DNA from: Schaalia odontolytica
Lineage (GTDB): Bacteria > Actinomycetota > Actinomycetes > Actinomycetales > Actinomycetaceae
Direction: 5' to 3'
Assembly: GCF_031191545.1 (NCBI RefSeq)
Contig: NZ_CP133472.1
Coordinates: forward strand, 1,984,001 to 2,048,000
Length of the DNA stretch: 64,000 bases
The first letter of the stretch is position 1. The number at the start of each line of letters is the position of its first letter. Below the pieces are notes generated by a model. The model ran no database searches and was not told the origin of the DNA. It worked only from the letters and a program-made list of their open reading frames with translations. Of the stretch, positions 1 through 64,000 are shown in pieces. The position numbers and the translations under genes are program-made.

Positions 1-1928
<1,928 letters not shown>

Positions 1929-1946
1929 CGAGGCCGGGGCGGGGGC

Positions 1947-3212
1947 TCAGACGAGTGGCTCGAAGGGGCCCAGGAGCATCTCGCCGACGCGGGTGAGCAT
2001 CGAGCGCTTCTCCCACTCGTCGATCGTCAGCCGACGGGCAGTCGTGAGGTCGTTCGCGAAGATCTCCTCCATGCGCGCGGCGAGCGGTCGCGAGAAGAAC
2101 TGCAGGCACACCTCGTAGTTGCCGCGCATCGACAGACGGTCGATGTTCGCCGTGCCGATCGTCGACCAGCGCCCGTCCACCGTCATCGTCTTGGAGTGGA
2201 CCATGGCGTGGCGATACAGCCAGATCTCCACGCCCTCGCGCAGCAGCTCGCCGTAGTAGGGACGCGCCACCCAGTCCGCCAAAATGTGGTTGGAATACTC
2301 GGGGATGAGCACCTGCACGCGCACGCCCCGGCGCGCCGCGGCGATCAGTGACGCCAGAACCTCGCGGTCCGGGATGAAGTACGCCGTCGTGATGAGCACG
2401 CGTTCCGTCGCACGCTCGATCGCGTCGATGTACATGCCGCGGATGGGGTAGAGCAGGTTGTGGGGCAGGTTGAACTGCGCCGTGACATGCGCGCTCCATG
2501 CCCGCGCTCCCTGATCGGGCAGCTCGGGACACGTCTTGGGACGGAAATGGTTCCAGAAGTCCACGAAGCCGTTTTCCAGCTCCCACACGGCCTCGCCCGT
2601 GATGCGCACGTGCGTGTCGCGCCACTCATTAGCAAACGGGTCCCCGATGTTGTAGCCGCCCACGAAACCGACCTCGCCGTCCACGACCAGGATCTTGCGG
2701 TGATCCTGGCCTGTGCGGCGAATATTCAACGTGAAGAAACCCGATCGCAGCGTCGGGAATCGGCGCACGTGCAGATTCGGCATCGACGGGAATGTGTAGA
2801 AGCGCGGGTCCTGGTTGAGGACGCCAAACCCGTCCCACACGCAGAAGACTTCGACGCCGCGCGTGGCTGCGGCAATGAGAGCCTCCTTGAAGCGCTGTCC
2901 CCATCGGTCCGAACGCCAGATAAAGGTCTCGAAATAAATGTGATGCTGTGCGTCGTCGATGGCCTCGAGCATGTCCTCGTACAGCGAGGTGCCCTCCGTG
3001 TAGGTGCGCGCCACCGTGTCGCCGATGACGGTGTCGGTGGGAGGCAGAGTTGGGAAACCGTGCACGCCGCCGGGGATGCGGGCGGTGCGCATGCGGTCGA
3101 TCGCGTGAACGGTCACGACTGCGGCCGCCTGGGCGGCGACCAGCGCAATTCCCGCTTTTTTGACGATCGACCACGTCTGCCTGGTGAGTTGGCGTCGCTG
3201 TGAAAAGGCCAT
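1947..3212 (-). CDS. cls: Phospholipase D-family cardiolipin synthase-like membrane protein
   Basis: Predicted to transfer phosphatidyl groups between membrane phospholipids to make cardiolipin. The family has two HxK(x)4D catalytic motifs and both are present: HRKILVVDG near residue 171 and HSKTMTVDG near residue 339, each followed by the usual Gly/Asn-rich strand. One N-terminal membrane segment spans about residues 14-38, so the catalytic part is membrane anchored. The 421-residue length fits single-anchor cardiolipin synthases. An ATG six codons further upstream exists. The chosen ATG lies six bases after the hexamer CATCCT, as expected for a leaderless mRNA, and neither start has a Shine-Dalgarno sequence. 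The gene is divergent from gatC. Family assignment is firm; cardiolipin synthase rather than another PLD activity is inferred. Confidence 0.85.
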   Translation of the reverse strand: MAFSQRRQLTRQTWSIVKKAGIALVAAQAAAVVTVHAIDRMRTARIPGGVHGFPTLPPTDTVIGDTVARTYTEGTSLYEDMLEAIDDAQHHIYFETFIWRSDRWGQRFKEALIAAATRGVEVFCVWDGFGVLNQDPRFYTFPSMPNLHVRRFPTLRSGFFTLNIRRTGQDHRKILVVDGEVGFVGGYNIGDPFANEWRDTHVRITGEAVWELENGFVDFWNHFRPKTCPELPDQGARAWSAHVTAQFNLPHNLLYPIRGMYIDAIERATERVLITTAYFIPDREVLASLIAAARRGVRVQVLIPEYSNHILADWVARPYYGELLREGVEIWLYRHAMVHSKTMTVDGRWSTIGTANIDRLSMRGNYEVCLQFFSRPLAARMEEIFANDLTTARRLTIDEWEKRSMLTRVGEMLLGPFEPLV

Positions 3213-3217
3213 ACGGG

Positions 3218-3224
3218 TAGGATG
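3218..3224. promoter_or_regulatory. Overlapping divergent -10 hexamers of cls and gatC
   Basis: On the plus strand TAGGAT ends seven bases before the gatC ATG. On the minus strand CATCCT, the complement of the same bases shifted by one, ends six bases before the cls ATG. Both fit TAnnnT-type actinobacterial -10 elements serving leaderless transcripts. RNA polymerase could not occupy both at once, so the two operons may be expressed mutually exclusively. No convincing -35 was found. Confidence 0.5.
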
Positions 3225-3230
3225 CCACAC

Positions 3231-3527
3231 ATGTCACGCATTAGTACTGACGAGGTCGCCCGCGTTGCGGGCCTGGCCCACATCGCATTGACCGACGAGG
3301 AGATCACGCGTTTCGCGGGTGAGCTCGACGCGATCGCAGACACCGTTTCTAAGGTGTCCGAGGTCGCGACCCCCGAGGTTCCCGCCACGTCCCACCCGAT
3401 TCCGCTGACCAACGTGTGGCGCGAAGACGAGATTGGACAGACCGTGGACCGCGACGAGGTGCTCGCTGCGGCACCCGCCGCCCAGGACGGTATGTTCCTG
3501 GTTCCGCAGATTCTGGGGGAGGACTGA
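3231..3527 (+). CDS. gatC: Aspartyl/glutamyl-tRNA amidotransferase subunit C
   Basis: Small subunit of the GatCAB amidotransferase, which converts misacylated Glu-tRNAGln and Asp-tRNAAsn to the amide-charged forms; GatC wraps around GatA and stabilises the complex. The 98-residue length and the N-terminal pattern [21 protein letters not shown] match the family. An in-frame ATG three codons upstream is possible, but this one is seven bases after a TAGGAT hexamer, favouring a leaderless start. The stop overlaps the gatA start (TGATG), so GatC and GatA are probably translationally coupled. First gene of gatCAB. Confidence 0.95.
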
Positions 3528-5032
3528 TGAACGAGCTACTGAAGAAGAGCGCCCTGGAGCTGGCGGACATGCTGGCCGACGGCCAGATCACCTCCGTTGA
3601 ACTGACCCAGGCATGCCTGGACCGTATCGACGCCATCGACGACCGCGTCAACGCCTTCATCACCGTCGACCGCGAGGGCGCACTGGCGACCGCAGCAGAC
3701 GTGGACGCACGCCGCGCGGCGGGGCAGACCCTGCACCGCCTGGCGGGCGTGCCGATCGCCGTGAAGGACAACGTGGTGACGCGCGGCCTGCGCACCACCT
3801 GCGCCTCGAGGATCCTGGGTGACTGGGAGCCTCCCTACGACGCGACCGTCACCACCAAGATCAAGGAAGCCGGCCTGCCCATCGTCGGCAAGACCAACAT
3901 GGACGAGTTCGCCATGGGTTCGTCCACCGAGCACTCTGCCTTCGGCGCGACCAAGAACCCGTGGGACACAGAGCGCATCCCGGGTGGCTCCGGCGGTGGT
4001 TCCGCTGCCGCTGTCGCGGCCTACATGGTGCCCCTGGCCCTCGGCTCCGACACGGGTGGCTCGATCCGCCAGCCCGCGTTCGTGACCGGTACCGTCGGCG
4101 CGAAGCCCACCTACGGCGCGGTGTCCCGTTTCGGCCTGGTGGCCATGGCCTCGTCCCTGGACCAGATCGGCCCCGTCACCCGCACTGTCGCTGATGCGGC
4201 TGCCCTCACCGAGCTGATCGGCGGCTTTGACCCCAACGATTCGACCTCCCTGAACGAGCCGGTTCCCGCGCTCACGCAGGCCGTCGAGTCCGTCGCCGCG
4301 CAGGGTTCCATGAAGGGCCTGAAGGTCGGCGTCGTCAAGGAGCTGAGCGGCGAGGGCTACCAGAAGGACGTCATCGACGCCTTCAACGCCACCGTTGAGA
4401 AGCTGCGTGAGGCCGGTGCCGAGATCGTCGAGGTCTCCTGCCCGCACCTGGAGTACTCGCTCGGTGCCTACTACCTGATCATGCCCGCCGAGGTCTCCTC
4501 GAACCTGGCCCGTTTCGACGGCATGCGCTACGGCATCCGCGTCGAGCCCACCGAGGGACCCGTGACCGCCGAGCGTGTCATGGCCGCGACCCGCGAGGCC
4601 GGCTTCGGTGACGAGGTCAAGCGCCGCATCATCCTGGGCACGCACGTGCTCTCGGCCGGCTACTACGACGCCTACTACGGCAGCGCACAGAAGGTGCGCA
4701 CGCTCATTCAGCGTGACTTCGACGAGGTGTTCTCCCAGGTTGACGTCCTCGTGTCCCCGACGGCTCCCGAGACGGCCTTCAGGTTTGGCGAGAAGACCGC
4801 GGACCCGCTGGCCATGTACCTCTACGACGTCGCGACGATCCCCGCGAACCTGGCGGGGATCCCCGGCGTGAACGTGCCTAACGCGGTGTCCTCGGAGGGC
4901 CTGCCCATCGGCTTCCAGGTCTTGGCCCCCGCGCGCGGCGACCTGGTCATGTACAAGGTGGCGTCCCTGGTTGAGGCGCTCAGCGATGACGTCGCGGGTC
5001 AGTGCCCCGCAGCTAACTGGGAGGAGAAGTGA
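3527..5032 (+). CDS. gatA: Aspartyl/glutamyl-tRNA amidotransferase subunit A
   Basis: Amidase subunit of GatCAB; hydrolyses glutamine and channels ammonia to GatB. The amidase-signature Ser-cisSer-Lys apparatus is visible: Lys in GVPIAVKDN, the glycine/serine-rich [12 protein letters not shown], and the nucleophile region [11 protein letters not shown]. Length (501 residues) is normal. Reading frame stays open upstream of the ATG, but the [16 protein letters not shown] start matches the usual GatA N-terminus and overlaps the gatC stop. It overlaps gatB in the same way (GTGATG), giving a tightly coupled three-gene operon. Confidence 0.97.
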
Positions 5033-6528
5033 TGACTGAGCTCATGGATTACGACGAGGCGGCCCGCCGCTTCGACCCGGTTCTCGGCATTGAGGTGCAC
5101 GTCGAGCTGGGCACCAAGACCAAGATGTTCGACGCCGCCCCCAACGCTTTTGGCGGCGAGCCGAACACCTTCGTCACCCCCGTGTCGCTGGGTCTGCCCG
5201 GCTCCCTGCCGGTCGTCAACCGTCAGGCGGTTGAGTACGCGATCAAGATCGGCCTGGCGCTGAACTGCGAGATCGCGCAGTACTGCCGTTTTGCGCGCAA
5301 GAACTACTTCTACCCGGACCTGACGAAGGCCTTCCAGACTTCTCAGTCCGACGAGCCGATCGCTCACGATGGCTACGTGGACGTTGAGCTCGAGGACGGC
5401 ACCATGTTCCGCGTGCAGATTGAGCGCGCGCACATGGAGGAGGACGCGGGCAAGAACACGCACATCGGTGGCGCGGACGGCCGTATCCAGGGCGCGGACT
5501 ACTCGCTCGTGGATTACAACCGTGCGGGCGTGCCGCTCGTGGAGATCGTGACCCGTCCGATCGAGGGAGCCGGAGAGCGCGCCCCCGAGGTGGCCGCCGC
5601 CTACGTGCAGGCCCTGCGCGACATCTTCCGCGCCCTGGATGTGTCCGAGGCCCGCATGGAGCGCGGCAACGTGCGCGCCGACATCAACGTGTCGCTGCGC
5701 CCGACGCCGGAGTCGCCCCTGGGTACGCGTACCGAGACGAAGAACGTGAACTCCTTCCGCGGCATCGCCTCGGCCGTGCGCTACGAGATGTCGCGCCAGG
5801 CCCAGATCCTGTCCGAGGGCGGCACGATCCTGCAGGAGACCCGTCACTACCACGAGGAGGACGGCTCGACGTCGTCCGGCCGCGAAAAGTCGGATTCCGA
5901 GGACTACCGCTACTTCCCCGAGCCCGACCTGGTGCCGATCCGCCCGGATCGCGAATGGGTGGAGGAGCTGCGCGCCTCGCTGCCCGAGCTGCCCGTCGCC
6001 AAGCGTCGTCGCCTGCGCGCCGAGTGGGGCTACGCGGACATGGAGATGCGCGACGTCATCAACGCCGGTGCCCTTGAGCTCATCGAGGCCACGGTCGGCG
6101 CGGGCTGCGACCCCGCGTCCGCACGTAAGTGGTGGATGGGCGAGATTTCGCGCCGCGCCAAGGAACGCGAAGTCTCCCTCGGCGAGGCTGGGGTCAGCCC
6201 CGCTCAGGTCGCGCAGCTGCAGGGTCTTATCGACTCGGGCCGTATCAACGACAAGCTGGCTCGCCAGGTGCTCGAGGGGGTCCTCGCGGGCGAAGGTGAC
6301 CCGGCGCAGGTCGTTGAGGCCCGAGGCCTTGAGGTCGTCTCCGACGACGGCGCCCTGACGGCGGCCGTCCAGGAGGCCCTGGACGCCAACCCTGACATCG
6401 TCGACAAGATCAAGGGCGGCAAGGTCCAGGCTGCCGGCGCCCTCGTCGGCGCGGTCATGAAGGCCACCCGCGGGCAGGCTGACGCCGCCCGCGTGCGTGA
6501 GCTGATCATGGAGATGGTTGGCGCCTGA
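5032..6528 (+). CDS. gatB: Aspartyl/glutamyl-tRNA amidotransferase subunit B
   Basis: Kinase and tRNA-binding subunit of GatCAB: phosphorylates the Glu or Asp carboxyl on the mischarged tRNA and amidates it with ammonia from GatA. Recognised by the N-terminal [15 protein letters not shown], the catalytic-cradle segments [20 protein letters not shown] and [14 protein letters not shown], and the C-terminal helical and YqeY-like domain. The 498-residue length is standard. The start ATG follows GGAGG of the gatA 3' end by a short spacer; a GTG one codon earlier is a weaker choice. A strong terminator closes the operon 18 bases after the stop. Confidence 0.97.
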
Positions 6529-6546
6529 CGTCACCGTGACTGAGCA

Positions 6547-6582
6547 GGGGGCCGGGATCGAGTGCGATCCCGGCCCCCTTCG
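6547..6582 (+). terminator. Intrinsic terminator of gatCAB
   Basis: Perfect 14-bp stem (GGGGGCCGGGATCG with its complement) around an AGTG loop, then TTCGTCGT. The T-run is short, as is common in high-GC actinobacteria. Confidence 0.85.
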
Positions 6583-6769
6583 TCGTGTCGTGACCGTGCG
6601 TGTCGGCTTGGTCCACGCCGCCCGAAGACTGAGTCCCGGCCTCGTCCCTCCCCTTCGCGCGTGTCCACGTTGTGGCCTTCCCCTTCCTGGGGGAGCGCAA
6701 AGTTACTTAGGATGAGCGTTTGAGGACAGCCTGGCCGCCTGTGGTCGGGCGCTCAACGAAAGGACAGAC

Positions 6770-8197
6770 ATGCGCACATCGCCGTCGTACACCGCCTCAT
6801 ACCGTATCGAGGTGGACGAGAAGACGACTTCCATCGCGTCCATTGTTGACGTAGTCTCTTCGACTGGAGCCGAGATCAAGGGCCTGGATGTGGCCGACTC
6901 CGACCGTGGGCGCATCATCATCGATCTCACGTGCGACATGCGCGATTCCGAGCACCGCCGCGAGGTGCGCGAGGCTATCGGCGCGCTGCCCGGCGTGACC
7001 GCCGATTCGGTTGCCGACCAGACCTTCATGAGCCACATCGGCGGCAAGGTGGAGATCCACTCCAAGGTGCCGCTGCGTAACCGCGACGACCTGTCGCGCG
7101 CCTACACCCCCGGCGTCGCCCGCGTGTGTACCGCCATCCATGACATGCCGCAGAAGGCCCACATGCTGACCATGAAGGCCAACACTGTCGCGGTCGTCTC
7201 GGACGGCACCGCAGTGCTCGGCCTGGGCGACATTGGCCCGGAGGCCGCCCTGCCCGTCATGGAAGGAAAGGCCGTCCTGTTCAAGGAGTTCGGCGGCGTT
7301 GATGCCTGGCCGGTCGTCCTGGACACCAAGGACACCGAGGAGATCATCTCTATCGTCAAGGCCATCGCCCCCGCGTACGGCGGCATCAACCTGGAGGACA
7401 TCTCCGCGCCCCGCTGCTTTGAGATCGAAGAGCGTCTGCGTGCCGAGCTCGACATCCCGGTCTTCCACGACGACCAGCACGGCACCGCTATCGTCGTCCT
7501 CTCCGCGCTCATCAATGCCCTGAAGATCGTGGGCAAGAAGATCGAAGACGTGCGCATCGTCGTCTCCGGCGTCGGCGCGGCCGGCAACGCGATCATCCGC
7601 CTGCTGCTCGCCCAGGGCGCGCGCGATATCATCGGCTGCGGTCGCGATGGCGCGCTGTCCGGCGATGACACCGAGGGAATGCACCCCTCGCGTAAGGCCC
7701 TGGCGGAGGCGACGAACCCCCGCCACGTGCACGGCTCCCTCAAGGAGGTCCTCAAGGGTGCCGACGTCTTCATCGGCGTCTCCTCCGGCAACATCCTTGA
7801 CCCGTCGGACGTCGAGACGATGGCGCGAGACGCGATCGTTTTCGCCCTGGCCAACCCCACTCCCGAGGTCGATCCGATCGGTGCCGGCAAGTATGCCGCC
7901 GTCGTCGCCACCGGCCGGTCCGACTACCCGAACCAGATCAACAACGTGCTCGCCTTCCCGGGTCTGTTCCGAGGACTCCTGGACGCCAAGGTCAAGGAGA
8001 TTACGACCGAGGTTTTGCGCGTCGCCTCCGTGGCCATCGCTTCCGTCATCTCCGAGGACGAGCTCTCGCCGTCCTACATCATCCCCGGTGCCTTCGATAA
8101 GCGCGTTGCTCCCGCCGTCTCCAAGGCAGTGCGCCGCGCGGTTCGCGATCTTCCGACCGTGGATATCCCCATTCAGCCCGACATGGATGTGAACTGA
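6770..8197 (+). CDS. NAD(P)-dependent malic enzyme with N-terminal ACT domain
   Basis: Oxidative decarboxylation of malate to pyruvate, supplying NAD(P)H and pyruvate. The first 80 or so residues have an ACT-like pattern (YRIEVDEKTTSIASIVDVVS, then IIIDLTCDMRD), presumably a ligand-sensing regulatory module. The catalytic part follows: YTPGVARVC, VVSDGTAVLGLGDIGPEAALPVMEGK, the metal-binding FHDDQHGTA, and the dinucleotide fold VSGVGAAGNAI. The 475 residues equal a short bacterial malic enzyme plus ACT domain. The ATG follows GAAAGGACAGAC, a good ribosome binding site. A possible -10 (TAGGAT) lies about 57 bases upstream. Cofactor preference cannot be read with certainty. Confidence 0.93.
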   Translation: MRTSPSYTASYRIEVDEKTTSIASIVDVVSSTGAEIKGLDVADSDRGRIIIDLTCDMRDSEHRREVREAIGALPGVTADSVADQTFMSHIGGKVEIHSKVPLRNRDDLSRAYTPGVARVCTAIHDMPQKAHMLTMKANTVAVVSDGTAVLGLGDIGPEAALPVMEGKAVLFKEFGGVDAWPVVLDTKDTEEIISIVKAIAPAYGGINLEDISAPRCFEIEERLRAELDIPVFHDDQHGTAIVVLSALINALKIVGKKIEDVRIVVSGVGAAGNAIIRLLLAQGARDIIGCGRDGALSGDDTEGMHPSRKALAEATNPRHVHGSLKEVLKGADVFIGVSSGNILDPSDVETMARDAIVFALANPTPEVDPIGAGKYAAVVATGRSDYPNQINNVLAFPGLFRGLLDAKVKEITTEVLRVASVAIASVISEDELSPSYIIPGAFDKRVAPAVSKAVRRAVRDLPTVDIPIQPDMDVN

Positions 8198-8215
8198 GAG
8201 TCATTTCGGCTGTTT

Positions 8216-8260
8216 GAGGGGTCCGATCGCGCAGTGGATGCGCGGCCGGACCCCTCATTT
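8216..8260 (+). terminator. Intrinsic terminator after malic enzyme
   Basis: Inverted repeat GAGGGGTCCG / CGGACCCCTC around a 21-base loop, followed by ATTTGTG. It separates the malic enzyme from the rRNA operon. Confidence 0.8.
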
Positions 8261-8358
8261 GTGCGCCGAGGTAGGGAGTCGCAACACGAATCGACGGTGA
8301 CTTTTCGTTGTGTTTGTTGGGTTTGTGTTGTGTGTGGTGGGGGTCACGGTGTTTTGGT

Positions 8359-8387
8359 TTGACTTTGGGTGTGGGGGTGGGTAGATT
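8359..8387 (+). promoter_or_regulatory. rRNA operon promoter
   Basis: TTGACT and TAGATT separated by exactly 17 bases, the best sigma-A-type promoter in the window. Transcription would start near 8394, giving a leader of about 215 nt before 16S. No second clear promoter is visible upstream. Confidence 0.8.
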
Positions 8388-8480
8388 ATTCACCTGTCGC
8401 CGCGAGCTTGTTTGTGGGTTTGTGGTGGTGGTTCACTGCTGTGGGCGCTGGGTTTTGGCTTGGTTGTCTGTGGTGTGTGG

Positions 8481-8510
8481 GTGTTGTTTGTGAACTCGAT
8501 AGTGTGTTTG
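8481..8510 (+). promoter_or_regulatory. rrn leader boxA-like element and 5' arm of 16S processing stem
   Basis: The block around TTGTTTGTGAACTCGATAG matches the conserved actinobacterial rrn leader element (boxA-like antitermination signal). The same 30 bases are complementary, with a few G-U pairs and one three-base mismatch, to 10317-10346 downstream of 16S. Pairing would loop out the whole 16S RNA for RNase III-type cleavage. Confidence 0.75.
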
Positions 8511-8610
8511 TTTGTTTTTTATGCCTGTTTTTTGTTTTTGAGTGTTTTTGGTTGGGATTGCTGACTGGGCGTTTTGTTTGGTTGGTTTTTCTGGGCTTTA
8601 ACGTTTTTGT

Positions 8611-10156
<1,546 letters not shown>

Positions 10157-10316
10157 GGGAGCCCTGTTGTGTGGGGGAGCAATTCTTTTACTGCGCGGGC
10201 CCATGTGGCTGGTGTGGTGGGTTGTTCTTCTTGTGCCTGCATTCGTTCGCTGCCCGTGGTGGGTGGTGGGTGTGGGTGCGTTTTTTTGGGGTTGGGCATA
10301 ATAGTTTTGTGGCAGA

Positions 10317-10346
10317 CAAGCACACTGTCGGGTTCACGTTCAACAC
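10317..10346 (+). promoter_or_regulatory. 3' arm of the 16S processing stem in the spacer
   Basis: Complementary to the leader block at 8481-8510. The spacer from the 16S end to the 23S start (about 337 bases) is T/G rich and holds no tRNA gene: no acceptor/T-arm pattern or CCA-compatible cloverleaf was found. Confidence 0.75.
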
Positions 10347-10435
10347 CGTGTGAGCGTCCGCTGCCTTGAGGGTGGTGGTTGCCTGCGCAGCCAGCCGGCG
10401 GCTTGATGTTGTTGGTGTGGGTTGTGTGTGGTGGG

Positions 10436-10462
10436 TTGTTTGTGATTTGTATAGTGGTTGCG
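10436..10462 (+). promoter_or_regulatory. 5' arm of the 23S processing stem
   Basis: Ends in TTTGTATAGTGGTTGCG, whose reverse complement occurs after 23S at 13659-13685. Flanking T/G-rich bases continue the pairing with the A/C-rich trailer, giving a long stem that brings the 23S ends together. Confidence 0.8.
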
Positions 10463-10492
10463 AGCATATTTGTTCTGTACTGTTTTTGTGAT

Positions 10493-13615
<3,123 letters not shown>

Positions 13616-13658
13616 ACAACACCCAACACAACGGGCCCACAACAACAGCGAACAACGC

Positions 13659-13685
13659 CGCAACCACTATACAAACCACGATCAA
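13659..13685 (+). promoter_or_regulatory. 3' arm of the 23S processing stem
   Basis: CGCAACCACTATACAAA is the exact reverse complement of the spacer block ending at 10462. The surrounding 13605-13727 trailer is A/C rich, mirroring the T/G-rich spacer. Confidence 0.8.
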
Positions 13686-13727
13686 CCCACACCCACACAC
13701 CAGTGGGACACGGAAGAACACACAATC

Positions 13728-13846
13728 TTGTGGTGGTCACAGCACCGGGGAAACGCCCAGCCTCCATTCCGAACCTGGAAGCTAAGCCCGGCAGCGCCAA
13801 TGGTACTGCAACCGACAGGTTGTGGGAGAGTAGGACACCGCCACAA
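13728..13846 (+). rRNA. rrf: 5S ribosomal RNA
   Basis: About 119 nt. The ends TTGTGGTGGT and ACCGCCACAA pair as helix I. Internal conserved blocks CCATTCCGAACCTGGAAGCTA and TGGGAGAGTAGGACACCGCC-type 3' sequence are present. Confidence 0.95.
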
Positions 13847-13857
13847 CACAACCAATA

Positions 13858-13898
13858 GAGAGGGACGGCGCGCTTTTGCGTGCCGTCCCTCTCCTTTT
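13858..13898 (+). terminator. rRNA operon terminator
   Basis: A 16-bp stem: GAGAGGGACGGC with its perfect complement, extended by GCGC/GCGT, around a TTTT loop, followed by CTCCTTTTC. Confidence 0.9.
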
Positions 13899-14144
13899 CA
13901 CGGCTTAGTGCCGCTCCGGTACCGCCCGTCGTCTAGTATTGGGTGGTTGAACGCGCATCGCGCACCAGGCACAAGGAGCGAGGGGGAGAGCGTGTTGCGT
14001 CGTTCCCGGTCGCTTCGGCCACTCTGGCTAGATTGAGGCGATGCCCTGCCGTTCGCGCGTCCGGTGTGTTCAACAGACGAGTTAATTACACGTCACGGAC
14101 CAACGTCGCCCACATTGAGCCCCGATGCGTGCGATGCTATTCCT

Positions 14145-15509
14145 ATGGTCACTTCTGCTCATTCGCGAGGCTCCGCCCACCACGGTGGCAAAGACGCGGT
14201 CCTCGCTCAACGCATGGCGGCGCACGACCGCCTTGCCCATCAGTCCCAGGTAGTTCTCCGTCTCGGCCAGATGCTTCTGTCCTTCGGTGCGAGCGCGTAT
14301 CGCGTCAAGAAATCGATGGCAGACGTCGCCCGTGCCGTTGGCATCTCCGAGCATCGAGCGCAGGTCACCTACACGGAGATCATTGCCACCGCATACGCGA
14401 ACGGCACATTCCGTACGGAGCTCGCTGAACAGCGCCTGATGGGTGTCAACGCCGACAAGATCGACCGCATCAACAACTACGTCGCGTCGCTCAACGGTAA
14501 GTCCGTTCGCGTGGAGGACGTGTCCGACGAACTCGATAGGATCGCGAAGGTTCCCGGCCTCTACGACTGGTTCTCCAATGCGCTCGCCTCTGGGCTTGCC
14601 TGTGCCGCATTCGCCTTCCTCAACGGCGGGGGATGGGTGGAGTGCTCAGCCGTCGCCGTCGCTTCGTTCTTCGGCCAGGCGCTCCGTCGCCAGATGCTGA
14701 TCCGGCACATGAACCACTTTGGCGTGTGGATGGCATGCGGTGCTCTCGCCGCGATGATCTACATTCTTCTCGTGGCCCCGGCCCAGCATTTCCTCGGTAT
14801 CGAATCGACCCACCAGGCTGGTTTCATCTCCGCTTTGCTGTTCCTGGTTCCCGGCTTCCCGCTCGTCACCGGCCTGATTGACCTGGTGCGGCAGGACTTC
14901 CAGGGAGGGTTGGGGCGCCTCGTCTACGTGACGATGCTCGTCATGTCCGCCGGCGTCGCAGTGTGGGCCATTTCTGCAGTTTTCGGCTGGTCGGTGACCC
15001 CCGAGTACGGTGTGTCCCTCGTTCCTTGGCTGCACTATCTACTCCGCTTCCTCGCCAGCTTCGTCGCCGCATATGGCTTCGCGATGCTCTTCAATTCACC
15101 ACAGCGCGTCTGCGCAACCGCCGCGGTCATTGGAGCGTCGATCAACACCGCTCGTATCGCCTTGCACCTGGAACTCGACGTTCCCTCTCCGGCTGCCGTC
15201 GGCCTCGCCGCTCTCGCCGCAGGCCTTCTTGCCGTGTTCATCGCCCGCAGGACGCGATTCTCCCGCGTGACCCTGTCCGTGCCGGCCGTCGTCATCATGA
15301 TCCCCGGCGTCCCGCTGTACCGTGCGTTGACCTACCTGAACAACCAGCAGATTGACGACGCTCTTGCCGCGCTCTTTACCGTCATGTTCACGATCGTCGC
15401 CATCGGAATGGGCCTGGCGCTCTCGCGCATGCTCACCGATAAGAACTGGCTCGTCGAAAAGCAGGAACGAGTCCCCAACCTATGGGAATACGAGGAGGAA
15501 AACGCATGA
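14145..15509 (+). CDS. ThrE-family threonine/serine exporter-like membrane protein
   Basis: Predicted multi-spanning inner-membrane protein of the ThrE (threonine/serine exporter) family, which exports hydroxy amino acids. A soluble N-terminal half (LRLGQMLLSFGASAYRVKKSM, a family hallmark) precedes about ten hydrophobic segments, covering both the ThrE and the ThrE_2-type halves in one 454-residue chain. It ends in a charged cytoplasmic tail (NLWEYEEENA). The frame is open further upstream, but the preceding residues are not membrane- or family-like. The chosen ATG has no Shine-Dalgarno and sits six bases after GATGCT, a possible leaderless arrangement. Its stop overlaps the following small gene (ATGA). 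Substrate is inferred from family only. Confidence 0.85.
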   Translation: MVTSAHSRGSAHHGGKDAVLAQRMAAHDRLAHQSQVVLRLGQMLLSFGASAYRVKKSMADVARAVGISEHRAQVTYTEIIATAYANGTFRTELAEQRLMGVNADKIDRINNYVASLNGKSVRVEDVSDELDRIAKVPGLYDWFSNALASGLACAAFAFLNGGGWVECSAVAVASFFGQALRRQMLIRHMNHFGVWMACGALAAMIYILLVAPAQHFLGIESTHQAGFISALLFLVPGFPLVTGLIDLVRQDFQGGLGRLVYVTMLVMSAGVAVWAISAVFGWSVTPEYGVSLVPWLHYLLRFLASFVAAYGFAMLFNSPQRVCATAAVIGASINTARIALHLELDVPSPAAVGLAALAAGLLAVFIARRTRFSRVTLSVPAVVIMIPGVPLYRALTYLNNQQIDDALAALFTVMFTIVAIGMGLALSRMLTDKNWLVEKQERVPNLWEYEEENA

Positions 15510-15673
15510 GAGTCGAGATAGAGGTGGCGGTGATGCCGCCGCGCGTGAGCGCCGAGTACGAGATCAATCGCGAGGAGATCCGCGCAGTCGGTCGCAACAT
15601 CGCGATTGTCTTCGGGGGCGTCATCGTCGCCCGAGTACTCCGGGCGCTGCTCGTGCGCGTTAGGAACCAGTGA
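15506..15673 (+). CDS. Small single-span membrane protein coupled to the exporter gene
   Basis: A 55-residue reading frame whose ATG overlaps the exporter stop codon as ATGA, preceded by GAGGAGGAAAACGC, a strong ribosome binding site. The product has a charged N-terminus (MRVEIEVAVMPPRVSAEYEI) and one hydrophobic stretch (NIAIVFGGVIVARVL) followed by arginines, so it may be a single-pass protein with an Arg-rich end. I do not recognise a family. Overlap and ribosome binding site are the main evidence that it is real. A terminator follows within ten bases, closing a two-gene transcript. Confidence 0.55.
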   Translation: MRVEIEVAVMPPRVSAEYEINREEIRAVGRNIAIVFGGVIVARVLRALLVRVRNQ

Positions 15674-15679
15674 CGCGTT

Positions 15680-15717
15680 CGAGGCCGTGGCCGGGCAACC
15701 GGTCGCGGCCTCGTTGT
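15680..15717 (+). terminator. Terminator after the exporter gene pair
   Basis: CGAGGCCG pairs with CGGCCTCG, extended inside by GGCCGG/CCGGTC around GCAA, followed by TTGTAT. Confidence 0.7.
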
Positions 15718-15856
15718 ATGTTCCTGCCGCCGGTCTACTGTCGGCGGGCGAGCTGCGGCCCCGGCCCGGCTGCTTTGTGTGCCCGTGGGCGGCGGCCCGC
15801 CCGCGAGCCGTCCGCGCCGCGAGCCCAAAGGCTCGGCGCGTCGTCTCGAAGCCCGG

Positions 15857-15920
15857 CCAGGCCCCGCCACCGCCCACGGGCACCGCAGCCAGGCCCCGCC
15901 ACCGCCCACGGGCATCGCAG
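15857..15920 (+). repeat. Two 32-bp tandem direct repeats in a GC-rich intergenic patch
   Basis: Two adjacent 32-base units, each starting CCAGGCCCCGCCACCGCC and ending in CGCAG, differ at one base. A degenerate third unit follows to about 15960. The inverse complement of the unit core (GTGCCCGTGGGCGGCGG) occurs at about 15777-15793, so strong hairpins can form. Long open frames here are a by-product of GC content; no gene is called between 15718 and 16160. Confidence 0.8.
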
Positions 15921-16100
15921 CCAGGCCCCTCAGCCCCCCATCCGCAGACGGGCGCCGCAGCCCGGTCCCGCAGGCCGTGCGTCAGCCTCCAAACACTCGG
16001 GGCTGCGGTTGGCGGCTACCGGGACTCGCAGCGCCTCTGATACGCGCACAGGGGAGGTGAGTTCCGTGACGCGCCCAGGAGAGGGCATGACAGCATACAG

Positions 16101-16130
16101 ATGGGGCCGACCCCAAAGGGCCGGCCCCAT
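16101..16130 (-). terminator. Terminator of the AspT-type transporter gene
   Basis: ATGGGGCC and GGCCCCAT arms with one mismatch further in, around an AAA loop. Flanking GACAGCA/TGCTGTC can lengthen the stem. Read on the minus strand it ends in TCTGTATGC about 33 bases after the transporter stop. It could act in both directions. Confidence 0.65.
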
Positions 16131-16162
16131 TGCTGTCGCGCAGTGAGCGCTAGGTCTAGCCG

Positions 16163-17755
16163 CTACATGCCACCCAGGATTGTGGCCACGATGATCTTAC
16201 TAACCATCGCTACCGGGTAGACCAGCGCGTAGCCGAGCGCCACGCGAGGATCGGCGTTGGTGCGGCCGTTGGCGAAGGCGAGGACGGCGGGCTGCGTCTG
16301 AGCGCCACCGAGCAGACCGGCAAGCTTCGTGCCACCCATCTTGAAGACCCAACGCATCGTGCAGTACAGGCCGATCGCCATAATCGACGTCATGATGAAG
16401 CCGAGGGTAAAGATGCTGATCCATGCGCCCGATGTGAAGGCCTCGAGGATCTGTCCACCGGCCTTCGCACCTGCCTGCGCGAGGAAGATGAGCAGGCCGA
16501 GCTCGGCCATCACCTGGCAGGTCGTGAAGGGCAGAGCCGTCGCGACCGGACCGATACGCCCGAGGCGGCCAAAGATAAGTCCCACGATGAGCGTGCCGGC
16601 GGCAGAACCGATTGAGAAATACTCCCCGGAGGGGGTCAGGATCGGCAGCTCGCCGATCGCGATGCCCAGCGCCATGCCGATGCCCAGGGCGATCGGGTTG
16701 AGATCCGTGAGACCACGACTCGAGTCACCGAAGAACTTCGTAATCTCGGCCATCTTGGACGTGGGAGCGACGACGCGCACGCGGTCGCCCTCCTGGAGGA
16801 CGAGGCCTGGCTCGGCGACCATGTCGACGTCACCGCGGCGCACGCGCGAGATCGTCGCGGAGTACTCCTTGGCAAGAGCGAGGGAGGCGACAGTGCGGCC
16901 GGCGATCTTCGGGTTGGAGATTGTCATGCGTCGGAAGTCCAGGTAGGAGCGATCCTGCATGAGGGAGTGCGAGGAGGCATGACCAAGCTCGGTGGCCGCG
17001 CGAGCCACGAGCTCACGGGGACCGACGACCGTCACGAGGTCACCGGGATCGAGTGTGTCGGACATCTGGGGACGGGTGATCGGGCCGGTCTCGCCGCGAC
17101 GCAGACGGGAGAATGAAACCCTCTCGCCGAGCTTCTCGTAGATGTCACCAACGAACGGGTGGTCGTCGCGCTCGACGCGGATCGTGCGATTCGACAGGGG
17201 AGAGGGAGCGTCCTTGTCGTTGCGTCCGTAGTGCAGGGCCGCCATCGAGGCAGCGAGCATTCCGATGACACCGAAGAGGTACGCGATTGAGTAACCGACA
17301 GTCGCCCGAGCGGGATCGCCGGAGGCCTCGCCGGCGGCGGCCAGAGCGGGCGTGTTGGTCACCGAGCCTGCGAAGGTACCGGCGATGAGCGGAACGTCCA
17401 TGCCCATGGCCTTACCGAGGTAGAGGCCGACCGTGGCAGTAATGCCGTAGAGAGCGACCATCGTCAGAAGCGGACCGATGGCAGTCTTCAGGTTGTGGAA
17501 GAAAGACGCGCCTGAGTTGATGCCGATGGCGAAAGTGAATAGCGTGAGGCCGAGAGTGCCCAGCTGGGGGGTGACTCGCAGCTCGATACCGTAAGACTGC
17601 GCCCATGCAGCCGTCACGATCGCAAAGAACAGAACGGCGGCGGCACCGAGGCTAATGCCCTTGATCTTCACATGGCCAAATGCCATGCCTATACCGATGA
17701 GAAGGAAGAGGAACAGAACTGGCTGTTCACTCAGAATCTCGAACACCTGATGCAC
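16163..17755 (-). CDS. AspT-type (aspartate:alanine exchanger family) transporter with two RCK_C domains
   Basis: Secondary transporter of the AAE family: a first membrane block of about five helices including LFTFAIGINSGASFF and GTFAGSVTNTPALAA, two cytoplasmic TrkA-C/RCK_C-like modules (GDLVTVVGPRELV and GDRVRVVAPTSKM), then a second membrane block repeating the hallmark (GLLIFLAQAGAKAG, GLLGGAQTQPAVLAFA). The 530-residue length fits. The start is set by the ribosome binding site: GTG preceded by ACGGAGATTTCATC. An ATG 15 codons upstream has no such site and adds a non-membrane, His-rich tail. Known members exchange dicarboxylic amino acids or related anions; the substrate here is unknown. 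Confidence 0.88.
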   Translation of the reverse strand: MHQVFEILSEQPVLFLFLLIGIGMAFGHVKIKGISLGAAAVLFFAIVTAAWAQSYGIELRVTPQLGTLGLTLFTFAIGINSGASFFHNLKTAIGPLLTMVALYGITATVGLYLGKAMGMDVPLIAGTFAGSVTNTPALAAAGEASGDPARATVGYSIAYLFGVIGMLAASMAALHYGRNDKDAPSPLSNRTIRVERDDHPFVGDIYEKLGERVSFSRLRRGETGPITRPQMSDTLDPGDLVTVVGPRELVARAATELGHASSHSLMQDRSYLDFRRMTISNPKIAGRTVASLALAKEYSATISRVRRGDVDMVAEPGLVLQEGDRVRVVAPTSKMAEITKFFGDSSRGLTDLNPIALGIGMALGIAIGELPILTPSGEYFSIGSAAGTLIVGLIFGRLGRIGPVATALPFTTCQVMAELGLLIFLAQAGAKAGGQILEAFTSGAWISIFTLGFIMTSIMAIGLYCTMRWVFKMGGTKLAGLLGGAQTQPAVLAFANGRTNADPRVALGYALVYPVAMVSKIIVATILGGM

Positions 17756-17919
17756 GATGAAATCTCCGTGTTGTGGACTGTGATATGAGGTATGAGTCAA
17801 TTAAACCAGTAATACGTGCTGTGTATCTCAGTCCATTGTCCTAGATAGCGATCAGAGCCCAAAGGTCCGCACAATGAGATGGCGAGGAGCGTAGAGCTCA
17901 GGAGCGATACGGTAAAGGC

Positions 17920-17991
17920 ATGCTTAACGTTCGCGGAATCGGAATCCTCGCCCTGGTCATCGTACCCGGGCGTGCGATGCCTGCCGTGTAA
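17920..17991 (+). CDS. ilvBNC leader peptide (attenuator peptide)
   Basis: A 23-codon open frame preceded by GGTAAAGGC. It is unusually rich in branched-chain codons: its centre reads GIGILALVIV, and counting the ends it has about ten Ile, Leu or Val codons. It ends about 100 bases before ilvB and directly precedes an attenuator. Length, position and composition match the leader peptides that control ilv operons by ribosome stalling when charged Ile/Val/Leu-tRNA is scarce. No similarity search was possible; the call rests on composition and context. Confidence 0.75.
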   Translation: MLNVRGIGILALVIVPGRAMPAV

Positions 17992-18057
17992 CGTGAGGAT
18001 GGATCGCACGCCGAACTCCCCGCATCCGCGCATTTGCCGGATCTGACGGGGTTTTTT
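17969..18057 (+). promoter_or_regulatory. Transcription attenuator of ilvBNC
   Basis: Two stems follow the leader peptide codons. The first is GGCGTGCGAT (17969-17978, inside the peptide frame) with ATCGCACGCC (18003-18012), a perfect 10-bp pair. The second is an intrinsic terminator at 18018-18051: CCCCG/CGGGG outside and ATCCG/CGGAT inside, followed by six Ts. A ribosome stalled on the Ile/Leu/Val codons would mask the first stem, which is the usual logic for releasing an antiterminator. The antiterminator pairing itself I could not fix with certainty. Confidence 0.75.
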
Positions 18058-18092
18058 CTTTGAGACGGTCCCAACGATTGAGAGGACGAAAG

Positions 18093-19856
18093 GTGAGCGA
18101 CACCGCCAACATCACCCGCCTGACCGGAGCCGAGGCTATCGTGGCCAGCCTCGAGGCACTGGGCGTCACCGACGTGTTCGGTATGCCCGGCGGCGCAATT
18201 CTGCCGACCTACGACCCGCTGATGGCGTCGACGTCAATCCGCCACATCCTTGTCCGTCACGAGCAGGGCGCTGGCCACGCCGCCGAAGGCTACGCCCTTG
18301 CCACCGGTAAGGTCGGTTGCGCGATCGTGACCTCCGGCCCCGGTGCCACCAACGTGCTGACGGCGCTGGGCGACGCCTGCATGGACTCGGTTCCGATCGT
18401 CGTCATTTCCGGTCAGGTCGGAGCTTCCCTGATCGGCACCGACGCCTTCCAGGAAGCCGACGTCGTGGGTACGTCGATGCCCATCACCAAGCACTCCTTC
18501 CTCGTCACGGATCCCGCAGAGATTCCCGCGCGCCTGGCCGAAGCCTTCCACCTGGCGGGCACGGGCCGCCCCGGTCCGGTCCTCGTGGACATCACCAAGT
18601 CTGCGCAGGTCGCCGAGATGGACTTCTCGTGGCCTCCGGCTCTTGACCTGCCCGGTTACCGGGTCGCGGATAAGCCCAACATGAAGCAGGTGCGCGCGGC
18701 TGCCCGCGCCATCGCTGACGCCCAGGCCCCCGTGCTGTACGTCGGCGGCGGCATCGTGCGCTCCGGTTCTACCGCCGCGCTGATCGACCTCGTTGAGGCG
18801 ACGAACGCCCCCGTCGTTACCACGCTGACCGCGCGTGGCGCGTTCCCCGACTCCGACCGTCACAACCTCGGCATGCCCGGCATGCACGGCACGGTAGCGG
18901 CCGTCGGTGCCCTTCAGCGCGCCGACCTGATCGTGGCTCTCGGCGCACGCTTCGACGACCGCGTGACGGGTCGCCTCGACTCCTTCGCTCCTCGCGCTGC
19001 GGTCGTGCACATCGACATCGATGCCGCGGAGATCTCGAAGAACCGCCACGCCGACATTCCGATCGTCGCCGACCTGGCGACCGCCCTGCCGATCCTCACC
19101 GACGAGATCGCCCAGGCCTCGTCCCAGAACAAGGCCGACATCTCCGGATGGTGGCGCTACCTTGACCGCCTGCGCACCAAGTACCCGATCGGATGGGCCG
19201 ATCCCGAAGACGGCATGATGGCACCCCAGGAGGTCCTCAAGAAGCTCTCCGACAGGGTCGGACCCGAGGCGGTCTACGTGACGGGCGTTGGCCAGCACCA
19301 GATGTGGTCCGCCCAGTTCATCACCCTCGACAACCCGCGCAGCTTCCTGTCGTCCTCCGGTGCGGGCACCATGGGCTACTGCATTCCCGCAGCCATGGGC
19401 GCTCAGGTTGGCGTCCCCGACAAGGTCGTGTGGGCGATCGACGGCGACGGCTCCTTCCAGATGACCAACCAGGAGCTGGCCACCTGCACGATCAACAACA
19501 TCCCGATCAAGGTCGCCCTCATCAACAACTCCGTGCTGGGCATGGTCCGCCAGTGGCAGTCCCTGTTCTTCGGCAAGCGCTACTCGAACACGACGCTCAA
19601 CCCGGTTGAGGGGGAGCAGATCCCGAACTTCGAGATGCTCGCGCAGGCCTACGGCATGGCGGCGCGTACCGTGCGCTCCATCGACGAGGTCGACGAGGCC
19701 ATCGATTGGGCCATGTCGATCAACGACCGCCCCGTCCTCATTGACTTCCGCGTCTCCAAGGACTCGATGGTCTGGCCGATGGTTGCCGCGGGCGTGTCCA
19801 ACGATGAAATTCGTTACGCCAAGGGCATGGCGCCCGACTGGGAGGTGGAAGACTGA
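18093..19856 (+). CDS. ilvB: Acetolactate synthase large subunit
   Basis: Thiamine-diphosphate enzyme forming acetolactate from two pyruvates, or acetohydroxybutyrate, the first common step to valine, leucine and isoleucine. It shows the TPP-activating glutamate in RHEQGAGHAAEGYA, the FAD-domain motifs, and the TPP/Mg motif GDGSFQMTNQEL ending in NN. The start is GTG with GAGGACGAAAG upstream; an ATG-like extension of 11 codons lacks such a site. The 587-residue length is standard. It overlaps ilvN by ATGA and lies under the leader-peptide attenuator. Confidence 0.97.
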   Translation: MSDTANITRLTGAEAIVASLEALGVTDVFGMPGGAILPTYDPLMASTSIRHILVRHEQGAGHAAEGYALATGKVGCAIVTSGPGATNVLTALGDACMDSVPIVVISGQVGASLIGTDAFQEADVVGTSMPITKHSFLVTDPAEIPARLAEAFHLAGTGRPGPVLVDITKSAQVAEMDFSWPPALDLPGYRVADKPNMKQVRAAARAIADAQAPVLYVGGGIVRSGSTAALIDLVEATNAPVVTTLTARGAFPDSDRHNLGMPGMHGTVAAVGALQRADLIVALGARFDDRVTGRLDSFAPRAAVVHIDIDAAEISKNRHADIPIVADLATALPILTDEIAQASSQNKADISGWWRYLDRLRTKYPIGWADPEDGMMAPQEVLKKLSDRVGPEAVYVTGVGQHQMWSAQFITLDNPRSFLSSSGAGTMGYCIPAAMGAQVGVPDKVVWAIDGDGSFQMTNQELATCTINNIPIKVALINNSVLGMVRQWQSLFFGKRYSNTTLNPVEGEQIPNFEMLAQAYGMAARTVRSIDEVDEAIDWAMSINDRPVLIDFRVSKDSMVWPMVAAGVSNDEIRYAKGMAPDWEVED

Positions 19857-20368
19857 TGACAAACCGTCACACTCTGGCCGTGTTGGTCGAGAACAAGCCC
19901 GGCGTGCTTACCCGCGTCGCCGCGCTTTTCGCCCGCCGCGCCTTTAATATCAAGTCGCTGACCGTGGGGGAGACGGAGCATCCCGAAATCTCCCGCATGA
20001 CCATCATCGTGGACGCCGACTCCGCGCCCATCGAGCAGGTGGTCAAGCAGCTCAACAAGCTCATCAACGTCCTGAAAGTCGTGGAGCTTGACCCCGAAGA
20101 CTCCGTCGAACGGCGTCTGCTCATGATGAAGGTCCAGGCTGACGAGACCCGTCGCACCTCGGTCCTGCAGATCGTGGACCTGTTCCGCGCACACGTCGTC
20201 GACGTGCAACCCGAGTCGGTCGTCATCGAATCGATCGGCTCCCTACCCAAGCTGGAGGCGCTGCTGCGGGCCCTGGAGCCCTACGGCGTCACCGAACTCG
20301 TCCAGTCGGGCGCCGTGGCCATCGGCCGCGGGTCACGCTCGATCACGGATCAACTGAAGGAGAAATGA
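19856..20368 (+). CDS. ilvN: Acetolactate synthase small (regulatory) subunit
   Basis: ACT-domain regulatory subunit that activates IlvB and confers valine feedback inhibition. N-terminal ACT signature: LAVLVENKPGVLTRVAALFARRAFNIKSL. A second ALS_ss_C-type domain follows. The 170-residue length is typical. Start codon overlaps the ilvB stop, so the subunits are likely made in a fixed ratio; ilvC begins three bases after its stop. Confidence 0.97.
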   Translation: MTNRHTLAVLVENKPGVLTRVAALFARRAFNIKSLTVGETEHPEISRMTIIVDADSAPIEQVVKQLNKLINVLKVVELDPEDSVERRLLMMKVQADETRRTSVLQIVDLFRAHVVDVQPESVVIESIGSLPKLEALLRALEPYGVTELVQSGAVAIGRGSRSITDQLKEK

Positions 20369-20371
20369 CAA

Positions 20372-21397
20372 ATGGCAGAAATCATCTACGACGACGGCGC
20401 AGATCTGTCGCTGATCCAGTCCAAGAAGGTTGCCATCATCGGTTACGGTTCGCAGGGTCACGCGCACGCGCTGAACCTGAAGGATTCCGGAGTTGACGTG
20501 GTCGTCGGCCTGCGCCCCGGTTCCTCTTCTTGGGCCAAGGCTGAGGCCGCGGGCCTTGAGGTCAAGGACGTGGCCGAGGCCGTCGCCGAGGGCGACGTCG
20601 TCTCGCTGCTGCTGCCCGACCAGGTCCAGCGCTCCGTGTACGCCGAGCAGGTTGCCCCCAACCTGAAGGAAGGTGCCGCCCTTCTCTTCGCACACGGCTT
20701 CAACATCCGCTACGGCTACATTGAGGTCCCCGAGGGTCACGATGTGGTCATGGTCGCCCCCAAGGGTCCCGGCCACAAGGTCCGCGAGACCTACACCCAG
20801 GGCAAGGGCACCCCGGACGTCGTCGCCGTCGAGGTGGACGCCTCCGGCCAGGCCTGGGATCTGGTCCTCTCCTACGCGAAGGCCATCGGCGGCACCCGCG
20901 CCGGCGTCATCAAGACGACCTTCACCGAGGAGACCGAAACCGACCTGTTCGGCGAGCAGGCTGTCCTGTGTGGCGGCGTCTCTCACCTGATCCAGGCCGG
21001 CTTCGAGACCCTGGTTGAGGCCGGCTACCAGCCCGAGATTGCCTACTTCGAGGTCTGCCACGAGATGAAGCTGATCGTCGACCTCATCAACGAGGGCGGC
21101 ATCACCAAGCAGCGTTGGTCCTGCTCCGACACCGCCGAGTACGGCGACTACGTCTCCGGCCCGCGCGTCATCAACGAGTCCTCCAAGCAGGCCATGAAGG
21201 ACGTCCTGGCCGACATCCAGGACGGCACCTTCGCCCGCAAGTTCATCGCCGATCAGGATAACGGCGCCCTCGAGTTCAAGGCGCTGCGCGCCGAGGAAGA
21301 GGCCCACCCGATCGAGAAGACCGGCCAGAAGCTGCGCAAGGCCTTCGGCTGGACCGACACCGACGAGGACTACACCGAGGGCAGCGCCGCGCGCTGA
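20372..21397 (+). CDS. ilvC: Ketol-acid reductoisomerase (class I)
   Basis: Second step of branched-chain amino acid synthesis: Mg-dependent alkyl migration and NADPH reduction of acetolactate. Rossmann motif [13 protein letters not shown] near residue 24, then cofactor loop GLRPGSSSW whose Arg and Ser residues favour NADPH. Metal-binding [12 protein letters not shown] and [12 protein letters not shown] are intact. At 341 residues it is the short class I form. The ATG follows AAGGAGAAATGACAA. A terminator closes the operon. Confidence 0.97.
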
Positions 21398-21425
21398 TCT
21401 CGAGCTAAGTTCCGGCAAGTCTCAA

Positions 21426-21466
21426 GCCTCGGCCTCGTTCCTCTTATGGACGAGGCCGGGGCTGTT
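21426..21466 (+). terminator. Terminator of ilvBNC
   Basis: GCCTCGGCCTCGT pairs with ACGAGGCCGGGGC (one mismatch) around TCCTCTTATGG, followed by TGTTCTAT. Confidence 0.8.
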
Positions 21467-21469
21467 CTA

Positions 21470-22006
21470 TGCGCTCGTCTGCAGGCAGCTAGAGGCGGCG
21501 CTCGGGTTTGGCCTCTGTGGATGCGCCAAGACGGACCGAGGGCCTTTCAGTGCTGATGGCAATGCGTGCGCCGCTTGTCGTGAGCTCGAGCGAGACAACA
21601 ATTAGGAGCTTGTAGCGTCGTGGTGTCGTGCTCGCGATCCCGCGCGGTCCCATCGTTGTCCCAAGTCAATCCTCTCTTCGCGCTGGGAGCGTGTTTCGGG
21701 TGTGAGTTCAAGCTCTGTCACTCGGTCAATAGAGCTGGGGTTTGACCGATTGGGAGCTGGCTTGTTGGCGCGAAGTGCATCGCTATCGCGGCGCTGGCGC
21801 AGAGTGTGACATCCGAAGCTGTTCGTGTGCGTTGGGATGGTGCTATTGGCTCCTTCTGGGCGAAGCTGGCGAGAAAGCTGGGTGTGACAGTTGTTCGCGT
21901 CCTTATGGTTTTGCGTTATCCATGGGGTCTGGTGTGGCACATATATGTCGTATAACTGGTTGGTCAGCATCTAAATTTGTATGATGAATCTTGTGGAGAG
22001 GAAGAT
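21470..22006 (+). other. 537-base region without a convincing gene; sialidase upstream region
   Basis: Lower in GC than its surroundings. Short open frames exist on both strands but have no family resemblance, no good ribosome binding site and odd composition (many Cys and Trp, or His and Asn). Near the 3' end are ACATATATGT (21939-21948), TATAAC (21951) and TATGAT (21980-21985), which probably include the sialidase promoter. No -35 at proper spacing was convincing. Confidence 0.5.
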
Positions 22007-22057
22007 ATGACTTGCTCGCCTCAGAATGACCACCCACATCGGAAGGACCAACGATGA
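22007..22057 (+). CDS. Possible 16-codon upstream peptide overlapping the sialidase start
   Basis: ATG directly preceded by GAGAGGAAGAT, a better ribosome binding site than most in the window. The frame runs to a TGA that overlaps the sialidase ATG (ATGA), encoding MTCSPQNDHPHRKDQR. It could be a translational coupling peptide. Alternatively it is chance, because the sialidase has its own GGAAGGA seven bases before its ATG. Confidence 0.35.
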   Translation: MTCSPQNDHPHRKDQR

Positions 22058-24276
22058 CCCTCCGCCACTACGGGCGTGCCCTCGCGGCCGTCTCGGGAGC
22101 AGCGCTGCTATGCGCGACGCTCTCAGTTCCCGCGTTTGCAACGCCCACCAGTGACACTGACGCCGCCGCTCCCACGGTGGTCGCGGCAACCGATGAAGAA
22201 TCGGCCCCGATCACCGTCACCGCCACACGCACCGACTCCCACGGAGACAAGGTGTACGAGGGCGACCTCATCACCGTCACCTTCACCTACACCAACAACA
22301 CCGACAATGCGCTCACCGTCTTCCCGGTGGACTCCAACCTGTCCGGCGTTCTCACCACCGGTGCCCCCAACTGCCGCTGGCATAACCTGGCCGCGCACAC
22401 GACCAAGCAGTGCACGACCGCCACCCACACCGTGACGGCAGCAGACGTAGCAGCCGGTAGCTTCACCCCCACCTCAACGTGGGCAGCCACCCGTGACCGC
22501 AATGGCACCGACGTCATCGCCGGCGGTATCACCGCCAACAGTGATCCGATCACCGTCGCTCAGGGGGCGCATCCCCCGGCTCCCGACCCGCTCGAAACCC
22601 CCCAGGACTACGCGATTGGCGACAAAGTTCGCCTCGCATCCCCCGGCCTCGCAGGCTTCACCTGCCACCGGATCCCCGCGCTGACCACCGCGAACAACGG
22701 CTGGATCATCGCCTCCTGGGACGGCCGCCCCAACACCTGTCAGGACGCGCCTCAGGCCAACTCCATCGTCTACCGAATCTCCAAGGACGGCGGAAAGTCC
22801 TGGACCCCGATCAAGACGGCCCTGGCTGGCAGTCCCGGTGCCGACAAGATCGGCTACTCCGATCCCTCCTTCGTCGTCGACCGCACAACCGGCACGATCT
22901 TCCTCTTCTCGGTCAAGTCCTACGATGCGGGACTCTTCCAGTCTCAGCTTGGCACCGACCCCGAGGCTCGTAACATCCTGCACGCCCACGTGGTTGAATC
23001 CCACGACAACGGTGAGACCTGGGTCAACCCCCGCACCATTACCGACCAGGTGAGCGCCGGCTACACCGACAGGTGGTTTACTCGCTTCGCCTCCTCCGGC
23101 GAGGGTATTCAGCTGCGCTACGGTGCCTACTCGGGCCGCCTCATCCAGCAGTACGCCGTCGCCGACGCGGGAACCACCTCCCTCAAGGCCGTCTCCGTCT
23201 ACTCCGACGACCACGGCGTGACCTGGAAGCCCGGCGCGCCCACCGAGGGAAGCGCGGACGAGAACAAGGTCGTCGAGCTCTCCGACGGCCGTCTACTGCT
23301 CAACTCGCGCACGCAGGGAACTGCGGGACAACGCCTCGAAGCCATCTCCTACGACGGCGGCGAGACCTGGGGCCCCTTCCGCCACAACTGGGACCTGACA
23401 GACCCGCGTAACAACGCCTCCATCGTTCGCGCCTACCCGGATGCCCCCGAAGGCTCCGCGCGAGCCCGCGTCCTGCTCTTCTCCAACGCCGACTCCTCCA
23501 GTGCCCGCGCCAACGGTACGATTCGCATCTCCTACGATGACGGCTTCACCTGGAACGACGGTAAGGTCTTCGAGAGCGGCGAGATGGCCTACTCGACGCT
23601 GCACCCCCTCGGTGACGGTACCTGGGGCCTGCTGTACGAGTCAGGCGGATACAAGAACATCGAATTCATGCGCCTGGATGCCGACTACCTCGGCCTGACC
23701 GACCCCGGCGAAGAGGACGCCCCCGAGCCCGAGCCCATGCCGGACCCGCAGCCGCAGCCCGCCCCGGAACCGAACCCGACGGCCACTCCCGCCCACTGGG
23801 TCAATACCGGTTCGGGTTGGAAGTGGCAGCTGGAAGACTCCAGCTACGCGATGAACCAGACGATCGTCATTGGCGAGGCCACCTACCGCTTCGGCGCAGA
23901 TGGCATGATGGTCACCGGCTGGGATAACCAGGGCGGCGTGTGGAGTTACTACAATGCCTACGGCGCTCGCGCGAGCGGATGGCTCACGGACGCCGGTAGC
24001 TGGTACTACCTCGATCCTGCGACCGGCGCGATGGCCACCGGTTGGACCCAGATCGACGGCACCTGGTATCTCTTCTCCGCCTCCGGCGCGATGCTCACCG
24101 GCTGGCAGCACGCCGGTAGCTGGTACTACCTGGCCCCGTCGGGTGCCATGCTCACCGGCTGGCAGCAGCTCGGCTCCGCCTGGTACTACTTCGCCGGCGA
24201 CGGCCACATGGTCACCGGTTGGCAGATGATCGACGGCCGCTGGTACTTCTTCGCGCCGTCGGGTGCGTGGATCTGA
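22054..24276 (+). CDS. Secreted exo-alpha-sialidase (GH33) with C-terminal cell-wall-binding repeats
   Basis: Releases terminal sialic acids from host glycoconjugates outside the cell. Signal peptide residues 1-29 (hydrophobic core, cleavage after AFA). An N-terminal beta-type domain reaches about residue 175. The catalytic beta-propeller starts with the RIP motif (HRIPAL, Arg206) and has five Asp-boxes: SKDGGKSW (243), SHDNGETW (316), SDDHGVTW (384), SYDGGETW (432), SYDDGFTW (493). A Pro/Glu-rich linker follows, then about seven repeats of the type GWxxxxGxWYYLxxxGAMxTGW from about residue 585 to the end. These resemble choline- or glucan-binding CW repeats. There is no LPxTG signal, so attachment should be non-covalent. 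Monocistronic, flanked by terminators. Confidence 0.92.
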   Translation: MTLRHYGRALAAVSGAALLCATLSVPAFATPTSDTDAAAPTVVAATDEESAPITVTATRTDSHGDKVYEGDLITVTFTYTNNTDNALTVFPVDSNLSGVLTTGAPNCRWHNLAAHTTKQCTTATHTVTAADVAAGSFTPTSTWAATRDRNGTDVIAGGITANSDPITVAQGAHPPAPDPLETPQDYAIGDKVRLASPGLAGFTCHRIPALTTANNGWIIASWDGRPNTCQDAPQANSIVYRISKDGGKSWTPIKTALAGSPGADKIGYSDPSFVVDRTTGTIFLFSVKSYDAGLFQSQLGTDPEARNILHAHVVESHDNGETWVNPRTITDQVSAGYTDRWFTRFASSGEGIQLRYGAYSGRLIQQYAVADAGTTSLKAVSVYSDDHGVTWKPGAPTEGSADENKVVELSDGRLLLNSRTQGTAGQRLEAISYDGGETWGPFRHNWDLTDPRNNASIVRAYPDAPEGSARARVLLFSNADSSSARANGTIRISYDDGFTWNDGKVFESGEMAYSTLHPLGDGTWGLLYESGGYKNIEFMRLDADYLGLTDPGEEDAPEPEPMPDPQPQPAPEPNPTATPAHWVNTGSGWKWQLEDSSYAMNQTIVIGEATYRFGADGMMVTGWDNQGGVWSYYNAYGARASGWLTDAGSWYYLDPATGAMATGWTQIDGTWYLFSASGAMLTGWQHAGSWYYLAPSGAMLTGWQQLGSAWYYFAGDGHMVTGWQMIDGRWYFFAPSGAWI

Positions 24277-24289
24277 TCCGTGTCTGACG

Positions 24290-24340
24290 CGAGGCCGGGC
24301 CGGGGGAGCGTGAGCACCCTCCCGGCCCCGGCCTCGTCTA
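24290..24340 (+). terminator. Terminator of the sialidase gene
   Basis: Very long GC stem: CGAGGCCGGG arm with CCCGGCCTCG-type arm, extended by GGGGGAG/CTCCC, around GCGTGAGCACC, followed by TCTATGG. Confidence 0.85.
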
Positions 24341-24419
24341 TGGGAGACGTCACCTGGGAATCGGCCCACGTGGTGGAACGATTCCGTCGCCGGACACGCG
24401 GCCGGGGGAAGATGGAGAC

Positions 24420-25469
24420 ATGACACTGAACATCGCAGTAATCCCCGGAGACGGCATCGGCAAGGAAATCGTCCCTGAAGGCCTCAAGGTCCTGGACCGC
24501 GTTCTGGCGGACAAGGGTATTGAGTACTCTACGACTCTCTTCAACCTGGGTGCCGAGCGCTGGCACGCGACCGGCGACACCCTCACCGACGAAGACCTCG
24601 AGGCCATCAAGCGCCATGACGTCATCCTCCTGGGTGCGGTCGGCGACCCCTCCGTTCCCTCGGGAGTCCTTGAGCGCGGACTGCTCCTCAAGCTGCGTTT
24701 CGCCCTCGATCACTACGTGAACCTTCGCCCCTCGAAATACTACGAGGGCGTGCCCAGTCCGCTGGCTGACCCCGGCGACATCGACTTCGTCGTCGTTCGC
24801 GAAGGCACGGAGGGCCTCTACTGCGGCAACGGCGGGGCCGTGCGCGTGGGCACCCCCCACGAAATCGCCACCGAGGTCAGCGTCAACACCGCCTACGGCG
24901 TCGAGCGCGTCGTGCGCTACGCCTTCGAGACGGCGTCCTCTCGCAAGAAGCATCTGACCCTGGTCCACAAGCACAACGTCCTCGTCAACGCGGGACACAT
25001 GTGGCGACGCATCGTCGACGAGGTGGGGGAGGAGTTCCCCGACGTGACCGTCGATTACTGCCACATTGACGCCGCGACCATCTACATGGTCACCGACCCG
25101 GGCCGCTTCGACGTCATCGTCACGGACAACCTCTTCGGAGACATTCTCACCGACGAGGCCGGGGCCGTCACCGGCGGCATTGGCCTGAGCGCCTCCGGCA
25201 ACCTCAACCCTTCGCGCGTCTTCCCCTCCATGTTCGAGCCCGTGCACGGTTCCGCCCCCGACATCGCCGGGCAGGGCAAGGCCGACCCGACCGCGACCGT
25301 CTCGTCGGTCGCGCTCATGCTGGACTTCATGGGCTACGCCGAGGAAGCGGAGCGTGTGCGCGCCGCGATCGACGCAGACATGGCCGCCCGCGCCGAGGCC
25401 GCGGCCAGCGGCAGCCCCCTCGTGCGATCGACCTCCCAGATCGGAGACGATATCGCAGCCAGGGTCTGA
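24420..25469 (+). CDS. leuB: 3-isopropylmalate dehydrogenase
   Basis: NAD-dependent oxidation and decarboxylation of 3-isopropylmalate in leucine synthesis. N-terminal [12 protein letters not shown], substrate arginines in [17 protein letters not shown], the [12 protein letters not shown] strand, catalytic Lys in VHKHNVL, and the metal/NAD region [15 protein letters not shown] and [12 protein letters not shown] are intact. The 349 residues match the actinobacterial short form. ATG follows GGAGAC. It stands alone between terminators, away from other leu genes, but lies 3 kb from ilvBNC, which feeds the same pathway. Confidence 0.95.
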
Positions 25470-25484
25470 CCCCAGACAATGACG

Positions 25485-25522
25485 CAGGGCCGCTCCCCGA
25501 ACGGGGAGCGGCCCTGTAGTTT
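25485..25522. terminator. Bidirectional terminator between leuB and the lipoprotein gene
   Basis: Perfect 14-bp stem CAGGGCCGCTCCCC with its complement around GAA. Plus-strand tail TAGTTTGCC. It lies between convergent genes and can serve both. Confidence 0.85.
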
Positions 25523-25559
25523 GCCTATGGTCGCCCCTGCTGGGCGTTGGCGGAATGCC

Positions 25560-26582
25560 TCAGCGTGTGCCGATGAGGGCGGGAAGTGTCGTGCGAGGCG
25601 CCCACTGCTCGATGTCCGCCAATGCTGCGCTTGCCCCCGCTGCCCGCACGTCGGCGGAGTCGCTGGCTAGCATCGCGGCGTCCGCCGCCAGCAGATTTGC
25701 GGCTAGAGACGGGGCGTCAAGGAAACCGAGGTTGCAGCGAGGAGAACGGGTATCCGTCGCACCGGCACGCAGGGCGATGTCTACGCGAACCAGAAGTTCG
25801 CCCGACACGGCGTACGCGTCGGACAGGGAGCCGGCGCTGACCTGAGCCTTCGGCAGGGTGGACGCCGTGCAATCCCAGGTTGCGACCGCAGTCGACAGCT
25901 CCTGAGAGTCGGGCAGCTTCTTGCCCGAGGGGGCAAAGGAAGAGGAGAGCGTCGGAGCGTCAAAGAGATCAATGGACCAGGTCTGGACTCCCTGACGCGA
26001 AGCAATATTCACTCGATCATTGACAAGGAGCGCCTGATCCAGACCTGTGTCCACCTCGATGCCGTACGCGTGGGCGATCGTCACGGCGCTCGCGTAACGG
26101 CCAAGCGACGCGGCCGACAGCGTGCGGGCCTCCTCGGAGGACGTGCGATTGGGGTCAGCGGCGATCTCCAGGTCGCGGGTCGCTGTGCGGGCCAGCCACG
26201 AGACGAAAGCAGACACGTCGGTGGGAGCCTCGGAGACTGGGGCCGGAGCGGACTCGCCCTCGGGCGTCGCCCCTCCCCACGGATCCCACAGGCCCCCCAG
26301 CACCTCGAGCCGCTCATGTGACGCCGACGCGACGGAACGCAGAGCAGCCGAACACGATGCGCACTCCGTCGCGACCTCAGCGAGCTGGGTCGCGCGCTCG
26401 GATGCTGCCGCCTCCGTACGCGCGGCCTGGTCGCGCACCGCGTCAAAACCAGACAGAGTCGGCAGGGACGAGGACGAGCACGCGGACAGCGCGAGAAGCG
26501 CCGCTCCAGTCGCAGCGAGGCCGGGGAGGCGACGTGTGGTCAAAGTCAGTTTTGCGAAACGCACATCCGCATCATCCCACAC
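25560..26582 (-). CDS. Putative lipoprotein of unknown function, Ala-rich
   Basis: Probable exported lipoprotein: after a basic segment (RFAKLTLTTRR) comes a hydrophobic core and a lipobox LALSAC, followed by a Ser-rich stretch. The mature part of about 300 residues is rich in Ala, Ser and Leu and appears helical, with a CASC pair around residues 75-78 and two more cysteines late in the chain. Repeated helices could be a ferritin-like DUF4439-type bundle, but I am not certain. The ATG start is seven bases after TATCCT, fitting a leaderless mRNA. A GTG six codons in (26564) would give a cleaner signal peptide. Divergent from rimP. Confidence 0.65.
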   Translation of the reverse strand: MWDDADVRFAKLTLTTRRLPGLAATGAALLALSACSSSSLPTLSGFDAVRDQAARTEAAASERATQLAEVATECASCSAALRSVASASHERLEVLGGLWDPWGGATPEGESAPAPVSEAPTDVSAFVSWLARTATRDLEIAADPNRTSSEEARTLSAASLGRYASAVTIAHAYGIEVDTGLDQALLVNDRVNIASRQGVQTWSIDLFDAPTLSSSFAPSGKKLPDSQELSTAVATWDCTASTLPKAQVSAGSLSDAYAVSGELLVRVDIALRAGATDTRSPRCNLGFLDAPSLAANLLAADAAMLASDSADVRAAGASAALADIEQWAPRTTLPALIGTR

Positions 26583-26587
26583 CCCGG

Positions 26588-26595
26588 GTAGGATA
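26588..26595. promoter_or_regulatory. Overlapping divergent -10 hexamers of the lipoprotein gene and rimP
   Basis: TAGGATA reads as TAGGAT on the plus strand and TATCCT on the minus strand. The minus hexamer ends seven bases before the lipoprotein ATG. The plus hexamer would start the rimP mRNA about 35 bases upstream of its ATG. Same geometry as at cls/gatC. Confidence 0.45.
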
Positions 26596-26634
26596 GGGAA
26601 CTGACCCGCTTACGCGACAGAAAGATAGGCACAT

Positions 26635-27105
26635 ATGGCATCGTCCACGTCAGAGGGACCGCTCGAGGAGCTGCTGGCTCCCGTGGTCGCACAGTCGGGA
26701 CTGGAACTGGACTCAGTCATCCGTTCGCGCTCAGATGCGATGCCGCTCCTCCGGGTCATCGTCGAGGCACCGATCGGCGCAGGCGGAATTGATTCCGACA
26801 CGCTCGCAGACGTGTCCCGCGCCGTGTCGAAAGCCCTGGACGCAGCGGACCCGATCGACGGCGAATACTTGCTGGAAGTGTCTACTCCCGGGGCCGAACG
26901 CGAGCTCACGAAGGTCGGGCACTGGATGCGACAGATCGGACGCCTAGTGCGGATCAAGCTGCGTGCCGGCGGTTACGTTTCCGGTCGCGTCGTCGCGGCC
27001 GACGAGACCAGCGCGACGATCGACGTTGACGGCGAAACGACGATCATTGACTACCAGGACATGAGGAAGGCGCGCTCCCGTGTCGACTTTGGGTCGGGGG
27101 ACTAA
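26635..27105 (+). CDS. rimP: Ribosome maturation factor RimP
   Basis: Assists 30S subunit assembly. N-terminal alpha/beta domain (LEELLAPVVAQSGLELDSV, then PLLRVIVEAP) with the family pattern DTLADVSRAVSKALDAADPIDGEYLLEVSTPGAERELTK in pieces, and a C-terminal Sm-like barrel ending YQDMRKARSRVDFGSGD. The 156-residue length is typical. In most actinobacteria the gene is followed directly by nusA. Here a strong terminator comes 20 bases after the stop, and nusA is 5.1 kb away, preceded by a second, diverged copy of the rimP C-terminus. Confidence 0.93.
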   Translation: MASSTSEGPLEELLAPVVAQSGLELDSVIRSRSDAMPLLRVIVEAPIGAGGIDSDTLADVSRAVSKALDAADPIDGEYLLEVSTPGAERELTKVGHWMRQIGRLVRIKLRAGGYVSGRVVAADETSATIDVDGETTIIDYQDMRKARSRVDFGSGD

Positions 27106-27124
27106 GCTCCTCACACCGCCCACG

Positions 27125-27158
27125 TGCCCGGCTGCGTCCACGCAGCCGGGCATATTTC
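27125..27158 (+). terminator. Intrinsic terminator after rimP
   Basis: Perfect 12-bp stem TGCCCGGCTGCG / CGCAGCCGGGCA around TCCA, followed by TATTTCTG. It separates rimP from the downstream riboswitch operon and should also uncouple it from nusA. Confidence 0.9.
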
Positions 27159-27168
27159 TGTGATCTAG

Positions 27169-27198
27169 TTGATATATCTCCCCGTCGGGGTGTAGAGT
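27169..27198 (+). promoter_or_regulatory. Promoter of the TPP-riboswitch operon
   Basis: TTGATA and TAGAGT with an 18-base spacer, immediately before the riboswitch. The transcript would begin near 27205, so the riboswitch forms the 5' end of the mRNA. Confidence 0.65.
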
Positions 27199-27209
27199 GT
27201 GACGCGATG

Positions 27210-27292
27210 CACGGGAGCCCTGACAGTAGGGGGCTGAGAGGGAGGCGATCCTCCGACCGACACACCTGATCCGGATCATACCGGCGTAGGGA
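27210..27292 (+). promoter_or_regulatory. TPP (THI-box) riboswitch
   Basis: Shows the conserved thiamine pyrophosphate aptamer blocks in order: ACGGGAGCC, GGGGCTGAGAGGGAGG, then ACACCTGATCCGGATCATA followed by CCGGCGTAGGGA. Between aptamer and the first gene a small stem (GGCTC 27314-27318 with GAGCC 27335-27339) includes part of the ribosome binding site AAAGAG, suggesting translational control by sequestration. There is no T-run terminator. TPP is expected to repress the operon. Confidence 0.95.
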
Positions 27293-27342
27293 CGCAGACA
27301 CTTCTTCCACGAAGGCTCGTGCGCGCACGCGAAAGAGCCGTA

Positions 27343-28461
27343 GTGAGCGACAGCAACAAACACCTCGACGTGACGACCAGGGTCTGGCCCGTCATCTCCG
27401 AAGACGAATGTGAGCGGGTGCTTGCCCGCCTCGCCACCCCTCTCACAGGTACCGTCCTGCAGGTCTCCAACCGCCCCACAGCAGCGGGAATCCTCGTCGA
27501 CGCAGGCACCTCGACAGTCTTCATCAAACGCTACGCACCCGGTGCCGTCCCCGCCGACCATCTGCGCGCAGTCCACGGCCTCGTCGCACACATCCGCGCG
27601 AGAAGATTTCCCACCCCCGCATTCCTACCCTTCGCCGACTCTGACACCGTCTGGGAAACGCCGACGGGGACGTGGGAAGTGTGCGAGGGTGCCATCGGCG
27701 AGGACCGCTACCGCGACGACCCCACGTGGACGATTCCCGGCACGCTCGACGAAGCTCACGCCCTCGGATCCATGACCGCCCGCCTCGCCCTGGCCTCGTC
27801 GGATTATCACGCCGCGCTCAACCCGCCGAGCGCCTATCAATCGCGGATGCGACTCTTTGCGCAGGACCCTCGCCGCGACTTGCCCCAGTGGCTCGCTGAG
27901 CGTCCCGGTGTCCGGGCCTACCTGCGTGACTCCGGTAGGCGCATCGAGGACCAGTGGGCACCCCACCTCGACTTCGCGGCCGCCTACGCCCCCATCGCCG
28001 CCCAGCTGCCCACCTCCTGGACGCACGGAGACCTGCACGTCTCCAACGTCTTCTGGAAGGGCCTGGCCCCCTCCCAGTTCATCGACTTCGGACTGGCAGA
28101 CCGCAACCCCTCCGTCTACGACCTGGCTCTCATCATCGAACGAAACGCCTTCGAATGGACTCGCATCGTCGACGGCGACGAAGAAGCAGTCCACCGCGAC
28201 ATCACCCTCGCCCTCATCGACGGATACGAGGAAATGCGACCCCTCAGCCCGCTCGAGCGGCGAGGCCTCCTCGCCCTCATGCCCCTGATTCAAGCCGAAT
28301 CCGGCCTGAACTGGATCGAATACCAGTACGGGGCGACCAAATCCATGCCCGGTGCCGACTGGTGCCTGGACGTTTTCTTCGGTGAGCACACGCGATGGTT
28401 CACCCGCCAACCCGGGCGCGACTACCTCGCATGGCTCGACGACGCGATCTCACACCACTGA
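27343..28461 (+). CDS. APH-family small-molecule phosphotransferase under TPP riboswitch control
   Basis: Kinase of the aminoglycoside phosphotransferase/choline kinase fold. ATP-anchoring lysine in VFIKRY (about residue 62), the Brenner motif HGDLHVSN (His228), and the metal-binding IDFGLADRNPSVYDLA are all present, so it should be active. Its place as first gene behind a TPP riboswitch and before a thiamine-precursor transporter suggests it phosphorylates thiamine, HMP or another precursor after import; ThiK of enterobacteria belongs to this fold. That is inference from context. The GTG start follows GAAAGAG; another GTG eight codons upstream is possible. It ends 11 bases before the binding-protein gene. 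Confidence 0.8.
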   Translation: MSDSNKHLDVTTRVWPVISEDECERVLARLATPLTGTVLQVSNRPTAAGILVDAGTSTVFIKRYAPGAVPADHLRAVHGLVAHIRARRFPTPAFLPFADSDTVWETPTGTWEVCEGAIGEDRYRDDPTWTIPGTLDEAHALGSMTARLALASSDYHAALNPPSAYQSRMRLFAQDPRRDLPQWLAERPGVRAYLRDSGRRIEDQWAPHLDFAAAYAPIAAQLPTSWTHGDLHVSNVFWKGLAPSQFIDFGLADRNPSVYDLALIIERNAFEWTRIVDGDEEAVHRDITLALIDGYEEMRPLSPLERRGLLALMPLIQAESGLNWIEYQYGATKSMPGADWCLDVFFGEHTRWFTRQPGRDYLAWLDDAISHH

Positions 28462-28472
28462 AAGGACCAACG

Positions 28473-29501
28473 ATGAGACGACCACTCGCAGCACTGACTG
28501 CCCTCCTGCCCGCCTGCGCGCTCGCGCTCGCATCGTGTGCAGGCAACGCGAGCACCCCACAGAGCAGCCCACAACGCCAAAGCGTGAGCGTCGTTTTGGA
28601 CTGGACCCCGAATACCAACCACTCCGGCGTCTACCTCGCCATGGCGCGTGGCTACTACGAACAAGAGGGCATCGATGTGGATATCCTGCCCTACTCCGAA
28701 GCGGGTTCCGCCTCCGTCCTACTCGGAGGGGGAGCAGACTTCGCCTTCGAGGGCGCCTACTCGGTCATCAGCGGACGCGCTCGAGGGGACGAGATGACCA
28801 TGGTGTTCAACCTCCAGCAACAATCCTCGCAGGGGATCGCCGTGCGCGCGGATAACACGGACATTACTCGGCCCGCTGATCTCGACGGCAAACTCTTCGC
28901 TACGTGGGGAGCGGCCGAGGGCGTCGCGAAGGTGCAAACGATGATCCGCAACGACGGCGGGCAAGGAAACGTGGAGACGGCCCTCCTCGGCACCAGCGCC
29001 TATGCCGCCGTCTACAACGGCACCGCAGACTACGCCGAAGGCCTCACGACGTGGGAAGGCATCGAAGCCGAACTCGCAGGCACTCCCCTGAAGTGGTTTA
29101 TGCCCGCCGACTACGGAGTCGAAACGACCCCCGCCGAGCTCGGACTGGTCACAACCCCCACCTACCTGCGGGACCACGCCGACCTGGCTAAGCGTTTCAT
29201 CCGGGCGACCCAGCGCGGATACAAGGATGCCATCGCCGATCCGTCTGCCGCAGTGGACGCCCTCATAAGCACTAACCCCGACGCTGCGATCGACCGCGAA
29301 CTAGCATCGCGCAGCCAGGAGCTTCTTTCCTCAAAGTACTGGCAGGACTCCTCTGGAAGCGTCGGCCACGGCGACCCGGCTCGCTGGCAGGGCTACATCG
29401 ACTATCTGCTTGCGCAAGGACTCCTCGAAGATGCGTCCGGGGCACCCGCGTCCGCCCCGCTGTCCGGAGCAGACATGGTGAGCAATGACCTCCTCGAATA
29501 G
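28473..29501 (+). CDS. THI5/NMT1-type substrate-binding lipoprotein (ThiY-like)
   Basis: Extracytoplasmic binding protein of an ABC importer for a thiamine pyrimidine precursor. Signal peptide with lipobox LALASC (Cys22), then a Ser/Gln linker and the NMT1 fold: VVLDWTPNTNHSGVYLAMARG, the ligand-loop GGADFAFEGAYSVISGRARG, and LDGKLFATWGAAEGVAKV. The DWTPNTNHxG pattern is the hallmark of ThiY/THI5 formylaminopyrimidine/HMP-binding proteins. ATG follows GAAAGGACCAACG; a longer upstream frame would bury the signal peptide. Its 3' end overlaps the permease-ATPase gene by 17 bases. Confidence 0.9.
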   Translation: MRRPLAALTALLPACALALASCAGNASTPQSSPQRQSVSVVLDWTPNTNHSGVYLAMARGYYEQEGIDVDILPYSEAGSASVLLGGGADFAFEGAYSVISGRARGDEMTMVFNLQQQSSQGIAVRADNTDITRPADLDGKLFATWGAAEGVAKVQTMIRNDGGQGNVETALLGTSAYAAVYNGTADYAEGLTTWEGIEAELAGTPLKWFMPADYGVETTPAELGLVTTPTYLRDHADLAKRFIRATQRGYKDAIADPSAAVDALISTNPDAAIDRELASRSQELLSSKYWQDSSGSVGHGDPARWQGYIDYLLAQGLLEDASGAPASAPLSGADMVSNDLLE

Positions 29502-31101
29502 CCCCACCCCAGTCGCTGCGCGCGTGCGAGACAACGCCACGCGCGCAGCATGGGCGTGTGTCTCCCTGAGCGTGGTCGTAGTGGTGTGGCAACTTGCCCA
29601 CCTCACCTCGGGCCTCTCGCAGCGTATCCTGCCTGCTCCGACGACTATCCTCGCCTCCGCCGTCGTCAGCTGGCCCTCACTCAGCGCTGCCGCCTGGGCG
29701 ACGGGCGTCGAAGGAATCGCCGGAATGATCGCGGGTATCGCCGTGGGCATCGTCATCGCGTTCACCACCTCGCTATGGCCGCGCCTCACCCACGTCGCCA
29801 TGCCGATCCTGGTCGTCTCCCAAACGGTCCCTCTCGTGGCCGTCGCGCCCCTCATGGTCATCTGGATGGGCTTTACCATGGCCTCGAAGATCGTGGTTGT
29901 CGCCGTCTTCACGGCATTTCCCGTGGCTCTCGCCCTGCTGCGCGGGCTTGGGCGTGTACCGGCCTCGCTCACCGACCCGATGGAAGTTGCAGGGGCCTCG
30001 CGTATATGGATCCTGCTGCACGCGCGCCTGCCCTGGGCGCACACCCACCTCTTCTCTGGAATCCGCATCGCCGCCACCTATGCTTTCGCATCCGCAGCAA
30101 CCGCGGAGTTCATGGGGGCCAAACGAGGACTCGGTGTGTTCCTCCTGAGTGCCCAGTCCTCGTTCCGTACGGACCTCGTCTTCGCTGGCGCTGGCACCCT
30201 CGTGGTCATGACGATCATCCTGTACGCGATCGTTGCTGCTGCTGAGGCCCTGACCTCTCGCAGCTCCCTCCCAGGCCGGTGGCGGCGCGCGCCGGGCAGA
30301 CAACAGGTCGCGCCTGGGCGTATCGAGATGACGTCAGTGTCGAAGACCTACCGATCCTCCCAGGGAGAGGTACGCGCATTGGACGGCGCAGACCTCATCG
30401 TTGAGGAGGGGACGATTGCCGCCGTGGTCGGGCCATCCGGATGCGGGAAGAGCACCCTCATCCGCATCGCCGCCGGACTCGAGCGTGCGGACAATGCGAT
30501 AGGCCAAGGGAAGGCGAGCGAATCGGCGTCCTGCGCCCTCATGCCGCAGTCAGACTCCCTCGCGCCCTGGCTGCGCGTGCGGGACAACGTGGCGCTTCCC
30601 CTCGTCCTGGCCGGTGCGTCGAAGCGCGACGCCCTCACCCGAGCTGACGCCACCCTCGACAGCCTCGGGCTGGGATCCTTCGCCTCCCACCGGCCAGACG
30701 AGCTCTCCGGGGGTATGCGCGCCCGCGTCGCCTTCGCTCGCACGTTGCTCACCCCCACGTCGGCGATGCTCCTCGACGAACCCTTCGGGGCGCTCGACGC
30801 ACTCACCCGGGCACAGGTATGCGACTGGCTCGCCGACCTACTCCACAAGGATCCGCGGACAACAGTCATCGTTACCCACGACATCCTCGAGGCCGTTCAG
30901 CTCGCGGACACCGTCCACGTCATGAGTGCCCGGCCCGGTCACATCACCGACAGTATCCGCATCGACCTGCCGCACCCGCGCGGGCGCGGTACCCGCCGAC
31001 TCGAGCGATTCCACGCCCTGTGCGCCCGCGTGGAAGACGCCCTCACTACCAACAACGGGCGCACCCAACACGAAGGAACACCATGCCAGTCACACGAGTA
31101 A
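29485..31101 (+). CDS. Fused ABC permease-ATPase for thiamine precursor import (ThiX-ThiZ-like)
   Basis: A single 538-residue chain. Residues 1 to about 262 form a BPD-type permease with about six membrane helices and the EAA-like loop (DPMEVAGASRIWILLHARLPWA). After an Arg-rich linker, residues from about 275 form a nucleotide-binding domain: Walker A GPSGCGKST, Q-loop MPQSDSLAPW, signature ELSGGMRAR, Walker B AMLLDEPFGALD, switch His in VIVTHDILEA. These are normally separate ThiX and ThiZ proteins. The DNA across the joint shows no frameshift, so the fusion looks genuine. Start overlaps the binding-protein gene; the 3' end overlaps the next gene by 19 bases. Confidence 0.9.
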   Translation: MTSSNSPTPVAARVRDNATRAAWACVSLSVVVVVWQLAHLTSGLSQRILPAPTTILASAVVSWPSLSAAAWATGVEGIAGMIAGIAVGIVIAFTTSLWPRLTHVAMPILVVSQTVPLVAVAPLMVIWMGFTMASKIVVVAVFTAFPVALALLRGLGRVPASLTDPMEVAGASRIWILLHARLPWAHTHLFSGIRIAATYAFASAATAEFMGAKRGLGVFLLSAQSSFRTDLVFAGAGTLVVMTIILYAIVAAAEALTSRSSLPGRWRRAPGRQQVAPGRIEMTSVSKTYRSSQGEVRALDGADLIVEEGTIAAVVGPSGCGKSTLIRIAAGLERADNAIGQGKASESASCALMPQSDSLAPWLRVRDNVALPLVLAGASKRDALTRADATLDSLGLGSFASHRPDELSGGMRARVAFARTLLTPTSAMLLDEPFGALDALTRAQVCDWLADLLHKDPRTTVIVTHDILEAVQLADTVHVMSARPGHITDSIRIDLPHPRGRGTRRLERFHALCARVEDALTTNNGRTQHEGTPCQSHE

Positions 31102-31997
31102 TGCTCGAATACGTCCACCCGTGGCCCAACCACGCCGGACTTTTCCTCGCCCGACGAAACGGAGGCTTCGCCCGCGCCGGACTTGATGTGGACCTCCTCT
31201 CAGACGGATACGACAGGGGAGGGGCGCCCGAGGTCCTCGCCCGCGGAGAATACGACATCGCCTCCCTGCGTCTGGGCCACGTCCTCCAATCGCGATCCAC
31301 CGGTACCCCCTTCGTCGCGGTCGCGACACTCAACCAACGCCAGCTCGGCTCCGTCATTACGACGCCCGAGACCGGGATTGCGCGTTTCGCCGACCTGGAA
31401 GGCAAGACCGTGGCAGTTCCTCCCGTCGCTCGCCTCATCCGCGAGGTGCGCGAGGCCGTAGCCGCCGACGGAGCAGACCCCGCGCTCGTGCGCTTCGCGG
31501 ACCCCGGCAACTGGGAACCCGACGTGAGGTCCGTCGAACAGGGCCTCTACGACGCCGTCATGAACGTGCGCGCGTGGGAACCCTTCCAGGGAAACACGCC
31601 TCTCGATGAGGTCGTGGTCCTCGAATTCGACTCGGTGGGAGTCGCCCCCCATCATTCCTACTTCCTCTCGGTGCGCCAAGACATGCTCGATCGTAACCCC
31701 GACTTCGTGCGCTCCTTCCTAGCCGCCGCGGCCAACGGCTACCGCGAAGCGATGGAAGACGAGGATGGTGCCGTCGAGGCGATGAGCTGGCCAATGTGTC
31801 ATGTGCGTCCCGACGTCCTCCGCGCCTCCCTGCGTGCTATCCGAGACTCTTGGTTCACCCCCGAGGGACGCTGGGGTGAGATCCAGGAAGACCTCGTCAC
31901 CTCTTACACGACGTGGATGGACGAGGGCGGCTGGCTCGAAGATGGTAGCCGCATCGAAGATCTGGAGGGTGCCTGGACAAACGACTTCCTGCCCTGA
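31083..31997 (+). CDS. NMT1/THI5-like protein without signal peptide
   Basis: A 304-residue protein with the periplasmic-binding fold of the NMT1/THI5 family (LEYVHPWPNHAGLFLARRNGGF, GEYDIASLRLGHVL, LEGKTVAVPP) but starting directly with the first strand. There is no signal peptide or lipobox, so it should stay in the cytoplasm unless anchored by a partner. The ATG follows AAGGAACACC. It is the last gene of the riboswitch operon. It may be a cytosolic ligand carrier, a regulatory subunit or an enzyme. Yeast THI5 makes HMP-P from PLP, but its Cys-rich iron motif is absent here (only one cysteine, in SWPMCHV), so that activity is not claimed. Confidence 0.8.
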   Translation: MPVTRVMLEYVHPWPNHAGLFLARRNGGFARAGLDVDLLSDGYDRGGAPEVLARGEYDIASLRLGHVLQSRSTGTPFVAVATLNQRQLGSVITTPETGIARFADLEGKTVAVPPVARLIREVREAVAADGADPALVRFADPGNWEPDVRSVEQGLYDAVMNVRAWEPFQGNTPLDEVVVLEFDSVGVAPHHSYFLSVRQDMLDRNPDFVRSFLAAAANGYREAMEDEDGAVEAMSWPMCHVRPDVLRASLRAIRDSWFTPEGRWGEIQEDLVTSYTTWMDEGGWLEDGSRIEDLEGAWTNDFLP

Positions 31998-32033
31998 CGC
32001 TCCCCGCAAGCGCTTGCTTGCACGAGCAGCGCG

Positions 32034-32080
32034 ACAGCCGCCTCCTCCGACCCAAGGTCCGGCTGAGGCGGCTGTCCTCG
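32034..32080 (+). terminator. Terminator of the riboswitch operon
   Basis: Perfect 11-bp stem ACAGCCGCCTC / GAGGCGGCTGT with an inner CCGACC/GGTCCGG stem, followed by CCTCGG. No T-run, but position and strength fit. Confidence 0.65.
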
Positions 32081-32163
32081 GAGCTGCCATCACCCCCCCC
32101 ACGGGCAGGATGGGCGAGACCGGCTCAACGACCACCAACGTCGTCGAATCGATTACCATGGGG

Positions 32164-32217
32164 TATCAGGACATGAGAAAGGCGCATTTGCGCGTCGACT
32201 TTGGAACGGGGAAGTAG
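32164..32217 (+). pseudogene. Remnant of a second rimP 3' end, directly before nusA
   Basis: Encodes YQDMRKAHLRVDFGTGK then a stop, against YQDMRKARSRVDFGSGD at the end of the intact rimP 5.1 kb upstream. The 54 bases match at 42 positions, and several differences are synonymous, so the two were once selected as the same protein end but have diverged. Upstream of this stretch the similarity fades, and the frame has no start or ribosome binding site. It ends six bases before the nusA ATG and contributes the nusA ribosome binding site, which may be why it was kept. A run of eight Cs lies 60 bases upstream. Confidence 0.8.
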
Positions 32218-32223
32218 GAGACC

Positions 32224-33252
32224 ATGGAAATCGATATGACCGCTCTGCGGATGGTGGAAAACGAGAAGGGCGTCAGCCTTGAGACCCTCGTTGACGCTAT
32301 CGAAGAGGCGCTGCTCAAGGCATACCACAACCTGCCCGGTGCCATCTCCCAGGCCCGCATCGAAATCGACAAGAAGACCGGACGCGTCACCGTCATGGCG
32401 ATGGACGAGGACGAAGATGGCAACCCCATAGGCGAATTCGACGATACGCCGAAGAACTTCGGTCGCATCGCCCAGTCCACCGCTCGTTCCGTCATTATGC
32501 AGCGGCTGCGCGACGCCGACGACCAGCGAGTTTTCGGCGACTTCGCCGGCCGCGAAGGGCAGATCATCACCGGCACCGTCCAGGCTCCGCGCCCAGGGCG
32601 TCCAACGATGGTCCAGGTCTCCGACGACTTCGAGGCCGTCCTGCCCGACGGCGAAAAGGTTCCCGGTGAGTCCTACCGCCACGGCGATCGCATCCGTGCC
32701 TACGTCGTGGGTGTCGAGCGCACCGAGCGTGGTCCGCGCATCACCCTGTCGCGCACGCACCCGGGCCTTGTCGCCGGCCTGTTCCAGCGTGAGGTCCCGG
32801 AAATCCAGCAGGGCCTCGTCAAGATCAAGGCCATTGCCCGCGAGGCTGGACACCGCACGAAGATCGCCGTCGCCGCCACCCGCGAGGGTATCAACGCCAA
32901 GGGTGCCTGCATCGGCCCGATGGGCGCGCGCGTGCGTTCCGTCATGGCCGAGCTGGGCGGTGAGAAGATCGACATCGTCGACTACTCCGACGATCCGGCG
33001 CGCTTCGTCGCCAACTCGCTGTCCCCGGCTCGCGTCACCCGCGTCGTCGTCCACTCTGTGGATAACCGTACGGCCACCGCGATCGTTCCGGACTTCCAGC
33101 TCTCCCTCGCTATCGGCAAGGAAGGACAGAACGCACGCCTCGCCGCGCGACTGACGAACTACCACATCGACATTCACGCCGACACGGAAACCGGTGACGA
33201 CGCGATTGCCTCGCGCGTCTCGACGCCCGACGACGTGACAAGTCGCTCATAG
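32224..33252 (+). CDS. nusA: Transcription termination/antitermination factor NusA
   Basis: RNA polymerase-bound factor for pausing, termination and rRNA antitermination. N-terminal domain, S1 domain (GQIITGTVQ to [16 protein letters not shown]), then two KH domains ([16 protein letters not shown] and the C-terminal [19 protein letters not shown]). At 342 residues it lacks the C-terminal acidic repeats of E. coli, as usual in actinobacteria. ATG follows GTAGGAGACC, which overlaps the rimP remnant stop. Because terminators precede it, it must have a promoter between 32076 and 32223 or rely on read-through; I could not identify one. Confidence 0.96.
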
Positions 33253-33269
33253 AATCTGAGACGAGCAAT

Positions 33270-33298
33270 CCCCTAGCTGGACTAAGCTAGGGGGTTGT
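33270..33298 (+). terminator. Hairpin between nusA and ylxR
   Basis: Perfect 9-bp stem CCCCTAGCT / AGCTAGGGG with a GGACTA loop, followed by TTGTGT. The GTG start of ylxR lies in the tail, so this may be a partial terminator or a translational control element for ylxR and infB. Confidence 0.6.
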
Positions 33299-33584
33299 GT
33301 CGTATTCTGTGCCGCCAGCGCCCACCTCAGGGCCCCAGCGCACCTGCATTGGATGCGGCACGCAGGCACACCGATCCGTCCTCGTACGGATCGTTCGCTC
33401 GCCGGACGGCTCGATTCACCTCGACCGAGCGGCGACTCTTCCAGGCCGAGGAGCCTGGGTCCACCCTGACGAGGGGTGCGTCCAGAAAGCCCGAGCCAGG
33501 CGTGGCCTCGCGCGCTCATTCCGAGCGGGAAACCTGCCGGAAAGCGTGTGGGACGACGTGGAGGAGTTGATCAACCACCAGTGA
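33297..33584 (+). CDS. ylxR: YlxR-family (DUF448) RNA-binding protein
   Basis: Small nucleoid/RNA-associated protein conserved between nusA and infB. Family signature QRTCIGCGTQAHRSVLVRIVR near the N-terminus and GRGAWVHPDEGCVQKA later. The 95-residue length is typical. GTG start lies in the tail of the preceding hairpin with no Shine-Dalgarno; a second GTG four codons downstream is possible. Followed by about 136 bases without a gene before infB. Confidence 0.88.
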   Translation: MSYSVPPAPTSGPQRTCIGCGTQAHRSVLVRIVRSPDGSIHLDRAATLPGRGAWVHPDEGCVQKARARRGLARSFRAGNLPESVWDDVEELINHQ

Positions 33585-33682
33585 TGGCCACGCGCCATCA
33601 ACGCCGAGAAAATGGAAGCGGGTTGGAAGCTGATGGGCACCCGATGAGTACCCAGCGATGAGCTGCCAGCAATATCAGTAAG

Positions 33683-33703
33683 GCGTCTCCGGACCGGAGA
33701 CGC
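33683..33703 (+). repeat. Palindromic hairpin in the infB leader
   Basis: GCGTCTCC and GGAGACGC around GGACC, 17 bases before the infB start. There is no T-run, so a translational or processing role is as likely as termination. The rest of 33585-33720 shows nothing recognisable. Confidence 0.55.
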
Positions 33704-33720
33704 TTCCGGAATGGAGAAAT

Positions 33721-36537
33721 GTGGCAAAGTTGCGTGTCCACGAGCTCGCCAAAGAGCTCGGAATCACCAGCAAAGAACTGATGGGTCACCTGAAGGAAGC
33801 AGGTGAATTCGTCAAGTCGTCGTCGTCCTCGCTCGAGCCGCCCGTTGTGCGGCAGATGCGCGAGAGGTTCGCGGCGGCCCCCAAGACCAAGAACGCGGAG
33901 GCCAAGCCTACCGCGCACGCCCCCAAGCCCGGCGCGGCCAAGCCCGCCGCGAAGAAGGCTACGACCCCCGCCGAAGCGACCGCTGAAGCGGCCCCCAAGC
34001 CCGGCGCCCCTAAGGCGGATACCCCCAAGCCCGGCGCGCCCAAGCCCGCCGCGTCCGCCAAGAGTGCGCCCAAGCCTCGTGCCAAGAAGCCCGAAGGTGC
34101 CCCCAAGCCCGCCGGCCGCAAGCCCGCGGAAGCTGGGGCGCCCAAGCCCGCGCCGCGTCGCACCGACGCCCCGCGCCCGGCTCGTCCCGGCGGTCCGCGT
34201 CCCGGCGGCCCGCGCCCGGGTAACAACCCCTACGCCTCCTCCCAGGGAATGCCCCGTCCGGGTGGCTCCGGCGGTCCGCGTCCCGGCGGTCCGCGTCAGG
34301 GTGCCTCCGGTAACGGTGGCCCCCGTCCCGGTGCGCCGCGTCAGGGTGCCTCCGGTAACGGTGGCTCGCGTTCCGGCGCTCCGCGTCCGGGTGGGAACCG
34401 CCCCAACCCGGGCATGATGCCCGGCCAGGCGAACTTCGCTCGTAACGCTGCCTCCGGTAACGGCGGCGGCGAGCGCGGAGGTCGCGGTGGTGGCCGCGGT
34501 CGCGGCACTGCTCGTCCCGGCGGCGCAGGTGCGGGTGCAGGCGCACCCCAGAACAACGCCGGCGGTTTCGGCGGTCCCCGCGGCGGTGGCCGCGGTGGTC
34601 GCGGCTCCACGCCCGGCGCATTCGGTCGCGGAGGCGGCCGCTCGCAGCGCGGACGCAAGTCGAAGCGCGCGAAGCGTCAAGAGTACGAGCAGCAGAACGC
34701 GCCCGTCATCGGCGGCGTGTCCATCCCGCGCGGAGGCGGCGCGCAGATCCGCATCCGTCAGGGCGCATCCCTGGCTGACCTCGCCGAGAAGATCGACGTC
34801 AATCCCGCAGCGCTCGTGACGGTCCTCTTCGCCCTGGGAGAGATGGCGACCGCCACGCAGTCCCTCGACCAGGACACCTTCGAGGCCCTGGGCGCGGAGC
34901 TCGGCTACGACGTCAAGGTCGTCTCGCCTGAGGACGAGGACCGCGAGCTGCTCGAGTCCTTCGACATCGACCTCGAAGCTGAAGAGCTCGACGACGCAGA
35001 CAACATGGTGCCCCGACCCCCGGTCGTCACCGTCATGGGTCACGTCGACCACGGTAAGACCAAGCTGCTCGACGCGATCCGCCACACGGACGTTGTCGAT
35101 ACCGAGCATGGCGGCATCACCCAGCACATCGGCGCCTACCAGGTCACCGTTAAGGCTGAGGACGGCACCGCTCGACCGATCACCTTCATCGACACCCCCG
35201 GTCACGAGGCCTTCACGGCGATGCGTGCCCGTGGTGCCCAGGTCACCGACATCGCGATCCTCGTGGTCGCGGCCGATGACGGCGTCATGCCCCAGACGGT
35301 TGAGGCCATCAACCACGCCCAGGCGGCCGGCGTGCCGATCGTCGTCGCGGTCAACAAGGTCGATAAGGACACGGCGAACCCGGAGAAGATTCGCTCCCAG
35401 CTCACCGAGTACGGCCTGGTCGCGGAAGAGTACGGCGGCGACGTCATGTTCGTGAACATCTCCGCCAAGCAGCGCCAGGGCATCCGCGAGCTGCTCGAGG
35501 CCGTCCTGCTGACCGCCGACGCGGCCCTGACCCTCGAGGCCAACCCGCAGACCGATGCGCGCGGTGTCGCCATCGAAGCGAACCTGGACAAGGGCCGCGG
35601 CGCAGTCGCGACCATGCTCGTCCAGCGCGGCACGCTCCACGTGGGCGACTCCCTCGTGGTCGGCTCGTCCTACGGCCGCGTGCGCGCCATGTTCGACGAC
35701 GCCGGTAACGACGTCTCCGAGGCCGGTCCGTCGACCCCCGTCGCGGTCCTGGGTCTCACGTCCGTCCCGCGTGCCGGCGACTCGTTCCTCGTCGCTTCGG
35801 ATGACCGCACGGCCCGCCAGATCGCCGACAAGCGTGAGGCCGCCGAGCGTCAGGCCCTCCTGGCTAAGCGCCGCAAGCGCGTCTCCCTGGAGGACTTCGA
35901 CAAGGTCCTGGCCGAGGGCGAGGTCGACACCCTCAACCTGGTCATCAAGGGCGACGTGTCCGGTGCCGTCGAGGCCCTGGAAGACTCGCTGCTGCGTATC
36001 GATGTGGGCGACGAGGTCGCGCTGCGTATCATTCACCGCGGTGTCGGTGCGATCACGCAGAACGACGTCAACCTGGCGACCGTCGACAACGCGGTCATCA
36101 TCGGCTTCAACGTCCGTCCCGCCGAGCGCGTGGCCGAGATGGCGGATGCCGAAGGCGTCGAGATCAAGTACTACAACGTCATCTACTCCGCGATCGACGA
36201 CATCGAGGCTGCCCTCAAGGGCATGCTCAAGCCGATCTACGAGGAGGTCCAGCTGGGCACCGCGGAGATCCGTCAGGTCTTCCGCTCCGGCAAGTTCGGC
36301 AACATCGCCGGTTCGATCGTCCGCTCCGGTACGATCAAGCGCGGCACCAAGGCTCGCCTGGTGCGCGACGGTGTGGTTGTCGCTGAGAACCTCGAGATCG
36401 CGTCCCTGCGTCGCGAGAAGGACGACGTCACCGAGGTCCGCGAGGGCTACGAGTGCGGTATCACCCTGGGTCACAAGGACATCGCCGAAGGCGACATCAT
36501 TGAGACCTGGGAGATGCGCGAGAAGGCTCGTGACTGA
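33721..36537 (+). CDS. infB: Translation initiation factor IF-2
   Basis: GTPase that places initiator tRNA on the ribosome. N-terminal [24 protein letters not shown], then about 270 residues of low-complexity Lys/Pro/Ala and later Gly/Arg/Pro-rich repeats ([19 protein letters not shown]), characteristic of actinobacterial IF-2. The G domain has [10 protein letters not shown] (about residue 440), switch [21 protein letters not shown] and SAK, followed by domains II to IV. The 938-residue length is normal. GTG start preceded by GGAATGGAGAAAT. A terminator-like hairpin follows. Confidence 0.97.
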
Positions 36538-36553
36538 TCGCATGGCGTAAAGT

Positions 36554-36590
36554 ATCGGGGTCCGGGCATGCTCGGACCCCGATCTTCTCT
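36554..36590 (+). terminator. Terminator between infB and rbfA
   Basis: Perfect 11-bp stem ATCGGGGTCCG / CGGACCCCGAT around GGCATGCT, followed by CTTCTCT. rbfA begins about 50 bases later, so some read-through or a second promoter is implied. Confidence 0.75.
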
Positions 36591-36636
36591 CACCAAGTGT
36601 TTTGACGAGGGCGACACCGCCCGAAAGGAGGGCGCG

Positions 36637-37086
36637 ATGGCTGACGAAGCTCGCGTTCGAAAGGTGCAGGAGCGAATCCTGCAGACCGTCGCGTCGATGA
36701 TCGGACGCCACGTGAAGGATCCCCGGCTGGAACTCATCACCATCACGGACGTGCGAGTGACGGGTGACCTGCAGCATGCGTCCATCTTCTACACGGTGCT
36801 CGGCGACGACGAGCAGCGCGAGAAGGCCGGCCGCGCGTTCGCATCCGCGCAGGGGCTCTTCCGCTCGCGCGTGGGCAAGGCACTGGGTCTGCGCCTGACG
36901 CCGACCCTGGAGTTCATCCCCGACGCCCTGCCTGAGAGCGCCGCCGCGCTGGAGGACGCCCTAGCCAAGGCGAAGGCGAAGGACGAAGCCATCGCCGCGG
37001 CCTCGCAGGGAGCCACCTACGCCGGCGACGCCGACCCCTACCGTCACGACGACGAAGAGGACGAGGCCGAAAAGGATTGGGCCTGA
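36637..37086 (+). CDS. rbfA: Ribosome-binding factor A
   Basis: 30S maturation factor that binds the 16S 5' helix. KH-type fold: RVRKVQERILQTVASMIGRHVKDPRL, ITITDVRVTGDLQHASIFY, ending in an acidic tail (HDDEEDEAEKDWA). 149 residues. The ATG follows AAAGGAGGGCGCG; a longer in-frame upstream extension runs through the preceding terminator and is not believed. truB starts five bases after the stop. Confidence 0.95.
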   Translation: MADEARVRKVQERILQTVASMIGRHVKDPRLELITITDVRVTGDLQHASIFYTVLGDDEQREKAGRAFASAQGLFRSRVGKALGLRLTPTLEFIPDALPESAAALEDALAKAKAKDEAIAAASQGATYAGDADPYRHDDEEDEAEKDWA

Positions 37087-37091
37087 CCCTC

Positions 37092-38144
37092 ATGGCTCGT
37101 CGCCCCGATAATCCTCGTCCCGGCCTGCTCGTCATTGATAAGCCGCAGGGCTTGACCAGCCACGACGTGGTCTCGCGCGTGCGACGCTTGGCCCACACCC
37201 GCAAGGTGGGGCACGGCGGCACCCTGGACCCGATGGCCACGGGAGTCCTCGTCATCGGCATCGGGAAGGCGACGAAGCTGCTCACCTGGGTGAGCGGTCA
37301 TTCCAAGGAGTATCGGGCGACGATCCGCTTGGGCGTCGCGACCAACACGGACGATGCTGAGGGCATCGTCACCGCTGCCCCCGGTTGTGAGTCGCTGAGT
37401 GCGGCGGACCTCGAGTCCGCGCTCGCTTCGCTGCGCGGCGACATCATGCAGGTTCCCTCGACCGTCTCGGCGATCAAGGTCAATGGCAAGCGCGCCTATG
37501 CCCTCGCCCGTGCAGGCGAGGACGTCGAGCTGGCCGCGCGCCCGGTGCGCATCTCGCGCCTGGAGGTCCTTGCACCCCCGCGCCCCGCGTGGTGCATCCT
37601 CGACGAGCCCGACCCTGAAACCGCTCCCGATCGCGCGGTCCCGCCAGGAAGAGTCCGGGTCGTGGACGTTGACGTCGTCGTCGAGTGCTCCTCGGGCACT
37701 TACGTGCGCGCCCTGGCGCGCGACGCTGGCGAGGCGCTCGGCGTGGGCGCGCACCTGACGGCGTTGCGCCGTACGCGCGTGGGGGACGTCCCGCTGGAGG
37801 CGGCAATGACGCTCGGCGAACTGAGCGCAGCCGTCGAGGCGGCAACCGCCGAAGGAGAGTCGGACGCGGAGCCGATCCTACCCCTCGTCCCACTCGGTGA
37901 TGCGGCGCGCACCATGTTCCCCTCCCTCCACCTGTCCGAGTCCGAGGCCGGGGCCTTCGCGCACGGCCAGGCCCCCAGGCGCTCGCGTGGCGAGCTGGCC
38001 CAATGGGTGAGCGAGGTAGGCTACTGCCCGCAGAACGCCCCCGAGGAGGAGGCCTCGCCGATCGCCGCCGTCGCACCCGACGGCACCGTCCTGGGCCTGC
38101 TTCGCATCGACGCGGCGCGCCTGCGTACCGTCCTGGTTTTCTAG
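37092..38144 (+). CDS. truB: tRNA pseudouridine(55) synthase TruB
   Basis: Makes pseudouridine 55 in the T loop of tRNAs. N-terminal PGLLVIDKPQGLTSHDVV and the catalytic aspartate in GHGGTLDPMATGVL are clear; SGTYVRALARDAGEALG marks the second family motif. At 350 residues it is longer than E. coli TruB because of Pro-rich and acidic insertions and an extended C-terminal domain. Start chosen at MARRPDNPRPG; an upstream GTG would overlap rbfA. Part of the nusA-pnp block. Confidence 0.95.
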   Translation: MARRPDNPRPGLLVIDKPQGLTSHDVVSRVRRLAHTRKVGHGGTLDPMATGVLVIGIGKATKLLTWVSGHSKEYRATIRLGVATNTDDAEGIVTAAPGCESLSAADLESALASLRGDIMQVPSTVSAIKVNGKRAYALARAGEDVELAARPVRISRLEVLAPPRPAWCILDEPDPETAPDRAVPPGRVRVVDVDVVVECSSGTYVRALARDAGEALGVGAHLTALRRTRVGDVPLEAAMTLGELSAAVEAATAEGESDAEPILPLVPLGDAARTMFPSLHLSESEAGAFAHGQAPRRSRGELAQWVSEVGYCPQNAPEEEASPIAAVAPDGTVLGLLRIDAARLRTVLVF

Positions 38145-38154
38145 AAAGAGACAT

Positions 38155-39144
38155 ATGAACGTCTGGTATTCCCTGTCTGACATTCCCGGCAACGAGGCCA
38201 GTGTCGTCACCATCGGCAACTTCGATGGCATGCACAACGGACACAAGAAGGTCATCTCCACCTGCATCGAGCGCGCTCACAAGCTCGGCGTCGATGCCGT
38301 GGCCATCACCTTCGACCCGCACCCGATCCAGGTCCACAAGCCTGAGGTAGGTCTCCAGCTCATCTCCCCGCTGCGCGACCGACTCGACGCGATGGGCGCT
38401 GCCGGACTGGACGGGACGCTCGTCGCCCACTACGACGCGAGCGTCTACAGCCTCGAGGCCGACGAGTTCGTGTACGAATACCTGGTGGAACGCTGCGGTG
38501 CGCGCGAGGTCGTCGTCGGTGAAGACTTCCGTTTCGGACGGGGCAACGCGGGGACGATCGACACGCTGCGAGAGCTCGGGCGCCGCCACGGCTTCAACGT
38601 CATCACGGTGACCGACATCGAGGCCCCTGAGGGACGTCGCTGGTCCTCATCCTGGGTACGCGAACTCCTGGCGGCTGGTGACGTGTCCGGTGCCGCCCGC
38701 GTCCTCGGTCACCTCCACCGAATCCGCGGCACCGTATGCCACGGCTTCAAGAGAGGACGCGCCCTCGGCTTCCCGACGGCGAACCTGTCCGAGGACGTCG
38801 AAGGCGTCATCCCTGCCGACGGCGTCTATGCCGGATGGGTAGTGCGCGCCGTGCCGGGCACCCAGTCCGCCGAGTTCCTCCCCGCCGCCATCTCGGTGGG
38901 CACAAACCCCCAGTTCAACGGCGAGGAACGCACCGTCGAAGCCCACGTCCTGGGCCGCTCGGACCTCAACCTGTACGGGGAGCGCATCGCGGTGACCTTC
39001 GTGTCACGCATCCGCCCCATGCTCTCCTTCGATTCCCTTGACGGACTGCTCACTCAGATGGACGACGACCTGCGTCAGACGGCTTCCGTCCTCGGTATCG
39101 GTGTCGCCGGGCGCGTCGATCCGGACTCCGTCACCGCCCGATAG
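38155..39144 (+). CDS. ribF: Bifunctional riboflavin kinase / FMN adenylyltransferase
   Basis: Converts riboflavin to FMN and FAD. N-terminal nucleotidyltransferase: VTIGNFDGMHNGHKKV, TFDPHP and GEDFRFGRG, with WSSSWVRELLAAGD. C-terminal riboflavin kinase: HGFKRGRALGFPTANL, GVYAGWV, SVGTNPQF and the ERTVEAHVL strand carrying the catalytic Glu. 329 residues. ATG follows GAAAGAGACAT. The 240 bases to rpsO include a CCCCGCCC/GGGCGGGG stem without T-run. Confidence 0.96.
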   Translation: MNVWYSLSDIPGNEASVVTIGNFDGMHNGHKKVISTCIERAHKLGVDAVAITFDPHPIQVHKPEVGLQLISPLRDRLDAMGAAGLDGTLVAHYDASVYSLEADEFVYEYLVERCGAREVVVGEDFRFGRGNAGTIDTLRELGRRHGFNVITVTDIEAPEGRRWSSSWVRELLAAGDVSGAARVLGHLHRIRGTVCHGFKRGRALGFPTANLSEDVEGVIPADGVYAGWVVRAVPGTQSAEFLPAAISVGTNPQFNGEERTVEAHVLGRSDLNLYGERIAVTFVSRIRPMLSFDSLDGLLTQMDDDLRQTASVLGIGVAGRVDPDSVTAR

Positions 39145-39293
39145 GGCACCCTCCCAGTCGCTGTGCCCAGCGCCCGTGGTGGCCTACCCACCCCGCCCGA
39201 GGCCTAGACACGGAGGGCGGGGGAGGGGAGAAGGCCTCGTGAGAGTGCGGAATCGTTAGGTTGGTCGCTCATCGTGGGTTTATGCCGGTGGCG

Positions 39294-39302
39294 TGCTACT
39301 GT
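39294..39302 (+). promoter_or_regulatory. Extended -10 promoter candidate for rpsO
   Basis: TGC directly precedes TACTGT, an extended -10. Transcription from near 39308 would give a leader of about 78 nt that can fold into GGCCG/CGGCC and a second CCGGG/CCCGG stem before the rpsO ribosome binding site, a possible S15 autoregulatory structure. Confidence 0.45.
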
Positions 39303-39385
39303 AGAAAGGCCGTACACCGGCCGCGGACTGTCAGCACCCGGGAGGAGCCCGGATGCCCCGCGCAACGAACACAAAGGAGAAGCCT

Positions 39386-39655
39386 GTGCCGCTGAGCAAG
39401 GACGTCAAGGACCAGATCATCGCCGAGTACGCGACCCACGAGGGCGACACCGGTTCCCCCGAGGTGCAGATCGCGCTGCTGACCCGCCGCATCAAGGATC
39501 TGACCGAGCACTTCAAGACCCACACGCACGACCACCACTCTCGTCGTGGCCTGCTCCTGCTGGTCGGCCGTCGTCGCCGTCTGCTGGGTTACCTGGCTGA
39601 CATCGACATTGAGCGTTACCGTTCGCTGATCGAGCGTCTCGGCCTGCGCCGCTGA
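39386..39655 (+). CDS. rpsO: 30S ribosomal protein S15
   Basis: Primary 16S-binding protein of the platform. The 89-residue product from this GTG start ([20 protein letters not shown]) has exactly the usual S15 length, and AAAGGAGAAGCCT precedes it. A longer frame beginning 11 codons upstream is not needed. Family motif [20 protein letters not shown] and the end [14 protein letters not shown] are intact. Confidence 0.97.
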
Positions 39656-39662
39656 TTTTGGG

Positions 39663-39698
39663 CCGGCCCGCCTCCCGTAGCGGAGACGGGCCGGTTTT
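39663..39698 (+). terminator. Terminator after rpsO
   Basis: CCGGCCCG / CGGGCCGG stem with an inner CTCC/GGAG stem, followed directly by TTTT. Confidence 0.85.
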
Positions 39699-39734
39699 CA
39701 CACGCCCGCCTCGGGCAAACCGTCATATTTCGCG

Positions 39735-39810
39735 CGAAAACCGCCGGTTTTCGACAGTGGCCTACGGAGGTTTATCCGTGGGCTTCGATCGAAGGCCGAA
39801 GTGGAGCGCG
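39735..39810 (+). promoter_or_regulatory. Structured 5' leader of pnp
   Basis: Three consecutive hairpins: CGAAAACC/GGTTTTCG with a GCC loop; CCTACGGA/TCCGTGG with one bulge around GGTTTA; and the palindrome CTTCGATCGAAG. PNPase leaders in other bacteria carry RNase-cleaved hairpins that mediate autoregulation. The role here is inferred. Confidence 0.5.
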
Positions 39811-39838
39811 ACACCAACAAACCAAGGAGAAACGCCCC

Positions 39839-42184
39839 ATGATGGAAGGCTCCGACATCGTCGCCGCAGAGGCGATTATCGATAACGGCCGTTTCGGCAA
39901 GCGTATCGTGCGCTTCGAAACCGGCCGTCTCGCCAAGCAGGCTGCCGGCTCCGCCCTGGCCTACCTGGATGATTCCACCACCGTTCTGTCCGCCACCACG
40001 GTGGGCAAGAACCCCAAGGACCAGTTCGACTTCTTCCCGCTGACCGTCGACGTTGAAGAGCGTCAGTACGCTGCGGGTCGCATCCCCGGTTCCTTCTTCC
40101 GCCGCGAAGGCCGCGCGGGCACCGAGGCCATCCTGGCCGCCCGCCTCATCGACCGCCCGCTGCGCCCCGGCTTCGTCAAGGGCCTGCGCAACGAGGTCCA
40201 GGTCGTTGAGACCGTCCTCACGATCGATCCGGATGACGCCTACGACGTTCTGGCGATCAACGCCGCGTCCATGTCCACCCAGATCGCCGGCCTGCCCTTC
40301 ACCGGCCCGATCGGTGGTACCCGTCTGGCGCTGATCGACGGCCAGTGGGTCGCCTTCCCGCGCTGGAGCGAGCTTGAGCGTTCCGTGTTCAACATCGTTG
40401 TCGCTGGCCGCATCGTCACCAAGGAAGACGGCTCCGAAGATGTCGCGATCATGATGGTCGAGGCCGGCGGCGGCAGGAACGAGTGGGAGCTCATTCAGGC
40501 CGGCGCCACCGCTCCCACCGAAGATGTCGTGGCCGACGGCCTCGAGGCCGCCAAGCCCTTCATTAAGGCCCTGTGCGAGGCTCAGCTCAAGGTGGCCGAG
40601 AAGGCCTCTAAGGAGACCGTCGAGTTCCCGCTGTTCCTGGACTACACCGACGAAGAGTACGCCGCGGTTGAGGAATTCGCGGCGGAGAAGGTTGCCCAGG
40701 CCCTGCTGACCGAGGGCAAGCTCGCCCGTGACGAGGCCGTTGACGCCGTCAAGGAAGAGATGCTCGAGGCTCTGGCCGAGCGCTTCCCCGAGTCGGAGAA
40801 GGCCCTCAAGGCTGCGTTCCGTTCGCTCGAGAAGGCCACGATCCGTAACCGCACCCTGCGCGAAGAGATCCGTATGGACGGCCGTACCCCGCGCCAGATC
40901 CGTTCGCTCTCTGCCGAGGTCGAGGTCCTGCCCCGCGTGCACGGCTCCGCCCTCTTCCAGCGTGGCGAGACGCAGATCCTGGGCGTGACCACCCTGGCCA
41001 TGCTGCGCATGGAGCAGCAGATCGACAACCTGTCGCCCATCAACGCCAAGCGTTACATGCACCAGTACAACTTCGCCCCGTTCTCCACGGGCGAGGTCGG
41101 CCGCGTCGGCTCCCCGAAGCGCCGCGAGATCGGTCACGGCGACCTGGCTGAGCGCGCCCTGGTTCCCGTCCTGCCCTCGCGCGAGGAGTTCCCCTACGCG
41201 ATCCGTCAGGTCTCCGAGACCATGGGCTCCAACGGCTCCTCGTCGATGGGCTCCGTCTGCGCCTCGACCCTGTCCCTCCTCCAGGCAGGCGTGCCGCTGC
41301 GCGCCCCCGTCGCGGGCATCGCGATGGGCCTCATGACCGGCGAGGTCGACGGCGTGTCCAAGGCCGTCACCCTGACCGACATCCTGGGCGCCGAGGATGG
41401 CTTCGGCGACATGGACTTCAAGGTCGCCGGCACCCGCGACTTCATCACGGCCCTGCAGCTGGACACTAAGCTCGACGGCATCGACTCCCAGGTCCTGCGC
41501 GCCGCGCTGGCCCAGGCCCGTGACGCTCGCCTGGCGATTCTCGACCTGATCAACCAGGCGATTGACGGCCCGGATGAGATGAGCCCGAACGCTCCTCGCA
41601 TCATCACCGTCAAGGTCCCCGTCGACAAGATCGGCGAGGTCATCGGCCCCAAGGGCAAGATGATCAACCAGATTCAGGACGAGACCGGCGCTGACGTCAC
41701 CATCGAGGATGACGGCACCGTCTATATCGCTTCCTCCGACGGTGCCTCCGCCGAGGCCGCCCGCACGATGGTCAACCAGATCGCGAACCCGCAGATGCCC
41801 GAGGTCGGCGAGCGCTTCGTCGGCACGGTCGTCAAGACCACGTCCTTCGGTGCCTTCGTGTCGCTGACCCCCGGTAAGGACGGTCTGCTGCACATCTCGC
41901 AGGTCCGTCGCCTCGTGGGCGGCAAGCGCATCGACTCCGTGGACGACGTCCTGCAGGTCGGCCAGCAGGTCGAGGTCGAGATCGCTGAGATCGGTGACCG
42001 CGGCAAGCTGAGCCTGCACGCCGTCATCGACGGCGAGGCCGGCGAGCTCGAGCCCCCCGAGGGCGAGCAGACCGAGCAGCGTCGTGAGCGCCGCGATCGC
42101 TCCGAGCGCCGCGAGCGTCGCCCCCGTACCCGCACCCGTCGCCGCCGTGACGACGAGCGCGAGGAGGGCGCTTCCGAGGAGTGA
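39839..42184 (+). CDS. pnp: Polyribonucleotide nucleotidyltransferase (PNPase)
   Basis: 3' to 5' phosphorolytic exoribonuclease acting in mRNA decay. Two RNase PH-like halves: the first with [28 protein letters not shown], the second with [20 protein letters not shown] and [19 protein letters not shown], followed by KH ([20 protein letters not shown]) and S1 ([26 protein letters not shown]) RNA-binding domains. A 45-residue Arg/Glu-rich tail completes the 781 residues. ATG follows CAAGGAGAAACGCCCC. Own terminators on both sides suggest a separate transcript from rpsO. Confidence 0.97.
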
Positions 42185-42208
42185 GCAGCTCCCGCTAGCT
42201 GAATCAGA

Positions 42209-42255
42209 CCGGTGGCCGGGACGGGGCATGTGCTCCGCCCGGCCACCGGCCCTTT
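42209..42255 (+). terminator. Terminator of pnp
   Basis: Perfect 12-bp stem CCGGTGGCCGGG / CCCGGCCACCGG followed by CCCTTTT. Confidence 0.9.
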
Positions 42256-42314
42256 TACGGCTACACTGTGAACGTTTCGTGCCAACCCCGCCCCGGGGAC
42301 GCAAGAGGAGAAAA

Positions 42315-43619
42315 ATGACGCCCAAGCCGCTGCCGCTCGATGAGGCCCGTCTGTCTATCGAGGACGGTGACACCCGTATTGATCGCACGATCCTGGGAGC
42401 CGGGACGCGCGTCCTGACCCAGGCTATTCCCGCGACGAAGAGCGTGGGCGTATCCCTGTGGGTTCCCGTCGGCTCGCGCGACGAGGGCCCCCGTACGGCC
42501 GGATCCACCCACTTCCTCGAGCATCTCCTCTTCAAGGGGACAAGCAAGCGCTCCGCCCTCGACATCGCCGTTGCCTTTGACAGCGTGGGCGGGGAGTCGA
42601 ATGCGGAGACCGCACGCGAGCACACCGCCTACTGGGCGCGCGTGCGCGACGCGGACCTCGATATGGCGATCGAGACGCTGGCCGACATGGTCACCGACTC
42701 TCGTCTGGACGAGGGAGATTTCGCGATGGAGCGCGGCGTGATCCTCGACGAGCTGGCGATGGGGGAGGACTCGCCCACCGATACGGTTCATGACGCCTTC
42801 CAGCTGGCCGTCCACGGTGATCGTCCAGTCGGACGTCCTGTGGGGGGAACAGCTCAGGCGATCCGCGACGTGGAACGGGCCGACGTGTGGGAGCACTATC
42901 AGGCGCACTATGGCCCCTCGTCCCTCATCGTCGCTGCCGCAGGCAACGTCGACCACGACCACGTGTGCGAGCGCGTCCAGGCAGCTCTGGAGGGCTCGCC
43001 CTGGGACGGACGCAGCGCGTCCGAGCCCCGGCCTCGTCGATCCACGACGGTGACCCCGATTGACGATCACGACAAGGACATCACACGCAGGCGCGACGTG
43101 ACCCAGGCGCACGTCATCATCGGCTGTGAGGGCCTGTCGGCCACGGATCCGGCGGGCCCCACGATGAGCGTTCTGCTGTCCGTCCTGGGTGGATCCATGT
43201 CCTCGCGTCTCTTCCAGGAGGTGCGTGAAAAGCGCGGACTGGCTTACACGACCTACGCCTTCGACGTCGCCTATTCCGATACCGGAACCTTTGGCATGTA
43301 CGCGGGCTGCAGCCCCGACAAGGTCGACGAGGTCGAGGCCATCATGCGAGCCCAGCTGGAGGACTTGGCTGGCAATGGGCCCACCGAGGAGGAAATGATG
43401 CGCGTCCGCGGACAGGTGCGCGGCGGCGTCGTCCTGGGCCTGGAAGACAACTGGTCGCGCATGATGCGACTGGGACGCTCGGAGATTATCGGACGGTACC
43501 GTCCCATCGACGAGTCTCTCGCCGAGTTCGATGCGGTGGAGGTTGCCGACGTGCGCTCCCTGGCGGCATCCCTCATCGCCAAGCTGGATTGCCGCGCCCT
43601 CGTCCTGCCAGCGCAGTGA
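42315..43619 (+). CDS. M16-family zinc metallopeptidase (processing-peptidase-like)
   Basis: Insulinase/mitochondrial-processing-peptidase-type protein. Zinc-binding inverted motif HFLEH near residue 73, with the downstream Glu in the region ETAREHTAYWARV and ERGVILDEL. The C-terminal M16 half carries the QEVREKRGLAYTTYAF motif. 434 residues, typical for the single-chain bacterial form (PepR-like) that follows pnp in many actinobacteria. ATG follows AAGAGGAGAAAA. Substrate unknown. Confidence 0.92.
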   Translation: MTPKPLPLDEARLSIEDGDTRIDRTILGAGTRVLTQAIPATKSVGVSLWVPVGSRDEGPRTAGSTHFLEHLLFKGTSKRSALDIAVAFDSVGGESNAETAREHTAYWARVRDADLDMAIETLADMVTDSRLDEGDFAMERGVILDELAMGEDSPTDTVHDAFQLAVHGDRPVGRPVGGTAQAIRDVERADVWEHYQAHYGPSSLIVAAAGNVDHDHVCERVQAALEGSPWDGRSASEPRPRRSTTVTPIDDHDKDITRRRDVTQAHVIIGCEGLSATDPAGPTMSVLLSVLGGSMSSRLFQEVREKRGLAYTTYAFDVAYSDTGTFGMYAGCSPDKVDEVEAIMRAQLEDLAGNGPTEEEMMRVRGQVRGGVVLGLEDNWSRMMRLGRSEIIGRYRPIDESLAEFDAVEVADVRSLAASLIAKLDCRALVLPAQ

Positions 43620-43718
43620 GAAGCGGGGGAGTGAGAAACACCCTGTCCATCCGCGCTCGTCGCCGACGACGTGGGAATACCCTGAAGACAGCCAGTTAAC
43701 CGTAAGAAGGAGAGAGCA

Positions 43719-44459
43719 ATGATTCGCGTGGCAGTGACAGGAGCCAAGGGCCGTATGGGATCGACCGTCGTGGCTGCGGTGACGGATGCCCCGGACATGG
43801 AGGTCGTTGCACTCTTCGATGCGGGGGACACGATCACGGCCGAGAGTGTGAACGGCGCGCAGGTGGCTGTCGACTTCTCGATCCCCGGCGTCACCGAGTC
43901 CAACGTGCACGCGCTTCTCGATGCGGGCGTGGATGTCGTCGTGGGGACGACCGGCTGGACGGATGAGTCCTACGCGCGCGTGCGCGAGCATGCCGAGTCC
44001 GCTGGGCGCGCCGTCCTGATCGCCCCGAACTTCGCGATGGGTGCGGTGCTCGCCATGAAGTTTGCGGCGATGGCCGCTCCGTACTTTGAGTCCGCCGAGG
44101 TCATCGAGATGCACCACCCCGCCAAGGTGGATGCCCCCTCGGGTACCGCCGTGGCGACCGCGCGCGGCATTGCCAAGGCTCGCGCCGAGGCCGGCCTCGG
44201 CGAGATGCCCGACGCGACCGAGATAGACGAGCTGGGCAGCCGCGGCGGCCGGGTGGATGGGATTCCGGTCCACGCCGTGCGCCTGCGTGGCCTGACAGCC
44301 TCGGAGGAGATCCTCCTGGGTAACGCGGGCGAGCAGCTCGTCATCCGTACCGATTCCTTCGACCGCGTCTCCTTTATGCCCGGCGTTCTGTTGGGCGTGC
44401 GTCGCGTGATCGGCCGCACGGGGCTGACGATTGGCCTTGATCAGGTGATGGGCCTGTGA
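43719..44459 (+). CDS. dapB: 4-hydroxy-tetrahydrodipicolinate reductase
   Basis: NAD(P)H-dependent step of lysine and meso-diaminopimelate synthesis. Rossmann start VAVTGAKGRMGSTV, VGTTGWTDE, APNFAMGA, and the catalytic EMHHPAKVDAPSGTA with His/Lys residues are present; the C-terminal LGVRRVIGRTGLTIGLDQVM is typical. 246 residues. ATG follows AAGAAGGAGAGAGCA. The stop overlaps the GTG of the acetyltransferase. Confidence 0.97.
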   Translation: MIRVAVTGAKGRMGSTVVAAVTDAPDMEVVALFDAGDTITAESVNGAQVAVDFSIPGVTESNVHALLDAGVDVVVGTTGWTDESYARVREHAESAGRAVLIAPNFAMGAVLAMKFAAMAAPYFESAEVIEMHHPAKVDAPSGTAVATARGIAKARAEAGLGEMPDATEIDELGSRGGRVDGIPVHAVRLRGLTASEEILLGNAGEQLVIRTDSFDRVSFMPGVLLGVRRVIGRTGLTIGLDQVMGL

Positions 44460-44998
44460 GTTCTTCGGTGGTGCCTGATCGCTCCGTGCGCCCCGCTCAG
44501 AGCGGCGACGCGCGCGCCATCGCTCGCCTGCAGTGCGAGGCCTGGTGTTCCCTGATGGGTCGCGACGCCCTCGATGCTCAGGGCATCACGGAGGAGGTCC
44601 TCGCGGCACAGTGGGAGGCGACGCTGGGTTCTCCGAGACCGGGTGGCACCGCCCTCCTCGTTGCCCTGCACGGGAATACGATTGTCGGCTTCGCGCTTGC
44701 CGGTCCCGACGAGGGGGGGATTGCGTCGGACGCCTCCGCTGAGTCGGGTGACGCCGCGGTGGCCGCGACGCAGGTTTATGAGCTTGCGGTGGATCGTAAC
44801 TTCCGGCGATCGGGGCACGCTTCGCGCCTGCTGTCGGCGGTGGCGGACCTGACGAGCGGCCAGTTGCGCGTGTGGGTCGGAGTCGACGACGAGGAGCGTC
44901 AGCGATTTTACACGTCTGCGGGTTTTGCCCCGTCGGGCGCGGCGCGCGTCCTGGGCGATGGACCCTCGCAGCACATGTGGTGGGCGCAGCGCGACTAA
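44456..44998 (+). CDS. GNAT-family N-acetyltransferase
   Basis: Predicted acetyl-CoA-dependent acetyltransferase of 180 residues. N-terminal RPAQSGDARAIARLQCEAW, central IVGFALAGPDE strand, motif A region VYELAVDRNFRRSGHASRLLSAV (an R/QxxGxG/A-type acetyl-CoA loop, here RRSGHA), and the late RFYTSAGFAPSG. The GTG start overlaps the dapB stop (GTGA), so it is co-translated with dapB. Sitting between dapB and dapA, it may act on a cell-wall or amino acid substrate, but nothing in the sequence fixes this. Confidence 0.85.
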   Translation: MSSSVVPDRSVRPAQSGDARAIARLQCEAWCSLMGRDALDAQGITEEVLAAQWEATLGSPRPGGTALLVALHGNTIVGFALAGPDEGGIASDASAESGDAAVAATQVYELAVDRNFRRSGHASRLLSAVADLTSGQLRVWVGVDDEERQRFYTSAGFAPSGAARVLGDGPSQHMWWAQRD

Positions 44999-45101
44999 GG
45001 GCCCACGGCGCGAGCGACGCCACGCGCGTGCGGGCGTGGCATCGCGTCCACGTCGGGGACGACTGCGCCCGTTGTCAGGGGCCGTGCGTATCATGGGACG
45101 C

Positions 45102-45998
45102 ATGAATAACATTCCTCCCCGCCGCTTCGGTTCCCTCGCAGCCGCCATGGTCACGCCGATGACCGCCGGCGGTGAGATTGATCTGCAGTCCGCGCAGCGC
45201 CTCGCGATCAAGCTGGTTGATGAAGGCTGCGACACGATCCTGCTGTCCGGTACGACGGGCGAGTCGCCGACGACTCATCAGCCGGAGAAGAATGACCTGA
45301 CGGATGCGGTGCGTGAGGCCGTGGGCGATCGGGCGTTCATTCTGTGCGGTGCCTGCTCGAATGACACTGCGCACGCGGTGCGCATCGGCGAGGGGGCTCA
45401 GGAGCATGGTGCGGATGGCATCATGATCGTCTCCCCGTACTACAACCGTCCCTCCCAGGAGGGCCTGCGCGCGCACGTGCGTGCCGTGACGGACGCGACC
45501 GACCTGCCCGTCATGCTCTACGACATCCCCGGTCGTACCGGCATCGCGTTTTCTGATGCAACGCTCGACATCCTGGCTCAGCATCCGCGCATCCTGGGCG
45601 TCAAGGACGCGACGGGCGACGTGGAGACCGGAGTGGAGCGCATGCACCGCACGGGCCTGGAGTACTACTCGGGTGATGACGGCCTGAACTTCGCGTGGAT
45701 GACGGGCGGTGCCTCGGGCTTTATCTCGGTGGTTGCGCACGTTGCCTCGGCTCATTATCGTCGGATGATCGAGCTGCTTGACACCGACCAGGTGTGGGAG
45801 GCACGCGAGTTGTCCTACTCCCTGCGTCCCCTTGTGCACGCCATCATGGGTGGCGGTCAGGGTGCGGTCATGGCCAAGTATGCTCTGTGGCTCCAAGGCG
45901 TCATCGACAGTCCGGCCGTTCGCCTGCCGATGGTTGGCATCAGCGATGACGAGGTATCGGCGCTGCGCCGCGCGCTTCTGGCAGCCGATCTGCTCTGA
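45102..45998 (+). CDS. dapA: 4-hydroxy-tetrahydrodipicolinate synthase
   Basis: Condenses pyruvate with aspartate semialdehyde in lysine/DAP synthesis. SGTTGESPT (Thr pair), IVSPYYNRPSQEG (catalytic Tyr), and the Schiff-base lysine in GVKDATGD are present. The 298-residue length is standard. No ribosome binding site; TATCAT ends seven bases before this ATG, fitting a leaderless mRNA. An ATG three codons upstream is the alternative. In relatives dapA is usually followed by rnj; here a five-gene island intervenes. Confidence 0.95.
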   Translation: MNNIPPRRFGSLAAAMVTPMTAGGEIDLQSAQRLAIKLVDEGCDTILLSGTTGESPTTHQPEKNDLTDAVREAVGDRAFILCGACSNDTAHAVRIGEGAQEHGADGIMIVSPYYNRPSQEGLRAHVRAVTDATDLPVMLYDIPGRTGIAFSDATLDILAQHPRILGVKDATGDVETGVERMHRTGLEYYSGDDGLNFAWMTGGASGFISVVAHVASAHYRRMIELLDTDQVWEARELSYSLRPLVHAIMGGGQGAVMAKYALWLQGVIDSPAVRLPMVGISDDEVSALRRALLAADLL

Positions 45999-46142
45999 GC
46001 GTTCCTGATCCTTGGCCCCCGGCGCGTCTCGTCGGGGGTGAAGTGTATGCGCGCCGAAGACCCGCTGGTGGCGTGTCGCGTGAGCGCTTCGCGCGGGCAG
46101 GACGCCAGCGTTCTGAGGGGGTGGAACAGCGCTTCGACACCG

Positions 46143-46178
46143 TTGACGAGTCTTTGTAATTAGGCTTAATATACCTAA
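46143..46178 (+). promoter_or_regulatory. Promoter with overlapping DtxR/IdeR-like operator
   Basis: TTGACG (46143-46148) and TTAATA (46166-46171) with a 17-base spacer form the promoter. The -10 lies inside TTAGGCTTAATATACCTAA (46160-46178), whose TTAGG and CCTAA ends match the 19-bp DtxR/IdeR consensus TTAGGTTAGGCTAACCTAA exactly. The centre is degenerate but AT-rich. A metal-loaded repressor here would block RNA polymerase. The local sequence is strikingly AT-rich for this genome. Regulation by iron or manganese is inferred. Confidence 0.7.
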
Positions 46179-46223
46179 GTAAAGTTCATCAACGCTCACA
46201 TATTGCTTGAAGGATTGAAGACC

Positions 46224-46640
46224 GTGGCAAAGAAGGACGTTATCATTCCTCTCGTTCCCGCCGCTCTCAGCGCCCTGCTGCTCGCGGGAGGGGTGACCGT
46301 CTTCTCCGCGTGTGAGCAAAGGCCCGACGGCTCGTGGATGCACTGCCACCACTGCCAGAACATGGTGGCCGGCAGTGCCGTCGGCCTCATCGCAATGTAC
46401 GGCGCGTCGGCCCTCGTCAAGAACAAGCCCGCCCGCCTGGTCCTCCTCGCGCTTGCGGTCATTGCCAGCGTCGTCGTGTTCTTCATCCCCGGCGGCATTT
46501 GCCCTCTGTGCATGATGAAGACGATGCGCTGCCATACGGTCTTCCAGCCCTTCGTGCGCATCATGAGTGTCCTGGTTGCCGGCAGCGGCGTCGGTGCGTT
46601 GGTCGCCTCCTGGAAGAAGGGTTCGAAGCCTTCCGCCTGA
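46224..46640 (+). CDS. DUF4418-family Cys/His-rich membrane protein
   Basis: A 138-residue protein with about four hydrophobic segments. Six cysteines and four histidines cluster in two loops: Cys30, then HCHHC (residues 40-44) after the first segment, and CPLC (93-96), Cys103 and His104 (TMRCH) after the third. The paired arrangement looks like a metal- or heme-binding or redox site facing one side of the membrane. GTG start with GAAGGA nine bases upstream; the frame is open a little further. First gene behind the DtxR-like operator. The family name is recognised from the C-x-x-C MMKTMRC pattern; function unknown. Confidence 0.75.
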   Translation: MAKKDVIIPLVPAALSALLLAGGVTVFSACEQRPDGSWMHCHHCQNMVAGSAVGLIAMYGASALVKNKPARLVLLALAVIASVVVFFIPGGICPLCMMKTMRCHTVFQPFVRIMSVLVAGSGVGALVASWKKGSKPSA

Positions 46641-46671
46641 CGTATTGGCTCAGATGGGAGACAATGGCGGC

Positions 46672-47535
46672 GTGAGGGTCCTACTTCGTCGGAAAACCGT
46701 GCGCGTCGGCGCGGTTGTCCTCGTGCTATCCCTCGTCCTCATCCTCGGCGTCGTCGTTCGCAATGCGATGCGTTACGGTGAGGCCATCGCTCGTCACGAG
46801 GCCGGGGACGCCCAGGGGGCCTACGAGATCTTCCGTTCTCTGGGTGGCTACGGCGATGCCGCGCAGCGCGCGCAGGCCCTCGTGGCCGCAGACCCGGCGC
46901 TACCGTACCGATCCGCCTCCAAGGGAGACACGGTGTCTTTCGGGGCCTACGAGCAGGACGGGAACGTGGAGAACGGTCCGGAGCCGATTCGGTGGATCGT
47001 TCTGGACAAGATCGATGGACAACTTTTGCTCCTGAGTGCCGATGTCATCGAGGCCCGTCAGTATCACCACGTGCCCTTCGAAGAGGTCACGTGGGAACAC
47101 TCCGACCTGCGAGCGTGGATGAACGCAGACTTCTACGAGGCGGCATTCGCCCTCGATCAGCGTGGCCTCATCGCGACGGTGCACAACGACAACGCGGATC
47201 AGTCCATCACCGGCGCAACTGGCGGGGCCGCGACCGATGACAGAGTCTTTGCGCTGAGTGAGACCGAGAGCCTCATCTACCTCAACACCCCCGCCGCGCG
47301 CAGTGATATCGGTGCCGCGCTCGCCAGCCAGCACGCGGCCGCCGGTCCGCTGAGCGTCAGCGAGGACGGGACGGCCGACTGGTGGCTTCGTTCTCCCGGA
47401 ACCTACGGATTCGCGACGCAATTCGTCGATGCTTCGGGCACGCCGTCGCTCAGCGGAGCGAACGTCGACCTGCAGTACGGGGTGCGTCCGGCCCTGTGGA
47501 TCAACGTTGCGGGAGCCGGTGAGGAGAAGCGATGA
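46672..47535 (+). CDS. Membrane-anchored DUF6273-domain protein
   Basis: Type II membrane protein of 287 residues: basic N-terminus, one hydrophobic helix (about residues 12-28), a short TPR-like helical hairpin (AIARHEAGDAQGAYEIFRSL then GDAAQRAQAL), and a C-terminal DUF6273-type domain (IRWIVLDKIDGQLLLLSADV, SDLRAWMNADFYEAAF, DWWLRSPG, GVRPALWI). Such C-lectin-like domains are extracellular and of unknown function. GTG start with GGGAG upstream; an ATG six codons earlier is possible. The stop overlaps the first permease start by ATGA, tying it to the transporter. Confidence 0.75.
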   Translation: MRVLLRRKTVRVGAVVLVLSLVLILGVVVRNAMRYGEAIARHEAGDAQGAYEIFRSLGGYGDAAQRAQALVAADPALPYRSASKGDTVSFGAYEQDGNVENGPEPIRWIVLDKIDGQLLLLSADVIEARQYHHVPFEEVTWEHSDLRAWMNADFYEAAFALDQRGLIATVHNDNADQSITGATGGAATDDRVFALSETESLIYLNTPAARSDIGAALASQHAAAGPLSVSEDGTADWWLRSPGTYGFATQFVDASGTPSLSGANVDLQYGVRPALWINVAGAGEEKR

Positions 47536-48722
47536 ACAAGGCGCTGTCGCTGCGCCGAGTTCCCCTCATGAACATCGGCGCACACCCCATCCGATCCATC
47601 GTTATAGCGATCCTCGCACTTTCGCAGGCGGCGTGCGTCTTCGGTGGGTTCGCTCTTGTCGATACGATGAGGAGCGAGCTGTCGCTGGCTCAGCGCAGGC
47701 TCGGTGCCGACCTCGTTGTCTATCCGACGAACTGCCTGAACCTTGTGGAGAAGAAGCGTCTGCTCATGCTGGGAACCCCGGTGGGCTGCCATCAGCCACG
47801 CGCGGCCCTGGCACGCATGTCCGCCAACGAGGACATCGTCGCGGTGTCCTACCAGCTCTATGTCTCCGAAACGCTGATGGATGGCAGTTCCCGGTGGGTC
47901 GTCGGCTTCGAGCCGGAGACCGACTTCGTACTGGGTCCCTGGACGCGCGAGGGGGAAGGCGCGCCACTGCCGCGCGGCTCTGTCCTGGTGGGTAGCGCCG
48001 TGGCATCTGACAGCGAGCAAACGCTGAGCGTGTTCGGGATGCCCCGACCGATCGGCGCACGTCTGATGCAGACCGGCTCGGAGCTGGACAACGCCGTCTT
48101 CGTCAGCATGGACACACTCTCCGACATCGTGGCGGATGCCTCCGCATCGGGGGAGGCCACCCTCGCCGCGGTCGATCCGAGCCGCGACTACTCCGCTGCG
48201 CTCGTGCGAGCTTCGGACAGTGACGCGATCGAGAGCGTCACCAACTGGATCAACCTCTACGTGCGCAAGGTGACCGCCGTTCGCAGCAACGAGGCCCTCG
48301 TGGACGCGGGGGCGGGCATTCGATCGCATCGCCTCGTCGCGATCGGGGTGCTCGGTGGCATCTGGCTGGTGCTCCTCGGAGCGCTCGGCGTCGTCCAGCT
48401 CACCCTCATGAACGAACGCCGGAGCGAACTTGCCGTGTGGCGCTCCATCGGCGCCTCGCGCGGAGTCATGAGTCGCATCATGGTGGGAGAATCAGCGCTT
48501 CTCCACGGCGCGGGAGCGATCGTGGGCGTGGGGATCACAGCCCTCGCACTGTCCCTGGCGGGGGAGGGGAGCGTCGTCGATGCCCTGCGCGCCCCAGCCG
48601 CGTCGCTGCCGCTAGCAGCGGTTTCGATAGTGGTCGTGATTGGCGTGGGAATCGGCGGGACGCGGCTCGCGCTCGCTCGGGTCAACCGCGCGGCGACGGG
48701 GCAGAAGACGCTTCTGGTCTAG
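47532..48722 (+). CDS. FtsX/MacB-type ABC transporter permease, first
   Basis: A 396-residue permease with one N-terminal membrane helix, a large extracytoplasmic MacB_PCD-like domain and three C-terminal helices (FtsX domain; RRSELAVWRSIGASRGVMSRIM is the typical coupling loop). The extracytoplasmic part carries Cys68 and Cys86 in NCLNLVEKKRLL and GTPVGCHQP. Family members move lipoproteins, peptides, heme or other hydrophobic molecules with a MacB/LolD-type ATPase rather than acting as channels. ATG overlaps the upstream stop. Paired with a second permease 27 bases downstream. Confidence 0.85.
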   Translation: MNKALSLRRVPLMNIGAHPIRSIVIAILALSQAACVFGGFALVDTMRSELSLAQRRLGADLVVYPTNCLNLVEKKRLLMLGTPVGCHQPRAALARMSANEDIVAVSYQLYVSETLMDGSSRWVVGFEPETDFVLGPWTREGEGAPLPRGSVLVGSAVASDSEQTLSVFGMPRPIGARLMQTGSELDNAVFVSMDTLSDIVADASASGEATLAAVDPSRDYSAALVRASDSDAIESVTNWINLYVRKVTAVRSNEALVDAGAGIRSHRLVAIGVLGGIWLVLLGALGVVQLTLMNERRSELAVWRSIGASRGVMSRIMVGESALLHGAGAIVGVGITALALSLAGEGSVVDALRAPAASLPLAAVSIVVVIGVGIGGTRLALARVNRAATGQKTLLV

Positions 48723-48749
48723 GAACAATGGTCAAGGAGGAATGACGCA

Positions 48750-49958
48750 ATGCTGTCGCTCTCGGCACTTCCGTGGATGAACCTGCGCGGGTACCCCGTG
48801 CGGACGGGAACCCTGATTGTGTTCTCCATGCTCATGACGATGACGATCTTCGGTGGAACCCTGGTCATCCAAGGAATCGAACACGGCCTGCGCACCGTCC
48901 AGTCGCGACTCGGGGCCGACATCATGGTCACCCCTGCCCAGGCCGACACGGACTTCGACGCGCAGACCTTCCTTGTGAGCGCCGAACCGTCCTACTTCTA
49001 TATGGAAGCGGCCACGCGCGAGAAAGTCGCCGCCATCGACGGAGTCGAAGCGGCCTCCTCCCAGCTCTTCCTGGCCTCGGCGAGGGCAAGCTGCTGCTCG
49101 GGCCGCTACCAGGTGATCGCCTACGACCCCTCCACCGACTTCACCATCCAGCCGTGGATGAGCGACGCAGTGGGACGGACGCAGCTGGGTGACAACGAGG
49201 TGATCGTTGGCGCCAACGTGCTTGCCAACGACCCGAATAACTTCCAGCTCTTCGACAACACGCTCACGGTCGTCGGCCAATTCGACCCCACCGGCTCGAA
49301 CCTCGACAACGCGGTCTACATGAACTTTGACACCGCGAAAATGGTCATCGACTCATCGCTACGCAAGGGACTGAACAAGTACTCGACTCTGGAGACAGAC
49401 AACATCATCTCCACGGTCATGGTCAAGGTCAAGGCCGGACACGACGCCGAGGCAGTGGCCGCGCAGATCAGCCAGCAGGTGCCGGGTGTCTCGGTGGCGA
49501 CCTCGACGAATCTGGTCAGCGGCATCGCGCAGTCGCTGGATGCAACCTCGCGCACCGTCACCGTCCTCATCGCCCTCGCGTGGGCCGTCGGACTGCTCAT
49601 GATCACCCTCGTGTTCGTCCTGATGATCCAGGAGCGCAGGAGAGAGTTCGCCACCCTTATCGCGGCGGGGGCCCACCGGCGCATGATCTCCGGAATCATC
49701 ATCCGCGAGGCTCTCGCGGTTAACCTCCTCGGAGGTGCCGGCGGCATCGTCGTGTCGGGCGTCCTCCTCGTGTCCTTCTCAGGCCTCGTGCGCGAAGGTC
49801 TGGGAGGGGGATTCCTGGTCCCGTCCGTTCCTACGATGGCGCTCCTTGCGCTGGGAGCTCTCGCGTCGGTGGGTTTCGTCGCCCTCGTGTCCTCGTGGAT
49901 AGCGCTACGGTACGTGACGAGGATGGACGCAAGCCTGGCCCTGAAGGAAGGGGAATGA
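48750..49958 (+). CDS. FtsX/MacB-type ABC transporter permease, second
   Basis: A 402-residue homologue of the preceding gene with the same topology (N-terminal helix, extracytoplasmic domain, three C-terminal helices; ERRREFATLIAAGAHRRMISGII coupling loop). It has a vicinal cysteine pair, Cys115-Cys116, in ARASCCSGRYQ, followed by YDPSTDFTIQPW, the same segment that reads FEPETDFVLGPW in the first permease. The pair therefore arose by duplication and likely forms a heterodimer. ATG follows AAGGAGGAATGACGCA; two bases separate it from the ATPase gene. Confidence 0.87.
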   Translation: MLSLSALPWMNLRGYPVRTGTLIVFSMLMTMTIFGGTLVIQGIEHGLRTVQSRLGADIMVTPAQADTDFDAQTFLVSAEPSYFYMEAATREKVAAIDGVEAASSQLFLASARASCCSGRYQVIAYDPSTDFTIQPWMSDAVGRTQLGDNEVIVGANVLANDPNNFQLFDNTLTVVGQFDPTGSNLDNAVYMNFDTAKMVIDSSLRKGLNKYSTLETDNIISTVMVKVKAGHDAEAVAAQISQQVPGVSVATSTNLVSGIAQSLDATSRTVTVLIALAWAVGLLMITLVFVLMIQERRREFATLIAAGAHRRMISGIIIREALAVNLLGGAGGIVVSGVLLVSFSGLVREGLGGGFLVPSVPTMALLALGALASVGFVALVSSWIALRYVTRMDASLALKEGE

Positions 49959-49959
49959 C

Positions 49960-50634
49960 ATGATCATCGAGGCAACGGCATTGACAAAAGACTTCGCCAG
50001 GGCGCGTGGAGGCGCACGAGTCTTTACCGCCGTCCACCCGCTAGACCTCGGCTTGGACGAGGGCGAGCTGACCCTCGTCTCCGGCCACTCTGGGAGCGGC
50101 AAGAGCACCCTGCTCAACATGCTTGCCGGCATGCTCACCCCCACGGCGGGAAGCGTTCGAATCGACGACACCGACCTGTACTCGCTGCGCGACGAGGAAC
50201 TCTCGCGCCTGCGCAACGAACGCATCGGCCTCGTCCCCCAGGGGCACACGGCCCTGCGCGCCCTGACGGTCCTGGACAATGTCCTGCTGCCCTCGGTCCT
50301 CTACAACAGGGCCGAGGCACCCGCCGAACGTGCCCGCGAGCTCCTGGACAACGTGGGGCTTGGTGACCTCGCCGATGCCAAGCCCACCGAGCTCTCGGGC
50401 GGAGAACTACGCCGCATGGCGATCGCCCGAGCCCTCCTCATGAACCCGTCGATTATCCTCGCGGACGAGCCGACAGCCGGCCTCGATAGCCCGAATGCGG
50501 CCGGGGTCCTCACCCTCCTGCGTAACGCCGCTGACGCGGGGACAGCAGTTCTCGTCGTTTCGCACGAGGCAGAGGCCAGCCGCTACGCGCAGCGCTGCTA
50601 CACGATGGAAGACGGCCACCTGAGCCAGCAGTGA
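49960..50634 (+). CDS. MacB/LolD-type ABC transporter ATPase
   Basis: Nucleotide-binding subunit of 224 residues: Walker A SGHSGSGKSTLLN, Q-loop LVPQGHTALRALTVLDN, signature ELSGGELRRMAIARAL, Walker B IILADEPTAGLD, switch VVSHEAE. The sequence is of the MacB/LolD/HrtA group that works with FtsX-type permeases. It is the last gene of the five-gene island under the DtxR-like operator. The whole could export heme, a metal complex, a lipid or a lipoprotein; HrtAB-like heme export is the closest functional analogy but is not established. Confidence 0.9.
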   Translation: MIIEATALTKDFARARGGARVFTAVHPLDLGLDEGELTLVSGHSGSGKSTLLNMLAGMLTPTAGSVRIDDTDLYSLRDEELSRLRNERIGLVPQGHTALRALTVLDNVLLPSVLYNRAEAPAERARELLDNVGLGDLADAKPTELSGGELRRMAIARALLMNPSIILADEPTAGLDSPNAAGVLTLLRNAADAGTAVLVVSHEAEASRYAQRCYTMEDGHLSQQ

Positions 50635-50733
50635 CGGCAGGTGGCCCCCGACCGCGCCAAGTGTGAGGGGGCCGACCCGTCCGACATGGCTCCCGATTCG
50701 GGTAAAGCTGCGCCGACGTGGCACACTGGCATC

Positions 50734-52425
50734 ATGAAGTCTTTGTACGAGAACCTCAGCGAACCCGCGCCCCTGGAAGAGGGCGCACTGCGAGTGATCC
50801 CGCTGGGAGGTCTCGGCGAGGTCGGCCGTAATATGAACGTCCTCGAATACCGGGGAAAGCTCCTGGTGGTGGACTGCGGCGTTCTGTTCCCCGAGGAAAC
50901 CCAACCCGGCGTCGACCTCATTCTGCCGGATTTCTCCTGGATCGAGGATCGCATGGACGATGTCGTCGGCCTCGTCCTGACACACGGCCACGAGGACCAC
51001 ATCGGTGCCGTTCCCTACCTGCTCAAGCTGCGCAACGATATTCCGATCTACGGCTCCGACCTGACCCTGGCCTTCGTTGCCCCCAAGCTGCGCGAACACC
51101 GCCTGCCCGAACCCGGTCTCAACGTCGTCGCCGAGGGTGACCGGCTCACCGTCGGCCCCTTCGACCTCGAGTTCGTCTCCGTCACTCACTCGATCCCCGA
51201 CGCGCTCGCGGTCTTCGTGCGCTCGGATGCAGGCAACGTCCTGATCACGGGCGACTTCAAGATGGACCAGCTGCCCCTGGATCGCCGCCTCACCGATCTG
51301 CGTGCTTTCGCCCGCATGGGTGAGGAGGGCGTCGACCTGTTCATGGTGGACTCCACGAACGCCCTGGTTCCCGGGTTCATCACCCCTGAGCGCGAGATCG
51401 GTCCGGTTCTTGACCAGGTCTTCGGCGAAGCCGCTGGTCAGATTGTCGTCGCATCCTTCGCCTCGCACGTGCACCGCGTCCAGCAGGTCATCAACGCCGC
51501 CGCCCACCACGGGCGTCGCGTCACCTTCGTGGGCCGCTCCATGGAACGCAACATGCGCATCGCAGAGGAGAAGGGCTATCTGTCGATTCCCGACGGCCTC
51601 ATCGTGGACCTCAAGGGAATCGGTGAGCTGCCGCCCTCCCAGCGCGTCTACATGGCGACCGGTTCGCAGGGCGAGCCGATGGCAGCCCTGTCGCGCATGT
51701 CGGTGGGATCGCACCGCACCGTGACGATTGAACCCGGCGACATGGTTGTGCTGGCCTCCTCGCTGATTCCCGGTAACGAGAATTCTGTCTACCGCGTCAT
51801 CAATGACCTGACCCGCCTGGGTGCGCGCGTCGTGTCAAAGGAGAACGCGAAGGTGCACGTGTCCGGCCACGCGAGCGCCGGCGAGCTCATCTACTGCTAC
51901 AACATCGTCCAGCCCAAGAACGTGATGCCCATTCACGGCGAGGTGCGCCACCTGGTCGGCAACGGCCAGCTGGCAGTCAAGACGGGTATCGACCCGCAGA
52001 ACGTGGTTCTGGCCGAGGACGGCGTGACGGTCGACCTGAAGGACGGCGTCGCGCGAGTGTCTGGCATCGTGCCGTGCGAGTACGTGTACGTGGATGGTCG
52101 CTCGATTGGAGAGATCTCCGAGGACGAGCTGGAGACACGCCGCACCCTGGGCTCCGAAGGCTTCATTTCGATCTTCGCGGTCGTCGAGCGCGATTCGGGC
52201 ATGGTCTTGGCTGGCCCAGAGATTCGTGCTTTCGGCATGGCTGAGGACGATTCGGTGTTCGAGGAGATCCTTCCTGACGTTGCGCAGGCCCTGAAGGACG
52301 CGGCTGCGCCCGGCGGCCAGGACCCCTACGTCCTGCAGCAGGCCATGCGCCGCGTGATCGGCCGCTGGGTCGCGCGACGCCTGCGTCGTCGTCCTATGAT
52401 CGTTCCGGTCGTAACCGAGCAGTAA
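50734..52425 (+). CDS. rnj: Ribonuclease J
   Basis: Endo/5'-exoribonuclease of the metallo-beta-lactamase/beta-CASP class, for rRNA maturation and mRNA decay. Metal site HGHEDHIG, downstream THSIPDALAV and TGDFKMDQ, beta-CASP region (FVGRSMERNM, SGHAS, MPIHGE) and a C-terminal domain are present. 563 residues. The frame is open for 31 more codons upstream without family similarity; the chosen ATG lies six bases after CACACT and lacks a ribosome binding site, again suggesting leaderless initiation. In related genomes it normally follows dapA. Confidence 0.95.
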   Translation: MKSLYENLSEPAPLEEGALRVIPLGGLGEVGRNMNVLEYRGKLLVVDCGVLFPEETQPGVDLILPDFSWIEDRMDDVVGLVLTHGHEDHIGAVPYLLKLRNDIPIYGSDLTLAFVAPKLREHRLPEPGLNVVAEGDRLTVGPFDLEFVSVTHSIPDALAVFVRSDAGNVLITGDFKMDQLPLDRRLTDLRAFARMGEEGVDLFMVDSTNALVPGFITPEREIGPVLDQVFGEAAGQIVVASFASHVHRVQQVINAAAHHGRRVTFVGRSMERNMRIAEEKGYLSIPDGLIVDLKGIGELPPSQRVYMATGSQGEPMAALSRMSVGSHRTVTIEPGDMVVLASSLIPGNENSVYRVINDLTRLGARVVSKENAKVHVSGHASAGELIYCYNIVQPKNVMPIHGEVRHLVGNGQLAVKTGIDPQNVVLAEDGVTVDLKDGVARVSGIVPCEYVYVDGRSIGEISEDELETRRTLGSEGFISIFAVVERDSGMVLAGPEIRAFGMAEDDSVFEEILPDVAQALKDAAAPGGQDPYVLQQAMRRVIGRWVARRLRRRPMIVPVVTEQ

Positions 52426-52494
52426 GCGGGCAGTCTTCATCGACGGGGCCCCGGCGTGCTGGGCGGTAGCGCGCGCTTGAAGGAAGGAAGATAC

Positions 52495-53442
52495 GTGTCG
52501 GGTCGTTTCATTTCGACGCATTCTGTCGCTCTCGTGTTGCCGATGCATATCGCGTACATGCCGGATCGTGGAGGCTCCGTTCACGCGGACGCGGCTAGCT
52601 CGCGTCCCGGCGGCGGTTTCACGACCCTGTGCGCCGCAGCTGCCATGGGGGTTCCCGCTGCGGCCGCGTCGCCACTGGGAACGGGACCGAACTCCTTCGC
52701 GGTGCGTCAGCAGCTGGTCGAGGCCGGCGTCGACGTCCTGACCCCCGAACTGGTCGGCGACATCGGCGTTGTCATCCAGCTGATCGTCGAGGACGGCTCG
52801 ATGCGCTCAGTCGTGACGGCTGGAGTCGAGTCCGAGCCGTCGCGCGAGGCCCTCGAGCGCATCGAGCTGCGCGAGGGGGATGTCGTGCACGTGGCCGCAT
52901 CGGACATGACGAGCGCGCACGCCGCCTCTGAGTTGAGCGAGTGGGCCGCCGCCCTGCCTCCCTACGTGACCCTCGTCGTCTCCGTGTCCCCGGCTGTCGC
53001 CCAGGTGCCCGTCGAAGCGTGGGCAACGATCTTCTCTCGCGCAGACGTCGTGACGATGAACAGCTGGGAGGCGGCTGCCTTGTCTAGTGCCCTGGATGCA
53101 CATCAGCGCGGCTCGACGATCCGCACCTACATGCGTCCCGACGCTGCCACGGTGCGCCGCTCGGGGGAGCGAGGATGCGAATTGCAGAAGTTCGCTGACG
53201 CTCCCGTCATTTCGATTCCGGCGTTCCAGGCGCCCATCGCGGACACCGCGGGCGTGGGGGATACGCACATTGCCGAGATGTGCGCGGGCCTCGTCATGGG
53301 CTACGACCTGGAGACCGCGTGCCTGATGGCGAACGCGGGCGCGGCCCTGGCGGTCTCCCACGAGTCCGCCCTTCCCGTTCCGACGCGCGATCAGGTCGAG
53401 AACGTGCTTGAAACCGGAGTTGTTACGAATATCCTGCGCTGA
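52495..53442 (+). CDS. PfkB/ribokinase-family carbohydrate kinase
   Basis: Predicted sugar or nucleoside kinase of 315 residues. Features: N-terminal substrate-domain Gly-rich RPGGGFTTLCAAAAMG, and the C-terminal PfkB signature DTAGVGDTHIAEMCAGL containing the GxGD anion hole and catalytic Asp. GTG start preceded by AAGGAAGGAAGATAC. It sits 69 bases after rnj and before ftsK. The substrate cannot be deduced. Confidence 0.85.
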   Translation: MSGRFISTHSVALVLPMHIAYMPDRGGSVHADAASSRPGGGFTTLCAAAAMGVPAAAASPLGTGPNSFAVRQQLVEAGVDVLTPELVGDIGVVIQLIVEDGSMRSVVTAGVESEPSREALERIELREGDVVHVAASDMTSAHAASELSEWAAALPPYVTLVVSVSPAVAQVPVEAWATIFSRADVVTMNSWEAAALSSALDAHQRGSTIRTYMRPDAATVRRSGERGCELQKFADAPVISIPAFQAPIADTAGVGDTHIAEMCAGLVMGYDLETACLMANAGAALAVSHESALPVPTRDQVENVLETGVVTNILR

Positions 53443-53498
53443 TCTCATGCGGCGCGCCTCCGGAGCAGTGCCGCTGTGGGCGATAGGGTGGAACGATC

Positions 53499-56339
53499 AT
53501 GGCACAATCGTCTCCACGCTCCTCGTCAGGTAAGGCTCCCGCGCGCCCTCGCGCGAAGGGAGGGGCCTCTCGGCCCGCTCGAACGCCCCAGACCGAACCG
53601 ACGCAGCCCGGTTTCCTGGCGCGTGTCTTCTCGGCGGTCGGTCGCGCGGCCCTTGGTGCCCTCCGCATGTGGAAGGCGACTGATTCACAGGTCAAGCGTG
53701 ATGCCGCCGCCTTCGTCGTTGTCGCCGTAGCCATCGTCATCGCGCTGCGCGAATGGTTCCAGATTTCCGGTGAGGCAGGGGATGCGATCCACCACGCCTC
53801 TGCAGGTCTGTTCGGCATCTTCTCGGTCGTTGTGCCCCTCGTCTTGATCGCCCTTGCGGTTGAACTCGTTTCCGCGCGCTCCGGGCGCTCGGCTCTGCCA
53901 CACCATGTCGCTGGTGGAATCGGCATCACCGCCGCGCTGACGGGCCTCGTGCACATCTCGCGCGGCAATCCCACGCTGGGGACTGATCCGGGCATTGAGG
54001 CAGCTGGTGGCCTCATCGGCTGGTTCGTCGCGCGCCCCCTGGCCCTTCTTTTGTCCGGCTGGGGCGCGGGTGCCCTCATGATCCTGCTCCTGGCATACTC
54101 GATCCTCCTTGCCACCCGTACGGCCGTCGCCGATGTGCCGGCACGCCTACGCGACCTCGCCGCCCACTTGAGCGGTGAGCGCCCCAAGGGGGAGGACGAA
54201 TCCATCGAGCAGGCCGCGGACCCCGCCAAGGAGGCACGCAGCAAGGCGCGCAAGGACCTTGCGGCCGGCGATGATGCTTTCCTCGACGAATACGACGGGG
54301 ACGAGTCCTTCCGCAAGGCGACCGACACTGAGTCGGTGGGGCAGACGCGCCTCCTCGAATCGGGTCCCATTGCCGCTCCCACGGCTGATCCCGCACCTCG
54401 GCCTCGTCAGTCGACGCCGGACGCACCCACCGAGATGCTCACCCGGATGCGTCCGGCCGTGGCCCCCGCTCCCGTGCCCGCACACGTTCCCGAGCCCGAG
54501 CCGGAGCCCGAGAATGAGCCGGCACCCCCGCCGATCACCGACGAGCCCGAGGGGGCTTTCCAGCCCAACCTCGACGACTCGATCAGCTACACGCTGCCGT
54601 CCGAGGACCTCCTGGTCTCCGGCCCGCCCCACATGACCCGCTCCTCGGTCAACGACCAGGTCGTCGCAGCGCTGGGGCAGGTCTTCGCGGACTTCAACGT
54701 CGACGCGCGCGTCACCGGTTTCTCTCGCGGCCCGACAGTCACCCGCTATGAGGTCGTCCTCGGTGCCGGCGTGAAGGTCGACAAGCTCACTAACCTGTCG
54801 AAGAACATTGCCTATGCGGTCGCATCCGCCGACGTACGTATCCTTGCGCCCATCCCCGGTAAGAGTGCCATCGGCATCGAGATCCCCAACGCCGACCGCG
54901 AAAACGTTGCCCTCGGCGACGTCCTGCGCTCCGCGGCCGCACGCCGCAACCAGCACCCGCTGGTCGTCGGCGTCGGCAAGGACGTCGAAGGCGGCTACGT
55001 CGTCACCAACCTCGCCAAGACGCCGCACATGCTCGTGGCAGGCCAGACCGGCTCCGGTAAGTCCTCCTTCGTCAACTCGATGATCACGTCGATCATGATG
55101 CGTGCGACGCCCCAGCAGGTGCGCATGATCCTCGTCGACCCCAAGCGCGTGGAGCTCACTATCTACGAGGGCATCCCGCACCTCATCTCGCCCATCATCA
55201 CCGACGCCAAGAAGGCTGCAGAGGCCCTCGAATGGGTCGTCAAGGAGATGGACGCCCGCTACGATGACCTGTCCGACTACGGCTTCAAGCACATCGACGA
55301 CTTCAACAAGGCGGTGGCCGCCGGCCAGGTCCAGGCCAAGCCCGGCCTTGAGCGCACGCTGCATCCCTACCCGTACCTGCTCGTGGTCGTCGACGAGCTC
55401 GCCGACCTCATGATGGTCGCACCGCGCGACGTGGAAGCCTCCATCCAGCGCATCACGCAGCTCGCGCGCGCCGCCGGCATCCACCTGGTCCTGGCTACGC
55501 AGCGTCCCTCCGTTGACGTCGTCACCGGCCTCATCAAGGCCAATATTCCCTCGCGTCTTGCCTTTGCGACCTCCTCGCTCACCGACTCGCGCACGATCCT
55601 CGACCAGCCGGGTGCCGAGAAACTCATCGGCCAGGGAGACGCCCTCTACCTGCCCGCAGGCGCTTCCAAGCCCATGCGCGTCCAGGGGGCCTGGGTCTCG
55701 GAATCTGAGATCCACCAGATCGTCTCGCACGTTAAGAGCCAGATGGAGACGCACTACCGCGACGATGTCGTGCCGGAGAAGAAGGAAACCAAGGTCGCCG
55801 AGGACATCGGAGACGATCTCGAAGACCTTCTCCAGGCCGCCGAACTCGTCGTCTCCACGCAGCTCGGCTCCACCTCGATGCTTCAGCGCAAGCTGCGTGT
55901 CGGGTTCGCCCGCGCGGGCCGCCTCATGGACCTGCTCGAGTCTCGTGAGATCGTCGGCCCCTCCGAAGGGTCCAAGGCACGCCAGGTGCTCGTCACCCCC
56001 GAGCAGCTCCCCGAGGTTCTCGCCATGCTGCGCGGCGAGTCCGCGAGCATCGCCGAACCCGAGGCTGAGCCCACCCCCGCGCCCGCTGCCACTCCCGTCG
56101 AGGGGGCACCCAACCCGGCCGTCGGCACCGCCGCGGGTGTTGCAGGGGAGGCCCCGGCCTCGTCGCAGGCCAATGTTGCTGTCGCATCCGGTTACGAAAT
56201 GGGAACGGCACCCGCCGGCGATTCGCGCGCCGGTGGGGTTGACCCGTACTCTGGTCATAACTTTGGTGGTTCTTCTCCCGACTGGGTCGACGAAGAGCCT
56301 GAGGACAACGAGGACGCTTGGCAGCTCACGGGCCGCTGA
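53499..56339 (+). CDS. ftsK: DNA translocase FtsK
   Basis: Septum-located hexameric motor that clears and orients chromosomal DNA at division. Basic N-terminus, four membrane segments between about residues 65 and 215, a Pro/Glu-rich linker to about 350, then the motor: Walker [15 protein letters not shown] (about residue 514), Walker [14 protein letters not shown], and [13 protein letters not shown]. The gamma winged helix ([24 protein letters not shown]) is followed by an unusual Ala/Pro-rich tail of about 110 residues. 946 residues. ATG lies nine bases after TAGGGT, with no ribosome binding site. Confidence 0.96.
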
Positions 56340-56356
56340 GCAGGAAGGAAACGGTC

Positions 56357-57076
56357 ATGAGCGAGAACGTGTCGCGCGTGCAGCGAGACAGCAAGGTTCC
56401 CGTGGTGAACTTGCCCAACGCGCTGACCGTCTTGCGCCTGCTTCTCGTCCCCGTCTTCATCATCCTGGGCCTCCAGCAGTCCTGGCCTGCGCTATGGGCA
56501 TCATTCGTCGTCTTTGCCATCGCAGCGATTACGGATCGTTTCGATGGGAAACTCGCCCGCTCGTGGGGGCAGATCACTGATTTTGGGCGCATCGCGGACC
56601 CCATCGCCGACAAGGCGCTGACCCTGTGCGGTTTCGGTCTGCTGTCCTACCAGGGATTCCTGCCCTGGTGGCTCACGATTCTCATCGCCATGCGGGAGCT
56701 GGGCATCACCGCGATGCGTGCTTTCTTCCTGCGCCGAGGCGTCGTCGTGTCGGCGAACCAGGCGGGCAAGCTCAAGACCTTCATGCAGATGGTGGCTCTG
56801 GGTACGCTGCTGATTCCGTGGGCGCACTTCGTGGCGATGAACGAAGCCAATGAGGGATGGGTTGTCATGCTCATTCGCCTCGGGCAGATTTTTGCTGGGA
56901 TCGCTCTCGCGCTCACGCTCTACTCCGGCGTCATGTATGTCATTGATGGTGCGCGGCTCATGCGCGCCTCGTCCGCGGACGAGGCGGGGGCGGAGGCTGT
57001 GCGGGAGTCCGCGAGCGAGGATGCCGCGGAGGAGTCTTCGAAGCGTGGCGTGGCTGGGCAGCACGTCCAGAGTTGA
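56357..57076 (+). CDS. pgsA: CDP-diacylglycerol-glycerol-3-phosphate 3-phosphatidyltransferase
   Basis: Makes phosphatidylglycerol phosphate, precursor of phosphatidylglycerol and cardiolipin. CDP-alcohol phosphotransferase signature DRFDGKLARSWGQITDFGR, completed by ADPIADK, lies between hydrophobic segments; about six membrane helices. 239 residues including an acidic, Ala-rich cytoplasmic tail. ATG follows AGGAAGGAAACGGTC; a longer frame upstream overlaps ftsK and is not favoured. Together with the cls-like gene at the left end it represents the anionic phospholipid pathway. Confidence 0.93.
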   Translation: MSENVSRVQRDSKVPVVNLPNALTVLRLLLVPVFIILGLQQSWPALWASFVVFAIAAITDRFDGKLARSWGQITDFGRIADPIADKALTLCGFGLLSYQGFLPWWLTILIAMRELGITAMRAFFLRRGVVVSANQAGKLKTFMQMVALGTLLIPWAHFVAMNEANEGWVVMLIRLGQIFAGIALALTLYSGVMYVIDGARLMRASSADEAGAEAVRESASEDAAEESSKRGVAGQHVQS

Positions 57077-57103
57077 GCCTGGGTGACGCAACCCATACGC
57101 GAA

Positions 57104-57131
57104 TTGACTAGTCCTTGGAATAAGCTAGATA
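57104..57131 (+). promoter_or_regulatory. Sigma-A-type promoter upstream of clgR
   Basis: TTGACT and TAGATA with a 16-base spacer. Transcription from about 57138 would give an mRNA with a leader of about 110 nt before the clgR ATG. A second signal, TACAGT at 57235-57240, ends six bases before the ATG and could produce a leaderless transcript. Confidence 0.65.
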
Positions 57132-57246
57132 TGGCTCGCGTTGAGTAGGTATGAATGCAACCCGTGGAGTAAAGGCGCAGCGTCACGGTGTTTCGATCCG
57201 CGAGCTAACACTGCGCCCCTCAAAACAGAACGGCTACAGTAACACT

Positions 57247-57561
57247 ATGGAAAAGACACTGAGCGAAACCCCGCTGCTGCGCAGCGAACTCGGCGATGTC
57301 CTGCGCGGCATTCGTCAGCGCCAGGGTCGAACCCTGCGCGAAGTCTCCTCGGAGGCCCAGGTCTCCCTCGGCTATCTGTCCGAGGTTGAGCGCGGCCAGA
57401 AGGAAGCCTCCTCGGAGCTGCTCGAGGCCATCACCTCCGCCCTGCGAGTCCCGCTCTGGTTCGTCCTTCGCGAGGTTTCCGAGCGTATGGCGATTATCGA
57501 TGGTGCGGTTATCCCGGACGCGGTGCCCGATGACATCATGCCCGTCACGCTGATTTCTTGA
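57247..57561 (+). CDS. clgR: ClgR-like XRE-family transcriptional regulator
   Basis: A 104-residue DNA-binding protein with a helix-turn-helix of the Cro/CI type: [48 protein letters not shown] in sequence from residue 14, cut here only by segment. Position between pgsA and DUF3046-recA matches clgR of mycobacteria and corynebacteria, which activates clp protease and recA genes. The frame continues in phase to an ATG 32 codons upstream (57151), so a longer isoform from the upstream promoter is possible. The C-terminal ends [10 protein letters not shown]. Confidence 0.8.
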
Positions 57562-57564
57562 CGC

Positions 57565-57789
57565 GTGAAGCACTCTGAGTTTTACGAGGCGGTCGAGGCG
57601 ACTTTCGGGTCGGCCCTCGGCCGCTCGTATGTTTGCGATCTGTACCTTGCCTCGCTGGGGGCGACCGCGCGTGATGCCCTGTTCGCCGGTGTGAATCCGG
57701 ACGAGGTCTGGGCAGCCCTGTGCGAGGAGACCGGGCGTGAGGATGTGCGCTGGATCCATCGCGTCGATCCGCGCGAGCGGGGACGCTGA
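57565..57789 (+). CDS. DUF3046 protein
   Basis: A 74-residue acidic protein of the DUF3046 family found before recA in actinobacteria: KHSEFYEAVEATFGSALGRSYVCDLYL followed by LGATARDALFAGVNPDEVWAALCEE. GTG start three bases after the clgR stop, so the two are co-transcribed and possibly coupled. Function unknown; small helical fold expected. Confidence 0.88.
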   Translation: MKHSEFYEAVEATFGSALGRSYVCDLYLASLGATARDALFAGVNPDEVWAALCEETGREDVRWIHRVDPRERGR

Positions 57790-57855
57790 GCCCTTCTCGC
57801 CTCAGTTCGTGTGATCGATATCTGCACGTTGCGGCGTCGGCGTGTCGATCGAGCG

Positions 57856-57871
57856 TCGAACATGTGTTCCA
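57856..57871 (+). promoter_or_regulatory. SOS (LexA) box upstream of recA
   Basis: TCGAACATGTGTTCCA matches the actinobacterial LexA consensus TCGAACnnnnGTTCGA with one mismatch in the right half. It lies about 170 bases before recA, as in mycobacteria, so recA is expected to be LexA-repressed and DNA-damage induced. Confidence 0.75.
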
Positions 57872-58041
57872 TTTAAGCTTGTGGGCGACGAAGCTCCGAC
57901 GCGTGTCGTCCACAAGGGGGGTGCGCGCGGGACGCAGATGACGATGGCCGGTCGCATACTCGTCATGTCGCCTCGGAGAGGGGTGACATTCCCAGGCCAG
58001 GACACCCGCAGGCCGGAGAGGCCGCAGACGAAAGGATCACC

Positions 58042-59133
58042 ATGGCAGCCCGTAAAGCACCCGCCGCAAAGCCCGCGACCAACGATCGCAACAAGGCGCT
58101 CGAAGTCGCCCTGTCGCAGATCGACAAGCAGTTCGGTAAGGGTTCCGTCATGCGCCTGGGCGACGACAACCGCCCGCCGGTTCAGGTGATCCCCACGGGT
58201 TCCCTCGCGCTCGATGTTGCCCTCGGTATCGGTGGCTTGCCGCGCGGCCGCGTGATCGAGGTCTACGGCCCCGAGTCCTCCGGTAAGACCACGGTCGCCC
58301 TGCATGCCGTCGCTAACGCCCAGAAGGCTGGCGGTAACGCCGCGTTCATCGACGCCGAGCACGCCCTCGACCCTGTCTACGCTCGCGCCCTGGGCGTGGA
58401 CACCGACTCCCTCCTGGTCTCCCAGCCCGACACGGGTGAGCAGGCCCTTGAGATCGCTGACATGCTGATCCGTTCGGGCGGCATCGACATCATCGTCATC
58501 GACTCCGTTGCCGCGCTCGTGCCCAAGGCCGAAATCGAAGGCGAGATGGGCGACTCCCACGTCGGCCTGCAGGCCCGCCTCATGAGCCAGGCCTTGCGTA
58601 AGATCACGGGCGCACTGTCCGCCACCGGCACCACCGCCATCTTCATTAACCAGCTGCGCGAAAAGATCGGAGTGTTCTTCGGCTCTCCGGAGACGACTAC
58701 GGGTGGTAAGGCTCTGAAGTTCTACGCATCGGTGCGCATCGATGTGCGCCGCATCGAGACCCTCAAGGAAGCCGGTGCGCCCGTCGGCAACCGTACGCGC
58801 GCCAAAGTCGTCAAGAACAAGATGGCTCCGCCCTTCAAGCAGGCCGAATTCGATATCGTCTACGGCAAGGGCATTTCGCGCGAAGGCTCGATCATCGACA
58901 TGGGCGTCGAGGCCGGCATCGTGCGCAAGTCCGGATCGTGGTTCACCTACGGGGACGACCAGCTGGGTCAGGGCAAGGAGAACGTGCGCCAGTTCCTCGT
59001 GGACAACCCCGAGCTGGCCAACGAGATCGAACAGAAGATCCTCGTGTCGCTGGGTATCGGTGATGCCCCGGATCCGGACCAGGCATCCCAGGACGTGCCA
59101 GACATCGATCCTGATGAGGACGCGGGCTTCTGA
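58042..59133 (+). CDS. recA: Recombinase RecA
   Basis: ATP-dependent strand-exchange protein and coprotease for LexA. Walker [10 protein letters not shown] (residues 76-84), Walker [19 protein letters not shown], the L1/L2 loops ([21 protein letters not shown] in part and [14 protein letters not shown]), and an acidic C-terminal tail ([10 protein letters not shown]). 363 residues, no intein. ATG follows GAAAGGATCACC. Preceded by an SOS box and followed within four bases by recX. Confidence 0.98.
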
Positions 59134-59136
59134 GTC

Positions 59137-59763
59137 GTGGTCCGTTACCTGGATCCCGAAGACAACCCCGAGCTGGGGGAGGAGCGCCGTCGGCGCTCCT
59201 CCCCGGGTGAGAGGTTGGCTCGCGCCCGCGAAAGCAATGCGCGCCTGACTGGCACGGCAGCAGTCGAAGCGGCCCGCGAGATCGCCCTGCGTAAGCTCGA
59301 CGCGCGCGCGTGCTCCCGCAAAGAACTCACGAGCGCGATCGAAGGACGTGGCTTCAGTTCCGAGCTTGCGACCGAGGTTGTTGATCGGCTCGAGGCCGTC
59401 GGCCTCGTCGATGATCAGGCATATGCGGATGCGCTCGTCCGTTCGCGGTTTTCCGGGACGGGTGCGTCCGGTCGAGCCCTGCGTGAGGTCCTCGCGCGCA
59501 AGGGGCTGGACTCCGCGACCATCGAGCGTGCCCTATCGCAGATCGATCGTGACGATGAGGCTGAGCGTGCCGCTCAGCTGGTGGCCCGCAAGCGTCGTTC
59601 CCTCGTGGGCGTTGCGCGTGAAACCGCCTACCGTAGACTGAGTTCCATGCTCGCGCGCAAGGGATATTCACCGTCCGTCGTGGCTACTACGGTGCGCGAT
59701 GCCCTTGATGTGTGGGGTAACGAGGGTGGCAGCGCTGAGGAGGCCCGGCAGTGGGGACTGTGA
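59137..59763 (+). CDS. recX: Regulatory protein RecX
   Basis: Modulates RecA filaments. Three tandem three-helix repeats: ALRKLDARACSRKELTSAIEGRG, VVDRLEAVGLVDDQAYADALVRSRF and the C-terminal YRRLSSMLARKGYSPSVVATTV, after an Arg-rich N-terminus. 208 residues. GTG start three bases after the recA stop with no Shine-Dalgarno, suggesting coupling or low expression. A very stable hairpin lies in codons 14-23. Confidence 0.93.
   Translation: MVRYLDPEDNPELGEERRRRSSPGERLARARESNARLTGTAAVEAAREIALRKLDARACSRKELTSAIEGRGFSSELATEVVDRLEAVGLVDDQAYADALVRSRFSGTGASGRALREVLARKGLDSATIERALSQIDRDDEAERAAQLVARKRRSLVGVARETAYRRLSSMLARKGYSPSVVATTVRDALDVWGNEGGSAEEARQWGL
59176..59204 (+). promoter_or_regulatory. Hairpin inside the recX 5' coding region
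   Basis: GGGGAGGAGCGCC pairs perfectly with GGCGCTCCTCCCC around GTC. There is no T-run. In E. coli a hairpin between recA and recX limits recX expression; this one may do the same by slowing transcription or translation. Confidence 0.55.
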
Positions 59764-60263
59764 TCGAGATGAACGACGTGGAGCTCGCCGAGCTGATAAC
59801 CACTCTCACGGAGCGTGGCCTGACGATTGCGACGGCGGAGTCGCTGACAGGCGGAGGCCTCGTCGCGCGTCTCGTGGACACCCCTGGTGCCTCTCACGTC
59901 GTGCGCGGGGGTGCGTGCACCTATGCGGTCGACGCGAAGGCCTCGGTTTTGGGAGTCTCGGAGAGCCAGCTGGCGCTGACGGGCCCGGTCGACGAGCAGG
60001 TTGCCCGCCAGATGGCCCGCGGGGCACGCGCTTTGTTCCGCTCCGACATCGGCGTATCGACGACAGGTGTCGCGGGCCCCGGCCCCGCCGATGGATTCGA
60101 TGCGGGCACGGTTCACATAGCGTGTGCGCATCCGAGGGGGGAAGAGCATCGTCTCTTGCACCTCGACGGCGACCGCGCGGCGGTGCGTGCAGGCGCGATT
60201 AACGCTGCCCTCATCCTCGTGCGTGACGTGCTCGACTTCGCCGCCTCGGGGGCGGACGACTAG
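59751..60263 (+). CDS. CinA C-terminal-domain amidase (nicotinamide-nucleotide amidohydrolase family)
   Basis: A 170-residue stand-alone CinA/PncC-type domain, predicted to deamidate NMN to nicotinate mononucleotide. Motifs [37 protein letters not shown] and [13 protein letters not shown] are present. The N-terminal molybdopterin-binding half of full-length CinA is absent. The GTG start is supported by AGGAGG eight bases upstream, inside recX, giving a 13-base overlap; GTG or ATG further in are weaker. In many actinobacteria this gene lies between pgsA and clgR; here it follows recX. Confidence 0.9.
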
Positions 60264-60274
60264 ACTTCAATGCG

Positions 60275-61813
60275 ATGAATACGATGACGCAGGACGGCTC
60301 CGCGGCGCCGCGCACCTACGCGGTGCGTACCCTCGGCTGCCAGATGAACGAACACGACTCCGAACGCATGGCGGGTCTGCTGGAGCAGGCCGGCCTCGTC
60401 CCCGTTGAACAGGTTCCCGAGGCCGCCGCCCGTGCGACGGACGCCGGTGACATGGGTGCCGACGTGATCGTCATCAATACGTGTTCCGTGCGTGAGAACG
60501 CGGCGACCCGCCTCTTCGGCAACCTCGGTCAGCTTGCCTCCGTCAAGCGCCAGCGGCCCGGCATGCAGATCGCGGTTGGAGGCTGCCTCGCCCAGCAGAT
60601 GCGCGACGGCATCGTCGAGAAGGCACCGTGGGTGGATGCCGTCTTCGGCACCCACAACATTGACGTGCTCCCTGCCCTTCTGCGCCGCGCCGAGCACAAC
60701 CACGCGGCCGCTGTCGAAATCGAGGAATCCCTCAAGGTCTTCCCTTCGACCCTGCCCACCCATCGCGAGAGCGCGTACGCGGCCTGGGTGTCCATTTCCG
60801 TGGGCTGTAACAACACCTGCACGTTCTGCATCGTTCCGCACCTGCGCGGAAAGGAACGCGACCGCCGCCCCGGCGACATCCTCGCCGAGGTCGAGGCCGT
60901 TGCCTCGCAGGGCGCCATCGAGGTAACCCTGCTCGGCCAGAACGTCAATTCCTACGGCGTGGGATTCGGTGAGCGCGGCGCGTTTGCTGAGCTGCTGCGT
61001 GCCGTGGGCCGCGTGGAGGGGATTGAGCGCGTGCGTTTTACCTCGCCTCACCCCGCAGCTTTCACGGACGACGTGATCGCTGCGATGGCACAGACTCCCA
61101 CGGTTATGCCGAGCCTGCACATGCCCCTGCAGTCCGGGTCGGATGCGATCCTTCGCCAGATGCGTCGCTCCTACCGTCGCGAGCGTTTCATGGGTATCCT
61201 GGACCGCGTACGCGCCGCCATCCCAGAGGCCGCGATTACGACGGATATCATCGTTGGTTTCCCGGGTGAGACCGAGGAGGATTTCCAGGCGACCCTCGAC
61301 GTCGTCGAGCAGGCACGTTTCTCCTCCGCCTTCACCTTCCTGTACTCCCCGCGTCCGGGCACGCCCGCAGCCGACCGCGAGGACCAGGTGCCCGACGACG
61401 TGGCGCTCGAGCGTTACCAGCGCCTCATCAAGCTGCAGGAGCGCATCTGCGCCGAGGACAACGCAGGGTTGGCAGGTACTGAGGTCGAGGTCTTGGTGTC
61501 CGAGGGGGATGGGCGCAAGGATGGTGCCACGCACCGTATCTCGGGTCGCGCCCGCGACAACCGCCTCGTGCACGTTGCCCTGCCCGACACACTGGCCGAG
61601 GCCGACCGTCCGCGCCCGGGCGACATGATTCGCGCGACCGTCACCTACGGGGCTCCGCACCATCTGATTGCCGACTCGGGCACCCAGGGAGGTCTCTTCG
61701 AGGTGCGCCGCACGCGCGCCGGAGACGCCTGGGAGGCTCGTCAGGCCAAGGAAGAACCAGACAATACGGTGTCTTTGGGCATCCCAACCCTTCGCGTGGG
61801 TGCTCCGAGCTGA
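60275..61813 (+). CDS. miaB: tRNA-2-methylthio-N6-dimethylallyladenosine synthase MiaB
   Basis: Radical-SAM methylthiotransferase acting on i6A37 of tRNA, after MiaA. First iron-sulfur cluster: cysteines in RTLGCQMNE (Cys22), NTCSVRE and GGCLAQQ. Radical-SAM CNNTCTFC (Cys178, 182, 185), then TEEDFQATL and a C-terminal TRAM domain ([14 protein letters not shown] onward). 512 residues. Eight bases after TAGACT, with no ribosome binding site; an ATG three codons later is also possible. miaA lies 1.4 kb downstream. Confidence 0.96.
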
Positions 61814-62134
61814 TAACGCGCCGTGCCGCTTCGAGCTTCCTTGGGTGTTTCGCCTGGGGAGGATGCGCGTCGGTAGTGGGGCTAGGGACGTAGCTGCACG
61901 TTTGACCGTTTGATCGTGAAGAAGTGAGAAAATGTCTTCACCAAACACACATGTGACGCGCGCCGCGTGCGCTACTTTTGTGTCGTGGCGATCGTCACGA
62001 CGACGAGACGATCGACATGCGGGAGCACTCTCGGTAGTGCGGGTCGATTCGAGCCCCCCTATGCGACCCGTGGCTTGCCCGCGTAAGCGGTACGTGCCGC
62101 GCCTTCGCATGCAGTCGGCGCACACTCAACCGAG
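61814..62134 (+). other. Intergenic region without a recognisable gene
   Basis: About 320 bases with no supported coding frame. A segment around 62040 (GGGTCGATTCGAGCCC) superficially resembles a tRNA T arm, but no matching acceptor, D or anticodon arms were found. Several imperfect inverted repeats built on GCGATCGTC occur near 61988-62020. Confidence 0.5.
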
Positions 62135-62170
62135 AGTGCCCCGCTCCTCCAGTCGGAGGTGCGGGGCACT
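62135..62170 (-). terminator. Terminator hairpin of the YbjN-like gene pair
   Basis: AGTGCCCCGC pairs with GCGGGGCACT, with an inner CCTCC/GGAGG stem and an AGTC loop. It lies 24 bases after the last minus-strand stop. Weak T-run on either strand. Confidence 0.65.
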
Positions 62171-62193
62171 ACTCATATGGGTTGAGGCGGTGA

Positions 62194-62736
62194 TTACTCC
62201 TCGGCTCCTTCGGCAAAGAGCGTGGGTACTTCCTGAGCGGCGGACAGCCCGATGCTCAGGCCGCGGCGCAGCATCGCATGGATCTGGCGATCCGACAGGC
62301 CTTCGCCGACGAAGAAACGCGACGCGGCCATCAGGACCCATCCATCACCGTCTTCGATCGGGAAGATGGTCGGCTGCAGGTGAGTGCGGTTCCATTCGTT
62401 GGCCTTTTCCTGCAGCGAGATCTCCGTGTGTCCCTCACCGGGCACCGCGATGCGCGTCTCGATCTGTGCCCAGGGAGCGTCCGCGGGTTCACGATGAATC
62501 TGGAAGTGCACGTCCTCCAGCTGGGTGACGGCGATGACCTCGTTTGAACCGTGCGGCAGGCCGTCGCCCTCAAGCACCTTCTCGATGCGCTTGATCGTCA
62601 GTGTGGACACTTCGGTCCCCCACTTGGCGGCGTACTCATCGGCTTCCATCGCCGGGGAGACAGCGGCAGGGGCGGGCAGTGGCGAGGCCTTTGCCTCGCC
62701 GTCATCGCCGAAGGTGAAGCTCTTCCACTCAGGCAT
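62194..62736 (-). CDS. YbjN-like domain protein, second of a pair
   Basis: A 180-residue soluble protein resembling actinobacterial YbjN/DUF-type proteins of the type III secretion chaperone-like fold: an N-terminal Pro/Ala linker, then strands VHFQIHREPA, HTEISLQEKANEWNRTHLQPTIF and WVLMAASRFFVGEGLSDRQIHAMLRRGLSIGLSAAQEV. The last segment is the family-like C-terminal helix. ATG follows AAGGAGGGCTCCG, which decides the start. It overlaps the upstream partner by eight bases. Function unknown; the pair may form a heterodimer. Confidence 0.7.
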   Translation of the reverse strand: MPEWKSFTFGDDGEAKASPLPAPAAVSPAMEADEYAAKWGTEVSTLTIKRIEKVLEGDGLPHGSNEVIAVTQLEDVHFQIHREPADAPWAQIETRIAVPGEGHTEISLQEKANEWNRTHLQPTIFPIEDGDGWVLMAASRFFVGEGLSDRQIHAMLRRGLSIGLSAAQEVPTLFAEGAEE

Positions 62737-63175
62737 CGGAGCCCTCCTTGGTCCACTGGTCGGGGAACATGATGTCAAGCTGGTTCATCATGGCGACGGA
62801 CGCCATGATGAACTGGGAAACCTCGGCGTGAACCTGCGCGTCGGTGGCACCCACAACCCAGTTGAAGGTGTGCTGCAGGTGCAGGGCGATCGCGCCGGTC
62901 TCCGTCGTGCCGGAGGTGATCTTCGGCAGGTAGGTGGAGGCGTTGAGGCGGCGCACCACGGAGGCGATGGCCTCGGCGTGCGAGGGATCGAAGAAGCGAG
63001 GGTAGTCCGCGACCCCCTGGACCGGGTGCCCCTCGGGCACGGCGATGCGGACAGTGCGGTTGGGCAGGATCGCGGCGACCTGTCCGGTGGAGGAAACGAA
63101 CGGAACAAGTCCGACGGCCTCGACCGCTTGGGTAACCCGGTCAAGGGTGACCGGGGGAGTATCAGTTGTGCTCAT
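62729..63175 (-). CDS. YbjN-like domain protein, first of a pair
   Basis: A 148-residue protein with the same core pattern as its downstream neighbour: VTQAVEAVGLVPFVSS, AILPNRTVRIAVPEG, then ALHLQHTFNWVVGATDAQVHAEVSQFIMASVAMMNQLDIMFP. The similarity in order of strands and last helix suggests tandem duplication. The ATG lies seven bases after TAGGCT on the minus strand and lacks a ribosome binding site, fitting leaderless translation. Divergent from miaA. No specific role can be given. Confidence 0.7.
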   Translation of the reverse strand: MSTTDTPPVTLDRVTQAVEAVGLVPFVSSTGQVAAILPNRTVRIAVPEGHPVQGVADYPRFFDPSHAEAIASVVRRLNASTYLPKITSGTTETGAIALHLQHTFNWVVGATDAQVHAEVSQFIMASVAMMNQLDIMFPDQWTKEGSDA

Positions 63176-63235
63176 GGTAGTAAGCCTAGCCGCTGTTGGG
63201 TGGTATCTGCGGGAGGCACCCGTACACTGGTGGCC

Positions 63236-64000
63236 ATGGAGACATCGGTGAGGCGCGCGTCGGACGTCGTGTGCGCGGTTGTGGGGCCCACGGCCTCGGG
63301 AAAGTCGGACCTTGCCCTGGAGCTGGCCTGCGTGCTCCCCGGCGCGCTCGGAGCCGCGGGCGTGGGCGAGATCGTGTCCGCGGATGCGCTTCAGCTCTAC
63401 CGCGGCATGGACGTGGGTACCGCAAAGACGCCGGTGGAGGAACGCCGTGGGATTGTCCACCATCAGATCGACGTGCTCGAGGTTCGGGATGAGGCCTCGG
63501 TGGCCGCCTATCAGACGCACGCGCGCGCCGACGTGGCTGGTATCCACGAGCGCGGGGGTGTCGCCGTGGTCGCGGGTGGCTCCGGGCTCTATCAGCGCGC
63601 CCTACTGGATGTCATCGAGTTCCCGGGTACGGACCCCGTCGTGCGGGCCCGCCTCGAGGAAGAAGCGCTGGGACCGCTGGGCTCGCGCGGCCTGCATGAT
63701 CGGCTCGGCCAGCTGGACCCGGTCTCGGCGCAGCGCATCGATCCGCATAACGTCCGCCGGATCATTCGCGCCCTTGAGGTCATTGAGCTGACCGGGCACC
63801 CCTATTCGGCTTCTATGCCTCGCCACGAGTTTGTGGCACCAGCGCTCATGGTGGCGCTGCGTCGCCCGATGAGCGAGCTCGACGAGCGTATCGCGGTGCG
63901 TACCCGCACCATGATGGACGCAGGGCTCATCGAGGAGGTGCGCGCGCTCATCGATCGCGGTCTGCGCGAGGCAAAGACTGCCTCCCGCGCGACTGGCTAC
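63236..64000 (+). CDS. miaA: tRNA dimethylallyltransferase MiaA (3' end outside window)
   Basis: Adds the dimethylallyl group to A37 of tRNAs reading UNN codons; substrate for MiaB. P-loop VVGPTASGKSDLALELA, ADALQLYRGMDVGTAK, HHQIDVLE, VAGGSGLYQRALLD, and DPHNVRRIIRALEV are visible. The last codons in the window (TASRATGY) belong to the conserved region that contacts the anticodon loop. About 255 of roughly 300 residues are visible. ATG is seven bases after TACACT, with no ribosome binding site: a likely leaderless start. Divergent from the YbjN-like pair. Confidence 0.95.
   Translation, partial: METSVRRASDVVCAVVGPTASGKSDLALELACVLPGALGAAGVGEIVSADALQLYRGMDVGTAKTPVEERRGIVHHQIDVLEVRDEASVAAYQTHARADVAGIHERGGVAVVAGGSGLYQRALLDVIEFPGTDPVVRARLEEEALGPLGSRGLHDRLGQLDPVSAQRIDPHNVRRIIRALEVIELTGHPYSASMPRHEFVAPALMVALRRPMSELDERIAVRTRTMMDAGLIEEVRALIDRGLREAKTASRATGY

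What the first reader, a model, noticed from the sequence alone, without database searches (positions are those of the whole stretch)
46143..46178. DtxR/IdeR-like operator covering the -10 of a five-gene membrane island
TTAGGCTTAATATACCTAA shares both 5-bp ends with the DtxR consensus and overlaps a well-spaced promoter (TTGACG-17-TTAATA). It is the only such site noticed in the window. It predicts iron- or manganese-dependent repression of the DUF4418-ABC system.
Basis: partly seen in the sequence, partly recalled or inferred. Interest (0 to 1): 0.75.

Follow-up and report, generated by a model that had tools for sequence, protein, structure and literature searches.

The report
Probable iron-repressor site before DUF4418 operon
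A short DNA switch in an actinobacterium, resembling the sites of the iron-sensing repressor DtxR/IdeR, probably shuts off a five-gene membrane system when iron is plentiful, and that little-studied system looks like a helper of a known iron-uptake pump.

Summary
In detail: TTAGGCTTAATATACCTAA (46160-46178) covers the -10 of a promoter 45 nt before the DUF4418 start. Only its ends fit the consensus (12/19), so it is a weak-to-middling DtxR/IdeR box. With a matrix from 38 published DtxR sites it is the window's best site and beats 11 of those 38. A significant box lies upstream of DUF4418 in 17 of 21 genomes (this one included), against 0 of 20 other upstream regions of the window; the exact palindrome is found in this genome alone. 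The genome has an IdeR/DtxR ortholog and stronger boxes before a Peripla_BP_2 gene and before FTR1-P19-FtrD-FtsX-FtsX-ATPase. The main gain is functional: of 200 family genomes, all 37 with DUF4418 also carry P19 (58 of 200 do), in 14 within 10 kb. The island is most likely an IdeR-repressed FtsX-type ABC module that assists FTR1-P19 (Fet) iron uptake, perhaps by relaying thiol reductant (inferred). Iron is likelier than manganese, on indirect evidence: a Nramp gene and one ZnuA-type gene show another palindrome. No binding or expression data exist.

The parts
46143..46148 (+). -35 hexamer TTGACG
   Evidence: TTGAC(A/G) upstream of DUF4418 in 12 of 18 genus genomes, this one included (counted by eye)
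46166..46172 (+). -10 element, TTAATA (17-nt spacer) or TAATAT (18-nt spacer)
46160..46178 (.). DtxR/IdeR-type operator TTAGGCTTAATATACCTAA
   Evidence: 12.4 bits with a matrix of 38 published DtxR sites, p 0.002; only exact TTAGG-N9-CCTAA in the genome
46224..46640 (+). DUF4418 protein, 138 aa, four predicted helices, invariant Cys30, Cys41-His42, Cys96-Met-Met, Cys103
   Evidence: Pfam PF14387 E 1.5e-19 (from start 46203); 25-row alignment; AlphaFold pLDDT 87
46672..47535 (+). DUF6273 protein
   Evidence: Pfam PF19789 E 5.2e-29
47532..48722 (+). FtsX-type permease 1
   Evidence: Pfam PF02687 E 5.2e-07; overlaps DUF6273 by 4 nt
48750..49958 (+). FtsX/MacB-type permease 2 with invariant Cys115-Cys116-Ser117 between its first and second long helices
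   Evidence: Pfam PF02687, PF12704; 17 of 17 rows; model
49960..50634 (+). ABC ATPase, nearest to LolD in NCBIfam but below its cut-off
   Evidence: Pfam PF00005 E 6.5e-34

Best explanation
The site is a modest-affinity operator of the iron sensor IdeR/DtxR. With enough Fe2+, metal-loaded IdeR dimers cover the -10 and block RNA polymerase; under iron starvation IdeR leaves and the five-gene operon DUF4418-DUF6273-FtsX-FtsX-ATPase is made. The product is a FtsX/MacB-type ABC module that works beside the FTR1-P19-FtrD (Fet) iron uptake system, as FetBCD is proposed to do in Campylobacter; its cysteines (four in DUF4418, a vicinal pair in permease 2) probably relay reducing equivalents or bind metal so that ferric iron is reduced before import. 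Shown here: the site, a box upstream of DUF4418 in most relatives tested, a regulator gene, co-occurrence and frequent adjacency with P19. Inferred: binding, iron repression, thiol relay.
For: Matrix score and promoter shuffles: 17 of 21 DUF4418 promoters at p<0.01, this one included, against 0 of 20 control regions. Consensus-like boxes in relatives, e.g. TTAGGGTAGGCTTACCTGG (L048), CAAGGTTAGGCTTAGCTAT (L006, L009), TTAGGTAAGGATGGCCTTA (L003). IdeR ortholog: phmmer E 2.8e-64 to 7b1v (S. erythraea IdeR according to PMC8464063) and 8.6e-58 to DtxR 1bi0. Own-genome boxes at a Peripla_BP_2 gene (24.7 bits) and at FTR1 (exact 14-bp TTAGG-N4-CCTAA, 16.7 bits). DUF4418 implies P19: 37 of 37 in 200 family genomes, 14 of them within 10 kb against 0.3 by a rough estimate; collapsed to genera p 4e-4. 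In L097, L100, L101 and L102 the operon is followed by FTR1-P19-FtrD-FtsX-FtsX. Literature: C. jejuni fetA, fetB, fetC and fetD mutants are growth-impaired, in proportion to iron availability (PMC10783030, abstract and passages); sifABCDE of B. [quoted passage not shown]
Against: The box matches the consensus at only 12 of 19 positions and neither 14-bp single-dimer half is good (7/10 and 6/10, counted by hand). Pattern counts show no genome-wide excess: TTAGG-N9-CCTAA up to 1 mismatch 6 against 32 for the reversed control; TWAGG-N4-CCTWA 4 against 3, and two of those four (L114, L116) are not at obvious iron genes. In the own-genome stretches I held, picked by pattern, at least five other places score higher: L034 24.7, L093 16.7, L116 16.2, L115 13.9, L037 12.5; the genome-wide rank is unknown. 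The exact palindrome is in none of 17 genus-mates; L004, L005, L016 and L017 show no significant box, the regions were chosen after the alignment had been seen, and several genomes are near-identical, so the 21 are not independent. Only 11 of 19 FTR1 promoters reach p<0.05. The window's FtsX pair is only about 25% identical to the P19-linked pair. No binding or expression data.
Confidence: 0.72

Rival explanations
1. The second DtxR-family protein (MntR-like, with FeoA-type C-terminus) binds the site and the operon answers to manganese.
Against: The Nramp gene and one of three ZnuA-type loci carry a different palindrome with CCGAA half-sites (TTCGGGTAACCGAA; TTCGGGTACGCGAA on the other strand) and score only 7.5 and 5.1 bits with the DtxR matrix; seen by eye in two promoters, no statistical test. 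Co-occurrence is with P19.
Confidence: 0.1
2. The palindrome is chance: an A+T-rich -10 region happened to gain both TTAGG and CCTAA; the operon is constitutive or controlled otherwise.
For: About 0.8 exact end matches expected per genome (arithmetic) and about 1 site of this matrix score per Markov genome; no excess of either pattern over its reversed control; the palindrome is not conserved letter by letter.
Against: Position in a promoter of an iron-linked operon; 17 of 21 DUF4418 promoters have a significant DtxR-type box, 0 of 20 control regions.
Confidence: 0.13
3. The operon is iron-regulated, but its ABC module exports something else under iron starvation (lipoprotein, peptide, haem or a siderophore-like compound) rather than serving FTR1-P19.
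For: MacB/LolD-type ABC systems export or pull lipoproteins and peptides (recalled); the ATPase is nearest to LolD in NCBIfam, far below its cut-off. Some clostridial copies lie beside FrdA/FrdB-like genes (by eye) and, in L055, DsbD_TM and thioredoxin-like genes, with no FTR1 seen in the stretch listed.
Against: Co-occurrence with P19 in 37 of 37 and adjacency in 14 of 37.
Confidence: 0.3

Closest known systems
DtxR/IdeR operators (C. glutamicum, C. diphtheriae, S. erythraea)
   Same: Both outer 5-bp ends and the 19-bp length; the known site TTAGGATAGCTTTACCTAA of C. diphtheriae has the same ends (PMC524172 Table 1, passage).
   Different: Centre CTTAATATA departs from TTAGSCTAA; 12/19 to the consensus against 16/19 for that site (counted by hand).
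FetMP-FetABCDEF of Campylobacter jejuni (FTR1-P19-DUF2318-FtsX-FtsX-ATPase-thioredoxins)
   Same: Two permeases plus ATPase beside a Cys-bearing membrane protein, tied to FTR1 and P19.
   Different: Here DUF4418 (four helices, four invariant Cys) and DUF6273 stand in place of FetA/DUF2318; the FtsX pair is only about 25% identical to the P19-linked pair of the same genome, which has that operon as well. Control there is by Fur (PMC10783030, passage), here presumably by IdeR.
bfeUO-sifABCDE of Bifidobacterium breve
   Same: Actinobacterial cluster with two permeases and an ATPase, induced by dipyridyl and involved in ferrous iron transport (PMC5449479, abstract and passages).
   Different: The paper's main text holds neither 'DUF' nor 'DtxR' (0 hits); its proteins were not compared here.

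Membership tests
DtxR/IdeR operator | 19-bp match to TTAGGTTAGSCTAACCTAA comparable with known sites | tested here: inconclusive
   12/19; matrix 12.4 bits, above 11 of 38 known sites scored leave-one-out
DtxR/IdeR operator | 14-bp single-dimer TTAGG-N4-CCTAA | tested here: not met
   Exact TWAGG-N4-CCTWA search of the genome lists four places, not this one
DtxR/IdeR operator | cognate regulator in the genome | tested here: met
DtxR/IdeR operator | a box conserved upstream of orthologous genes | tested here: met
   p<0.01 in 17 of 21 promoters including this one, though not the same letters; exact palindrome in none of 17 genus-mates
DtxR/IdeR operator | metal-dependent binding and repression | not testable with these tools
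   needs gel shift and expression data
Fet (FTR1-P19) iron-uptake accessory module | neighbourhood or co-occurrence with FTR1 and P19 | tested here: met
   P19 in 37 of 37; 14 of 37 within 10 kb; FTR1 beside P19 in all 20 stretches read (P19 itself hidden in some rows, present)
Fet (FTR1-P19) iron-uptake accessory module | FetA/DUF2318 subunit in the operon | tested here: not met
   DUF4418 and DUF6273 instead; FtrD is in the separate operon L093
DsbB/VKOR-type four-helix thiol enzymes (considered for DUF4418) | fold match to solved structures | tested here: inconclusive
   331 PDB matches at E<=10, none at E<=0.001; the 50 rows shown hold no DsbB or VKOR entry

The most novel reading that the evidence does not exclude
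DUF4418-FtsX-FtsX-ATPase is an undescribed, IdeR-repressed thiol-redox ABC machine: it uses ATP, a Cys/Met/His-rich four-helix protein and a dicysteine permease to reduce or hand over iron outside the membrane for FTR1-P19, a second, parallel 'FetBCD' found in Actinomycetaceae, Chloroflexi and Clostridia.
Probability: 0.35. Interest if true: 0.72.

Novelty: new variant of a known kind. Interest (0 to 1): 0.5.

Why it matters
It gives a domain of unknown function a concrete, testable role: DUF4418 occurs in one paper of the held library, in a table row. What the FtsX-type ABC module does in FTR1-P19 iron uptake is an open question (its substrates are called unknown in PMC6083913, passage); a genome that carries two unlike modules, one under its own likely iron box, is a good place to separate their jobs. 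It also suggests how a repressor's site can drift within a genus while control is kept.

Tried and rejected
Plain consensus counting: 12/19 is not exceptional, so a matrix from published sites was used. Manganese control: set aside because a Nramp gene and one of three ZnuA-type loci show another palindrome (by eye, untested). Weak DUF4418 hits in proteins of about 440-460 aa look like MFS transporters (recalled, no family call) and were left out of all counts; 18 of 35 genus genomes and 37 of 200 family genomes are counts over the Pfam cut-off (21 of 35 and 40 of 200 at E<=0.001). L108 was left out of the FTR1 promoter test because its gene start was called too far upstream (19 of 20 tested). 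Of the 33 loci ten are Actinomycetaceae; seven repeat genus genomes and three were added to the promoter test; the upstream DNA of nine of the 23 others was only looked at by eye. Fold search gave no relative for DUF4418; no fold search was run for permease 2. A whole-genome ranking by matrix was not done.

Notebook correction: entry 3 says 12 of 19 FTR1 promoters at p<0.05; the recount is 11.

Full report
What is there. The 19-bp palindrome TTAGGCTTAATATACCTAA sits at 46160-46178, over the -10 of a TTGACG promoter, the only promoter-like hit of a pattern scan of 351 nt. DUF4418 starts at GTG 46224, 45 nt after the box; DUF6273, two FtsX permeases and a LolD-like ATPase follow with gaps of 31, -4, 27 and 1 nt. 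Upstream is a dihydrodipicolinate synthase gene, downstream a ribonuclease J gene.

Is it more than chance? The two ends alone are weak evidence: about 0.8 exact copies would be expected in a genome of this size at 65% G+C (arithmetic), and one is found; with one mismatch there are 6 places against 32 for the reversed pattern. By plain consensus it has 12 of 19 matches, as have 19 other places in the window, and one place has 14. I therefore built a symmetrised matrix from 30 C. glutamicum sites shifted by DtxR (PMC1382209 Table 1, passage) and 8 known C. diphtheriae sites (PMC524172 Table 1, passage). The window site scores 12.4 bits: best in the window, above 11 of the 38 known sites scored leave-one-out (median 14.4), and p 0.002 against dinucleotide shuffles of its promoter. 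About one such score is expected per Markov genome. Of 20 other upstream regions of the window none reaches p<0.01 and one p<0.05. In own-genome stretches picked by pattern, five other places score higher (L034, L093, L116, L115, L037); its rank in the whole genome is unknown.

Conservation. TTGAC(A/G) stands upstream of DUF4418 in 12 of 18 genus genomes, this one included (by eye). With three further Actinomycetaceae, 17 of 21 promoters hold a DtxR-type box at p<0.01; L004, L005, L016 and L017 do not. The region limits were chosen after seeing the alignment, and several genomes are near-identical, so this is not 21 independent tests. Two forms appear: consensus-like boxes (14.6 to 18.2 bits in L002, L003, L006, L009, L010, L018 and L048), and in the close kin of the window an eroded form around TTAGGCTTA-N-TATAC. 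In L012 to L015 the best match lies 15 nt further downstream. So the control looks ancestral; the exact palindrome, absent from the 17 genus-mates, does not.

Regulator. The genome has two DtxR-family genes. One, at C1:1.5566 Mb, is an IdeR/DtxR ortholog (phmmer E 2.8e-64 to 7b1v, 8.6e-58 to DtxR 1bi0; Pfam). The other, at C1:138 kb, has a FeoA-type C-terminus; MntR-like is my label. Own-genome boxes: TTAGGTTAGGCTTACCTAT before a Peripla_BP_2 gene (24.7 bits); the exact 14-bp TTAGGTTTGCCTAA before FTR1 (16.7 bits); TTAGGTTTACCTTA at the start of a DUF2218 gene. The 14-mer search found four places against three for its reversed control, and two of the four are not at obvious iron genes. The 14-bp single-dimer consensus is from PMC8464063 (passages). 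The Nramp gene and one of three ZnuA-type loci show instead a palindrome with CCGAA half-sites (by eye), so iron is the likelier signal here.

What the operon is. In Lachnospiraceae-type contigs L058, L063, L065 and L066 DUF4418 is followed by an FTR1-like and an FtrD/DUF2318-like gene, with a P19-like gene seen in three (in L065 an opposite frame hides that place), and in L058, L065 and L066 by two FtsX-like permeases; L063 ends at FtrD (by eye; five proteins of L066, and FTR1 and FtrD of L053, confirmed by Pfam). In this genome a complete FTR1-P19-FtrD-FtsX-FtsX-ATPase operon lies at C1:818-827 kb. In L097, L100, L101 and L102 it follows the DUF4418 operon (some genes are hidden there by overlapping frames; P19). 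Over 200 family genomes, 37 have DUF4418 over the cut-off and all 37 have P19, which 58 of 200 have (hypergeometric 1e-25 by genome, not corrected for kinship; collapsed to genera 8 of 8 within 16 of 36, p 4e-4). In 14 of 37 the two lie within 10 kb, against 0.3 by a rough estimate. The reverse does not hold: 21 P19 genomes lack DUF4418.

Anatomy. In 25 of 25 aligned DUF4418 proteins Cys30, Cys41-His42, Cys96-Met-Met and Cys103 are invariant; AlphaFold gives four helices, the cysteines in or next to the loops 1-2 and 3-4, thus presumably at one end (pLDDT 87), without a significant match among solved structures. Permease 2 has an invariant Cys-Cys-Ser at 115-117 in 17 of 17 rows, in the part between helices 16-54 and 252-295, in a low-confidence loop. 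The pair is absent from the four P19-linked permeases aligned.

Mechanism. In C. jejuni fetA, fetB, fetC and fetD mutants are growth-impaired in proportion to iron availability, and the authors propose that the ABC transporter and FetA relay reducing power for FetMP (PMC10783030, abstract and passages). In B. [quoted passage not shown] By analogy the DUF4418 module is most likely a second such relay, made when IdeR lets go of the promoter. Binding, iron response and the redox role are inferred, not shown. In a B. longum transcription table a DUF4418 gene and a permease gene listed next to it stand at -2.24 and -2.12 (PMC7701253, one passage); the conditions were not read in detail and this does not bear on iron.

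Novelty. The operator is a new member of a known kind. The module is the newer part. Only search 32 asked for DUF4418: it returned that one paper, so a link with P19 or IdeR is not in print as far as this open-access library shows; subscription journals are mostly not held.

Noticed in passing
L121 1366-1384 and L118 2614-2632 (C1:392.8 kb Nramp; C1:630 kb ZnuA-type): Shared palindrome with CCGAA half-sites (TTCGGGTAACCGAA; TTCGGGTACGCGAA), a candidate operator of the second, MntR-like DtxR-family regulator; its half-site differs from IdeR's CCTAA by one base. Seen by eye, not tested.
   Followed up: partly
window 49092-49100 (permease 2 residues 115-117): Invariant Cys-Cys-Ser in all 17 aligned permease-2 sequences of DUF4418 systems, absent from the permease-1 rows and from the four P19-linked permeases.
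   Followed up: partly
L055, L057, L069, L070, L071: Clostridial DUF4418 genes lie near FrdA/FrdB-like flavoprotein genes (by eye); L055 also has DsbD_TM (CcdA-like) and thioredoxin-like genes; this hints at an extracytoplasmic electron route.
   Followed up: no
G000:C1:1234942 (L115): IdeR-type 14-mer TTAGGTTTACCTTA at the start of a DUF2218 gene, divergent to an amino-acid-permease-like gene (the latter by eye).
   Followed up: partly
L116 1501-1620 (C1:1.9146 Mb): A 16.2-bit DtxR-like box and an exact TWAGG-N4-CCTWA upstream of a large secreted protein (protease-like by eye); possible further IdeR target.
   Followed up: no
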